Shown piece after piece: positions 1 through 64,000 of a DNA stretch of 64,000 bases. Position numbers and translations under genes: made by a program. This DNA comes from Diphasiastrum complanatum (lineage: Eukaryota; Streptophyta; Lycopodiopsida; Lycopodiales; Lycopodiaceae), in NCBI GenBank assembly GCA_029204225.1, contig CM055104.1, positions 39,424,527 through 39,488,526 of the forward strand, in the 5' to 3' direction. Under the pieces are notes generated by a model. It saw nothing but the letters and a program-made list of their open reading frames with translations, was not told the origin of the DNA and did no database searches. Positions within the stretch are counted from its first letter, which is position 1. Every line of letters begins with the position of its first letter.

Positions 1-1045
1 GATTGCTTATGTATGCTGCCATTATAACCGCTTCAGCCCAAAACTTGTGAGACAGCCCCTTTGCTTTGAGCATGCAACGGGCCATCTCCATAAGTGTGCG
101 ATTCTTTCGCTCAGCAACACCATTTTGTTGAGGCGTATAGGGAGTTGTCATTTGATGTAGAATTCCCTTTTCTCGAAGAAATGCACCGAACGTATTCGTA
201 ATGTATTCCCCTCCTCGATCGGTGCGTAGGGTCTTCAAAAAATGCCCAAACTGATTTTCCACCATTGCTAGAAAATCTTTGAAACGTTGAAAAACTTCCG
301 ATTTAGCCTTCATAGGATAGATCCATGTAAAACGGGAAAAGTCATCAATAAAAGTCACAAAATAGATGCACTTTCCAATGGATTCGGTCCTCATTGGACC
401 ACAAACATCACTATGAACCAAATCAAATTTATCAAGAACCCTTATAATTCCATCAATTGGAAAAGGTTTCCTTCGAAACTTTCCAAGTATGCACCCCTCG
501 CATACATGCCCTTCCGGCTGCTCAATAGTAGGAATGTCTTCTACCATATTAAATGTCTTCAACTTCTTCAAACTTGCAAAGTTGAGATGCCCAAACCTTG
601 CGTGCCACAATTCAGCCAACTCCAATGATTGTGATGTAGAAGTAACAAGACATGTAGAGGGAATTCGTCGCTCATAGGTATCCATAATGAATAAGCCAAC
701 ATGCATTGTTCCCAAAACCATAATCAAGAGTGATCTTTTAGGATCCTTGACACGACACTTATCTTCTTTGAACTCAACAACTAGTCCTTGCTTCAACATA
801 GTTGAAACCGAAAGAAGATTCTTCTTAATTCCCGGAACATAAAGCACATTCTTAATGTACTTTTCTTCACCATTAGGCAGAATGATGGCTACAATTCCAA
901 TTCCATGAATAGAATAAGATGCATCATCCGCACATTGTACCTTACTTCCAATTTGCACTTTCACTAATTTAGTGAATGCTTCTTTGCGAGAAGTCATATG
1001 ACGAGTAGCACCACTATCAATCACCCATTCAATGGGTGTCAGCAA
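1..1045 (-). CDS. Copia-1 pol, protease to integrase (partial, runs off window)
   Basis: Reading the minus strand from about 1045 down gives a copia pol polyprotein. It shows an aspartic protease motif WVIDSGATRHM near 985-1020, a GAG-pre-integrase region, then integrase motifs TDRGGEY near 205-225 and NGVAERKNRT near 90-130. It is cut by the window start, so RT and RNase H lie outside. The frame appears open where I checked it and is offset from the upstream gag frame, so a frameshift lies near 1030-1060. The role would be cDNA maturation and integration of a Ty1/copia retrotransposon. The protein family is clear; whether the frame is open throughout is less certain because I spot-checked rather than translated every codon. 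Confidence 0.8.
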   Translation of the reverse strand, partial: MLTPIEWVIDSGATRHMTSRKEAFTKLVKVQIGSKVQCADDASYSIHGIGIVAIILPNGEEKYIKNVLYVPGIKKNLLSVSTMLKQGLVVEFKEDKCRVKDPKRSLLIMVLGTMHVGLFIMDTYERRIPSTCLVTSTSQSLELAELWHARFGHLNFASLKKLKTFNMVEDIPTIEQPEGHVCEGCILGKFRRKPFPIDGIIRVLDKFDLVHSDVCGPMRTESIGKCIYFVTFIDDFSRFTWIYPMKAKSEVFQRFKDFLAMVENQFGHFLKTLRTDRGGEYITNTFGAFLREKGILHQMTTPYTPQQNGVAERKNRTLMEMARCMLKAKGLSHKFWAEAVIMAAYISN

Positions 1046-2099
1046 CTTGCAAAACTGAACCTGAATTCCTCATAGATGTAGAAGTACTAGTAGAAGCAAT
1101 ATTAGACACAAAAGCATAGTCTTGGTTGAAGAAATCACCACTAGCTTCAAGCTCTTGCTCCAAAGTAGCAAGTGAAGCACTAGTATCAATTCCTTTACTC
1201 TCCTCTTTCGCAAGCTTCTTCTTACAATCCTTGATGAAGTGCCCATACTTCTTGCAATAATGGCACTTCCCTTCCTTCTTTTGAGTGTTGACATCTTGAC
1301 CTCCAATGGGCTTTTGCTCATCCTTGGAAGGAGGCTTCCCCTTTCCTTTTGACTTGCCTTTGCCCTTGCCTTTCGTGAAGAAAGCTTGATCTTGTTGAGT
1401 GTTACCCGCAAAGTTTTGCCTCGTTTGCTCCTCTTGAAGAAGCAGCCCAACAAGTTCATCAAAGGAGAGTTGTTGTCCCCTAAGAGAGATACTCAAAGAT
1501 GAAACAAATGCAAGATAAGATGAAGGTAATGAGTTGAGAGTAATGAAAACAAATTGAGCATCCTCAATTATCTCATCAATATTGAGAAGCTCCTCACGAA
1601 GATCCTTGATCTTCGTCAAGTGATTGGTCATTTGATCCCCTTATTGCATCTTCAACAAAGAAAGTTGATTTCTGAGATACACCACTCTTGCTGGATTTTT
1701 GACTCTATACATAGTATAAAGTGTATCACACGCACTTTTAGATGTCTAACAAGACCTAATATGAGGTAAGATAGATCTTTTCACAGCAAGAGCAACCATA
1801 GAATGTGCTTGTGCATCCCTTCTATCCCACTTCTTTTGTTCTTCCAAAGATGGAGAAGATGATGATGATCCACGAGGTGTAGGAGGTGCCAAAGACAGAG
1901 GCCTTTTTTCATCACTATTGACCAAATCCCACAGCCCTTTCGCTATGAGAAGATTCTTCATCATGTAACTGCACAAGGAGTAGTTTGTGCCATCCATTCG
2001 ATCTTCACTAAACAAAGAACCGATAGCTTCCGATTCTTTAGCCATTACCTCCAACAGAATTTCAGCTTGTAGTAGATAGGAAAGAGAGCCTTTCCACAA
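1029..2099 (-). pseudogene. Copia-1 gag (frameshifted)
   Basis: Two minus-strand reading frames together make a copia gag. The upstream part (1746-2099) contains MDGTNYSLCSYMMKNLL, which resembles the usual N-terminal gag motif, but the expected tryptophan is cysteine. The downstream part (1029-1631) continues through a UBN2-like gag region and ends with the zinc knuckle CHYCKKYGHFIKDC, which binds packaged RNA. The break between 1631 and 1746 shows at least one frameshift or stop, so this gag is probably dead. It lies directly upstream of the protease-integrase frame, the standard copia order. Confidence 0.8.
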
Positions 2100-2731
2100 C
2101 CAAATCTACTCAAAAAATTGCAGCAAACAAAGAGCTGAAAGTAGGAGCACAAGATGTCTTTCAATCTGCAACCAAAGTGCCCAAAAGATAATGGAAAGAT
2201 GGCTGTTTTTCTGCACAAAAAAACCAGCTTCTTGAAAATTAGAGCCTACACCGAAACCTAATTAGGAAGCCAAATAGCGTGATCAACACACACTCCAATA
2301 GGGTTGTTGAAAGCGGCCTACTGCTTGTTGAGAATCTACAAATTTCCAGCCACAAGTTGACCTAATCCTGAATAGGGTTTGCTGAATTTTGGGCGCCCTC
2401 CTACACAAATGCAAACTTGAAAACAAAAACAGCAAGATAAGGAGACACCACAACCAAAAATCAGTAGCAGATTTTTGGGCGCCCTCCTCCAAACAAAACT
2501 TGCTGAAAATTGGTTGCATAAAAATCAGATTTGAGATTCTGATTTTTGGGTGCCACAAATTGCTCCTCCAAGATCTCTGTTGGGCGCACTTCTTCAACCT
2601 GAAAAGAGAGACAAAAGCTGATCCAAACTCCACTTGGAAAGATCAACAGGATGCTGAAATTTCACAACAAAAAGCAGAGAAGCTCCTCTTCTGGTAGGGC
2701 GCCAACATACAAACTTGCTGCAGATCCGGTA
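2100..2731 (-). other. Copia-1 untranslated leader
   Basis: This is the stretch between gag and the primer-binding site. It has no convincing coding potential; the ORFs on both strands are short and resemble nothing. It contains several copies of the palindrome GGGCGCC in similar surroundings, for example near 2390 and 2474, so the leader is internally repetitive. Confidence 0.6.
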
Positions 2732-2743
2732 GCTCTGATACCA
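2732..2743 (-). promoter_or_regulatory. Copia-1 primer-binding site
   Basis: The minus strand reads TGGTATCAGAGC, complementary to the 3' end of plant initiator tRNA-Met, the usual primer for copia reverse transcription. It abuts the LTR end (...CTACA) with no spacer, which fixes the inner edge of the 5' LTR at 2744. Confidence 0.85.
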
Positions 2744-3211
2744 TGTAGGAAAGCAAGAGTCAAGTCACCAAGATCTAGTTATCAATCAATTTCCACAGAA
2801 AACAAGAGAGAAGAGGCTGGGCGCCCAACTCTAAGAGAGAGCGAGAGAAAAAACAGCAACAAGAGCAATGGAGAGCAATGCTTAGCCAAAACTGTCCAAA
2901 ATGGAATACACAATGAGCATCTAAGTACTCTACCTGGATGTGGCCAAATGCCACCAAACCCTAAGGTTAACCACTTACTAAATGTAGGGCACCCCCAAAA
3001 GTCAAGATAGGGCCCCTAAACAAAATTAGACCCCTAAGGACCCACGAGTCAGTACATGACCAAAATTGGGTCCAACTGAACTTAAGACAAACTTAAGATG
3101 GCCTAAATAACTAAATACCCATGGTTACACAAATCTCGACCTTTTGGATCAAAGTAACCTATGGATTAACTTTAGCGGGACCTAACGAAGGCCCACTTGC
3201 TCGAAGATGCC
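2744..3211 (-). repeat. Copia-1 5' LTR (outer edge uncertain)
   Basis: On the plus strand this starts TGTAGGAAAGC right after the primer-binding site, so the minus-strand LTR ends in canonical CA. The partner LTR lies outside the window, so the outer boundary cannot be set by comparison. A GGGACCTAAC stretch near 3177-3186 could be the degenerate terminus. The next element begins at 3212. Confidence 0.5.
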
Positions 3212-3396
3212 TGTCAAAATTTGATGCTCAAATTCTAGATAGGAGTGTGCTAATCATATCAGCGCTCGCACACAAATCAAGATCAACATAAGAGATTAAG
3301 AGAACTTTGATTATTAGAAGATTGAGCAAAGGTCTATACATCATAATGAAATGAGGTGGGGCTCCAGCCTCTCTTATATAGCTTCTTGTATGTCAA
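3212..3396 (-). repeat. Copia-2 3' LTR, truncated
   Basis: Plus-strand sequence from TGTCAAAATTTGATGCTC matches the first part of the other LTR at 6452, including the shared stretch around GAGGTGGGGC. Homology ends near GTATGTCAAAAGC at about 3396, where the end of pol begins. More than half of this LTR has been lost, apparently together with the 3' end of the interior. Confidence 0.75.
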
Positions 3397-3652
3397 AAGC
3401 TTTGCCAAGTCCTTTGGTAAAGATATCTGCAACTTGCTCTTCTGTAGGGCTATAGATAAGCTCCACTATCCCTGAAAGTTTATGGATAGTTGGTTTCCAA
3501 CATTGTAGCCATGTAATCAAAGCGTACATCCCTATCCTTATGATGATGCTCATGTCGATTCTCCTATCAATCCTAATCTTCATATTGCTTTTGAAGTCTA
3601 GCAGATCTCCTAGTCCCCTATGTACTGGACTCTCCCTGTTCCAAAATGACAC
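3374..3652 (-). pseudogene. Copia-2 RNase H tail
   Basis: The C-terminal part of this frame reads QVADIFTKGLGKAF, the conserved end of copia RNase H, followed directly by the LTR remnant. The N-terminal part of the frame does not match RNase H and is probably out of frame. No DAD/YVDD RT motif is present, so this is a pol remnant. Confidence 0.7.
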
Positions 3653-3880
3653 TTTCCTTGGGCAATCTTCTAGTCTTTGATGTAGGATGCTCCTACCTAG
3701 TGAAGTAGGAGGTGAATAAGTATCCCATATACTTGATCTCTCCTTTCTTTTCCTTTCTCAATCATCGTCACTCTAGGTACTTGAATTGGTGGTAGGCAGT
3801 ACATGTGTGGATTCAGGTTCCTGTAATGACTCGTCACACTAGATAGGAATTCCTCCATCTTGCTTCCTATCATAAGATAT

Positions 3881-4985
3881 CTATGTATCTTTATGAGATC
3901 TATCCTCAGCAAATATTACATCCATGCTTATGATTACTTTCTTATCCTCCAAGTCATACAACCTGTATCCCTTCTCTTGATTACCATATCCAAGAAATAA
4001 ACACTTAGTCGCCTTTGAATCCAATTTGCTCCTTGAAACCTTAGGTATGTGAGCATATGCAATAATTCCAAAAACCCTCAAATGACTTACGTCAGGTTTA
4101 AGCTTCATCTAGGGTCCAACTCTCTACAACTTTTGCGGGACTTCGATTCAAAAGATAAATCGTCGTCTGAACTGCTTTATCCTAAAACATATTTGGAAGA
4201 TTCTTTCTCTTGAGCATGTTCCTTGCACTTTCAACAATAGATCAATTCTTCCTTTTCGCAACTCCATATTGTTGAGGCATATCTGTACTTGCAAATTGTC
4301 TCTTTATACACTCTCCCCCTTTATCCGAGCGAAGTATATTAATCTGTCTATCTGTTTCTTTCTCCACCTATGGTTTAAACTATGTGAAATACTTGAATGC
4401 CTCACCCTTATTCGTGAGAAGATATACCCATGTCTTTCTAGAATAATCATCAATAAACACCATAAAGTAACCTGCTCCCCTATAAGGCTGAGTTTTTATA
4501 GGACCATACAAATTTGTATGAACAAGTTCTAGAACATTTCTCACCATAGAAGTACTAGACAAAGCTTTTCATATGATATTTCCCTAAGACACATCCCTCA
4601 CAAAACTTGTCATCAAAAACAACTTGAGGTAAACCCGTAACCATGTTGTATTTCCTCAAGACTTGTAGACTTTTGTAATTCACATGTCCAAACCTTTCGT
4701 GCCATAAATTACTCACTAAACTAGTATCCGCAATACTTGCATGATGACCCACCATTTGAGCTTGAAGTTTGTACAACCTTCCTACAAGAATGCCCTCAGC
4801 TACTACTTCATTGTCCTCCTCTTGATGAGACACCACTCTTCATCAAACTGAACAACCGTAAGTTGCTTTGCAATAGCCGAAACTGAGGGTAAGTTCTCCT
4901 TGATTCCTGGTACATAAAGCACATCCTTTATGTCTCCAATTCCATGTTGATGATCTTTGCATTCCTGTGTGCCAATTGACTGCAT
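3881..4985 (-). pseudogene. Copia-2 GAG-pre-integrase and integrase remnants
   Basis: Three frames in correct order cover the N-terminal half of pol. 4555-4836 has LWHERFGHVNYKSL and CEGCVLGKYH (GAG-pre-integrase, zinc-binding). 4380-4562 has VFIDDYSRKTWVYLL (integrase core). 3881-4108 has VFGIIAYAHIPK and KCLFLGYG (integrase C-terminal region). 4803-4985 carries the LYVPGIKENLPSVS segment that follows the protease. The frames are broken between these parts and the DDE centre is not continuous, so the protein is non-functional. Confidence 0.8.
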
Positions 4986-5430
4986 CCGAACTCAACAATG
5001 CTTCTCCTATTGAGGCAGGTTCATTGTGACTGATAAATGTTTTACAAATGCAAAGAGGCCAACCTCCAAGCTTAAGGATGGTGCCTTCCAAGGTCTTCAA
5101 AGTATCCTCCAAGAATCCTCCTTGCTCCAAGGTGTCTCTAAGCTCCAAGCAATGGTGCTCCTCCTTGATCCAAGCAATGTAGATGTCTTCAAGCTCCTCT
5201 AGTGGATGGCTGCCCAAGCTCCAAGTCTTCCTACTTCTTCTTCTTCTTGTTTATTTTCCCTTTGTCACCCTTCTTGGAACTTTGCTCTTGCTTCTTTCCT
5301 AAGATGCCTACTTCTTGAAATCGTCTCTATTGATAAGATTTTGTCGTCTCATTTCCCCTTGTAGCAGTATTGCATTCAACTCATCGAAAGAAGGCCTTGT
5401 CTCCCATAAAGATAACATCATCACAAAGGT

Positions 5431-5839
5431 CTAATAAGCCAAAGGTAAACTATTAAGCATGATAGATACCAACACCGAATCCAGAACATCTCCTACTACA
5501 ATAAGCTGCCCTCTCAGATCTTTCACCCAAAAGTAGTCCGTTAATGATTCACATGTACCCTCTTTAACATAATGTAGCTTATTAGTCAAGAACAAAATTT
5601 GAGATTGATTCACACTCATAAAAAAAATTTCAGCATATCCCAAGCCACCTTGGGCAATGGGTCCAGCGGCATCTTTGATGTGAGGTATAATCTGTAGTAG
5701 ACGGTATGTCAAGACCTACGACAATATCCCAATATTCTCGATCCTGGAGAATATTTTGCATCTTGAACTTCCATATACTGTAGTTTGTACCATTTAGCTT
5801 GCTAGACTCCAGCAACACAGCATCGTTCAACCCTACCAT
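5431..5839 (-). pseudogene. Copia-2 gag remnant
   Basis: The frame at 5630-5839 starts MVGLNDAVLLESSKLNG and contains NYSIWKFKMQNIL, the copia gag N-terminus with its tryptophan intact. The following frame (5431-5712) carries the middle of gag, with LTDYFWVKDLRGQLI and SIMLNSLP. A frameshift near 5700 separates them. The zinc knuckle was not found in an open frame. Confidence 0.75.
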
Positions 5840-5859
5840 ATAGTGATCGGTAGCAACTT

Positions 5860-6300
5860 AGTAACCTGATTTTCAGCACACACTTATAGTATCAGGTCTG
5901 TAGATCAGCAACCCTGCCAACAAACAGATTTGTAGGTACTCACAGGTCAGCGATTAGTCAGCAGCGATCAAATTTCAGCAGCAATTAGATTTCCAACAGC
6001 CAGCAATCTGATTTAGGTCTGTCAACAATCTGCAGGTCTGTCAGCGATCTGATACCAATCTATAGTAGCGAACAGATCTGTCACCGATCTGTAGGCAATG
6101 ATCTGATTCCAGCTCAATGATCAGGTCCAGGTCTGATCCAGCTCAACGATCTGCAGACTATGATCTGAATCCAGCGAACAATCAGCACTAATCAGAATCC
6201 AGCGAACTGATTCAAGTCTATCAGTGAATTGTAGGCAGCAATCACATCTGTAGACAACCAATAACTTCCCTCCGACGATCCAATCTTCTCCTAGAAAATT
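5860..6300 (-). repeat. Copia-2 leader with degenerate short repeats
   Basis: The leader is built from many imperfect copies of short words such as CAGCGATCTG, AGGTCTGTCAG and GATCTGATTCCAGC. Together they form a degenerate repeat with a unit of roughly 15-30 bases. No coding potential was seen. It lies between gag and the primer-binding site. Confidence 0.6.
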
Positions 6301-6439
6301 CTCGTTGTCCTTTTGACAACGTTGACTCCACATGCAGCTTCAGCTCCTCCAATAATCTGCTTGCACACTTGCAAACAATCTCTCTCTCTCTCTCTCTCTC
6401 ACACTTTGGATCTTGACAACTTCCAAGGTCACATAGCCT

Positions 6440-6451
6440 GCTTTGATACCA
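6440..6451 (-). promoter_or_regulatory. Copia-2 primer-binding site
   Basis: The minus strand reads TGGTATCAAAGC, an initiator-tRNA-Met primer site with one change from the usual TGGTATCAGAGC. It directly abuts the LTR end ...TATGACA. Confidence 0.8.
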
Positions 6452-6870
6452 TGTCATAATTTGATGCTCAAATAGGAGTGTACTAATGATATTAGCACTC
6501 ACACACAAATCAAGATCAGCATAAGAGATTGAGAGAACTCTAATTATTAGAAGATTGAGCAAAGCTTGATACATCGGAATGACATGAGGTGGGGCGCCAG
6601 CCTCTCCTATATAGCTTCTCTAGTGTATGTCAAAAGCTAAAAGCAAAAGCTTAAAAGCCAAAAAGCCTATTGCTAAATTTATACTCTATTTTGGGTAAAG
6701 ATATAATGAATTTCTAAGTGTAAAAACAAAACTCTGTACTAGTATTACTGCACCCTCTTACAAACATGACTTGACTTTAGGAGTTACTAAATATAAATTT
6801 GGCCCCTATAATAGCACACAAGCATGGCAAATGAAACATTAGGGGTACAAATAAACATTAATTTCTAACA
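6452..6870 (-). repeat. Copia-2 5' LTR, complete
   Basis: In minus orientation the LTR starts TGTTAGAAATTAATG and ends ATTATGACA, canonical TGT...ACA termini, about 419 bp. Its distal part matches the truncated copy at 3212. A TATA-like stretch (CCTATATAGC on the plus strand near 6607) occurs in both copies and probably belongs to the LTR promoter. Confidence 0.8.
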
Positions 6871-8002
6871 AGTCTAATGTGTTGCCCAACCAACTACAGT
6901 GAATTCTATCCTACTCAATTGCATCTACATCAAGAGTGAGCCTTCTGACATTGGAGACCCAAGGCTCAAACAATATGGGGCAACCCAAAGTGGGAATCCA
7001 AAAAATATGAGTAACATATGATCCTCTCTTTGTGCTTTGGGCTCTTCTTAGGTACTTTATACATTTTCTACTCAAAAGTACAAAAAATGCTGGTTCACGA
7101 ATTCCAATGGCTTGGTAGGTCTTGAATAAAAAAAATTCCTTATCATCTTTTCCAATAACCCAATGGGTTTTATGCCCAACTAAGAAAATCTCTAGTTTTC
7201 ACATAGAAGAACATTGAAAAGTTTGAATGAAGTAACACCATCGACTTTAACTTAGACAATAAGAAGAAAATAGACATGATATAAATAGATTAAATATGAT
7301 GGAGAAGCATCGGTTTGTCACTCCAAAATCAATTTAACAGGTAAGTATGTCAATCGATAAAGCTTAAAACGAATTATATGTACAACCAGAAGCTTATATC
7401 AAACTAACCACCATATCAAAGAAAACCCTATCGGGCAAGCATTACTTATGGTCTTATCAATAGCCAAACATAAGTTGCTATGGGTTTCAAGAGAATTCGC
7501 ATCATCTTGGGTCACGCTTATGACAATCTCATAAAGTGAGAATTGTAAGTGCTCTTGCAAAAAGTGGTAGCAAAACATGCTAGCAACTACAAATATGTAA
7601 CTATTTCAAGTGTAATCTAATGCTAGCCATGAAATTTGCTTCAAAAGTGAAATCTGAATTTGTGATGTCGCATGCATGATGCATATCAGCAAATGTGTCT
7701 GTATATGCCTACTTGAGTTGAATAAGAAGACTACAAATAACAAAAATTTCTCCTAGACTAGTAGTTAAATATCTAGATGTTAGGTATCCCCTGGAAACCC
7801 GATTATATGTTATATTCACTTGATATCTGAACAAATTCGTTTGTGTGAAGGACAACTAATGCTATTATGTGCAGCAATAAGCAGAAAACATCAATAACTT
7901 AAAGAAACAGGCCACTCAGCATGCATATACAACACACTTTCAAGCGACATATTGAAATGATTTTCATTGAAAAAAGGGAACGTTATGTAACATATTAAAT
8001 AC
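6871..8002. other. Intergenic DNA and 3' flank of the Tat-SF1-like gene
   Basis: No long ORF, transposon terminus or RNA gene was recognised. The part next to 8003 is expected to hold the 3' UTR and polyadenylation signals of the minus-strand gene. Confidence 0.5.
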
Positions 8003-9712
8003 TTAACTTCTCTCAAGGTCAGCACCAAATTGCTCTAATCGGTCTTGGTCCGCTTGAAGATCTCTAACTACTGCATAGTTCGTAAGACCATCATCTTCAA
8101 ATGCTTCCAGTTGCCTACCACCGAACCAGCGTCCATTCATAACTTGAATGCATTTCAATCCCGCTTCTCTTTCCTTAAATTTGACCATTACAACTCCATC
8201 TGGATGATTTTCATACACACGTAGCCTCTCTATAGGGCCAATTTTACTGCATTCATCAGCCACATCAGCCTCCAATTCTGGCAATAATGATGGATCGGCC
8301 CGAAACTCCTGTGGCAAAAACATGTGCTTCAAGATCACGCTTATCGACTTGACTTTCTTCATGTCATCAAACCCAAACCATCCAAGTGCCCTTTCTTCGG
8401 CATTTTTCAGCTTCTTCTTCTTCTGCTTGTTCTGTTGCTTTTTGATAAATGTCTCGCCCTTTTGCTCAAACTTCGCTTGAGTAACCTTCATCAGTAAATT
8501 CTCACCGACCCTTAAAGGTGTACCATCTAAAATCCTCATGGCTAGCTCCACGGAAGGCTCCTTTAGATAAGTAACTAGGGCATCCCCCTTCTGCAAGCCA
8601 GTCGATTTGTCAACATATAGTTTCACTCGAGGCTTCTTCGTTTCCGGATCCTCCTTGATGATTCCACACTTGGAAAACGCCTCCACTACTTCTTCCATTG
8701 TGGCATCTTCTGGTAGGCCTGTGACATAGACATGAGTATTAATTTTCAACTCAAACCATCCCTCGGGTTCTTTCTCGGGTTCTGTCTTTGCGACTTCATT
8801 TTCCTGTGCATCCTGCAGCTTTCGTTTAGGGTTACTGACAGCATTCAAAATTTCAACATCTGAAACTGTGGGCTTATCATCATCCTCTTCTTCGGTTTCC
8901 AATTTGTATTCAGGTATGACTTCTTCCTCTTGAACAAAGGTCATTTCATCCGCGCCGTAGCGTGGAATTTGCGGAGCGGTTTGCCCTAATTGACCCTGAC
9001 CTTGAGGGACCCAAACTTGTAGATGAGAATCCCACTTATAAACGGTGCCATCGTCGTCAGTAAATTCCTGTTCTTCTTCTGCTGGACCCTCACGCCATTC
9101 AACGGCCTCTTCTTGAAGCTGCTCATCTGCATCCACTGTTATTGCCGCTTCCTCAATCCTTTTATTCTCAGCAGGGATTTTTTCCCTCTCCACTTTCCGC
9201 CCTCGCCCTCCTCTTCCCGATTTGAGCGCCTCCGCCTCCTCCTCGGCCTTCCTGATCTCTTCCTGCCACTTGCGGTAATCATCATCCTCATTCCCTTCAT
9301 CTGCAACCCTATCTTTCACACTAAACCCCTGCTCATTCGGTACAACCTCTCCATTTTTTTCAGAGCTGATTTGTTCAGCATTCGCAGAGGTCTTCAATGT
9401 CGAGCCATGTGTTTTGAGAAAGGAATGAAGGTCCTCAATGGATGAGAGTGGAGACCAACCATTTCTGTCTTCACTCCACAAGAGAGTGCTATCTGTCAAA
9501 TAGCCTGTGGAGTATAGCTCTTGCAGCTGAGCCACAGAATGCATACCCTGGTACTGTTGCGCTGCATCTAGATAATACCATCCTTTGTCTGATGATGAAA
9601 TGCTGCTGCTGCTATTCTTTTCCGGTAGTTCACTAGAACGACTCGCTCTTGCTGCTGCTGCTCCTGCTGCTGGATTGATATTGTCTTCGTTTTGGTTTTG
9701 TTGCTGCAGCAT
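8003..9712 (-). CDS. HTATSF1: Tat-SF1 homolog, U2 snRNP-associated splicing factor (ELF9-like)
   Basis: An uninterrupted minus-strand frame encodes about 569 residues. Domains in order: a Ser-rich leader; a GYF-like module at about 43-102 ([17 protein letters not shown]); a long acidic stretch with a Tat-SF1 signature, [18 protein letters not shown]1 at about 328-412 ([11 protein letters not shown]); a Lys-rich stretch near 425-437 (KQKKKKLK); and a C-terminal U2AF-homology-motif RRM at about 456-548 with RWF at 528-530, the UHM peptide-binding RXF signature. Family members bind SF3b1 tryptophan-containing ligand motifs and act in U2 snRNP and pre-mRNA processing. The plant homolog known to me is ELF9. 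I chose the ATG at 9712: an upstream in-frame ATG at 9805 adds 31 residues that look like translated UTR, next to a GA repeat. No intron interrupts the frame, and the gene appears intact. It is the only convincing host gene here. Confidence 0.9.
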
Positions 9713-9808
9713 CTTGAGCGTGAACAGAAATCGCAGCTCAAATCTGCAAAAGAAAAAAGCGAGCTTCTCGACAATGCAAATCCCTCCTCCTCCTCCTTTG
9801 CTCAAAAG

Positions 9809-9852
9809 AGAGAGAGAGAGGGAGAGAGAGAGAGAAAGAAAGAAAGAAAGAG
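9809..9852. repeat. GA-rich microsatellite in the 5' UTR/promoter of the Tat-SF1-like gene
   Basis: An interrupted (GA)n and GAAA run lies about 100 bases upstream of the chosen start codon. On the coding strand it reads as a CT/TTTC-rich tract, common in plant 5' UTRs and promoters. Confidence 0.8.
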
Positions 9853-9952
9853 AGCTCTTTTAGGTTTAGGTCAAAACGAATTTTGCCTTGGAGAGTTTTC
9901 TAAGACCTATCTTTAGTACCTATGCCTCAGAATCAAACTTTTAGGGTAGTTG

Positions 9953-11121
9953 GTTTTCTTCTTCTAAGAGGGTGTAGTATGGGGGTTCTTTTGGTTTTTG
10001 GAGGGTGAGGTATTGCTTTGCTCTGTAATTGTAAGGCATGTACAAGATGTCCTTTTTCCATGTACAGAGCAAGACTTGAGCATAGGTCTCCGTTGATGCT
10101 TGTAACATCCTTTTTCAACTAGAGACTTGAGCATAGGTCTCCGTTGATGCTTGTAACATCCTTTTTCAACTAGGTAGTAATGATGGGGGGACACTTTTAG
10201 GGTTAAATAATGTCCTCCAAGGGGTTGAGGCCACTTTGCATGGCTAGTTTGCCTTCTTTCTTTTTTTGGATTCTTGAACCCCTATGAGAGTGAGTGACAC
10301 AAAACTAGATCTAAATCACTACATGCGACATCTACCTTGAGAGGAATTAGGCCCAATAGAATGGCCCCGCAAAACAAGCAACAATTCGCATTTCCACCTT
10401 GAAGGGCAAGCAACAACAACCTTTATAATCTCCAAGGACATGCACTAACACAATCTTCATGACCCCAAAGGTAGGCAACAACCATCTATGTGGTCTCGAT
10501 GGGTAGGCAATGTTGGAAAATTGGAATCAAGGAGAGAGAGTGTGAGGATGGACAATGGCAGTGGAAGTGAAGTAGCATGTCCAAGGATATGTATTAAGAT
10601 AGCCAACAAGCAAGAGTGATGAAGGATTTCTACTTGATCCTTGAAATCCAACACGCAACAACACTAGTCTGCATGGCTTCAAAGGCTAGGCAACAACAAC
10701 CTACATGGTCCCAAAGGCTTGGTGGCAACAACCTTCACAAACCGAAAGGGCAAAATTCCACACCAACACAATCCCAAAAGGCAACTTCACACTTGCATGT
10801 GAGGACACATGAGCTTGGGTAGACTTCTTGAATTGCATCATGTGTGTTTATAATGGATGTCAACATGTAATAAGTCCCATTATGGGGGACGATCCTTGTG
10901 TCTTTACTTAGGCCCATTGCAAACCCAAAGTAGTGGCAAGTCATTCTATATATCCACATGGTTTGCTTGCATTGGTCCATTGATTAAAACGGGCCCTCCC
11001 CCTTTCTAGGTACATTTGAGTCTCTATTGTATGGGACATATCGTGGCACTCCTCTTTGCCATGTAAGGCTTGCTCATGTGCATCTTTAAGGCCCAATAAA
11101 TTTCCAATCGTTATTTTATGA
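9953..11121. other. Gene-free stretch upstream of the Tat-SF1-like gene
   Basis: No convincing gene. The segment holds the 51-bp duplication at 10072 and, from about 10340 to 10800, loosely repeated words such as GCAACAACAACC and CATGGTCCCAAAGG. These suggest a decayed minisatellite. The short ORFs present have repeat-like composition and no recognisable motif. Confidence 0.5.
10072..10173. repeat. Perfect or near-perfect 51-bp tandem duplication
   Basis: The unit beginning AGACTTGAGCATAGGTCTCC occurs at 10072 and again at 10123 and extends through TTTTTCAACTAG in both copies. This gives two head-to-tail units of 51 bp with no difference seen, so the event looks recent. Confidence 0.9.
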
Positions 11122-11129
11122 ATGCAAAT

Positions 11130-11719
11130 CATAGATGCACAGAAACGCGTTTCTGAGGGCACGCGTTTTTGAAAACGCGTTTCTCCTCCCATAATCGCAA
11201 ATTTTTTTTTTTTTTTGGAAAAATAGCTTATGGCTGAAATTTTTTTAAGGGATCAATGGTCAAACCAGCGTTTTGCCTCTCAAAAGTGCAGTAGATGGGG
11301 TACAAACAGATCTTATTTTCAATAGCTATTTGGTTGTTATTTGCTCTGGTTTTCAATAAATGCTCAGGGGGTTCGGGGGTGGTAGCCCCCCGAGAAACGG
11401 GGGGTTCGAGGGTGGTAGCCCCCTGAGAAACAGGGGGTCCGGGAGGCGATAGCCCCCCGGTGGGGGGTTTGGGGGGCAACGCCCCCCAATGGCATGACTT
11501 GCCCTTCCAACTCCCCGAGCGAAAACACACTTACTGGGACCATCTATGATCGTAACAGACAGGCTAGAGGTTAGTTTTGAATTTTTATCCTTGACAGAAC
11601 CCAACATGGATTAATGCACCTGAACTGGACCATCCTGCACCCAAAACAGCCGAAAAACTACACAGTACTTATGCTCTTAATTAGAGCTTTCATCTGATAC
11701 CCATATTGCCCATAAAAAA

Positions 11720-11817
<98 letters not shown>

Positions 11818-11902
11818 CGTTTCCGAAATTTTTTTGTATTTTTTTGAACCGCATTTCTGAACGCGATTCTGAAACGCGTTTCAGAAACGTAGTGCATCTA
11901 TG
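11130..11902 (-). mobile_element. hAT-like non-autonomous element, copy 1
   Basis: The element starts CATAGATGCAC and ends GTGCATCTATG, inverted ends that continue into repeated GAAACGCGTTTC words. It is flanked by 8-bp repeats ATGCAAAT (11122-11129) and ATGCAAGT (11903-11910), a 7 of 8 match. The interior contains GC-rich CCCCC/GGGGG-bearing repeats (11370-11490), a (TA)n tract, and a core shared in inverted orientation with copies at 39540 and 51946 (for example GAGCTTTCATCTGATACCC near 11683). No transposase is encoded. The 8-bp target duplication points to the hAT superfamily. Confidence 0.75.
11722..11814. repeat. (AT)n microsatellite
   Basis: About 46 uninterrupted AT dinucleotides inside hAT-like copy 1. 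The repeat is absent at the matching position of copies 2 and 3, so it expanded after that copy inserted. Confidence 0.95.
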
Positions 11903-12148
11903 ATGCAAGTTAATGATTTAAACTATCATCTTTCATTCGTGAATTTATTCTCCATTTCACCAATCATTATTTCATGATCATTGTTTCCATTCACAAGTTC
12001 AATCGCAGTTTGATAACCATGATTTCATTAGCATAATCTTTAAGTCCTCATATTCAAGTGTAGTTGAAGTAGAAAAATAAGAAGAGATGATTGGGAATTG
12101 ATTGTGTGAGACAATATAACAACAAAAGGATGCAAGTTACGTTCAACA

Positions 12149-13500
12149 TCAAGAGACCAAGGAGAAACAATGACTAAAGTAAAAGTCTGCTCTAGAGGTA
12201 GGAGTTGTTGTAGCATTCAACTTGTACAATTTTGTATTGGGCTCTCTTACTTCATCCGCAATAACTTTAAACTTTTGGTTCACATCCTTCACAAAGCAAC
12301 GATCATGGTCGAATTCTACTTTCAAATTTTGATCAGTAATGACTCCAACAAAAAGTAGAATTTTCTTCAAATTTGGTACGTAAAGTACCTCCCTGATCAT
12401 CCTGCTTTTTCCATTAGGTAGTTGGATTGAAACGGTGCCTATCCCCTTGATCTTGCACACCTCATCATTTGTTTGTGAAACGGATATTCCATTATCCAAC
12501 ATTTTCAAGCTATTGAACCAATTCTTGTTACCTGTCATGTCTTGTGGCTCCCGAGTCAATATACCATGCTTGATCATCTTGATTAGATGACAATGCAGAT
12601 ATGAAGATGCTAGAGTCTTCAATCTCACCCTCATCGACAAGGTTACCTGCTTGTTTTGGTTTCCCCTTGTCTTGTTCCGCCAGGAATTGGCGACATTCAC
12701 TCTTCTAATGGCCCTTTTTACCACAATGGAAGCACTTGTCTTTCTTATTAGTTTTACTGGAATTTTCCTCGTCCTCCTGAGACTTGGCAAATTGTTGTTT
12801 AGACTTCTTCTTGCCCTTGCCCTTGCCTTGTTTTTGGCGTGTCGCAAGTGCTTGATCGTCAGTATTTTGACATCTAGCTTTCACCATTTCTCGACGTTGC
12901 TCTTCCTGCATCAAGATTCCTGTGAGCTCGTCAAAGGTTGACAATCTTTCTCTTGATGCTATTCCACTCACAAACATCTGATAGGGTTCTATAATGCCAC
13001 ACAATGCATTGTGCACCAACTCCACGTCACGTATGTGCTCACCAATAGAATGCAGTTCATCCCTCATTGTCTTGATTCTGGTCATGTACGTCTGAATGTG
13101 CTCTCCTTGTTCCATGCGGGCACTATTCAACTTTGACTTCAAAAACATGACTCTTGACGGATTTGACGTCTTGAACTGATCCTTTAGCACATCTCATGCC
13201 TGTCTGGGTGTAACAGCATCACAAATGTGGGTAATGATGTGATCCTTCACTGACAAGTTAATGAAGGTCAAAGCTTTCCTCATCTTTTTGTCGAACACTT
13301 TGATATCCGCTTCATTTCGCGGCCTTCTCTCATCACCTGTGACGACTTCCGACACATCTTTCTCCATCAGTATGTTTTTCATTTTGAATTTTCACACTAC
13401 ATAGTTGGAAATCCCGTCCAATTTGCTACTTTCACTCAAAATGGACTCTCCCATGTTTGCCATCGCAAAACTGCTTGAAACTTCTGCCATAGGCTAAAAA
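12149..13500 (-). pseudogene. Copia-3 gag and protease, truncated
   Basis: Minus-strand frames form a copia gag-protease. The start region (13383-13430) reads SSKLDGISNYVV, then TGA, then KFKMKNIL. It continues through 13194-13382 and 12705-13190 (FVSGIASRERL, LMQEEQRRE) to a zinc knuckle, FHCGKKGH. The frame 12149-12847 holds the protease-linked region with LYVPNLKK. Homology stops near LYKLNA at about 12200, so integrase, RT and RNase H are missing. Frame changes occur near 13192 and 12720. Close similarity to Copia-5 in gag and leader makes it a truncated sister element. Confidence 0.8.
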
Positions 13501-13504
13501 CAGT

Positions 13505-13918
13505 ATGCCGAGGCCAACAGTGATGTCAGAAGTTGAAAATAATGACCTGCACTTTTTTCCTTACCAGGCCACTCGTCGCTTTTCCACCAATTTGAAAGCC
13601 AAATCGGCGTCGCCTTCCGAAATGCACTCAATCATCAACTCCCAACAACGTGCACAGTGGAATGGTGAAATCACTTCTGGCACACTCCGAACACTTTCTC
13701 CGCTGCAATCACTCTATTTTGCTGTACCGTACGTGCAGGTACAGTCCGGGTGCCCTTCGTTTGGAGGTTATAGCCTTTCGTTTGGGTCAAAACGGGCAAA
13801 GGACCCAAAAATAGGGACTTTTTTAGTTTTTGAACTGTTTCTTCACCTTGAAGAAACTTCACTCTACACTTGTGAAGTGACCCAACTCAACTTTCAGTAT
13901 GAAAATTGTGTTGCATAG
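13505..13918 (-). repeat. Copia-3 leader, homologous to the Copia-5 leader
   Basis: Read on the minus strand this matches 46365-46796 of Copia-5. Shared stretches include GGAATGGTGAAATCAC-type words, GCCCTTCGTTTGGAGG, and TTTCTTCA flanking GAAGAAACT. The conserved leader shows that both elements belong to one subfamily. Upstream of 13918 the homology ends, so the LTR is missing. Confidence 0.75.
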
Positions 13919-14259
13919 ATTTTATAATGAAGAAGAGCATTAGAGAGCTATTCATGATTGGAGATATGTCGATGGCCATGTCACAGTTCCTTTTTCAAGA
14001 GCGACTAACTCAATGATTTTGCATGGTGAAGGTATGAATTTTGTATGATGAGAATAGTGTCCGCTCCATTTGTCTTGGCATTCACTTGAACACTCTTAAT
14101 TGCTCTTAGTTTTTACACTCTTAGTTCTCGATTCTGAAAATCATGGTTATTGAAAATTTCATTATGTAATTTAATTGACTTCATATTGTTTTCCTACAAA
14201 AACAAGCCCATATGTTGACATGGCCATTTGAGTCTTAAAAATTGACAATTGTATCGCCG

Positions 14260-14620
14260 AGGAATGGATGATATTTTGCGAAGATGTATTTTGCCGCATT
14301 AAGTATCTGAACTTATCATGTTTTCACATGATGGAATGGGCGGAGGACATTTTTCAATAGATATCACTATTCACAAACTTTTACAATTAGGATGTTGGTG
14401 GCCTACACTTCATAAAGTTACAGAGAATTATATTCAGTCATGTGATGTTTGTCAACGAGCACGTTGTCCTACATGACATAATTATGAATCTTTACATCTA
14501 GTTTTATTCCAAGCACCGTTCGAGAAATGGGGCCTTGACTATGTTGGTCCTATTCATCATGCGGCACAAGGATCTGAAGCCAGATATATCATTGTTGCAA
14601 CTGATTATTTGACCAAATGG
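14260..14620 (+). pseudogene. Ty3/gypsy integrase N-terminal fragment
   Basis: The plus strand encodes a gypsy integrase zinc-binding domain. It has a His-containing start (SHDGMGGGHFS), GCWWPTLHKV, and the CDVCQRAR cysteine pair, followed by the start of the catalytic core (KWGLDYVGPIHH, IVATDYLTKW). In-frame stops interrupt it. It ends exactly where a CACTA-type terminus begins at 14621, so it was split by that insertion. The H2C2 and first catalytic-core segment are clear; nothing upstream was assigned. Confidence 0.75.
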
Positions 14621-15010
14621 CACTACTACAAAACGCGCTCATTCTGACATGTGGTTGCGACGAATTTTGGGAAATTCCATAAAATGTTGGAATCCGACAT
14701 GTCAGTATTCGAAATCTCTGTCGAACCCCGTAAAAAAGAATCCAATTGTCTCCGGTAGCTGGCGGGAATATAGTTTTAAATCGGATGTCGAAATTCGACA
14801 CATTAAAAATGTGACGGATTTCGACATCCGATGTGGGTGCCATGTGGCAAACTTTCGTTGAGTTGGCATCCTAGTTGGATGTCGAAATCCGACACATATT
14901 TATGTATGTCAGATTTCGACAGCCAGATCATCAATCCGTGTCGATGATTGGACATTTTGGCTTCTAAAAATTATGTCGAAATCCGACATTGTGTTTATAT
15001 TGCTTCCCGC
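14621..15010 (+). mobile_element. CACTA-type transposon terminus (left end)
   Basis: Begins CACTACTACAAAACGCG, the signature of a CACTA/En-Spm terminus, immediately after gypsy integrase sequence. The next 350 bases contain repeated subterminal words in both orientations built on GTCGAAATCCGACA, for example near 14787, 14818, 14880 and 14973. This is typical of CACTA subterminal transposase-binding arrays. No transposase ORF and no matching right end were found. Confidence 0.65.
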
Positions 15011-15140
15011 GACCTCCATTGTCGCGCTACCTTTCTAGAGACATCTTGGCGCTTGGAAGTGGAGGAGCTTGGGGAGCTTGGAGCTTGGAGATTCAGATTT
15101 TGGAGGTTTTTATTTGTTAATTTAGTTGATTTTACATGTT

Positions 15141-15363
<223 letters not shown>

Positions 15364-15454
15364 AAGAGAAAATAAATCAGAATCAATTCATTCATATCAA
15401 AAAAAAATTTCACACAATCTCTCTTTTTCCTAATCATTCACATTTCATGCATTT

Positions 15455-15460
<6 letters not shown>

Positions 15461-15498
<38 letters not shown>
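15461..15498. repeat. (AC)n microsatellite
   Basis: About 19 uninterrupted AC dinucleotides between CT-rich spacers. Confidence 0.95.
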
Positions 15499-15500
<2 letters not shown>

Positions 15501-15611
15501 TACCTCTCTTCCTCTCTCTTTCAACCTCTATCTCTTTTCTCAAAACAAAAAATCAAAACCAAAAAATAAAATCAATTCATTAACAATTCACATTTTCTTA
15601 TACACACATCA

Positions 15612-15735
<124 letters not shown>

Positions 15736-16171
15736 CTCAAAATAAAAAATTGAAACCAAAAATCAAAATCAACTCATTCATCTTTAATTCATTTTTTCAT
15801 TCTCTCTCTCTTTCATTCTCAATTCTCTCTCACAAATTCAATCACTCATTTTGAGAGAGAGAGAGAGAGAATGGAGGTAATGTGTGTATAAAAAAAGGAA
15901 TGAATGTGAATGAATTGATGTGTGCATAAGAAAATGAATGAATTGTTAATGAATTGATTTTATTTTTTGGTTTTGATTTTATGTTTTCAGAAAAGAGATA
16001 GAGGTTAAGAGAGAGAGATAAGGAGAGGTAATGTGTGTGTGTATAGGAAAAAGACAGTTTGTGTGAAAAAAAATTTATGAGAGAGAGATAGAAAGATAAT
16101 GTTTTTTTAGAGATATATTTTGTGTAAAGAGAGAGAGGGAGAGTTACTTTCTGAATTTCATTTTTGGTTTT

Positions 16172-17229
<1,058 letters not shown>

Positions 17230-17597
17230 CTCCTGGGGTCGAATGAAGTCCATTTTTAAGGCAGAATGGAGTTCTGTCCTCATTTTTTTTTTTGGGGATT
17301 TTGCATCCTTCGGAATAATTCTCAAAATAGGATATATCCCTCGGAAAAGACATGCTAGTAATAGCTTTTTAGGAGGGAAATACCGAGGTCTCTCGATATA
17401 TCCCTCGGTATATACGTGCTCTAAACAAAGCAAAAATGAAATGAAAAAGCCTTGATTACCGAGGTAATTATCGAGGATCTCCTTCTGAGGCATGCTCCAT
17501 GGTGTATAACCGAGGTTTATGATGTTTTTTCAAAAAAAAAAAAGTCTTTATAAAAGCCTCGGTAATATGGTCAGAAATCCTCCAGAATGTTGTAGTG
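17230..17597 (-). mobile_element. CACTA-type transposon terminus (right end)
   Basis: The segment ends ATGTTGTAGTG at 17597; its reverse complement begins CACTACAACATTCTGG, a CACTA terminus. The preceding 250 bases carry repeated TACCGAGG/CCTCGGTA words (for example near 17338, 17382, 17405, 17457, 17508 and 17565), a subterminal array. The array differs from the one at 14621, and the flanking trinucleotides (TGG and ATA) do not match. The two ends may therefore come from different elements. Confidence 0.6.
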
Positions 17598-20500
17598 ATA
17601 GTCTTAAAAGAGAACTAGCTATGGTATATAAATGAGATTTTTTTTTCTTCTGAAAGTAATTTCAGATGGATTCAGAGTAAGATACCTAATTGGAACTTTT
17701 AAATAAGAGAAATTCTCTAGGGATTGTGTGGACAATATGGAACTAGAACAAGTTTGAAATTTAAATCATTATCTGAAAGTAGTTCAGTGAAAGGTCAAAA
17801 GTTACTAATTCCAATTAAATTGTAATAGGAGTAAGTTTGATCAGAATTTAAGTCTAAGATATCTGTATTAGATCAACCTAATCTTAGTTTGAGTACTAGG
17901 ATCAGAGAGGGGTTGATTGAGTGGAAGAAATTATGTTATTAGAGGAAATTGGATTGGAAAACTGTTGAGAATGAATGTAACTAGTCTTAGAGATTTTTTT
18001 GATATGTTATTTACTCATAAGAAATAAAAATTCTCTATAGCTGAGTTACACGATTCTCAGTGAGATATGTCAGTAACATGTGAAGAATTAAAAAAGATTA
18101 TCTATGTTAGATATAGGGGTCTTATGTTTTTTACATCAAACATCTAGGTGTAGGATGTTGATAGGAAGAAATTTGACATAGATGACAAATTATGCATTTC
18201 CACTTGTAATGCCACTATTGAGCCAAAATAGAGTAAGAGGCTAAAATCGTGCCAATTAGAGTGTAGACAAGTGTAATGCCTTTGTTTGATGAATTCTAAG
18301 AGGTCCAATAGGATTTAGAGGTGGAACCATGTGAGGTCCAATAGGAATTTGAGGTGTGCTTGAATATAGTCCAAAAGAATTAAGAGGTGCATGGATCAAT
18401 GGTCCAATAGGATTAAGAGGTGACAAAGTGTGGTCCAATCATAGTTAAGTATAGTGGTAGCTTGTGGATCTACTAGTATCATTGTACTCCTCATTTTGGA
18501 TCTAATTGATTTGGTGATTATGTGAATTTTGAGTGTTATTGGATTTCTAGCTTTCTCTCTCTACCAGAGAGCTCATGATGGTTTTTCTCTCTCTACCCAA
18601 GGAGAGCAGCTTGTTTTTACTTAGAATAATTTTTTAATACTTCGTGTGAGTGAGAGTTGGAAGTGATTGAATGCATGTAGTAGTGTGTTTTTGCCATAGG
18701 ATTTAAGATTGATCTTGAATCTCAATCTAGTCTTGATCTTGGTGCATCTACACACCTTAGGAGATCACAAGTACATGTTGTGGACAATACACACGTGTGA
18801 AATTCAACATAATATAAGGATGAATCTGCCAGATAAAAATGTGTTTATGTATTGGGTCATAGTGAATTATTCACATGTGTGCATGATTAATCTTGCATGA
18901 ATCTAATTTGCATTCCTGGTTATTAGGGTTATTTGGTGCACTTAACCTAGTCGATGAACATAAGCATGTGATCAAGTGTTGTTGAGACATATACTTGTAG
19001 ATTTAGCGGATTGTTCTATGAGAAATTTATTGGTTAACTTATACATGATTTGCATAAGGATCTAAATGTGGTGTTATACTAGTATAATTGAGATCTGTAC
19101 CTAGACATTTTCTGAATCATTGGTAATTAAGCTGAGTAGTTAGTTTACTTCTGAAGAAGTTAATTGGTAAAACGATAGGTGTGATGTGCATTCATCAGAA
19201 ACTGATGATTTTATTTATATTGCTTGTAAGATGCATGGTTAGTGAATCATCATGATTCATTAGTTAAAGTATGTGCATTGGATATACAGTATTCTTGGTA
19301 GAGTATTCCTTAGTTAAGGAATAGACTCAGATTATTAGTGATTGTATCCTAGAGAGCTCAATTGGATAATGAATCATAATGAATCCGACAATAATAATTG
19401 AATTGATATTCAACAGGACTTTGGATATCTAGATTTGATTCTAGACAATAATCTAGAGTTTTTCGTGGTTGAAAATGATTGTCATTATTATTTTGGTGTG
19501 CTTTCTGTCTTTAATTACCAGTGGCATATGGATCTTGAATATCTAGCACTTTTTTCAGAGAATCCGGTTTGGAGAATGTTCTTAAAATTCAGTATTTTCC
19601 TGTTGGGATAGATTTTAGAATGGTTCTTATTGGTTCCTGAGTTATGTTGGACATATACTCCAATATCCTTAAGTGATTATGGTTTTGGATTCCAGTGAAT
19701 TATGACTGACGAACCATATGAATCTACATATTTATGATTGACGGACCATAAATAGATACTTAATTGTTGTTTGAGGATTATAAGGAAGTGTGATGATTTC
19801 GATGTGTGACAATTTATTCTTGATCTATTAATTGAGTAAGAATTCACATCAATGTTTTGACTCTCTTTACTCTAGTGTATTATTTGAGAACCTATGAATT
19901 TTACAGACATTCTCACAAGATAAGTTATTTTACTTGTGGAATTTAGCTAATTTAGTGGATGCTATTCTACTACAGTTTATGGTCTGCAAATGCTTGTGTA
20001 CAGTTCTTTTGATTAGATGTCCAATTATCATAGGAGATAGACAAATCTATTAAGATGAATGGATATTATTTTCTTGTATTTGATGCTAGAAACAGGGGCA
20101 TTTAACTCAAGAGAGTATCTAGGATACTCAGAGATGAGTTCTAATCATTCTATATCTTAACAATTCTCCTAGAGATTCTAATTGAATGAATTATCATTTT
20201 ATAGAATTGGATTCTAAGAATATTTGTACCTGGAAGTTTTTTCAATTGTCTACCAAAATTTGTGGATAATTTCAAATTGTTATTATTATTATTATTTCTT
20301 TAACTTTAATCTCCTAAGTTAGGCAATATTTCACTCAGTGTTTATGTAAGTGTTTAACATGAAAGTGATGTTACTAACTTATAGAGAGAGTAACCTAGAT
20401 GAGAAAATTTATCGCTTAGTGTACTTTTCAAACCAGAGTTTGTACTCCAAAATAGAGATTAAAGATTGAAAATTAGATTTATCTATGAGTACTTGTTTGA

Positions 20501-20600
20501 GGTATAAGACCTACTAAAGATAATGAGTTTCTAGATTAATAATGAAAGTGAAAGGAACTGTTCTTGTAATTATTTCCTGTTTTGAGGACAAAATCAAATT
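17598..20600 (+). mobile_element. Decayed AT-rich interior, probably 3' part of a gypsy element
   Basis: This AT-rich stretch lacks long frames. It ends in a polypurine tract and an LTR-like sequence, and it follows, after the CACTA-type insertions, a gypsy integrase fragment on the same strand. It therefore most simply is the rest of that gypsy pol. A segment at about 19870-20160 is clearly related to 26239-26600. The assignment is inferred from context; no RT or integrase motif can be read with confidence. Confidence 0.4.
18079..18809 (+). repeat. Solo LTR of the Copia-4 family
   Basis: A 731-bp sequence starting TGTGAAGAATTAAAAAAG and ending AATTCAACA is the inverted counterpart of the Copia-4 LTR at 23128-23860. 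They share, for example, TAATGCCACTATTGAGCC and GGTGCATCTACACACC. No copia interior adjoins it on either side. The flanks TAACA and TAATA match at 4 of 5 positions, fitting a decayed 5-bp target duplication. It is most simply a solo LTR left by LTR-LTR recombination. Confidence 0.8.
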
Positions 20601-20615
20601 AAGGGGGAAAGAAGG
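20601..20615 (+). promoter_or_regulatory. Polypurine tract of the gypsy remnant
   Basis: AAGGGGGAAAGAAGG follows a GAGGACAAAATC stretch, the usual wording before a gypsy 3' LTR in plants, and precedes TGTCCATGACC. Confidence 0.6.
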
Positions 20616-20618
20616 TTA

Positions 20619-20998
20619 TGTCCATGACCAGTACATAAGATTCACTATACTCCTAGTCTTGGATACACGGTACTCCATAAAGTCAAGTTATTAGTTATGC
20701 CACGTCATATTGGACGTGACCCAAAAGTAACTAATATCCTTGTGAGGCCCAGAATACACTAAACGGAGTTAGTACAAGGTTTGGGATAGTGAATGCAAGT
20801 ATAGAGTTATCAATAGCAATTCTATGAATAGAGGATCCATGCATAGAGACTCTATTCTAAATGAATCTATATGTAGAGGAGTTAGAACCTTGCATGAATA
20901 AGTGCACATGTGGTTCTAGGCTCTATATAAGGAGGCCAAACTCGTCCTACTACACACAATTGTGATTGATTCATTGCTAGACTCTCACTCTACTTTCA
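20619..20998 (+). repeat. Gypsy 3' LTR (end uncertain)
   Basis: Starts TGTCCATGACCAG just after the polypurine tract. A TATA box (TATATAA at 20934-20940) lies about 60 bases before the estimated end, as expected for an LTR promoter. The matching 5' LTR was not found, so the end is a guess. Confidence 0.5.
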
Positions 20999-21425
20999 TG
21001 CTTTTTATTTTTTGGCTTGAGGGTGAAGCTTCTAGAATGGATTGGTTGTTTCTTCTTGTTGGGTGGTTTCTCCATAGTGTGTTTTCCATTGCGTTTGTCT
21101 TGTAAGCATGATCATGAGGAGCTTTCTCTTATAGGTGGAACCACTGAAATAAGTGACAAATATAGTTTCATTTTTCATTGGTTCCTCCATGTGTATTTTG
21201 ATGAAATGTTGCCCGTGCTTACCAATGTGACTTCTACATCTCTTATGATGACCGTCACTCAGGCTTCCATACGTGTTTGCAAAAAATATTGTATGATCTC
21301 TTAGTATATGCTGCACATGTCAAAATTGTGGTGTCAGTCTTATGCTTTGATCAATATATATAGTTCAATTGAAAGAAGATTTAATCATTTATACTAACCA
21401 TGTAATGAGTGATGTGATCTGCTCC

Positions 21426-22189
21426 TCATGCTTTTGATACTGCATCAACAAACTCGACACAAGTCTTTTGTAGAGCTTTCTTATCAATATTAGATCTAGA
21501 AAATTTATCTTTTCTTAAAATTTCAATCATATTGTCAAGCTTCTTCCATACATCAATTTTTAGTAATCTAGTTGAGCCTCTCACCTCAAAGTCCTGAGTG
21601 GATATCTTTCCAAACGGAGGGTTGAATATTAGAAGCCTTACTAGTGTGGTTTGATAGGAATCGATGTGTGGTAGCAATGATATCTTTCCAAACGGAATGT
21701 GGTTTGATAGGAATCGACGTGCTTTTGCTCCTCCTATGCTTGGCTTAGTAGGCATATTTCTTGACTTTTCTAAAAGCTTTTTATCTTTCTATATTTTGAC
21801 ATGTCCCTTATGAAGTCATGCTTTCTATAGAACAACTTCTAATCGAGAGATAGCTTCCTTCGAGGATGATGCTGACTTAGTATTCCGAGCAAAAAATATA
21901 TAAAGATAAATGAGCTTCTCTATTATTCTTTTGCATTAAGAGTGCAAACATGCACATATTTTACGAGAATAGGCCATACATGCTTCCAGTTTAGATCTGC
22001 ATTTTCTCTCGTATTGCTTGTAGTCCTAGTATCATCTTTCGCCATTTTCATGCAGTACAAACAAGGATGTTTAGATGTAGCACTATGAGAGATATTATAC
22101 ATGCATTTCAATCCTTTCAAATCACCTGCTAAGTGCCATTCAACATTGAAGTCTCCAACTCCTAGAACGTTGAGAAATCCTTTATCCAT
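21426..22189 (-). other. Two unexplained minus-strand ORFs, one with an HPCLYC motif
   Basis: The frame at 21923-22189 reads WHLAGDLKGLKCMYNISHS, then KHPCLYCMKMAKDD and WPILVKYVHVCTL. The frame at 21426-21755 follows downstream with DVWKKLDNMIEIL and KTCVEFVDAVS. Both look more protein-like than the surrounding DNA. A GDLK...HPCxxC arrangement reminds me of unnamed transposase-related proteins, but I cannot assign the family. The pair may be one broken gene read from 22189 down to 21426. The upstream end abuts a plus-strand copia fragment, so it is truncated. Confidence 0.35.
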
Positions 22190-22745
22190 ATGGTCCTTGA
22201 TGATCTTTCATTACAATTTGAGATGACTAATTTAGGCCCAGTTCATTACCTTCTTGGTATGGAGATCAGCAGAGATTGCGCAAGCAAAAGGATCATTATA
22301 AGCCAAGAGTCCTATCTAACCAATGTACTTCGCAGATATGGCATGGAGGACTGCAAACCGATAGACACACCCATGGATCCAAGATCCAATATGTCTAAAG
22401 ACATGTGTCCCATAACTCAAGCAGATCAGCAAGAAATGTGTAGGTATCTGTATCAATCTGTCATAGGATCTATAATGTATTCTATGATCTGCACACGACC
22501 TAATCTAGCATATGCGGTGAGCACATTATCTCAGATATGTCCAATCCAGGCCTACAACATTGGAAGGCTTTGCAAAGAGTACTAAAATATATTAAAGCTA
22601 CAAAGCACTATGCTTTGAGCTATAATGGTAATACAGAAGCTGCACTCACTTTGGTCACCTATTCAGATTCGGATTGAGAAGGAGACGATCCACATCAGGT
22701 TATATTTGTTTCCTTGCAGGAGGACCCACTTCATGGTGTTAGATT
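22190..22745 (+). pseudogene. Copia RT end to RNase H fragment
   Basis: The plus strand encodes the end of a copia reverse transcriptase (QFEMTNLGPVHYLLGMEI, KPIDTPMDP, YQSVIGSIMY, RPNLAYAVSTLSQ). After a frame change near 22565 it gives the start of RNase H (LKYIKATKHYALSY, YSDSD). It is cut at both ends: no YVDD box upstream and no RNase H tail downstream. It belongs to a copia lineage different from Copia-4 and Copia-5, judged by the ISRDCASKRIIISQESYL segment. Confidence 0.85.
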
Positions 22746-23127
22746 TATCTCCTTTACATGTAAAATAAGACAGATGAATAAAACACGACTATCTGCATAA
22801 ATACAAGTAAATTTCCACAAGCGAAAAAGGCAAAAAACGTGACACTATATTTTTACACATGATTTGTGACAGGCGAAAAAGACGACATTGCCCTACAAAT
22901 GCTAAAGGTGCCCTTATGGAAAGCCAAGGCATCCTGTAAATCAAATCTTAAGGCATTTGTCAGAGTGTCACATTTTTTGCATCTTCACCAACGTTAATTT
23001 CAACGAAGGCTGACGTCGTGACCTTTTCACGCTCATCCTATGCAACTGTGCAATCAGATTTGACAACGACAACAGCCACCCACGATCTCCCACAGACAGC
23101 ACATCCACTTTATACTTTCTTCATATG
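22746..23127. other. Unassigned spacer next to the Copia-4 LTR
   Basis: No frame or known terminus was recognised. A weak inverted pair of GTGACAC/GTGTCAC words (22839 and 22965) is present. Confidence 0.4.
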
Positions 23128-23860
23128 TGTTAATTTCACACGTGTGGACTGTCCACAACATGTACTTGTGATCTCCTAAGGTGTGTAGATGCACCAAGAT
23201 CAAGATTAGATTGAGATTCAAGATCTATCTTTGAATCTATGGCAAAAACACATTACTACATGCATTCAATCACTTCCAACTCACACTCACATGTGTGGGA
23301 AGTGTTCCAAAAATAATCTAAGTAAAATCAAGCTGCTCTCCGCGAGTAGAGAGAGAAAATCATCATTAGCTCTCCAATAGAGAGAGAAAGCTAGAAATCC
23401 AATAACACTCAAAATCCACACAATCTCCAAATCAATTAGATTCAAATGAGAAGTACAATGATACTAGTAGATCCACGAGCTACCACAATTCTTAACTATG
23501 ATTGGACCACACTTTTGCCAACTCTTAATCCTATTGGACCATTGATCATTCACCTCTAAATTCTATTGGACAATTTTCAAGCAAACCTCAAATTCTATTG
23601 GACCCCTCAAGGTTCTACCTCTAAATCCTTTTAGACTTCTTAAATTTTATCAAACAAAAGCGTGACACTTGTCTACACTCTAATTGGCACGAGTTTAGCC
23701 TCTTACTCTATTTTGGCTCAATAGTGGCATTACAAGTGAAAATGGATAATCTGCCATCTATGCCAAATTTGTTCCTATCAACATCCTACACCTAGATGCT
23801 TGATATAAAAAACATGAGACTCCTATATCTAACATAGATAATCTTTTTCAATTCTTCACA
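23128..23860 (-). repeat. Copia-4 3' LTR
   Basis: In minus orientation it starts TGTGAAGAATTGAAAAAG and ends GTGAAATTAACA, 733 bp, with canonical TG...CA ends. It follows a polypurine tract (AGGAGGAG at about 23861-23868 on the minus strand) and pol by fewer than 20 bases. A second copy in the opposite orientation is the solo LTR at 18079. Confidence 0.85.
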
Positions 23861-23878
23861 CTCCTCCTAAAAAATTAT

Positions 23879-25276
23879 CTATGAAGATTTAAGCATTAAT
23901 CTTGATATAGCTCCAAGATTAGATCCATGCTTGATGAAAGCACTTTTGCTCAAAGGCTTGGTGAGTAGATCGGCAATACAAGAGGACGAATTGACATGCT
24001 CCAAATAGATTTCTCCTCCAATAAGCTTTTCTCTCACAAAATGGTGTGCCACTTCTATGTGCTTGCTTCTTGCATGAAATATGGGATTATTGGCAAGAGC
24101 TTGGGCCGAGATGTTATCACACTTGATCATTGGTAGATCATCTTCCTTGATGCACTTTAACTCCATTAATAACCTCTTGATCCAAAGCACCTCTTTGGTA
24201 GTTGTAGTGAGTGCTTGGTACTCGGCCTCACATGAAAAGAGAGATATAGTATCTTGCTTTTTGGAAAGCCAACATATTAGATTGCCTCCAAGAAAGATAG
24301 TGTATGCACTAATAGACTTTCGATCCATCTTATCACTTGCAAAGTCTGAATCCGAGTAGCCAACAATGGATAGATCTTCACTTTTATAAAGTAGACCATA
24401 ATCACAAGATGAAGATACATATCTTAGAATCCTCTTGGCCATCTTCCAATGATGGATCATAGGATCTTGCATAAATTGACTCAATTTGTGCACACAAAAA
24501 CTTAGATTGGGCCTAGTAATGGTAAGCCAAATCAAGGAGCCTACAAGACTCCTAAAAAGTGTGATGTCCTCAAAGGATCTTTCATCACCTTTATTCGGAT
24601 CTTTTACAATTTGCTCCATTGGAGTATCTATGCTCTTAGAATTTTCCATATGGAATTTTTTCAACATAGAGTGAGCATATCTAGATTGGCATATAAAGAC
24701 ATGATTTTCATAAAAATCAATTTCTAGGCCTAGGATGTAATGTATCTCTCCTAGATCTTGCATTTTAAACTCACATCCAAGTGCTAGCTTAGTTTCATCA
24801 ACTAGCTTGATACAACTTCCACAAAGAATAATGTCATCAACATAAATTAGAAGAATGACAATATTGCTATCAACAAACTTTAGATACATGGAAGGATCAT
24901 AGTCACTAAGAGTAGATCCTAGTGAGATAAGAAAAGAATTAAGTCTTGAATACCATGATCTTGGTGCTTTCTTGAGTCCATAAAGACTTTTGAAGAGCAA
25001 GCACACTTTGGACTCATCCTTGATGAATCCTTGAGGTTGTTCCATATAGATCTCCTCCTCAAGATAACCATTTAGAAAAGCATTGGACACATCTAATTGG
25101 AACACCTTCCACTTGAAGAAACAAGCAAGAGAAATAAAAATTCTTATTGTCACCATCTTTGCAACGGGTGCAAAGGTTTCATAATCAAGACCATGGATTT
25201 GAGCAAAATCTTTGGCACATAATCTTGCTTTATACTTGTTGATGGTGCCATCATGATTGTACTTGATCTAAAATAC
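23879..25276 (-). pseudogene. Copia-4 reverse transcriptase and RNase H
   Basis: The 425-residue frame 23879-25156 has FQLDVSNAFLNGYLEEEIYM, the catalytic LLIYVDDIILCG, then the RNase H motifs GYSDSDFASDKMDRKSIS and LFSCEAEYQAL, and the tail ARSKHIEVAHHFVREK and IADLLTKPLSK. The last part of the RT N-terminus (25157-25276) reads through KARLCAKDFAQ and ETFAPVAK. It meets stop codons near 25262-25274 just before the integrase frame. Confidence 0.9.
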
Positions 25277-26238
25277 TCACTTGCAACCAATCACATGCTT
25301 GTTGGACGGAGGATCCACAAGCTCCCAAGTATTGTTGGTGATCAATGCATCATACTCTTGCTTCATGGCATCATACCACTCCTTGGTATTGAGTGCCTCT
25401 TGTACATTCTTTGGCTCTTCATGAGAGACATAAAAAACATAATTAGTGGAATCAAGATCCACTTGTTTGCCTTTGTCAATATATGAGAGCCTCTTAGGCT
25501 CGGATCTATCTCTTATGGATCTTCTAGGTGAGAAAAACCAAGGAGAACCTTCTTTAATTCTCGACCCCATCACATCATAATTGTCTTCAAAGTCAATAAT
25601 AGGTGATGCATCCATAGACTTCTTGATCTCGGCTTCTTCAAAAGATGAATGTTGATCTTCATGAAAGACAACATCTCTACTTTCAATAACTTGAGAAGTA
25701 GAGAGTACAAAGACTCTATAGGCCTTTTTGGTGGATGAGTATCCAACCATGATCCCTTTGCATGCACTAGGATCTTCCTTCTTCCTTGTTTCCAAGGGAA
25801 TATGAGCAAAGCATATGAATCCAAACCCTCTAAGGTGATCAACCTTAGGCTTCTTCAAATATAAGATTTCATATGGTGACTTTCCTCCAAGAGCTATATG
25901 TGGGAGCCTATTGCAAAGATAATCTGCACAATTAATGGCTTCTCCCTAAAAATCTTTGGGCAAAGTTGCCTCAATTCTCATAGATTTTGCACATTCACAT
26001 AGAGATCTATTCTTTCTCTCGGCCACTCCATTTTGAGATGGAGAATAGGCACAAGAGAACTCTCTTTTGATGCCTTCAAGCTCACAAAAATCATGAAATT
26101 TATTGGAGATATATTCACCACCTCCATCACATCTAAGAGCTTTAACCCTGAATGAGAATTGCTTCTCTACATAAGCTTTGAAAATAATGAAATGATGAAA
26201 CACCATAGATTTAGAAGCAAGAAGATATATCCGAATAA
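25277..26238 (-). pseudogene. Copia-4 integrase C-terminal half and RT linker
   Basis: Frame 25946-26206 carries the second part of the integrase core (ALRCDGGGEYIS, SPSQNGVAERKNRSLCE). Frame 25277-25858 carries the C-terminal region (DHLRGFGFICFAHIP, GIMVGYSSTKKAYRVF, SRDVVFHED). It ends at the start of RT (EWYDAMKQEYDAL, TWELVDPPSNK). A stop separates the two near 25945. Both are in standard copia order between protease and RT. Confidence 0.85.
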
Positions 26239-26808
26239 TTTCCGATCCATAGAATGAGTAGGGATTACTCTAGTGTTTTATTGAGACCTAAAAATCTCAC
26301 AAGCATTTTTCATAAAGTAAATTATTTTTTCTTATGAAGAATTTTGCTTACATTAGTAGATGGTATTCTACTCCAGATTGTAATATATATATGTGCTTGT
26401 GTATGAGGTTCTGTCTAGATCTCCATATTTATAGGAGACAGTGAAATCTATTGAGATTCAGATGAATTGTTGATTTCTTGCATGAGATGCTAGAAATGGG
26501 GCTATTGGAATTTGAGATGTTCCAAGATTGTTGTATTTCAATTCTTAAAAACAAGATTATCTCTTATGCATAGGTAGATCTCAGATGGATGATGGCTACT
26601 ATCACTCGCGTTGAAAATGTTTGGAAGGAAAGTCCTGAGTATAATAGAGTGAATCCATTTTGGAAGAGACTTTTTATTGACTTTTCAGATATTTTCATGT
26701 ATCATTTCTCCAGCTAACTTTTGTAAGAAATTAGATAATTTCTTCAAAAGGAGGGGTAATATTCCATTAGAGAAACTATTAGTTGCACAATTTTTGGATA
26801 AGAGAAGT
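26239..26808 (+). mobile_element. Foreign segment inside the Copia-4 integrase, related to 19870-20160
   Basis: Integrase reads up to FVTFIDENFSYPK on one side (about 26809) and resumes with IYLLASKSMVFHHF on the other (about 26235). The roughly 570 bases between are unrelated to copia. Part of them (26260-26500) matches plus-strand 19870-20090, sharing GATGGTATTCTACT-type and GAGATGCTAGAAATGGGG-type stretches. This shows the same repeat family, probably gypsy. No termini or target duplication were identified. Confidence 0.6.
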
Positions 26809-28291
26809 TCTCATCAATGAAAGTCACAAAACAAGTGGCTCCTCCCTTGCTTATAGTTGATGAGAAATGCACATCCAAGTGGATTAACTCCAAAGGATGC
26901 TTGCTTTTGATAGAAGATCTTGCAAATGGCTTTTTGTGAGATTTAGCAATAGCACAAGCCTCACAAGGCTTGATCTTCTTAGAGAATGACTTTGGCAAGC
27001 CAATAGCTTTGGCCTCTTTGATCATAGAGAGCATGGATTTGTAGTTGGGATGTCCCAACCTCCTATGCCATAATTCCTCCATAGAGAGCTTGTTCACAAG
27101 AGCAACATTACAAGCATTCACATACTCATTTGGATCTAGTTTATAGATACCTCCAAATCTAGATCCTAATGCAAGTATCTCATCATTCTTCTTCATAGTG
27201 CAAGTATCAACATTGAATTTTACATCAAGGCCATTATCAAGCAATTGGCCAACACTAATGAGATTCTTAGTAAGCTTAGGTACATGAAGAACTTTAGAGA
27301 GAGAAAGAACTTTAGAGGATGCAAGCTTTAAGGGAATGTTCCCTATGCCTTCAATAGGACATTCAAAATCATTCGCAGTGTATATTGATTTCTTGACTCC
27401 ATCATAAGGTGCAATAGAAGAGAAAGAGTCCTTGGAGCTACACATATGGGAAGAGGCTCCACTATCAATATACCATAGGCTGTCCTTCTTGAAAGGAGTA
27501 GATGAGAAACTAGAGACCATAAGAGATCCATCTCCATCACTTGCAATAGTGTCTTCCTTCTCATTGGTAATGTTGGCTTGCTTGAGTTGATTCTTCTTCT
27601 TGAAGCAATTGGTGGCATAATGGCCTTTCTTGCCACAATAAAAGCACTTGATCTTCTTCTTCTTGAGTTTGGATGATGAAGCATTAGAGGAATCATCTTC
27701 CTCCTCATCTTTGTCTTTGGATTTGGCTTTGTCGATGTTGGTTCTTGCTCCTCCCTTTGTGCTTATCCTTGGCAAAGAGAGCTTTGCCATCATTATGAGT
27801 GAGAGAAAGCTTGTCCATCCTCAAGAGCTTATACTCTTGTCTTGATTCTTTTGAAATTAGCACACTTTGGAAAGCCTCCAAACTTGGTAGCTCCTCCTTA
27901 ATGGCATAGGATTGGACAAGGTTATCAAATTCACTTCTCAAGCCATTGAATGACTTGAACTAGCTCATTTTGATTGATGGAATCACCAATGCAAGCAAGC
28001 TCTCTATGAATATCTTTTACTCTCAAAACATAACTAGATGCACTCTCATTACTCTTTTGGCTACTTTGAAAGATTTGATTCCTAAGAGTGAGAAGTCTAG
28101 AGGTGTTCTTAGCCTCATAAATAGTCTTCAGACAATCCCAAGCTTCTTGGGCTATTGTATAAATACCTATCTCCCTCAATATCTCATTAGAGACATTCAT
28201 CTTAATGTAGTGGAGAGCCATCCTAGCTCTCTTTTTGTATTTTTGAACCTCTTGAAGAACTTGTGGTTCTTCTTCAAGGCCAAGAACTATG
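26809..28291 (-). pseudogene. Copia-4 gag, protease and integrase start
   Basis: Frames 27931-28221 and 27705-27941 form gag (MALHYIKMNVSNEILREIG, SSYVLRVKDIHREL). Frame 26744-27793 holds the zinc knuckle CFYCGKKGHYATNC, the protease LWYIDSGASSHMC, GAG-pre-integrase LWHRRLGHPNYKSM and CEACAIAKSHKKPF, and the start of the integrase (HPLELIHLDV). The gag N-terminus is cut by the LTR at 28292. Frame breaks occur near 27930 and 27800. Confidence 0.85.
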
Positions 28292-28564
28292 AGTTAGAAT
28301 TAAAGTAGAATCATTGTGTTACTGTACTGTGGGTCCTATAAGTGGATAAGGATCAGTTGGCCTCGCCACGAGGCAAGTTGACGGGACACGCGTCCCGCCA
28401 ATGGCAACCTGGGTCATGCATGGGTTGCCTAGTGAACAACTATATGTATAGTGTAATTTCATTTTGAGAAATACAGTTGCTATATGAGCTTGCTGTGGAG
28501 AGTGTTTTCTGTCTGTGTTACTGTGTAGCATGATCTGTGTTCCTATGCAAAGCAAATTCTAAGT
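28292..28564 (+). repeat. 5' LTR of a Copia-5 relative
   Basis: Starts AGTTAGAATT and ends AATTCTAAGT, a 10-bp inverted pair with one mismatch. It is followed without gap by a primer-binding site. The ends are of the A-(G/C)-TTA...TAA-(C/G)-T form also seen in Copia-5, rather than TG...CA. It interrupts Copia-4 gag, so it inserted later or lies at a rearrangement joint. Confidence 0.7.
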
Positions 28565-28576
28565 TGGTATCAGAGC
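28565..28576 (+). promoter_or_regulatory. Primer-binding site of the Copia-5 relative
   Basis: TGGTATCAGAGC, complementary to initiator tRNA-Met, directly after the LTR. Confidence 0.85.
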
Positions 28577-29450
28577 CATACAGGAAGTGTACATAGTACA
28601 ACATCGTCGTTGAAGAGAGCTTCGGGAGAAGTGTCTTCTGAGAGTTTGGGGTTTACGGCGGGTTGAAGATGGAAGGAGAAACAATGATTCAGAGAGTTTA
28701 GCACACAGAAGCTTGGTGAGTTTGAGACTGTGTGAGGATTCAGAGACAAGGATTGTTGGCTGAATCAGAACCTCAGAAAACGGAATTTTGAAATTCCGAA
28801 GCAGACTATTTGGTGTTTGCAGTCAGTGTGCATTCAATCGGATACCGTTTGATGAACGGATTGAAGCATCAGCTTTCCAGTTGTAGGGCGACCTTAGAGG
28901 AAGAGGATAGGCCTGTCAGAACACTGTGAATTGGAAGTCAAGAACAGATTTGTGTAAAAAACCCTGGTCTAGGGTTTGGGAGCACAAAATCAGAGATTTC
29001 TCTCTATACTGATCCGTTTTGCAAGCTGTAAAAACTCAGAGGAGGGCGTCCTTGCAGTGTGAATCAGGTTTGAAGAGGCCGTGTGTAGCCGCGTGCCAGT
29101 AAGTGAGCCAGATCAGATCCAGGGCTTGGCAGCCATAGCTGGTAAGAAGAGAGGAGGAAGCTGTGAGAGAGAGCGGGCAACTCGCACGCGCCCAACGCGA
29201 TGGATGCTGTAGCATCTAGAAGGCCATAGCGACCATATGAGCACGGTTCAATGCCTAGATGCAGTTTGAACCTTTGGATGAGGTGTCAGATGCATCGACG
29301 GTCCAGAACTTGTGATGGGAGAGAAACGTGGACCACAAGATTTGGTTCAGCCATTGGATGGGCTTTGAAGAGGACTCTGAAGAAGTATAGTGCATTTTGT
29401 GGCATTTGCACATTGAATCCTCCATTGCCTTATGATATCCTCGCCTCCAT
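28577..29450 (+). repeat. Leader of the Copia-5 relative, truncated
   Basis: Clearly related to the Copia-5 leader at 45545-46340. Shared pieces include TTGTTGGCTGAATCAGA-type and ATCGGATACCGTTTGA-type words, TAGTAGGGCGACC-like words, and a TGGATCCATTGGA-like stretch. Gag and pol do not follow; the sequence runs into a CT microsatellite and LINE-related DNA, so only the 5' end survives. Confidence 0.65.
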
Positions 29451-29488
29451 CTCTTCCTTGTCTTCTCCAAGCTTCTTCTTCTTCTTCT

Positions 29489-29619
<131 letters not shown>

Positions 29620-29999
29620 ATGGCTCCTCCTCATGCCATAGTTCCTCCTCGGGCCACAACTCCTCGTCGGACCTCTTGCTCCCCTACCACACTCCCTCCC
29701 TCGCTGCCACCTCACCCCCCACCCTCGCTATAGCTCCACCCTCCCCCTCGTTGTTGCCCATCTCTGATAGGGCAGTGTTGCCTTGCAACACAGGCAATGT
29801 TGCCTACTGATGTGGCACCCCTTGTCTCTTCTTCCTCACTTTTTTTTCTCTCTCTTCTACTCCTTCCTCTCTCTCATCTTCTTCTTCTTCTACCTCTTTC
29901 TCATCTTCATTGAACTCTAGTCCAATCGATTTTTCCATTCATACCGGCCTCCTTCCTATTCCTATTTTCCAAGAATTCTCAGCTCCTCCATCTACAGCA

Positions 30000-30800
30000 C
30001 TCATCGCATACACTCCCTCCAAATCAACCGAACTATTTTCCTCTTGGGAAACTGACCAAATGAAAGCAGATTTCTAGCTTTTGAAACAAGAACTTTCACA
30101 GCTAAAGGGAATAGTGGTCTCTTTACTCAAGGAAAAGAATTAGTCCAAAGTTGCCTCATTGGAACAAGTGATCAGTACTAAGCAAGTTGCAACCTCAGAA
30201 TCGACTACCACCATGATATGAGAACTAGAAAATAAGATTGAGCAGCATAAACAATAAACTCTTTCATGGGCAGCCATATTGAAGAAAGACAACAAGCCTA
30301 GGGCCCCCATTTCCTCAGTCATCTCAGCCACCATTTCGAAAGAGCGGTCAAGGGAACAAAAGGCACATAACATCAGGGTTCGTGGGATACTGGATACACA
30401 GGATGCCATTGTCGAAGCTACGAGGTTTCTCAAGACCACTCTAGGACATCGGACAAATGGGCTAGATACATCCCAGAGGACCACCAGAGATGCAGCTACA
30501 CTGAAATTTGCTTCACATCCTTAGCCAGTCGTAGAGAGGCTTTACGTTGTAGAGACAAACTACGCGGCACTACCATATAGATGGATGATGATCTCACTTA
30601 TATTCAAGTTGACAAGAGATGTAAAGCCTTCTAAGATGTCCGAGAGACAGGTAAGGTCATCTATCGTAATGGTCAGATAAGATTTGTTGTTGGCACTCTA
30701 GTAGTTCCCAGAGCTAGAGATTTGGGGCCCCCGGGATTGGGAGCACCTCGAGTCCCCATCCATACCATTTTCAGATTGGGGTATGGAACTGTGATAACAT
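30000..30800 (+). pseudogene. LINE-1 ORF1 remnant with coiled coil
   Basis: Reading past several stops gives a heptad-like stretch (LLKQELSQLKGIVVSLLKE, ASLEQVIS, ELENKIEQHK). It is followed by SWAAILKKDNKPRAPI, NIRVRGILDTQDA and, further on, RREALRCRDKLRGTTI and GKVIYRNGQIRF. The coiled coil followed by an RNA-binding-like region is the layout of an L1-type ORF1. Stops are at several positions (for example near 30076, 30139 and 30218), so this is a pseudogene. Confidence 0.55.
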
Positions 30801-30819
30801 CCACTCATCCTCTACAGCG

Positions 30820-31250
30820 GGTGACCTAATTGACTTTATCACTGGACAAGACCTATTGTTTTTCATGGAGACTCACGAGAGCCAAGAGTGGGGATTACCC
30901 ACCTTCCCGGGATACAGATGGGATTCAGTATACAAACTTGTCACTCTTTTCCACACTACCAACCACTAGAGTTCCAAGCCGCCTTCCTCACCACCTCTCT
31001 CCATACTGCTGCAACTTTGGCCTTTTCCTCCAGACCTCATAAATACAAACTAACTCATCCACGATCACCCCGATCTTTCCATCCACCATGGTACGATGTG
31101 GAATGCCACACTCTTCACCACACTATCACACATGCTCATTTTCACGCCCCTCATCTCCTTCGCTCCTCATGGCAATTGTACAACCGCACACTCCATCACA
31201 AAAACGTGCCTATGATGACTCTAAAGGAAGCCGCCTTGTGAACTTCCTTT
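30820..31250 (+). pseudogene. LINE-1 endonuclease start joined to the RT linker
   Basis: GQDLLFFMETHESQEWG is the ETH-containing start of an apurinic-type endonuclease. Within about 40 residues the sequence jumps to a region just upstream of RT (SFHPPWYDVECHTLHHTI). The catalytic remainder of the endonuclease (GDFN and SDH motifs) is absent, so roughly 150-200 codons have been deleted. Confidence 0.6.
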
Positions 31251-31439
31251 TCAGCTCCTCTTTCGGTGCCTTTTGGGTGAGTTTATCCCTCGTGCCCTAC
31301 CCCCTCTTCTGGACGATCTACATATCTAGATCAACTATGCTACCCAGCTTTACACTATACCCACTAATACACCCATCTCCATCTCTCCTCGACCTTCAAA
31401 CTTCACTTTTTCCACCCCTGATTTGGTCTAGGCAGCAAT

Positions 31440-33170
31440 CAAAAGAATGAAAACTCATCAAACTAGAGACATTGAAGACCTTGAATCCGAGCTACTAATT
31501 CACGCCTCCGACACCGTTTCCTATACACTATCCACCCTCCTTAACCATGTTGTTGTTGAAGGCTTCCCATCCTCTTGGTACACCAACATCATACATCCTA
31601 TCCATAAAAATGGTGACCCCATGTTACCTGGTAATTACTGCACTATCATGATTGGGCATGTTCTCGCAAAGCTATATGGCACCATCCTTCAATCTGCAGT
31701 TAGTTTAGAGCCAGAGTCCAAGAGGTTGCATGCATTGGGTTAGGCAGGGTTCCGCGCTCATTAATCCACTACATATAAACATATTCACACTTCGAGCTCT
31801 CGTTGGGGAAGCTAGGCACAAGAAATAAAAGGTTTATTGTTGTTTTGTGGACTTCAGGAAAGCCTTCAACTCTGTCCCACGTTCTCTACTTATCCAAAGA
31901 CTCCACCACCTGAGTTTCTCGACGGATATTATTCTTGTTGTCATGGATCTCTATGAGAGGGTTTTGGGTTGCTTTCGTCATGGTAGTGGCATTTTTGAGC
32001 AGATCTAGAGTACTATTGGGGTTAAGCAGGGGTGCTCTCTTTCACCATTTCTCTTTGGACTATACATTGATGAGCTGGAGCAGGTCATTGCTCAGTGTGG
32101 CAGGGACGGTTGTAGGCTTTGTGACATTCTAATCGCCATCCTTCTCTATGTGGATGATGTGGTACTAGTCTCTCATACCAGAGAGGGATAACAAAGACAG
32201 TTGGATTGCTTACACACCTTTTGTACTCAGTGGGGTTTAGGGGCGAATCTCTTGAAGACCAAAATCATGGTCTTCAATACCTCTTGGGGCCTTCATGCAG
32301 CACCAGGAGCTTACCTTTGATGGACAGTTCCTAGAGGTGGTTTCTTCATACACTTACCTGGGTGTGCTCTTCTTTGGTCCTACCTTCAATATGAGATAGG
32401 TGGCTACTTCTAGACTCGGGAAGGGTCATTCTTCCCTAGTTCAGTTGGAGAGATTCGGCTTCCGTAAGTCTATTCGGGATGCCCCGAGTAAGTGCAGACT
32501 TTTTGAAACCATAGTCACCCCTTCAGCCTTGTGTGCAGCAGAGATATGGTGTACATGCCTCTCCTCATCACAATGGGCCATCATTTCACGTTTATAGACC
32601 ACCATGTTAGCTCGCATGATTCAAGCGAAGCCCTCTGTTCCACATGAGACCATTATTGCGGAGTTTGCCACCCCCCCCATTCAAATTGAGACAGCCTTCC
32701 AGCTTATCACATACATCCAGAGAGCTCAGACACGTCCTGATACAGAGCAGAGATATACACGGCTAGCACTTATGTCCTCTTATGATTTTCAGACTCAGAG
32801 ATATCGGCTGTCATGGTTCTCTCAGGCATCACACTTTCTCATGGAGGCATTTGGTATCACTATCACTGATCTCCCCTTAGGTACACACCAGTACATTAGA
32901 CGATTTTTATGCATAGCATATTTAGATCGTACTTGGCGTCGCCAGTTGGGGGTTAAGCCTGACTACTACCGGATTCACTTTTTGGAGCATGATGTTGTTG
33001 GTCTTCCAGTTTTACCTTGATATTTGTCCTCGGGATTATCACACAGTCTCTGTTTCACTTTGGGATAGTTCAATGTCTCTTCACATCAGTTGGGCATTGA
33101 GACAGGCTGATTCTAGGGTACAAGAGGAGAGACTATGTCTGCTATGTTCTTTACATGAGATAGAGTCTTA
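31440..33170 (+). pseudogene. LINE-1 reverse transcriptase
   Basis: Motifs in order across broken frames: SSWYTNIIHPIHKNGDP and NYCTIMIGHVLAKLYGTIL (31570-31690), FVDFRKAFNSVP-like sequence (31845-31880), GVKQGCSLSPFLFGLYIDEL (32015-32080), the catalytic YVDDVVLVS (32147-32173), and a thumb region (32399-33020, with SALCAAEIWCTC). At least five stops or frameshifts are present. Confidence 0.8.
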
Positions 33171-33785
33171 GGATCACTTCATCTTTAGATGCTCCATATA
33201 TTATGTGATTAGAGAGAGATATCACTGTCCTATTCTGGGACATGCCTACTACACTCAGATCATTGATTGCATATGAGGACCCTCGTTGGGTTGCGCTTAT
33301 GCTACGAGAGATGGTCTTGCTGCCATGGGATATGTAGCAGTAAGCTCACCAGCCACATCGTAGCTCTCAGACTCAAATTACGTCTTTCTTCACTAGGAGA
33401 CGGCCATGACGAGACCTCAAGTTTGATGACAATGATGGCGACACACCCCCTCATAGATATCAGAGACAATGTATCACCCACAGTCATATGGCAGCTCGCA
33501 CTTCTGCCTTGTCACGAGAGCACACAGTTTTCACCCTCCTAGACGACGTCAGCGGCGGTCCATGTTACCTCCTGCTACAACTCGTATCACATTCTTTTTC
33601 AGCAGCAATGCTAGATGATATGACTCTATTCCTAGCAACTATTTTGCTCCCACTTATGGACAACTTGCAATTTGTAGTTTACAGATATATTATTCATCTT
33701 TTATACATAGTTTTTTCTTGGAGACGTTTATATACAATCCCATGGTTACCACATACCTGACATGTAATCTTTCTGGTCTTATATG

Positions 33786-33943
<158 letters not shown>

Positions 33944-33977
33944 TACTCTCTGTAACAGTCTCAACGAGGTTTGACAT

Positions 33978-34011
33978 AAGGACGGTCCTTTATTTTATGG
34001 GGACCGTCCTT
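33978..34011. repeat. 11-bp perfect inverted repeat
   Basis: AAGGACGGTCC (33978-33988) pairs with GGACCGTCCTT (34001-34011) across a 12-base spacer. It could be a hairpin or the termini of a small palindromic element; no target duplication was noted. Confidence 0.7.
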
Positions 34012-34359
34012 TCAAAATTTTAGCCCAACTTTGGACTGCGTGGGAGGTGGACTATTGTATAGCGGAGGAGGCACCCGATGGAGATGAGCCAGGCAGGCGT
34101 GCGCAGGCAGGCTGACAGAAGGCTGAGGGGTGCACTGGGCCGGTGCACTACAAGGGGGAGTCCGGAGCCGGAGATGGAAGGGGAGTGCGACTGAGCAAGC
34201 ACCTGGCAGGTGCCTGCATCATTTCAATGGGTGCTGAAATTATGGGGAGCCGAAGTTGTTCACACCTATGTCCTCCTAAGAGTATGCATTTCATCCATAG
34301 AACAAGTAATGCATTTATGCTTATTTCTTGAAATCAATTTATTAAACCGTTCATTTGGA

Positions 34360-37300
34360 CGCACCTGGTTTTGGAATTATGCATAGTAACCTCGGGGGGT
34401 GCACTCTTTATTGGATTTGAGAATCATGAGCGTTCATACCCCCTCTAGAATGTATACAAGCCTATTTGTGCATCTATATATGCCTCTTGTATACCCCTAC
34501 TTCCAGCCCTAAATATGCTTTCTGTATATATATTGCGTACGATAATCCTCAAACTAATACCCCTCTTGTGCACCCACGTCTACTGAAATGGGCATACGGT
34601 AGTGCACCCCCCCCCCCCCCCCCCCCCCCCCCTCCCATTTAGTAACCTATCGGAATGTAGTATTGACAATGTACAAGGGGTTTTTCCCCAAACAAATAAT
34701 GACCTGGGAATATTCTCTCAATATTACTATTTCAAGAGCTTTTTATTCAATAATTTTCCTCCCTGCCGTGATTGTACACCTCATTCTACAATATTCCAAG
34801 TGAACCCTCTTAAGACACATATAAAATGTTGAACATCAATTTGGCTCAAAAATTTGTAGATATCAAATCCATATTTAATTAAGGATGCATATAAATCATC
34901 ATTTTTTACAAGGGTTTTATAGATTTTATAAAACTTATAAATAATTAAATATTATTGTATCATATAGCAATTTTTAAATAAACAATTGAAGATGCTATTT
35001 TATCAAATTCTATAATATATAATTTTCACTTAATGTATATCCAAAATCGAAAATCTCTGTGAATTTTGATTAGGCATTATAAATGGTTTCAACTTCAAAA
35101 GTCATTTTATCGATATTCATATTAATCATTCTATACTATAATATACATTTGTTTTTCTACCAAGATTGATTATGCAATCAATTTTTCAGTTACAATCTAC
35201 AAGTCATTTATATCTATTTTGTTGTACATTACATAAACTACCATTTTTGAAATAAATATATTCAATGTATAGTCTATTTTGGTAATTGGTATCTAATAGA
35301 TACACCTTCAAGAGTTTTTTAATAATAGTTATATATATTATTGCATTTAGAAAATGAAGAGTGCATCTCCAAGAATTCGTTGTTCAAATACAAATGGATT
35401 CAGATGTTTGTCCCATATAAAAGGACAATGAAACTCATAGAGAAAGGTGTGCAATCAAAGGAGGGATATCTTTTGAAAAATAGCCTAATGTTGTAAGATT
35501 TAAATCTAAAATTCTACAAATATAATACATGGAGTATTGTTTCGCCAAATGGCCTATAAGACGAGATATAGGACTCTTTCTATAGAAGGGATCCATCATG
35601 TACCCTTTGATTGGACGTGCTATGGATCTTTTATAAAGAGTAAATTGTTCAAGCTGTAATAATGTTTTCATATCTATACTAAAGGCCTATGACACGTTGG
35701 GGCCCTTTGTACTTAAATCTCATGATATTGTTTGTCTTGATTTTGTGGTTACACCTAGTAAGAGCATATAGTTTCATTGTTTTTTTATTTATAAATTAAT
35801 AGATATGTAACATCTAATTTTCTAGTAAACATTTATTTTTGAATTCCAAAATATATTATATTTTGCTAATATTAATCTACTCACATGAAAATAATTTTCC
35901 ACAATCGTTTTTGTAATTTAGTTCCTCTAGTAGAGTCAAAATCAATACATATTATTCAATTCCACATTGATATAATCTCTCAACTGTACTTCTGTTGAGA
36001 TTTTGCTAGACACATTTTATTTGAGGCTTTTCACCATAGGAGTCTATTGCATTTATACTATAAGATTACACCAATTAATATCAAAAAATAATCTAAATGA
36101 TAATACTAGGAATGATTCAAAAGCTAGAGAACACTGAAATTTGAGAAATTTCCAATATTTGAAGGTATTGATAATCGTTTTTTGAAAAACAATCTTTTGA
36201 TTACTTGTAGACTAATTTTTGTACAATCCATAAGAGTAAGTTATTGTTAACTTTGTGGAGTTAATTAAGGCTTGAAATGTTGCAACCCTTTGAAATCCAC
36301 CTTATTTTCTAGTGTGTACAAATGGTTAACAACCTGAACATGACAAGTAGGTTAGGAACCAAATTAATATTGCTTTTTGTTGCTTACTATGGACTAGTGT
36401 TAGCACATAGTGTAAGCCCATATTTAGAGCAAACCCTCACTCATGTCCAAGGCCTTACGGGATCATCAATATCTCTCACTTCCTAACCACTGAAATTATA
36501 CATGTCCCTATTAGCATCCGTTACCACTAGCTACCACGGCTAATTGAGACTCACCACCAGAAAAGGGACACCAGTAATAGCTTTTGTCACTAATTGAGAC
36601 TAGTGGGACTAGGAACCCGCTCTAGGACAACCCATTCACTCTAGGGACTTTCCAAGAGGTTCCAACTCCATTATCGCTTCTCAAGAGTAGAGGGGCAACT
36701 CACCACAACTTCACCATGGCTCCCAAGCTCCCAAACATCCCCTCTACATAGGTAGATCTAGGGTTTTTAGAAACACCCCTAGGATATTGCAAAGGACTAT
36801 CCTTGGGTTATACAAAATGTTGTTATACCCATCGTGTCCCGAAACTCTAAATAAGGAGATCTCCCAATTATGGAAATCTATTAACCCAAGCGAGGACATT
36901 TTTTGATATGTATATGAAAGTTTCCATAAGATACCATGTTGAAACATGTCATTTGGACATTCCCTAGCAAGAAGTTGTGCCCTTTTAAAGATCTGGGACA
37001 TCCTTTTCAGCACTAATGCCTTAGCCAAATTTCTCCAAATTTTGAGCCTTCTTAGTTTTAGCCCACTTTGAAGTGACAGAAAACTTAGCTCACAATCCAA
37101 TCACCATCATCTCTAGAAGTTGGAAAGCTTCTTTTAGTAGCTTTCCAAAAATATAAGAATAGGCAAACTACGTATCTACTCTTTAACCAAATCAAATATT
37201 ATAAGTAATCTATTGATAATTTTTGCTTTGTTCAAGTTGTTACAAGCTAGGTGGCTATTGTGATAGAAGAACCATTGATATTCTTATTAACTACCATGGA

Positions 37301-38040
37301 AAATAAAATGAGAGTTTCATGTGAAATTTTTTATTCCAGCAAATACTAATCATTAACTTACTAGATATCTTAGCTAGATTTCTTTTAGATCTATATATAC
37401 ATATAGATATTTTTCAGTTACATGTGTTTGAAGGACTACTTAAGTGAATACTTTTTTAGCTTGATACATTTTAACTATTCATATTCCAATAAAATCTAAA
37501 AGTACAGTTACTAAATATTCTAAAAATTTTTTGAAGAATAATTGCATTGTTCTACAAATATAGTTGTCTGATGAGATTAATTTGTGATCAAAGAAATATT
37601 GAATAGGCTCTTCCAAGAACATTGTATAAAAACCAAATATTAAATGTAGCACAAGAAGCACAAGGTTTTTTTATACATTTGACAAGTTAAATTATCATAC
37701 AAAGGGTTTTATTATTTAAATTAAAGTGAATAAAGAAAATTCCATACTAACAACATATATCCACCACTACTCTCTCATTTTCTTTCAAATACAATGCCAT
37801 TCTTTGACACGTGTCTCCTCCAAAAATAAATCCAACCATAGCTCAAACAAATGGCTTTAAATAACTCATTTCCAATAAAAAAAATGACTAAAAACTTGAA
37901 CTCCTATCTTTGTTGCCACACACAACTACCCAAGGTGTTAGACACACTTGTCCCGTCAGATATCCATCTATTATTTATTAATTTCATCTAAAGGACTAGT
38001 CTATCTATAGTCAACTAGAGTACTAGCTCGAGGGGGTGGC
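34360..38040. other. AT-rich gene-free stretch
   Basis: About 3.7 kb without a credible gene or intact transposon. A poly(C) run (34607-34632) and, just past its end, a poly(G) run (38041-38058) bracket it. The longest frame (36744-37100, minus) has no recognisable motif. A GTTAGCACATAG...-type sequence near 36390 could be an LTR terminus but lacks a partner. Confidence 0.5.
34607..34632. repeat. Poly(C) tract
   Basis: 26 consecutive C. Confidence 0.95.
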
Positions 38041-38058
38041 GGGGGGGGGGGGGGGGGG
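38041..38058. repeat. Poly(G) tract
   Basis: 18 consecutive G following a G-rich lead-in. Confidence 0.95.
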
Positions 38059-38134
38059 ATATATCACTTCCACTTTTTCCCTAATTGCTTGCAAAAATTA
38101 TAGGGTCCAACTAAATTCCTAGGAGGCAAATCTT

Positions 38135-38135
<1 letters not shown>

Positions 38136-38191
<56 letters not shown>
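38136..38191. repeat. (AT)n microsatellite
   Basis: About 28 AT dinucleotides immediately left of a MITE-like element. Confidence 0.95.
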
Positions 38192-38195
<4 letters not shown>

Positions 38196-38196
38196 T

Positions 38197-38755
38197 CCTA
38201 GTTCCCATGAATGGTGGACGATTCACCACGGTTCTTGGAACTGTACGGTTCACAAAGTTTGGTTCCAAGAACCGTGGTAATTAATTAATCAATTTTCTTT
38301 TTACTTCCTACCCCCAAAAAAAGCCAAAAAGGCCCAAAAAAACCAGAATGAGGGCATAAAACAATGAAATGAGGACCCAAACCAGTGAAATGAGAGCCAA
38401 AAATCCGTGGGAGGGGTTTTGGGGGGAAAAGGGTCAAAAAATTAATTAATTGATTAATTACAAAAACCGTACCACGGTTCATGAACCGTCAATGTTCGAG
38501 AAAGCCGACATAGTCCAAAAATGGAACCAGCATCTTTTTCCCAAAACTGGCATGGCAAAAATTGTACAAGATTTTTTATGTCATAAATCTTGGGTTTTAT
38601 AGGAGAAAACCGGGAAGGAATAGCTTGTCACTCAATAGAGGTCAAAGAACTTTTTCACATATCGGTTTTTGGAGAGAAACCTCAAAAAGGTTTCCCGAAC
38701 ATTGATGAACCGTGGTACTGTTCACCCCACGATTCCAAGAACCATGGGTCCTATG
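38197..38755. mobile_element. MITE-like element with ACCACGGTTC repeats
   Basis: Begins CCTAGTTCCCATG and ends CATGGGTCCTATG, imperfect inverted ends (10 of 13). It is bounded by ATATTAAT at 38189-38196 and 38756-38763, an 8-bp direct repeat. Subterminal copies of CCACGGTTCTTGG and its reverse complement occur near both ends (38233, 38263, 38473, 38707, 38731). There is no coding capacity. The left duplication touches an AT repeat, which weakens it. An 8-bp duplication would fit hAT-type insertion. Confidence 0.55.
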
Positions 38756-39539
38756 ATATTAATATAGGAGGGTACTAAAAAAATATAATAGTAATATACC
38801 ATTATTACAACTATTTATAGTATAATATTAATTATATTTTATAGGGTTCTTTCAAATACCCTTTTATCTCTCACAGGGGTGCACTTAATATATCATTACA
38901 AAACCATCAGAGTTCAAAAAAAGGTACTTATAAATTAGGCTTGAGGTAATACTACAAAATAATTATATTTGATAAAGGATATAAAAATTTCAGATTTTGA
39001 GTTTGTAAGTGATATAGGGAATTTTTAATTAGGATGTTATTACTATCATAAATAGTTAAGGTGCCAAAAAAATCGTAGAGGTAAATTACTTCATAGGTAT
39101 GTTAAAATAAGACCCCGAACACAGATGTCGCATGAATTAATACTAAATACACCCCTTGTGTTATCTCACATGCTACATAAAATTTACAAAGAGAGTGCTA
39201 GTCTTAGTTCCTATTATGGGAGTTAACAAAAGGGCTAGTCTATCTCTAGGATCTCTATCTTAAAAGTCTAATTGCCTCCTAAATCAACTAGCTAACTGCT
39301 AGCAAGTCCTAGCGCAATCCAATTACAACTTGCACTTCAGCTAATCTATCTCTTTCAAGCGTCTTTAGCACTCCACTTGACTAGCTAATCTTAGAGAGCA
39401 ACTAGCTAGCTCTATCTTATCTCTAGTGTCACTACAATGCCACCATTGCATTTATTTTTATTTTTACTTTTGGCTCCTTGGCAAGTATGTCATTAATCCT
39501 TTTTATTTACACACGCGTCATTTCAACGTTTATTTCCAC

Positions 39540-40216
39540 CATAGATGCCCAGTGTTTCTGAATGGCGTTCAAAAATGCGATTAAAAAACGTTTTATTTTA
39601 TTTTATTTTATTTTTTTTGGTTTTTTTTGGGGAATATGGGTATCAAATGAAAGCTCTAATTAAGAGCATAGTTATTGTGTAATTTACCGGCTGTTTCGGG
39701 TGCAGGATGGTCCAGTTCAGGTGCATTAATCCATGTTGGGTTCTGTCAAGGGTAAAAATTCAAAACTAACCTCTAGCATGTCTGTTACGATCACAGATGG
39801 TCTCCCAATAAGTGTGTTTTCGCTCAGGGAGTTGGAAGGCCAAGTCATGAAGAGGCCTTACCGTCGGGGCCGGGGTCTACCGGCAGCCCCCGGACCTCGC
39901 CGTTGGGGGGCGGTGCCTCCCAAACCCCCCATCGGGGGCTATTGCACCCGGACCCCCTGTTTCTCGGGGAACTACCGCCCCCCAAGCCCCCTAAGCATGT
40001 TTTGAAAACCAAAGCAAATAACAACCAAATAGCTATTGAAAATAAGATCTGTTTGTGCCCCATCTACTGCACTTCTAAGAGGCAAAATGTTGGTTTGCCC
40101 ATGGATCCTCCCTAAAAAAATTTCAGTCCTAAGCTATTTTTCCAAAAAAATAAAATAAATCTTTGCGATTCTAGGTATAACGCGTCCTCCCAAAAACTCA
40201 TTTCTGGCCATCTATG
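39540..40216 (+). mobile_element. hAT-like non-autonomous element, copy 2
   Basis: Starts CATAGATGCCCAG and ends CTGGCCATCTATG. It is flanked by a perfect 8-bp duplication, ATTTCCAC (39532-39539 and 40217-40224). The interior matches copy 1 in inverted orientation, including GTATCAAATGAAAGCTCTAA, GGTGCATTAATCCATG, the C/G-rich block (39880-39995) and AAATAACAACCAAATAGC. No transposase. This copy gives the best evidence for the element's borders. Confidence 0.8.
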
Positions 40217-40224
40217 ATTTCCAC

Positions 40225-41205
40225 ATATCTAATAATCTAGAACCAAGTCAATACGTGACACAAGGGAGGTAGTCATGCTTGCTTATTCTAAACTAGTGCT
40301 ATGTTATTTATTGGATTTGGGAAATGCGAGACATTTGAGAAATGGTAGGAACAGAACGCTTTGGTTCATTTTCACGTTCTCAATATGGCTCATCTCTTCT
40401 CGTGAAGGCTCATCAGTGCAGTGATTATTTCTTTATATTAGGTTCTACCTTTAGGGATAGACTTCCTTTTTTGTCTATTTTTCTTTTTTTTTCTAAGTTA
40501 TTGGTTACAAAACTGCAGTCTTGCACGACATATATCTTGCTGAATTATAGTATAAAATTTGTCTTTACCTTTTGCCAAAACTGTTGACTTCCACTAAGTT
40601 GCATGAACTGATTCACCCAAATTGCAGGTGGGTATTGTTGTGTCCCCTTCCATTGAAATGTCTTCTCTCATCCATTTCCCCTAGTGATTGGGCCTAAATT
40701 ACCATCATCACAGCCAAGTCTCTAATGTTGGTAGGAAGAGTTCTCGCATGCACTAGCCGATGCTCAACATGTCTGAATTTCCATATAACAAGAAAGACCT
40801 CCTTTTGTTTCACAGTTATTTCACTCATGACACAATGGAAATGTGTTGCTCTCGGGGACTCACAGAAGATGTTTCTAGATGCTTATTTTAGACTTGTGAG
40901 AATATAGAGTCCTCGCATTTGAAAACACACCCACATATCATGCAACTCCTCCAATCTCAAATAGAAAATCCCCATTTCAATGCACTATAAATTATTGACC
41001 AATAGAACCTGCACTCAGTAAGATAATTGTCTCGCAATCAAGGTTGCCAACGTCCTCCAGATTGATGGTCCGGTCCCTAGGTAAAGCGCAAACTTGCCAA
41101 AAACATTTTCAACAGATCTACAAACAACCAAATATCAGTGAAGTATTTGAACAGAGAGCTTATGACTCGCAAATTTGCACTGTACCATGAAAACTTGGCA
41201 TGGAG
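40225..41205. other. Unassigned DNA
   Basis: No gene or transposon was recognised. A plus-strand frame at 40342-40587 is short, hydrophobic and without a motif. Confidence 0.4.
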
Positions 41206-41808
41206 GTTTCTCTGTTGTAGCGGCTTTCGCAGAAGAGAAGAGTAGGTACTTGTGTTATATTTGTATCTAAAAACTTTTGTTTGGACTCTTGGGTATAACA
41301 CTCAAGGGGTTGGGAGAATGTTTTCTTTGGTGTATGCACATGACTCTGTTTTCTTGTGTAGAGAAGGTTGTAGAGAGTTTTGAGATTTCCTTCTTCTAAT
41401 TTCTTCTAATTTGAGTCAATTGGCGAGCGACACACGAGCTTGTTGGAATGAACCCTGTTGCAAGTAAAATTGTGATGGCATTGAATTGGAAAGTGTTGTG
41501 TTAAGATTTCTCAGCTGCAAGTGGCTTTAGCAAGGACTTGTGTGCTACGGTCTACTGTTTTTATTTACAAGAGTACTCTTGGGTTTAACGTCAAGGGGTT
41601 TATGGATTTCTTGTCTTTGGTGTATGTAGTTGCTTACTTTTTATTTTGTAGCTGAGGGTTGTGGAGGGCTGTAGAGAGGGTTGTGGGCTTTAGCAATGGC
41701 GTTTGGGGATAAGGGATTCTTGAAATTGGGTTGCGGTTTCTTGGCAATTGCTATAAGAATGCGATTGGTTTTGAAAAACTGATTGGTGATTGATGATGCA
41801 GGAGTACC
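41206..41808 (+). repeat. R module, copy A (promoter/5' region-like repeat)
   Basis: Homologous, in opposite orientation, to 56190-56800 and in part to 43662-43850. It contains at least two related subunits sharing GACTCTTGGGT, TCAAGGGGTT and CTTTGGTGTATG words, and ends in an intron-acceptor-like ...TGATGATGCAG before an ATG. The sequence is non-coding. Its presence in three places with different downstream genes suggests a mobile or duplicated 5' region. Confidence 0.6.
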
Positions 41809-42124
41809 ATGGCCAATCCCCCCCTCATCCCATAGGATTCGGAAAGGACAAGCACCAAAGTGAGCAGTGACTTTGGGATCCTCGAACTCGAGCGTAGGAG
41901 TAACCTGCACACTAAGCTCTTGTTCGGGTTCTTGGAGAGAGATATCGCACTCGCTGTAGGTGATACCCCTCATCTGCAAGATATTGGATGCCTTGATCGT
42001 CCGGTGAAGAATTGCCAAGTTGGAATTACGGCTTGGCCCGAAATCTCTCAGCAATATCCGGAGCAGGCGACTATAAACAACAATTATGAGGCCTTTAAGC
42101 GGGCTCTACCTAAATCTTTCCAGT
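41809..42124 (+). pseudogene. Unidentified gene exon fused to R module, copy A
   Basis: After the ATG the frame gives MANPPLIP, then a stop. The conserved segment follows with SERTSTKVSSDFGILELER, RRSNLHTKLLFGFLERDI and, further on, KNCQVGITAWPEISQQYPEQ and NNNYEAFKRALPKSF, ending in a stop. The same protein segments are read in copy C, where an extra exon and introns lie between them. Copy A is therefore a shortened, partly spliced-looking version. I do not recognise the protein family. Confidence 0.5.
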
Positions 42125-43009
42125 GACTTCCATGAACTCCTTCGAACGTAAGTGAGTTCCTTCTTTTTCCAATGTCTAGTTTAGTGCCTGGGAATCAAGG
42201 ATTAAATTGAGCACATGACCTAGTTTCCAGCCAGTCTTCATTTCATAGTTTTTGAAAAAGAAATACATCTTTTCTTGTAAGACAAAATTTACAAATGTTA
42301 TTGTCACCGTGACCTTATTTCGCAATGATTCTTGTAAGTACTTTCCAAAGTACAAGACTATAAGACCCCCACCTTTATTTGAATTCACATAAAGCTTTAA
42401 ATTGCACAGGTTTCACTACTTCAAATTCAGCGGAAAAGAACTCGAAAACAATGAGAAATTGAATAGTTGTTGTGATTTTGAATATAGTTTGAGTCGTCAC
42501 TACAAGATGAGGTTTGATTTGCGCAGAAATACCAGTAATAACAGCTTTCTACTGAGTTTTCATTGTAGGTAGTTGATCTAGTGAATAGCTGTAGAACGTG
42601 CGTGATCCCCCTTCTGACCCAACTCAGAAGACTAGATCACATACTCTCCTATATGGGGAAGCCTAACTAGGGATTGATGGTGACAAAGTAACGGAGTGCT
42701 TCCACAACATGGGCTTGCACCTTCGGGATTCCTACAAGCAAAAGAATCTGTTGCTTTATTTTTGAAGGTAGAAAAGTAGGATAAGAACTTCATAGCACCA
42801 TTGTCGATGTAATTCCTTTTCAGTTGACACAAAATTCTACATTGCATGTGCACTGACATCAAAGAAACAACTTGTTTGGCACATTCAAACAAATTCAACT
42901 TATATGCAAGATAAAATATAGATGTTTTGTCTGGTGTATTTTTTATCTTCTAGAATAATTAAGGGCATTTGTATTTGTCTTGTTTGTATAGTTCAATGGA
43001 AAGATTTAG

Positions 43010-43661
43010 GTAGAGCCTGCTTAAAGGCCTCGTAGTTGTTGATTATAGTCGCCTGCTCCGGATATTGCTGGGCAATTTCGGGCCAAGCCCTAATTCCAAC
43101 ATGGCAATTCTTCAGCAGATGATCAAGGCATCCAAATATCTTGCATATGAGCGGTATCATTGCGATCTTTAATCACCTTCTTAGTATAACTTTGAAAGCC
43201 TCCGAGTCCCGGCTACTTGGGGAATCTTCGTAGACCCCATAAGGGCGGCATACCATCTACAAACAAGACCGATACAGAGGTTAAATCAAATTAGCATGAA
43301 CCAAAAAACTTGATAACTCCTGCAAACATAATCACAAGCACACTGAAATCAGAGAAGTGCAAACAGAATCAAAACAGCAATCTCTTACCAGCACCATCGC
43401 CTTGACGGATGGCCTCGTGTCGTAAAATTGTCGGCAATCCCCAATCTCTTGACCTGTCTTCTGAATGCTCCACTTAAGGATCTCTTCTGCAGCGAGTACG
43501 ATATCTCTCTCCAAGACCCCGAACAAGAGCTTAGTGTGCAGGTTACTCCTGCGCTCGAGTTCGAGGATCCGAAAGTCACTGCTCAGTCTGGCGCCTGTCC
43601 TTTCCGAATCCTCTATGATGAGGGGGGGGAAATCCTTTGGGATGAGGGGGGGATTGGCCAT
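43010..43661 (-). pseudogene. Unidentified gene, exons with introns, copy C
   Basis: From the ATG at 43661 the minus strand reads MANPPLIPKDFPPLIIEDSE, then SSDFRILELERRSNLHTKLL, GVLERDIVLAAEEILKWSIQ and RQFYDTRPSVKAMVL. A GTAAGA donor follows near 43390, and TTTGCAG and TTGTTTGTAG acceptors occur further on. It continues with MVCRPYGVYEDSPSSRDSE, then a stop, FGCLDHLLKNCHVGIRAWPE and IINNYEAFKQALPKSF. Exon-intron structure is visible but a stop after VILRR and frame changes suggest a pseudogene. The family is unknown to me. Confidence 0.5.
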
Positions 43662-43850
43662 GGTACCCCTGCATCACCAATCACCAATCAGTTTCTCAAA
43701 ACCAATCGCATTTTGTCAAGAAACCACAACCCAATTTCAAGAATCCCTCATCCCCACACGCCTCAAAAGCCCACAACCCTCTCTACAGCCCTCCACAACC
43801 CTCAGCTACAAAATAGAAAGGAAGCAGCTACACATACCAAAGACAAACAT
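43662..43850 (-). repeat. R module, copy C (short)
   Basis: Minus-strand sequence upstream of the ATG at 43661 matches R copies A and 3 through TGATTGGTGATGCAG, GGGTTGTGGTTTCTTG and CTGAGGGTTGTGGAGGG. Only about 190 bases of the module are kept before homology ends near 43850. Confidence 0.6.
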
Positions 43851-44475
43851 CTCCAAGCAATCCCTCGACATCTACAAGAACCTGAAAGATACCAGACTAT
43901 CCAAAGGAGGTCCACAAGCTCTCTTGACCAAATTCTGCTAGCATGAACTAGTTGTGCGTAAAAAACTACTATTTTGACGCGAGTATTCTTGAACAATCAC
44001 TTCAAGCCATTGCTCAAGTAAATAGGAGATATGACAGACTTTAAAATGTGACATAATCTCTAAATCGGCCGTCTGCAGATTATCCTCGATTGAAGTTCCG
44101 TGCATCAAGACCATCTTCGAAACCCGCGAGATGCAAATTTCGACTATGCAATAGCAACCTCAAGCCTAAGAATGTCGCCAGGCAATAAAATCAACCTGCG
44201 ACTTTAGAAAGTTCAAGCCCAGAATCACTCTAGGATGGAAACACCGCCACATTATCAGCCATTTCCACTGCCAGTAGCAATGGAAAATTAAAGCACAGAA
44301 GCTCGAACAGCCCTGTATCCTGAAGACAGATACACAGAGCACATTTAGATCATCAAGAAGTGTCCTCCTTGGGCTTTTACATAATCATGATTGGGCAAAA
44401 GGACAAAGCAGATGGTTCTTAACTTCATCATAGCAGCGTAACCGATGTCCATATCACCTTCTAATGCAAGAGAGA

Positions 44476-44815
44476 TCAACGAAATTCAATGTTCTGACCA
44501 ATCATGGCCCATAAGCCCTCAATGCGGCAGCATAGTAAAACGCAGATGTGGGCAGGCAAGGACGATTGCAAAGAGAGCTTAGAAGACGCAAACACGTTCA
44601 CAAAACCTTGAAGAATTGATACGAGTCCGTTCAGATTTCCAGCAACAGCATCCGCTACTAAACAATGTCTCCCATAGCATACTCGAGCCCCAACCCCGCA
44701 CCAACTTCCGCAACGAATCGGCTCCCATGCAACCGACACCAGAGTAACCAAAAGCACCAATGCACCCAGATCAATCAAGCTCCCATCCAAACGCTCAAAA
44801 GCGAACACACGTGTA
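44476..44815 (-). other. Exon-like coding stretch of unknown function
   Basis: The minus strand is open for over 110 codons with normal protein composition: VFAFERLDGSLIDLGALVLL, GARVCYGRHCLVADAVAGNL, NGLVSILQGFVNVFASSKLS. A stop lies near 44476. Past it, protein-like sequence continues (DMDIGYAAMMKLRTICFVLL). I cannot name the gene. The upstream part of the same open frame (44815-45198) is low-complexity and probably not coding. Confidence 0.35.
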
Positions 44816-45004
44816 CCTGAAATTAAACATGACAATGCAAGAGGAAGAGGCCCAAACTGAGGAGCATAAAAGGAGGAGAGGATGGTTGGCAAAGGGCCGG
44901 GATGGATGGAATGGGATGGGACACGGGCGTAGATGCGCTCAGTAACCATACATACTTGCTTGGGTTGGATGCAAAGGCAGGGTAAGAGAGATGATAGAGA
45001 CAAC

Positions 45005-45095
45005 GGGAAAGGCAAACAAACACAAAAGGAAGGGAAAGGAAAGAAGAGAAACAAACACAAAAGGAAAGGAAAGGAAAGAAGAGAAGAGAAGAGGT
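45005..45095. repeat. GA-rich short tandem repeat
   Basis: Copies of AACACAAAAGGAA followed by GGGAAAGGAAAGAAGAGAA-type units repeat twice or more with small differences. Confidence 0.75.
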
Positions 45096-45280
45096 ACCGG
45101 GTGGGCGCCAAAGGAAAGGAAGCTTTCTGTACCCGCACTTGTATCCGCATTGCTCGCGAAAAACCTACAACTAGCCACGCAATTTTAGCCTGAATCAACT
45201 ATGATAAGGCAGTTTGACCAAGAGTTTTTTTCGTCAACTGATTCCATGAGTAATCTATATATGAAATCCCATAAGTAATC

Positions 45281-45529
45281 ACTTAAAATAGCAATGATCG
45301 ACTTATACAATGCTTTCTTATTTTGACGGCACCACGTGTGCTTAGTTCTAGAGTTATCGGGCCATCTTTCTTTTACGAGCCCTTTGAGTGTTTTTAAGGA
45401 ACTCATCTTTGTACTTACGAAGCAATTGAATATACAGTTTGAAGAGAGCAATTCTGAGTTCTTGTTGCACTTGACGTTGTGCTGTGGTGATTGATCCGGT
45501 CGGGTGTTTTCAATTGTGTTTTCTTAACT
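45281..45529 (+). repeat. Copia-5 5' LTR
   Basis: Starts ACTTAAAATA and ends TTTTCTTAACT, directly followed by the primer-binding site. Its partner starts AGTTAAAATA, so the ancestral ends were AGTTAA...TTAACT rather than TG...CA. The border is supported on both sides, by the target duplication and by the primer site. Confidence 0.85.
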
Positions 45530-45541
45530 TGGTATCAGAGC
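45530..45541 (+). promoter_or_regulatory. Copia-5 primer-binding site
   Basis: TGGTATCAGAGC, complementary to initiator tRNA-Met, abutting the 5' LTR. Confidence 0.9.
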
Positions 45542-46796
45542 CCTTGGTGGAGGGAATCACTGGACAAGAACAGAGAGCTGCGAATTCACGACAATTTGTT
45601 GGCTAGGAAGCACAAAACCGAGTCTGTGGAGATTCGTGGAACGGCTCAAAACTGTAAAAAGCATTCAGAGACAGGGAATTGTTGGTTGAATCAGAAAGCA
45701 AGCAAAGTTTGAAGCTGAAAAAATCTTCTGGAGGGTTTCTTGGCGTTTGTGATTGGTTTGAATCCAATCGAATACCGTTTGAAGAGCGGTTTGGATCAGA
45801 AGATAACCTACAGTAGGGCGACCTCAGCCAGTTAGGAGCTGCAAAGGAAAGCTCAGGGAAAGCCTGAGTAAAGTTCAAAATATTCTTCAGTTCAAAATTT
45901 CAAGGGACAAAATCTAAGATATCTCCTTGTAGGAGGTCGTTTTCAAAGCTGTGTGAGACTGTGAATGGGCGTCCTAGTAGCGCGATTCAGCGGTAGGGAG
46001 GCCGCGACTGGCCGTGGAGAAGGAAGGCAGCCCGTTCAATCCATGTGGAGCTGCCATATCCTGTGAAGGAGAGATAAGAACTTCATCGCTGAGAGAGAGG
46101 AGGAGGAGAGGTCGCGGGAACTCTCGTGCGCTCAGTCCTAATCATCAGCTAGAGGCCCGAAGTGTTCAGTGCTTCAAAAGGCCTTTGATCAACGCACAAA
46201 AGCGTTGACAGTCGTCCGATCTCGATTCATATAGATCGACGATGGTTATTTCACAACAAGTGGGTCGTTGGATCTAAAGGATCCATTGGATTGAAGTGAA
46301 AAAGTCTGAAGGGGTCTGAAGTGCAAAGTGCATTGCAACTTCATTAAAAATCTTCAAACTGACAAAAATTGTTGGGTCCCAAGCCTTTGAAGGGTGAAGT
46401 TTCTTCACACTGAAGAAACAGTTCAAAAACCCAAATTGTCCTTATTTTCACCTCCTTTAGCCTAGTTTGGCCAAACGAAAGGCTATAGCCTCCAAACGAA
46501 GGGCACCCTGACTGTATGTACCTGCAAGTACGGTACACCAAAACAGAGTGATTGCCGTGGAGAAAGTGTTCGAAGTGCGCCAGAAGTGATTTCACCATTC
46601 CACTGGGCAGGAAGCTGGGAGTTGGTGACGTGAAGCATTTTGAAAAACGATGCCAGTTTGGCTTTCAATTTGGCGAAAGAGCGGCGAGTGGCCTGGTAAG
46701 CTAAAAATTGCAGGTCATTATTATCGATTTCTGACATCATGGTTTGTTCTAGCATACACTTTATAGCCTACAAGTGAAGTTTTAAGCAGTTCAGAG
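45542..46796 (+). other. Copia-5 leader
   Basis: About 1.25 kb between primer site and gag with no convincing ORF. The second third is shared with 28577-29450 and the last 430 bases with 13505-13918, so the leader is a conserved subfamily feature. It probably contains packaging and dimerisation signals, although I cannot point to them. Confidence 0.6.
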
Positions 46797-49793
46797 ATGG
46801 CAAACATCAATGAGACAATTTTGGGCGATGCAAGCAAACTTGATGGGACTTCTAACTACAACATCTGAAAATTTAAAATGAAGAGTATTTTGATGGAGAA
46901 AGAGTTGTGGGAAATTGTGGCAGGTATTGAAGTCCGGCCAAATACTACTCCAGGTGACATAAGGGCCTTTGATAAAAAGGCGCAGAGAGCATTATCCTTG
47001 ATCAATCTTTCAGTGAAAGACCATGTGATCACTCACATAAGTGATGCCCCGACGACTAGAGGAGCTTGGGAGGCTCTTAGAATGCAATTTCAAACTTGCA
47101 ATCCAGCTCGAGCCATGTTCTTGAAGTCGAGATTGAACACAGTAAAGATGGAAGAAAGTGATTCAGTGGGATCCTTCTTCACCAGGATAAAGGAGCTGAG
47201 AGATCAACTTGTGGCGATTGGAGAACCAATCATAGATACTGAATTGGTACATACCACAATGAGCGGTGTCTCGGAAGGGCTACAGATGTTTGTGAGCGGC
47301 ATTGCTTCAAGGGAGAGGTTGCCTACTTTTGAAGACTTCCACGGAATCATGTTGCAAGAAGAGCAGCGTCGCGAAGTGGTGAAATCAAGACAAACCCCAC
47401 AGGAGGATCAAGCCTTACTTGCTAAAGGCAAGCAGAAAGGATGGAAAAGGATTTCTAAGAAATCCAAGGATAATGATGACGAAGGAGAGTCGTCATCAAA
47501 AGGGAAAAAGAAGAAGAAAGGAAAATGCTACTATTGCCACAAACCGGGTCATTGGGCACGCGAGTGTTATAAGAAGAAAGCAGACATAAAGGCGAAAAGA
47601 GTGACTCAACAAGGAAACATTGCCGAAGATGATGGAGAAGATGACGAGACAAGTGTTTTGTCATTGGCATTGGCATCCCAAGTTGATGATGGTGCCAGAT
47701 GGTTCATAGACTCAGGTGCCACAAGGCATATGACCGGAAAACATGATTGGTTTGAAAAATTCTCACCAATCCATGATGGGGATAAGGTCACTCAAGCCAA
47801 TGGAGAGGAATGCCAGATACAGGGTGTGGGCAATGTACCTGTGCAATTTTCTAATGGCAAAATTAAAAACATCCCTAATGTACTTTATGTTCCTGGAATC
47901 AAAAAGAGTTTGCTTTCTGTTGGTGTAATGGCAAATCAACAACTTAAAGTTGAATTTGTCAAGGATGGATGCCTTATGAAGGATATGAACCACAACCACA
48001 AAGTGGTGGCGAAGGGTTATAGAGATAGGAACTGTGGCCTTTATAAATTGGATGCTGCAAAACCAGGTGAATATGGTTTGGCTATCTCAACAGCATCTCA
48101 ATCCGAGTTGTGGCACAGAAGACTTGGTCATTTGAACTATGGGAGCTTGAGATTGATGGCGAAGCTAAAGATGGTAATAGGGTTACCGGCATTGCAGGAT
48201 GATCATCATGCAATATGTGAAGGATGCATCATGGGAAAGCATCACAGAGAGACATTCAAGAAAGGTGGAGCTGCAAGAGCTAAGAAACCGCTGAAACTAA
48301 TTCACAGCGACCTGTGCGGCCCAATGAAGACCATGTCGTTGGGGAAAGCATATTATTTTATGACTTTCACAGATGATTATTCTAGGAGGACATGGATTTA
48401 TTTCTTGAAAAAGAAATCTGACGCTTTTGCTCGTTTCAAGGAGTTCAAAACTTTGGTAGAGAACCAACTAGATGCACACATCAAAGTGCTAAGATCTGAT
48501 AGAGGGGGTGAATGCAAATCTGATGATTTTGAAGACTTTTGCAAAGAACACGGCATTAAAAGACAATTCACACAGTCACACATACCACATAGTAATGGTG
48601 TAGCTGAAAGGAAAAACATAACTATTATGGAGAGTGCACGCTCCATGATGAAGCAAATGGGCTTCACCGATTCACTTTGGTCGGAAGCGTGCAGTGCGGC
48701 AACGTTCTTGCAAAATAGGAGCCCTACAGTTGCAGTTCCAAATGTGACTCCTGAAGAAGCATTTACTGGAATAAAGCCAAAAATCGACAAGTTTCGTGTC
48801 ATTGGATGTAAGGCCTATGTACATGTGCCAAAGGAGGAGCAAAAGAAACTTGATGCCAAAGCAATCAAGTGTATCTTCGTTGGTTATGATGAAAGAACGA
48901 AAGCTTACAGATGTTTTGATCCTGTAATGAACAAGATTCACATTAGCAAAGATGTGATCTTTGATGAAACGCATAGGGATGAAGATGAAGACCATGCAAG
49001 CGGTGAAAGCATCAAGAGACTTCCCACAATTCTGGAGGAAGAAAATGAAGAAGATGCTCCACAAAATGATGCACGTGAAGACGAAAGTCGAGAGGGCGAA
49101 TATGAAAGAACACCACCTATTCAAGAGCCTAGGGGGAGGTACTTGCCAATAAGAGCAATAAAGGAGAAACCGGTTGGAAGTAAGAGACATTACTTGGACA
49201 CTCCTTGGGATACGTACTCTCCACGTAGTGTATCACCTGAATCTAAGATACCAAAATGGTATGAAAAGATCATGAAGGACGCAAAGCTAAATCAAACAGG
49301 ATCTAGCACACGAAGTGAGGTGAGAAGATCAACACGGGAAAGTAAGTCTCCCGATCGTTATCATGTGAACTATGCCCTAATGATTGACATTTTGAAGTGT
49401 CGAGACCCATCAACCTTTGATGAGACAAAAGATCAGAAAGAGTGGCAAAGGGCAATGGAAAAAGAGATAGAATCCATCCAAAGACATGATACATGGGAGT
49501 TGGTTGATCTACCACTTGGAAAGAAACCCATTGACAACAAATGGGTGTTTAGAACAAAGTTTCATGTGGATGGCACAATAGCAAAGTATAAGACACGCCT
49601 AGTAGTGAAAGGTTATGAGCAAAGCAAAGGAATTGACTATGAAGAGACATTTGCTCCAGTGGCTAAGTGGACTACGCTACGTCTTATCATTGCCTTAGCA
49701 TCTCATTTTGGGTGGAAGATCCATCAAATGGATGTAAAGTCTGCATTTCTAAATGGTGACTTAGAGGAAAAAGTTTACATGGTCCAACCGTAG
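46797..49793 (+). pseudogene. Copia-5 gag-protease-integrase-RT start, two stops
   Basis: The ATG at 46797 opens a gag with SKLDGTSNYNI, then a TGA at 46866-46868 where relatives have tryptophan. From the next ATG (46878) 971 codons are open. Domains: gag with FVSGIASRERLPTFEDF; zinc knuckle CYYCHKPGHWAREC (from about 47527); protease RWFIDSGATRHM (about 47700); GAG-pre-integrase LWHRRLGHLNYGSL and CEGCIMGKHH; integrase HSDLCGPMKT, FTDDYSRRTWIYFL, LRSDRGGECKS, HSNGVAERKN; C-terminal IGCKAYVHVPK and IFVGYDERTKAYRCF; RT start NKWVFRTKFHVDG and HQMDVKSAFLNGDLEEKVYM. A TAG at 49791-49793 then ends the frame. Relatives have a sense codon there. Confidence 0.9.
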
Positions 49794-50936
49794 GGCTTTA
49801 TGGCAAAAGGGCAAGAACAAAAGGTATGTAAACTACACAAAGCACTTTATGGCCTTAAGCAAGCGCCATGCGCATGGTATGGACGCATTGACAATTACTT
49901 TCTTTCACATGGCTTTGTAAGAACAAATTTAGATCCAAATCTTTATGTTCTTATAAATGATGACAACATTGCCTTGATTTTACTTTACGTTGATGATATC
50001 ATTATCACTGGCAATGATGAGAACCTCACTCGTTCTATCAAAGCCAACTTGTGCAAGCAATTTGACATGCCAGATTTAGATCTTATGCACTATTGCTTGG
50101 GTGTCGAAGTATGGCAAACTAGCAGTGATATCATATTATGTCAAAACAAGTATGTAGGTGAGATATTGGAGAGATTTCACATGACAGAGTACAAACCTTC
50201 CATCACTCCTTGCGAAGCTGGTAAGAAATTATCTCGTATTGATGATAGTGCACATGTTGATGCTACACTATTTCGTCAGCTAGTTGAAAGTTTAATATAT
50301 CTTACGACTACATGTCCTGATATCTGCTATGCTGTAAGTTTGATTAGCCAATTCATGTCATCACCCACTATGGACCATTGGAAAGCTGCAAAAAGGATTT
50401 TGAGGTATGTGAAAGGTACACCGAACCTTGGTCTAATCTACAAAAGACAAAGTGATTTACCTAAGTTGCAAGGTTATGTTGACGCTGATTGGACTGGAAG
50501 TATAGATGATAGAAAGTCAACAACAGGTTATACCTTCAATTTTGGTAGCGACTGTTTTTCATGGTCTAGCAAGAAGCAAGATACTATTTCTCTTTCTTCC
50601 GTAGAAGCCAAATATAAAACGTGGAGTTCTGCTACCCAAGAAGCTATTTGGCTACATAAGTTGTTATGTGAGATTGGCATGAAGCAGGTAAATCCCATTG
50701 TTATTTTCTGTGACAGTCAAAGCGGAATACAACTGGCTAAAAATCCAATCTTTCATGCGAGGACAAAACATATTGAAGTAAAATATCACTTTGTGCGTGA
50801 AAAATTACAATATGAAGACATAAGTATTGTACATTGTTCTGCGTTGTTACAAGTTGCTGATATATTTACAAAAGTTTTAAGTAAAGAAAAGTTTGAAACT
50901 TTTAGAGCCAAGCTTGGCTTAGACCAGGTCATGTAA
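49794..50936 (+). pseudogene. Copia-5 RT core and RNase H, continuation of pol
   Basis: In the same frame as the preceding part, separated only by the TAG. RT motifs: KLHKALYGLKQAPCAWYGRI, catalytic LLYVDDIIITGND (near 49986). Then DATLFRQLVESLIYL. RNase H: GYVDADWTGSIDDRKSTTGY, SWSSKKQDTISLSSVEAKYK, FCDSQSGIQLAKNPIFHART, IEVKYHFVREK and QVADIFTKVLSKEKF. The tail matches the copia RNase H end, and the stop at 50934-50936 lies 91 bases before the 3' LTR. Confidence 0.9.
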
Positions 50937-51015
50937 AAAGCCTTTACTTGTAATGCTATTATGGAGGTATGTTCCATGAATAGAGTATACTCTAAAATAA
51001 GAAATGACGTTGATC

Positions 51016-51027
51016 ATTGAGGGAGAG
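51016..51027 (+). promoter_or_regulatory. Copia-5 polypurine tract
   Basis: TTGAGGGAGAG immediately precedes the 3' LTR, the expected position for plus-strand DNA priming. Confidence 0.7.
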
Positions 51028-51278
51028 AGTTAAAATAACAATGATCGACTTATACAGTGCTTTCTTATTTCAACACGACACCACGTGTGCTTAGTTCTAG
51101 AGTTATCGGGCCATCTTTCTTTTACGAGCCCTTTGAGTGTTTTTAAGGAACTCATCTTTGTACTTACAAAGCAGTTGAATATACAGTTTGAAGAGAGCAA
51201 TTCTGAGTTCTTGTTGCACTTGACGTTGTGCTGTGGTGATTGATCCGGTCGGGTGTTTTCAATTGTGTTTTCTTAACT
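51028..51278 (+). repeat. Copia-5 3' LTR
   Basis: AGTTAAAATAAC to TTTTCTTAACT, 251 bp, followed by the target duplication TAATC. Compared with the 5' LTR it has a short block of change near TTTCAACACGACACC and scattered substitutions. Confidence 0.85.
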
Positions 51279-51283
51279 TAATC

Positions 51284-51945
51284 TGTATACGATATAGCAA
51301 CAGATTTTGTATAAGCTAATTAAACACTCTTTATAATTCATTAATTTTGCACAACTAACTTTTCAAATCAAACATATTCCTTCCAAATGGATTTGTAGGC
51401 CGAACTAAAAAAACCATGAATATTTAGTACCAAGAAAAACTCGTATACTCATTTTTCTATACATTGAGTTGCAGTTAAAACCTATCTAATTTTTTTATGG
51501 GTATTTCATCATGTCATTCAAAATCATTCCAATTATTGGGTAATTGATGTCATAATTCTATATTATCACATTCTACTATAGCAAATAAAATTATAATATG
51601 AATTTAATTCATGACTTGCAAGGGAAAAACTCACGACCATAAAAAAATAATCGTGTTTATTCCAAAAAGATAACAATTGCACAATATCAAATGTGCAATT
51701 GAGAATATTTTGTAAGCTATTAAACAGAAGAATATTTCAGAAGTTACATTTGCAAGGTAAGGAGTGTTCACTATTCTATTTTGTTTCCACTACATTTAAT
51801 AATTTCAAATGCACATTCACTACCAAATTCTTTCAACTTTTTTGGTAACAACTACTCTTTCTATTTTCTAAAAATAATCTGACTTTTTTTTTTAAGCTCA
51901 TGAAATTTGGGAACGAAATTTTTTTGAAATCATGTACGATAGTTG
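51284..51945. other. AT-rich spacer
   Basis: No gene or repeat was recognised. Confidence 0.5.
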
Positions 51946-52241
51946 CATAGATGCACTGCGTTTCTAGAAACGCGTTTTTGGTTTGGGAATGCGTTTCTCA
52001 AAAACGTTTTTTTTTTTTTTTTGAATTTTGATTCTTATGGGCAATATGGGTATCAAATTAAAGCTCTAATCAAGGGCATTGCATTTATGTAGGTTGCCGA
52101 GTGTTTCGGTTACAGTGTGGTCCAATTTAGGTGCAGCAATCCTTGTTGGATTCTGTCAATCCCTATGAATTTTTAAAGACCTGCCAGAAACGCGTTTCTA
52201 GAAACATTTTTCTCCAAAAAACGCGTTTCTGGGTAACTATG
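51946..52241 (+). mobile_element. hAT-like non-autonomous element, copy 3 (short)
   Basis: Starts CATAGATGCACTGCGTTTC and ends AACGCGTTTCTGGGTAACTATG. It is flanked by GATAGTTG (51938-51945) and GTTAGTTG (52242-52249), a 7 of 8 match. The core GGGTATCAAATTAAAGCTCT and GGTTGGATTCTGTC-like segments match copies 1 and 2 but the GC-rich block is absent, leaving 296 bp. Confidence 0.75.
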
Positions 52242-52429
52242 GTTAGTTGTTAATAAAGTTAGTGGTTATGGAAGTGGTAATTTCCTTCCAAAGTATATAA
52301 ACTGGGAGATTATGCATGTCTCTTGAATAAAGTTTAAACTTTGAAAAGTGAAATTTGCAACTGCAGTTTGCATTTCGCTTTTCAAAAAGTTTATGTTCCC
52401 AAAATCTATTCCAGTACTTTCCAAACCTA

Positions 52430-52575
52430 ACGTGGCGGGGTGCATTCAGTCCCCAGACGCGTCCGATTTTTTTTTTTAATTTTTTTTGATGTTTTTAGAG
52501 TTAATATGGACGCGTCCGGGTCCGGACGCGGACGCGCATTGCCCACGTCCTGCCCGGACGCGCATCCCTGTGAAT
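52430..52575. repeat. Cluster of GGACGCG/CGCGTCC words
   Basis: The word ACGCGTCC or its complement occurs repeatedly (near 52457, 52510, 52528, 52556), around a T-rich spacer resembling the T-run next to CGCGTTTC words in the hAT-like copies. It could be another small mobile element; no clear termini were found. Confidence 0.4.
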
Positions 52576-54020
52576 CCAAACCTATTCATTTGTTGAACAA
52601 CCTTATTTCTCTAACACTACCTAGTATTACTTAATTGATGTGTAGACAACTACCTATTTCCTCCCTATTACACTTTGAATAGCAGTTATCCGGTTTTTTT
52701 AGACTCCTTATAAAGCTTCTGTTAAAAAATTAAACCAATTTAGAGGTTTATTTCTAGGAGCGTAAAATTATTGCTCATGAGATCACCCTGTCGGCTTTGA
52801 GAGGCCAAAACGAAACATGTTCCCGTTTGACTAGGCTTCTAAAAATCATAAAACTTCTATGTGCTCTCAACACGGTTAGCAGCGAAACTGAAGATCGCTA
52901 CAATTCTAGAAGAGCTGAGTGACAGGAAGTGGCTACAAATAGCCAGATTCTAATGATACAATCAAAATAAGCTCGCACAACAAAGTTTGTAGAGCAAACA
53001 ACTGACGCTACCTCCTGTGCTGTGATTCTGTTTGAAGCTGGTTTGATCGCAGAATCATGAGCCAGTCATGGAATAGAGAGAATAATGTAGCACGTTGTAG
53101 AGAATGATTGTTTAAATAAAGTAATATCAGACCTTATCATACTTTTAGCAAGAGCGAATGAACTTTCCTATCAATTTTTTTGTAGACGGATATTAGATAG
53201 TTTGTCTCTTGCATCGCTTCTGTCAAACTTATTATAGAATTCAGAATTCAGTCACGTTTCTTGTTCCAACTCCACCATGGATGCCCCTAACCACGCAATA
53301 ACTCGCTTATCCAATGGGTACGTCTACTGGATCCAGTGAAAGATACGCATGTGAGCTCTCTCACTGCTCAGCCAGCACCATGGATCAGAATTCAAGTTGG
53401 ACGGGAGGAGTGAGCTAGTTAGTGAGGTCCATGGACTGTGGCTCGCTGACAGCAGCTATGGCTGGTGGGTGTGGTGATAAATAAATGTATGAAGCATGGC
53501 CCATGTATGCAAAGCTGTAGAGGTAGCTCAGAGACCAGCATTTATATGCTTTCAAATTCTTTGATTATTTTCATGTTTTAAACCTGACAAACGGAATTAA
53601 AACTGTTGCGTCGCTATAGAAACACATTTCTGGAAAAGAATGGATGAAGAAATTCACGGGATAGTAAAAATAGGTCCATCAAACATTTGTAAGTTTCAAA
53701 AGACGCAATACACTATGCATCAATCAATCGTACTCGTCATATGTTACGAGCCAATCTTATAAAGAACCTACAACAATTAAATGAAAGTTGTTGAACATGC
53801 AGAATAAAACCAATAAATTCTAAATTCAGAGCTAAACTTATTGAAATTTTTGCAGGTAATATTCCTACAGACTCCAAAACTAATCAATGAAATACCAATT
53901 TCAAGAATTGGCCGGTAAGAAATGATCAGATTTTCATGAGCACTGCTAAAAACCACCGTCTACTTGAAGAGATAGGTATGATATGCAAAGGATTGCAGCA
54001 AGAAAAAAGTTTGGCACCTC
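52576..54020. other. Unassigned DNA downstream of the RIE1-like fragment
   Basis: If the RIE1-like gene was once complete, its later exons (transmembrane region and RING finger) should lie here on the minus strand, but I could not read any. Confidence 0.4.
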
Positions 54021-54024
54021 GCAT

Positions 54025-54147
54025 GCTCCACATTGCTTTCATCTTCATGAGATTTTTTGTCACGCTCGATTTCATTTTCCAAACTTGTCGACTCCAGTGA
54101 ATTTGAAACAGCACGAACTCCATTAGCATGTCTCCCACGTCTAGTAC
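54025..54147 (-). pseudogene. RIE1-like gene fragment 2, next to a gypsy LTR
   Basis: The minus strand is open and protein-like right up to the LTR edge: TRRGRHANGVRAVSNSLEST, then SLENEIERDKKSHEDESNVE. It ends at a possible AG|GT donor near 54025. RIE1-type ligases have basic Arg-rich sequence after a membrane segment, followed by an acidic/Ser-rich linker, which fits. The assignment rests on position downstream of fragment 1 on the same strand and on composition, so it is tentative. Confidence 0.45.
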
Positions 54148-54582
54148 TGTTATAATCTACTTATTACTGCAATCCTCCAGTGCCGAACGATTCACGTTCC
54201 ACCCCGCCGTAGGACCTAATCCGGGTCCACCCTCCGTGCCTTGGCCTGTGACCGAATCAAGCAGGATCCGGCTTCCATCCCTGACGGCGTCCCATACCAC
54301 CGCCTAGGCTCTCAGCCATCTCCTACCTCACGCTAGCATACATCCTGGCCGTGCACACGCTCTCCATCCACCTCCTCCTAGGTAGATAGAATGGATGACA
54401 AATGAGTCCTCCTTCCCTTGTATACCTCCAAGGAGAGAGACTCCAAGCCATGTGCACACCTAGATCATGACACGTGACAACCATGCAGGTTCACGAGTCA
54501 CCAGTCAAGTCTACAGGCCCAGTCATCGTCTAGTCTCAGGTCTGGGTTTGGGACCCAAGGGAGTTGGGTCCCTAACATTCCC
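54148..54582 (-). repeat. Gypsy 3' LTR
   Basis: Minus orientation: starts TGTTAGGGACCCAACTCC, ends GTAGATTATAACA, 435 bp, canonical TG...CA. A purine-rich GGAAGAGGGAA precedes it. The internal part matches 55741-55921 with few differences. Confidence 0.85.
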
Positions 54583-54898
54583 TCTTCCTTGAAAAATTCC
54601 TTATCTAAGGAAGAAAACCAGGGAACCTCAGTTTAAGGTCACATTCCTTTTCCCAAGTATCATCATCCTCAAAACTTACCTTTCCAACGAACCAAGTACT
54701 CAGTTACCTGCCGGTTTCTGAGCCCACGTTGACGTACATCAACAATGGCCTGTGGTTCCGTAGATACAAAGGATGTTAGGTCCTCCAGCCGAACTAAGTC
54801 CTCCTGAAGTATCAAGTCATCCTTTCCACCAAGTCGTTCCTTTAAACCGATGGAGTTTTTTTACTATACAGAATGGTCCTACATAGTGAGGTGATAAC

Positions 54899-55740
54899 TT
54901 ACGACATTTTCCAGTCTTTAATACCTTGAGTCTTTTGGGATTCTAAGATATACCCAAGCCCCCTCCTCATAGACCCTAGGTTGTCGCTTTTGATTAGCGT
55001 AAATTGGGCTCTATCCTGAACCATTTTAACGTTTTCGCGAGCAACAAGCAACATTTCTTGCACATGCAGGAAATCTACTATTGCTTTAACCTTGAGGCCT
55101 TTGAGGCCCACTGAAATGGGAGCCCTAGGCTGGAAACCATACATCAGAGAAAATGGACTAAAACCCATCGCTGAGTGTTTTGCACTGTTATACGTAGACT
55201 CAATCATTGGAAGGTACCTTTCCAAATCTGACTGTCTTCTAGACACATATGCCCGAAGCATATCTTCGATAGACTGGTTCGTCCTCTCTGTCTGACCATC
55301 TGATTCAGGATGATCAAATGACCCCAAACTTAAAGTGGTCTCTAATTTCTGAAAGACCGCTTGTTAGAATTTGCCAGTGAACTTTGGATCTCGATCACTA
55401 ACAATGTCATTCGGCAAACCAAATAACCTGAACAACTTTTTAACGAAAAGCTGAGCAAGTTCAGAAGCTTTGACGGTTTGCTTGGTTGGTAAGAACTCCG
55501 CCATTTTAGTTAACCTGTCAACTATTACCCAAATGGCATCATTTTGCTTCCCCGTCCGAGTTTGCCCACCACAAAGTCCATGGAAATGCTTTTCCACTTT
55601 CTTTCGGGAATTTCCAAGGTCATTAGTAAACCAGCTGCCTTAAGTCTTTCAACTTTATTAACTTGGCATTGTGCACACTTGCGAACATATGCCTCCACTT
55701 GACTTTTTAAGTTTGGCCAGTAAAAGTTCCTTTTTACCAC
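54899..55740 (-). pseudogene. Gypsy integrase
   Basis: Frames in order: 55525-55740 has KRNFYWPNLKSQVEAYVRKC and CAQCQVNK (zinc-binding) then ISMDFVVGKLG. 55364-55597 has VIVDRLTKMAEFLPTKQT and DIVSDRDPKFTG. 54899-55327 has the third catalytic region (HPESDGQTERTNQSIEDMLR) and SPFSLMYGFQPRAP. Frame changes near 55570 and 55340-55365 break it. The DDE catalytic residues can be seen in separate frames. Confidence 0.85.
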
Positions 55741-55921
55741 CGCCTAGGCTCTCAGCCATCTCCTGCCTCACGCTAGCATACATCCTGGCCGTGCACACAC
55801 TCTCCATCCACCTCCTCCTAGGTAGATAGAATGGATGGCAAATGAGTCCTCCTCCCCTTGTATACCTCCAAGGAGAGAGACTCCAAGCCATGTGCACACC
55901 TAGATCATGACACGTGGCAAC
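55741..55921 (-). repeat. Gypsy 5' LTR, truncated at both ends
   Basis: Matches 54299-54484 of the 3' LTR. The inner edge joins integrase through TGGTA shared by both partners; the outer edge joins RIE1-like sequence, having lost about the first 100 bases of the LTR. Confidence 0.8.
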
Positions 55922-56115
55922 TATTGTCTGCTTAAAATTAACACCACAATTGTAACCACCACAAATGCTAAGTTCCAGATCAGATCTAGAATGACAACCG
56001 GCCTTGAATAGGCCCAATCGCTCCCTCTCTTCCAATTGCTCTGCGAATTTGCAGAGAACGTAAGACTTTGAAGAGTGAAACCGGATGACACGAACCTGAA
56101 AAACCGAATAAAACC
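55922..56115 (-). pseudogene. RIE1-like RING E3 ligase fragment 1
   Basis: The minus strand reads CKFAEQLEERE and, after a two-base loss, SDWAYSRPVVILDLIWNLAF followed by VVVTIVVLILSRQ. This is the conserved first transmembrane region of plant RIE1-type membrane RING ligases, where an (A/E)EQLEER...DW.YS(R/K)PVV stretch precedes a hydrophobic span. A TTTTTCAG acceptor lies just upstream near 56100. The fragment ends at a gypsy LTR remnant, and the RING finger is missing. Family recall is from memory; the match is strong over about 45 residues. Confidence 0.6.
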
Positions 56116-56157
56116 TGTTCTGACATTATACAACGAAAAGCTATATTCAATATGTGA

Positions 56158-56800
56158 AAATCCTCTGGGATGAGGGGGGATTGGCCATGGTACTCATGCA
56201 TCACCAATCACCAATCAATTTTTCAAAACCAATCGCATTTTGTCAAGAAACCACAACCCAATTTCAAGAATCCCTCATCCCCACAGGCCATCGCAAAAGC
56301 CCACAACCCTCTCTACAACCCTCCACAACCCTCAACTACAAAATAAAAAGGAAGCAGCTGCATACACCAAAGACAATAAATCCATAAACCCCTTGACGGT
56401 TAAACCCAAGAGTACTCTTGTAAATAAAAACATCAGACCATAGCACACAAGTCCCTGCTAAAGTCACTTGCAGTCAAGAAATCGTAACACAACACTTTCC
56501 AATTCAATGCCATCGCAATTTTACTTGCAACCGGGAATCAAAAAATTCGTTCCAACAACGCATGTGTCATTCGCCAATTGACTCAAATTACAAGAAATTA
56601 GAAGAATGAAATCCCTACAAAATCCTAAAACCCTCTACAACCCTCCACTAAACAAGAAAACAAAGCCCTGTGCATACACCAAAGAAAACAAATCCCCAAT
56701 CCCTTGATTGTTATGCTCAAGAGTCCAAACAAAACTTTATAGATACAAATATCACACAAGTACCTACTCTTCTCTTCTACGAAAGTTGCTACAACGGAGG
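56158..56800 (-). repeat. R module, copy 3, upstream of the RIE1-like fragment
   Basis: Read on the minus strand it repeats copy A from GTAGAAGAGAAGAGTAGG near 56780 through TGATTGGTGATGCATGAGT to the ATG at 56188 and the MANPPLIP codons. Immediately after these the sequence diverges from copies A and C and enters RIE1-like DNA. The splice-acceptor-like CAG of copies A and C reads CAT here. Confidence 0.65.
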
Positions 56801-57800
56801 AACCTTAACCCAACACTTTCCAACTCAAAGCATCGCAATTTCAGTTGCAACAGGGCATCAAGAAATCTTACAACACAAGTGCCAATTGCCTCCAACTACA
56901 AGAACTAAAACCATTAGGCTGCAGCACACATGTCCTACTCTTAACGCTGCCTGGAAAGGAGAAAACCTAACTCAACAGATTGTTATTTCACTTTCACCAG
57001 TGGATCAAGAAATCGTACCACCAACAGTCGGCGCCTGCGTCACGCGCCAATTGACCCCAACAACAAGAACGCTTGTTCTAGAGATAGTTGTGCCGCGAAA
57101 CTGGCCGCCCATGAAAGAGAGGCACAAAAAGATTTCTCAAAACTGTACAAATACGTGCAAAACACCTCCAAACTGATTGTTGATAATAGAGACAGAAGAT
57201 GTGCCAGGAAAGTAGTCGTTGATGATAGACACAAAAACGCTTCCAAATTGTTGGTGACAAAGACACAGATGTCGCAAGAAACGGATCCCTAAAGAACGAG
57301 ACACACAAAAGCATTCTGATTCACAAAATGATCAGTGATAACACAGAGATGAGATATCAGCCCATAGCAAACTAAAACAGATCATCGCTGCTAGATACAC
57401 AGAAGTCCGGAGTAGAAAATAGCAATCTCGTTAATAAAGCACTCAAAATCCAGCTTCTGCGCTTCATGCTGGAATCAGACATTGCATGGAAGTCCGGACT
57501 CCGCACTGAAGAACGCAAACAGAGAGAAATCAAGCACAACCCAACCACCTGAAGTTTCTATTTATCCAACAGCAAATCCTGGCCACCTTGTGCGCTTCAT
57601 GGCGGAATGATACACTGCATGCAACTTGGGCACCGAAAAACGCAAACTAGGAAGCAGATACTGCAATGCTGCATGCAGCACCGCATTGAAAAATGCAAAA
57701 AACCAGGAATAGATGGAACACAAAAGGAAGCACAAGTTAGAACGCGTGAACTTTCTATTTAAGCAACATGAAATCATGGCCAGTGCCAACGTTCATTCCG
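56801..57800 (-). other. Upstream part of the R/RIE1-like locus, repeat units and unassigned DNA
   Basis: From 56801 to about 57060 further degenerate units occur, each with GCCAATTG(A/C)C and CAAGAAATC words. Beyond 57060 the sequence is single-copy within the window and GC-moderate, with paired GCGCTTCATG words near 57458 and 57591. No coding region was recognised; it may be promoter DNA for minus-strand transcription. Confidence 0.35.
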
Positions 57801-58180
57801 TGCCACATGGCTACTCTATTTGAGGAGAAAGCTTAAATTTGGGTATAGGACAAAATTGTTAACATTTATGATATAAAGTAGTCATTTATGATCTTGAATC
57901 TGCACTTATAATAGAATGGATCCATATGAAAGTCTTAATTAATAAATCAATAGAGTATTATAATTCTTCATACTAGGATATCTACCAAACACAGGGAGCA
58001 ATTGCTTTTTCAAGGAGCATACTAGGAACTGGGAGTTAGAAATTAAGTGCAATCAAATATAGATCTAATTAATTTGTTGAAAGAAAAGTTTTATAAATAT
58101 TTTAATTAATGATTACGAGATGTTAAATTGTTGACAAAAATAAACAAAAAAATCAAAATATCACTTTAAAGGCCATTACA
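57801..58180. other. AT-rich spacer
   Basis: No feature was recognised; it ends at the poly(A) tail of LINE-2. Confidence 0.5.
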
Positions 58181-58192
58181 TTTTTTTTTTTT
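58181..58192 (-). repeat. LINE-2 poly(A) tail
   Basis: A run of 12 T on the plus strand marks the 3' end of the minus-strand LINE. Confidence 0.8.
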
Positions 58193-58210
58193 GAAAGCTT
58201 AATTTCACTA

Positions 58211-58762
58211 TTAGATATTCACAAATGTACAAAAAACAGACAGCGGCTTCCATGGCCGGAAACTACAGTAATCCCCCAGCAAGATAGTAGCCGTGTCCAG
58301 AGAAAAGGTGAGGCCCCACTGCGAGAAAATGTGGCTCAAATCCAACCAAACATGTCGATAACAGTGAAGGAATAAGTGCTCCACCGTTTCTTCAGCCAAC
58401 TGGCAGAGTGGGCAAAGGCGATCATCAAGGAAAGGCCACTTGGACAGCAAAGGAAGGGATTTGGTAAGGATGTGATAGGCAAGGTACCGTAGCTTCCCTA
58501 CCGATAGAGAGCGGGCAGTTTGGAGACGGGAGCGCCAGGCAGGCGAAGAGTCAGAGGCTGACCACAGGTGGTTCAGGTAATCCGGGAAAAGAGAGGGAAA
58601 CTGGTGACGATGCAGGGAAGAATAAGAGAAGAGGGAGGGGGGAAGGGGTGGGTTCCAACCAGAAAGGTCCGCAGATGGGACGCGGAAAATATGAAGCGGG
58701 ATGGCACAAAAAGCAGCCTGCTTTTCGATAAAGAGAGGGTAGAGAAAGGAAGGACTTGGCAA
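58211..58762 (-). pseudogene. LINE-2 C-terminal zf-RVT domain
   Basis: WRSRLQTARSLSVGKLRYLA is followed by CPLCQLAEETVEHLFLHC, the C-x2-C...H-x4-C zinc-binding pattern at the end of plant LINE ORF2. It is followed by WLDLSHIFSQWG. The frame ends near 58211, about 20 bases before the poly(A). Confidence 0.85.
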
Positions 58763-59308
58763 GGAGGGATATGGACCAACTGAGCAAGGAAAGAAAGGCC
58801 TTTAGTGGCTAAAGAAACAGAAAGGCGAGGGTGAGAGCGGAAGAGGGGCTGTGCATTTGGAGGAAAAAGAGAAGAGGTCCAGATGGATTCAGTGGAAGAG
58901 AGAGTGGATACATCTCTCCAAGAGAGGAAGGAGCGAAGGAGAAGCAAAAGGTGGGCCAGGTTGGTCAGAACAAAAGAACCTTTGAACTTAAAGGAACAGC
59001 CAAAGGCCAGAATACACGCAAGAGTGGGGGGAGATTTTAGCAGAGCCGGAACTGCCGTTGGGAACGGTTCTTGACAGCAGGGTCGGAAATGCCAAGGCCG
59101 CCATCCATAGTAGCGGGCGTACACACAGACCAAGGAAGAAGATGACGCTTCCCCGTCCAGAGAAAGCGGCGAAGAGCCTTAGCAAGAGAGTCATGCAAGG
59201 CTTGGGTGGCAATGAAAAGAGAAGAGAAAAAGACCGGCAGAGCAGAGAGGATGTGGCGGACAATTAAAACCCAGGATAGAAAGGATAAAAAACGAGGGTC
59301 CCAGTTGG

Positions 59309-60172
59309 CTAACTTGTTAGAAAATGAGCGAAGGAATCACTGAGTGCGCTGGGAAGAAGATAAATGAATACCAAAAGGAATGCCCAAAAGGCGGGTGATT
59401 GTACCATGAGAGACAATGCGAAGTCCGAGAGCTGAGACCCAATCGGGCACAATATTATGAATAACATGGAGTTCAGACTTCCGAGTATTAAGAAGGGAGG
59501 AAGAACAATAACAAAACTCTTGAAAGAGGGATAACAATCGGAGGACATGCGGTTCAGAGAGGAGGGAGAGGAGGGTGACATCATCAGCAAAGAGCTGATG
59601 CGAGAGCGGCCCCAAGGAGTGAGGCCCGGAGAAATACCGGAGAGCGAGGCAGCTTCATGGAAAGCACGAGGCACACACGAAGTTCAAAAAAGACAAGGAA
59701 AAGCCAAGAGCTCGACAAGAAGCCCAAATATAGTCCCAGCCGAGCCGATCAAAGGCTTTGTCCAAGTCTAGACGAAGGAAAAGAGCAGGGACGGCCGAGG
59801 CAGCAAGAGAGTCCACAGCCTTCCAAACGTTGAGGATAGAATCCATAATATTTCGACCTTTGACAATCCAAACTGCTCAGGAGAAAGGAGAGAATGAAGA
59901 AGGGGAGATAGACGGCGAGCCATGGCTTTGGCCAAGATCTTATAGGAGGTATTTAACATAGTGAGTGGACGGAAATCTAAGATCAGCAGAGGCAAGAAAA
60001 CTTTGGGGATGAATTTGATCCGGCCTTCAGACATGAACGCAGGCAGGACCGAAGCAGAGCAAGAGAGGTTGGCAACATGAAGCAGCCCTGGGCCCAACAA
60101 CTCCCAGAACTGGAGGAAAAATTTAGGGATAACTCCATTTGGTCCAGGAGTTTTGCCAGATTGTGATAGCAC
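59309..60172 (-). pseudogene. LINE-2 reverse transcriptase
   Basis: Motifs in order over shifting frames: SGKTPGPNGVIPKFF (60150), ILDFRPLTMLNTSYKILAKA (59960), LFLRLDLDKAFDRLGWDYI (59780), GPLSHQLFADDVTLLS with catalytic FADD at 59580-59591, then LGIPFG. The segments occupy several frames, so at least three frameshifts are present. Confidence 0.9.
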
Positions 60173-61535
60173 CAGGGACGGAAAGCGAGTGAATAAAGGA
60201 GGAAGATTACTTCCGCTCGTAAGGCATGAACGAAGAAGGAAGAAGGCAAATCACTCTGGCAAAGCCAGTTGAGTTTCGAGCGAAGCATAAGGCCAGTGGC
60301 AAGGTGATAATCATGGCGACGCAAAATGTTTTGGCAGCGCAGCTGAAGATCCAAGTAAAGCGTGGAGTCCTTAGCAGAAGTTTGGGCCGCAGTTATGCCT
60401 TGAAGGAGGGTTACCGCCAAGGAGCAAAGCCGGGAATGAGAGCGAGAGAGTGGTTGGCCAGCATGTCTAAGAAAGGCAGAGCCGTTAGTAAGCATGGCAG
60501 CAAAGGAGGAGGAAGAGACAAGGGTAGCCTGCAGCGCGTCTCGTACGGCCGGAGAAGACAGGAGAGTGGAATTCATGATGTAGGGAGAGTGAAAAGAGTT
60601 GGCCAGAAGGGTGAGAAATGAACAATGAAGTAGAACAGGACTGTGATCAGAGAGGGTGGTAAATTGATGAGTCTCAGTGTCCAAGAGACAAAGCCAGTTA
60701 GCAGAAGAGAAAAGGTAAAAAAGGTCTAACCTTGCCGAATGGAAAGACAGTCCCAGCCTACAGTTAGTCCAAGTGTGATGCAGGAACTGTTGCAAGACAT
60801 GAGAGGCATCAAGAAGAGAGTGAGAGGACTGAAACGAAGACCAGACAACATATTCAGAGGGTAGGATAGCATGTAGCCCATCAAAAGGATCAAGATACAT
60901 GTTAAAATCCCCTAAAACAATCAAGCGGTCGTCTAGGGTAGGCGGCAAGGACGACCAAAAGTCAATGTGTTCAAAAGTAAGACAGCTAGCATAGAGGTTA
61001 AACACAGAGAAGGTTAAACCTAGCTTGCAAAGGGAAAGAAGGACCCACTTGCCAGCTGAATCTGAAAAAGTGGAGAGCACCTGCCAATCACGAGAAACAA
61101 GCGTTAGAACTCCCCCCCCTGAGTGCCTTGGGCAGGAGAAACACCATAATGAAAGGTGGCCGCAAATTTCTTGATAAGGCAGTGCTGATTAAATTCCCAC
61201 AGTTTTGTCTCTTGCAAGGCCAGCAACTCAAGAAGGAGCTTGGCCCTTAAGTCCCTCTTCACTATAGTAAGCCTGTTATAGGCTTTCATCGTCGTAGAAT
61301 GTTTCTTAGTGATGGTTGCAACCGCAGGCACTCTGGCAGGCAGAGCCGCTGAAGGGAGCGCCCGCGAGCCCGGGCTAGTACGGGCTGCCATGGATAGAGA
61401 GGGTGCTGCCAAAGAGGGAGGTATCAGCCCCTGCACCAAGGGAAAGGGCGTCCGTAGCAGAGCATCAGGTTGGTCCTCAAGATAATCTGCCCAGCGAGTC
61501 AACTCAGCAGGCTGTAGATCAGAACTGGGACACAC
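59983..61535 (-). pseudogene. LINE-2 endonuclease
   Basis: 61104-61535 carries the start of the AP-type endonuclease (LLELLALQETKLWE, the ETK motif). 59983-61080 carries the rest (LIVLGDFNMYLDPFDG, WTNCRLGLSFHSARLDLFYL, LSDHSPVLLHC). The catalytic GDFN and SDH motifs are both intact. A frame change lies near 61090-61110. Confidence 0.85.
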
Positions 61536-61839
61536 AGGCTAGGGAGGCTGTGTGCCGGTGAGTGCCGCCGAAACCAGAGGCTCTTCAGTATTAGAGGAGG
61601 ACTCCACAGGGTGAAGGAACAAGAGCCTGCTGCTCGCTCGGCAAGACAACCATCAAACCAATCAGGAGGCACCACTGGAGGCGAAACAGGGGGGTTGGCC
61701 ACATGCCGAGAGGGCCGACCCAACAATACAGGTGCATCAAAGGGAGTAGGTAGCAGAGGAGGCAAAGACGACACTCCCGAAGCAACCTTGAAGGTTGGCC
61801 CGGGCGGATGGACATCAACAACTCCTAGCAAGAGAGGGG

Positions 61840-63340
61840 CATTCGAGCGTTGCGGAGGTAAGCACCGAGCAGGAAGGGGACAGTTCGCCACCATATGCCC
61901 AAGGCGGCGACATCTGTAATAGGAGTCCGGGAGTCCTTTAAAAATATCTGGCCGCACATATGACTGATCAGCAGAAAAGAAGAGAACCTACTCGACCAGA
62001 GGCTGAGATTGCTTCCAAAGGGGACAAGCATGGACATGAGGCGAAGGATTGTGGGCTTTCTAGGGTTGCAAGAGAAGCACCTTCCCTATGCTATCCAGAA
62101 CCAGGTCCAATGCAGGTAGAAACTTGAGCGGAAAGAACGGGAGCTCCACCCATACAGGGACTTCCAGTTGAGAGGTGTCATCAATGGAAAAGGAATCAGT
62201 GTAGTGGTTTACATAAACTGGGTTCCCCCCAAAGAGATAACGCCCATCTTCCAACACCGAATTAACTTGATCTGCACTTCCCAAAGTAAAAAAGAAAAAC
62301 CCCTTGCCCAACGACTGAGAGCGCCTAACACTTTCACATTGAGAGGGCCCCACTGTATCTCCCCAAACCTCTTAGCCCCATCTGCATAGGGGGTTTTCTC
62401 CATGAAATACGTAACCACAGTAATATCAGCAAGCTGCAGGATGAAGCTGAAAGGAACGCACCTTCAGATTAGCAGACGAAGTGGAATTGTCAGATCGGCG
62501 AGCATATCCGCTATCTGCGCCGCCATCTGTATGAGAGAGAGCAGGGCCGGTGTTGCCGGAGGGTGTATTTGAGCCTGCTCCAAAAGTTCTTGAAAGGTGT
62601 CTTGAATGCAATAGGGGTGATGAGGCTGCTGCTTCCCCTGCCCGGCAGGCCTGGAGGTAGGAGACCATACTCGTTGCCATCGGAGCTTGCGTTTGAGAGG
62701 ATGGGGGCGCCTGGCATGGAGAGGGACAAAAGGCACCACCTTCAACAACCTGGCAGACCTGTGGGGTTGCAGTCTGGAGACCCCCTGGTACTGCTTCTTG
62801 ACAGACTTGCGCTTGTTGGGGCCCACCTTGTCTGTTGAGGAAGGAGGCCATGATTTTGTTGACATAGGGTGAGGCAGGGATATCAAATCCGCCATGCTGG
62901 CTGAGAACCGGACTCCAAGAGGCAGAAGAAGGCAGACAGCTGACCAAGTGCTGAGAGTGAGAATCTGCCAACTCCACAACAGCAGACATAGGAGGGGAAG
63001 CAAGTAGAGCAGAGAAAAGAGGAGAGGGGGGATGCACCGCCAAATCAGCAGAAGGAGGGTAGCGCAGCGCAGTAGAGCTCAACGTCTCCGAGAGAGCATG
63101 GAGGTCCAGACCAGGAGCAAGACAATCACAATCCAAGCGCGGCCTAGAGTGAGGTGATGAAGGAGCATGAGAGGGGGGAGAGAGCAGCTCCATCGAACAC
63201 TCTGAAGCGTGCTATAAAACTGAGGCAATACCACTCGTGCGAGGAGGAGCCATCCCCTCCAAGCGCTCGGGTTCACCATCGCCAATCCCCCCTAAGTCCA
63301 TGTCCACGTCGGGTGGAAACCCTTCCTCCACCATCTCCAT
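61840..63340 (-). pseudogene. LINE-2 ORF1, gag-like with DUF4283-type region and zinc knuckle
   Basis: From the ATG at 63340 (MEMVEEGFPPDVDMDLGGIG) a TAG at 63212-63214 interrupts; the same frame continues to 62426 with Ser/Pro-rich sequence. After a frame change, 62060-62353 holds LGKGFFFFTLGSADQVNSVL, PVYVNHYTDSFSIDD and VPVWVELPFFPLKFL, a DUF4283-like domain. 61840-61957 holds a CCHC-type knuckle, YRCRRLGHMVANC, whose first cysteine is tyrosine. This is the nucleic-acid-binding ORF1 common in plant L1 elements. Confidence 0.75.
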
Positions 63341-64000
63341 CGTTTCTGCCACTAAATTTAATATAGTATTAGTTTTACATTTAATGGAATACTTTTACGC
63401 ACTTATAGATGTAATAGGATATTTGGACATATATACTAAAACTATTTGGGACTTCGGGCAGCGTGAGCTGCTCGGAAACCCAAGTTTTTTTTTTGCAACT
63501 AATAAAAGGAGGCCTCGGGCAGGGAGGAGGGGCACTGGCACTGGCAGGGAGAGGGCCGTGGGCATGGACTGGGGGGAGGGGGGCACCCTTATATTTTGAA
63601 TTTTCCCGCCCACCGATGAACGGGTAGGCGTACTAGTGTTCATCGAATAAAAAAATCGATGACGACCTTTACATGATAAAATGCAAGTGTTATATATATC
63701 TATATACACTGTGAAGAATTTTAGATCATTATGATTCAATCCACTTGAATGATCTTTGGTTACAAAGAGAAATACACTACCAATCTCACCAATGTAGAAA
63801 AATCAGCATCTACACACAAAATGAGATGCAAACACTAATAGAACTTGATCAAACTTGAATGATATGATAAAGTACTATTGTTGTCCGTACAAAACCAGCA
63901 AGCTACTATCATTCACACATGTGAAACCGAAAATAGCAATTATAGATCATTCTACACATAAAATTGCATGCAATCACAAGCATAGTGCACCAATGGATAG
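63341..64000. other. Unassigned DNA, partly GC-rich
   Basis: No credible gene. A GC-rich stretch (63500-63595) sits between AT-rich parts; it may be part of the LINE-2 5' region or unrelated. Confidence 0.4.

Follow-up and report, generated by a model that had tools for sequence, protein, structure and literature searches.

A probable fusion of a native orphan-gene 5' region to a truncated Helitron-like element in Diphasiastrum complanatum

What was first taken for a promoter that swaps its partners probably has an ordinary and traceable history, built from a family of local orphan genes, a fragment-bearing element and a single rearrangement. In the 64,000 nt of DNA analysed here (the window), a module that we call R occurs in three copies, A, B and C, numbered by window position (Table 1). 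R is probably the native 5' end of a gene family, SSDF, and at copy C a rearrangement probably fused one such R-SSDF copy to a 5'-truncated Helitron-like element bearing a fragment of an RIE1-like gene.

Table 1. Features of the window, in order of position
Feature	Position	Strand	Remarks
R copy A	41204-41838	+	degenerate array of ~315-bp units plus start of SSDF exon 1
SSDF body, copy A	41839-42126	+	without ~330 bp that copy B has, from late exon 1 through the intron into exon 2
SSDF body, copy B	42993-43646	-	exon 1 open; GT...AG intron; exon 2 frameshifted
R copy B	43647-43850	-	truncated; tail-to-tail with copy A
Helitron-like element	45171-56158	-	bears RIE1 fragment; 5'-truncated at 56158; 3' end ...GGCTAAAATTGCGTGGCTAG, followed by TT
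LTR retrotransposon, copia-type	45266-51278	+	inserted in Helitron-like element; type by eye from frames
RIE1-like fragment, part 2	53618-54150	-	93% to C17:39977479-39978023
LTR-retrotransposon fragment	about 54151-55920	-	inside RIE1-like fragment; replaces 82 bp of C17 sequence
RIE1-like fragment, part 1	55921-56044	-	mid-frame; 96% to C17:39978106-39978231
X2	56045-56158	-	114 bp between R and RIE1-like fragment
R copy C	56159-56805	-	more degenerate repeats of the R array upstream

The R module and the SSDF family

All three copies of R reported in the initial annotation are present, with pairwise identities of 90.5-92.7% over their aligned parts, and E-values down to 0 in the genome search place their similarity beyond chance. 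Copies A and B run into a common SSDF body and copy C does not, as had also been stated. The peptide MANPPLIP, previously assigned to every copy, is encoded in A and B but not in C, which is one C short and there reads MANPPSSQRIFTY-stop; the frame from the ATG of copy C spans 13 codons before its stop, and in copy A an in-frame stop stands immediately 3' of MANPPLIP. A 34-bp unit of the R array recurs at 56798-56831, upstream of copy C.

Across the 1.74-Gb assembly, where counts are lower bounds and more copies of R or of the SSDF body are possible, R matched 15 times, at 13 places, with all 13 first-look candidates scored. Twelve lie on C13, the chromosome of the window, and one on the unplaced contig C1774, a duplicate of the C13:39.718-Mb locus with 99.98% identity over 10 kb. 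At 11 of the 13 places R leads into a two-exon SSDF gene, the exceptions being copy C and its near-identical twin, and no third downstream partner was found among the 13. Searching with the SSDF body returned the same places minus copy C and the twin, matching 13 times at 11 places with all 11 candidates scored. The outer limit of R varies by copy, falling at query positions 1, 97, 202 and 406, and no common outer terminus was found across the copies compared. The main reading of the initial annotation was of a mobile 5' UTR or promoter unit that moves alone and exchanges its downstream gene, and three copies within 16 kb, joined to two different sequences, lend it some appeal. Against this, 12 of the 13 places of R are on C13 (the thirteenth being on a contig that duplicates one of the others), its partner is SSDF at 11 of them and its borders differ, and R thus appears not to be mobile; a single downstream gene for all copies, the pattern which that annotation had itself set against its reading, is nearly what the genome holds. 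We find a mobile R scarcely credible. The reading that fits R best is a native 5' end of the local orphan family SSDF, where it may function as a promoter.

The SSDF cluster comprises seven loci at 39.46-39.72 Mb, about 250 kb, and family loci are 89.0-96.5% identical in pairwise comparison. All 22 protein matches fall inside this C13 cluster, its 50-Mb copy or C1774, and the genome search found no relatives outside these three. Both exons are open at one locus, the 39.58-Mb copy; copy B, to judge from its intron borders, would be spliced. Values of dN/dS range from 0.51 to 1.27 and do not demonstrate an active gene. The predicted protein gave nothing above threshold in Pfam or NCBIfam and nothing in PDB at E up to 10, and assignment to the VHS domain (TOM1-like) was rejected, the best PF00790 hit reaching E 0.036 and 14.4 bits where the cut-off is 29.8. 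SSDF, open in both exons at one locus and with no other relative found in the genome, is a candidate lineage-specific gene.

A Helitron-like element with a gene fragment

The element that adjoins copy C belongs to a dispersed family. Relatives bearing the RIE1 fragment occur on C2 and at other C13 sites; the window element is homologous piecewise to C2:58754465-58757609, and copy C and C2 are 84-92% identical with the RIE1 part excluded. The 3' end of the element has 32 matches genome-wide, on many chromosomes. Seventeen termini were read, picked for matches reaching the end of the query, a choice biased toward a conserved end: CTAG closes all 17 and TT comes next in 16, and as two pairs have flanks in common, 15 are independent, 14 of them with TT. 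The remaining 15 of the 32 matches stood outside this reading, several of them stopping before the end, and one of them, the 50-Mb twin, was viewed separately. These termini have the form of a Helitron 3' end, CTRR followed by a host T. The initial annotation saw no Helitron ends; a 3' end is present at 45171 on the minus strand, ~11 kb from the junction, and may have been missed because a 6-kb LTR-retrotransposon intervenes. The gene-carrying transposon that it proposed does seem to be involved on the RIE1 side, as a dispersed Helitron-like element with a CTAG end, and is not supported on the R side.

The remaining Helitron hallmarks are less distinct. The hairpin lies 8-12 bp from the 3' end according to PMC2702305. 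Here an imperfect stem of eight pairs, 13 nt from CTAG and at -3.8 to -3.9 kcal/mol, is found in 5 of 17 termini, is weaker in another 5 and absent in 7; the stems of C2 (-3.8 kcal/mol) and of the window (-3.9 kcal/mol) are equalled by 9.5% and 6.9%, respectively, of 116 sampled CTRRT control sites. A Helitron 5' end is TC after a host A, and the window copy is without that end. C2 and C13:51.22 Mb have a common 5' start, TCTCATTCTAGAA, preceded by A in C2 and by G in C13:51.22; C6 has only CATTCTAGAA of this start, and C9 has the 5' flank of C2 without it. At the loci compared, with up to 4 mismatches allowed, the element tail was found at the known 3' ends only and no inverted partner of it was found, nor was a target-site duplication seen by eye in the flanks of the one C2 copy. 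Helitron_like_N is abundant in the genome (best 150 of 1332 candidates scored); among the 150 matches listed, none lies at C23:35.177-35.203 Mb and none ties a Rep/helicase gene to the element family. We infer a Helitron-like element, albeit one with a weak hairpin, an undefined 5' end and no helicase linked to it.

Homology to C17 begins at window position 56044, in the middle of an open frame of the C17 gene, and the window piece is a mid-frame fragment plus following DNA in which the frame is broken. On sequence similarity the C17 gene is its parent; related genes have long open frames, of 217 aa on C17 and 274 aa on C11. We take these to be RIE1-like from the name given in the initial annotation and from a hydrophobic stretch as in RIE1-type proteins. 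Neither a RING nor any other Pfam family rose above cut-off in the window fragment, and the first open frames on C17 and C11 gave no RING by Pfam, their one hit being DUF3995, which at E 0.012 fell short of the cut-off, so that the RIE1-like RING-ligase exon described earlier is not confirmed as such. Two retrotransposon sequences lie within the element. The one inside the RIE1-like fragment has 190-bp repeats at 54295-54484 and 55735-55924 and a frame labelled integrase-like by eye; the copia-type insertion has LTRs at about 45283-45530 and 51030-51279.

The junction at copy C

Read base by base, R and the element meet at 56159/56158, where R...GAGGATT gives way to TTCACATATTG, and among the R and element places found in the genome this junction occurs only in copy C and its twin at 50.158 Mb. 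The RIE1-like segment had been described as following the ATG segment directly; 114 bp, X2 (56158-56045), intervene. X2 is matched on C2, C13:51.22 and 52.08 Mb, C23 and C407, and co-occurs with the RIE1 fragment on C2 and at both of the C13 sites. An origin of X2 as a captured C23 gene was considered and dropped: C23 and C407 have the family 3' end 25-28 kb downstream on the same strand, and X2 is therefore probably element sequence. Upstream of the equivalent of 56158 in C2, C13:51.22 and C13:52.08, the sequence goes on and is not R. That R was inserted upstream in the element is not supported either: upstream sequences of 1.9 kb (C2) and 4.2 kb (C13), set against the window and the 50-Mb segment, gave no match to the right of R that would show it. 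Their matches were a 48-bp repeat at window 56046-56093, a 212-bp stretch (65%) at 22392-22601 and a few short ones, of 30-56 bp, with E 0.008 at best. An SSDF exon as the insertion site of the element was rejected, there being no SSDF sequence past the element 3' end at 45170.

Capture of R by the element at its 5' end, followed by movement, would make of copy C a chimeric transposon of R, X2 and RIE1. This idea, which came from the initial annotation, accords with the contiguity of R and element on one strand and with a dispersed family that bears a foreign gene fragment, but the RIE1-bearing copies on C2 and C13:51.22/52.08 have their own upstream sequence in place of R, and R and element stand together nowhere beyond copy C and its twin. 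Divergence also speaks against capture. Between copy C and its relative at C13:51.22, 33 of 777 sites differ (4.2%), and the R of copy C shows 58 differences in 618 sites from that of copy A (Fisher p 0.0002 vs 33/777), 35 in 423 from that of locus L008 (p 0.006) and 18 in 205 from that of copy B (p 0.013), in a test that contrasts R sequence with sequence of the element and retrotransposon. The argument rests on the C13:51.22 comparison because copy C and C2 are so much less alike outside RIE1. At 90.4-92.7% identity to all six other R loci, the R of copy C has no recent source among the R copies found, in keeping with a native locus; it stands 8-9% from the three R copies compared, as against 4.2% between copy C and the closest element, although a lost donor would escape such a comparison. 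Capture of R is, on balance, unlikely.

An assembly chimera of unrelated sequences might be suspected because window 40696-64000 has a near-identical twin in the assembly, ~10 Mb off and adjoining a run of exactly 10,000 N, which indicates that contig placement here is imperfect. The junction is nevertheless found in that 50.158-Mb twin too, which differs from the window by the absence of 56023-56136 (114 bp) next to it, and we give an artefact of this kind hardly any weight.

The fusion of a native R-SSDF copy to a truncated element probably arose as follows. Segmental duplication within one chromosome would have multiplied a small, local, mostly decayed SSDF family with its native R, copy C being a former R-SSDF locus. 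Separately, a non-autonomous Helitron-like element would have taken an internal RIE1-like fragment from the C17 parent and copied it to C2 and C13, and one C13 element, with the LTR-retrotransposon already inside, would have come to lie downstream of copy C on the same strand. A rearrangement, most simply a deletion with blunt end joining, would then have joined R, at 56159, directly to the element, at 56158, removing the SSDF body of copy C and the 5' end of the element. Deletion is suggested by the absence of copy C's SSDF body, which was not found. That copy C is now a working chimeric locus, with an R-driven transcript running into the RIE1 fragment, and that either it or the hairpin of A and B yields small RNAs acting on the parent genes, is highly unlikely.

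Comparison with known systems

Clusters of lineage-specific (orphan) genes produced by tandem or segmental duplication are a known kind. SSDF resembles them in its seven mostly decayed loci with a common 5' region and body, and differs from them in having one member joined to a fragment carried by a transposon and two that form a tail-to-tail inverted pair. With RIE1-like membrane RING protein genes the window fragment and its C17 and C11 relatives would have in common DWAYSRPVVILDLIWNLAF..., the hydrophobic stretch; the window fragment differs in being mid-frame only and broken, and no Pfam RING was found in it or in the C17 and C11 open frames.

Non-autonomous plant Helitrons bear gene fragments, such as those of GIGANTEA in Lolium (PMC2702305; review PMC13317346). 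Compared with these elements, the family reported here differs in its weak hairpin, which 7 of 17 termini lack altogether, in a 5' TC/A border and a Rep/helicase link that are not established, and in the 5' truncation of copy C. It is like them in being dispersed, in carrying genomic sequence from inside a host gene whose parent is retained elsewhere, and in a tail of which no inverted repeat was found and which closes on a fixed CTAG 3' end, mostly before T; so sharply fixed an end offers a handle for surveying gene-fragment capture in this plant.

R as the probable head of a gene family

R, a repeated 5' module bearing an ATG segment, is best read as the native 5' end of the two-exon SSDF genes, and the initial annotation's mobile, partner-swapping module is not supported. 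The three copies (A, B and C) which that annotation placed in the window, a stretch spanning C13:39424527-39488526, were confirmed, with pairwise identities of 90.5-92.7%. A search of the whole genome (1.74 Gb, 5176 contigs), which scored every one of its 13 first-look candidates, gave at least 15 matches in at least 13 places (genome-search counts are lower bounds by the tool's own warning). The SSDF body, the part downstream of R, occurs at 11 places (11/11 candidates scored), so that the check proposed at the outset, the downstream partner of every R copy, returned SSDF at every R place found except copy C and its twin at C13:50.158 Mb. The outer limits of R also vary by copy (query positions 1, 97, 202 and 406), which is not what a mobile unit should show if its ends were fixed. 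R itself is a degenerate array, pieces of copy C recurring at 312- and 321-base spacing. The peptide MANPPLIP, formerly read at the ATG of every copy, is present in A, where a stop follows at once, and in B; copy C has one C fewer and stops after 13 codons, so its frame does not reach the RIE1 fragment, the RIE1-like gene piece downstream of it.

Positions of the features discussed (five-digit coordinates are window positions)
Feature	Position	Strand
R, copy A	41204-41838	+
R, copy B	43647-43850	-
R, copy C	56159-56805	-
A and B, tail-to-tail inverted repeats	41611-43846	
Helitron-like element	45171-56158	-
114 bp ahead of RIE1 fragment	56158-56045	
RIE1 fragment (alignment)	56044-53618	
R places, whole-genome search	7 loci, C13:39.466-39.719 Mb; 5 at C13:50.088-50.174 Mb; 1 on C1774	

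Across 11 aligned sequences (seven loci and four twins, read to a point inside exon 2), the ATG segment, GT...AG intron and exon 2 keep a constant order wherever present, and the gene is presumably spliced accordingly. The 39.58-Mb copy has an open exon 1 (249 nt) and an exon 2 open up to a stop; A carries a stop and a deletion, B and the 39.527- and 39.547-Mb copies carry frameshifts, and the 39.718-Mb copy is without the ATG exon. Against the open copy, dN/dS was 0.51-1.27 (84-166 codons), and constraint is thus weak or unproven. A search of the genome found the protein no other relatives: all of its matches (22 of 22) fall within the cluster, its 50-Mb copy or C1774. Nothing exceeded threshold in Pfam, NCBIfam or PDB. 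At C13:39580190-39580850 (L008/L035/L038), SSDF exon 2 shows a sub-threshold likeness to the VHS domain of TOM1-like proteins (E 0.036-0.22, depending on the copy). A transcript across the inverted A and B is predicted to fold into a long hairpin (472/835 pairs between arms, longest perfect run 55), a possible source of small RNA.

Duplicated regions of the assembly

Window 40696-64000 recurs in inverted form at C13:50.151-50.174 Mb (two blocks, 99.7% and 99.9% identity); past a gap of exactly 10,000 N there follow pieces, some in one orientation and some in the other, that match window 12208-33780 at 97.8-98.8%. Contig C1774 is 99.98% identical to the 39.718-Mb locus across 10 kb. We infer that the 50-Mb copies and C1774 are a second haplotype or duplicate contigs, which leaves seven distinct R loci. 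Much of window 12208-64000 has a near-identical second copy, with a 10,000-N gap, at C13:50.15-50.20 Mb, and a similar inverted pair (99.3%) lies at C13:51.217 and 52.082 Mb; such pairs are probably uncollapsed haplotypes placed on one chromosome. If contigs are numbered by size, the drop from 42.5 Mb (C23) to 10.9 Mb (C24) suggests 23 chromosomes. The 50.158-Mb twin lacks 56023-56136 (114 bp), a stretch that includes the first bases of the RIE1 fragment.

The junction with the element

In copy C, R abuts the element, dispersed DNA carrying the RIE1 fragment, at a blunt junction (R...GAGGATT|TTCACATATTG). Upstream of the equivalent point, C2 and C13:51.22 continue into DNA that these two have in common (368 bp, 95% alike) and that is represented in the window only by one 48-bp repeat (56046-56093) and some weak matches elsewhere; the fusion is thus, as far as found, specific to copy C and its twin. 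Copy C differs from the 51.22-Mb copy at 33/777 sites, and its R from those of A, L008 and B at 58/618, 35/423 and 18/205. If the element had captured R only after its split from the 51.22-Mb copy, any donor still present would be expected to match this R more closely than A, L008 and B do. One event would suffice if a native R-SSDF locus was instead fused by deletion to a downstream same-strand element, with loss of the SSDF body from copy C. The initial annotation was largely right in observation, and its transposon carriage finds support for the RIE1 fragment but not for R.

A RIE1 protein query gave 10 matches, among them two on C17 and C11 where long frames stay open (217 and 274 aa, respectively). 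Pfam found no RING domain in these frames, and the RIE1 name, which comes from the initial annotation, is a putative one. In copy C the fragment starts mid C17 frame and is interrupted by an LTR-retrotransposon fragment replacing 82 bp. The 114 bp ahead of it recur on C2, C13:51.22/52.08 Mb, C23 and C407. Ahead of their RIE1 fragment, both C2 (L043, C2:58757.6-58758.0 kb) and C13:51.22 (L044) have a TATATATA box as well as a piece that resembles an exon and has GTAAG as its donor. C2 retains a 204-aa open frame running into the fragment, perhaps an expressed chimera.

Likeness to known Helitrons

Barring the LTR-retrotransposon fragment and a copia-type element, window 56158 to 45169 matches C2:58757609-58754465 piecewise, the homology ending at GGCTAG|TT. 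With a 181-base query from this 3' end, 32 matches turned up across at least 15 chromosomes, several of them limited to the final ~40 bases. Of these 32, 17 termini (15 fetched, the window and C2) were read, picked for matches reaching the query end. All 17 end in CTAG, 16 continue with TT, and flanks are unrelated, two pairs excepted, which suggests a transposon family whose 3' end is fixed. PF14214, the Rep domain of Helitrons, occurs in very large numbers across the genome (1332 first-look candidates, 150 of them scored).

Each process involved is of a kind already known. Helitrons are described in PMC2702305 by an A^T target, 5' TC, 3' CTRR and, 8-12 bp from the end, a hairpin; the element has the CTRR|T end, its hairpin is weak or missing, and the copies compared do not agree on a 5' end. 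We call it Helitron-like. According to PMC5148889, Helentrons insert in TT and one Helitron group described there is without a 3' hairpin, so the element is possibly a non-canonical Helitron.
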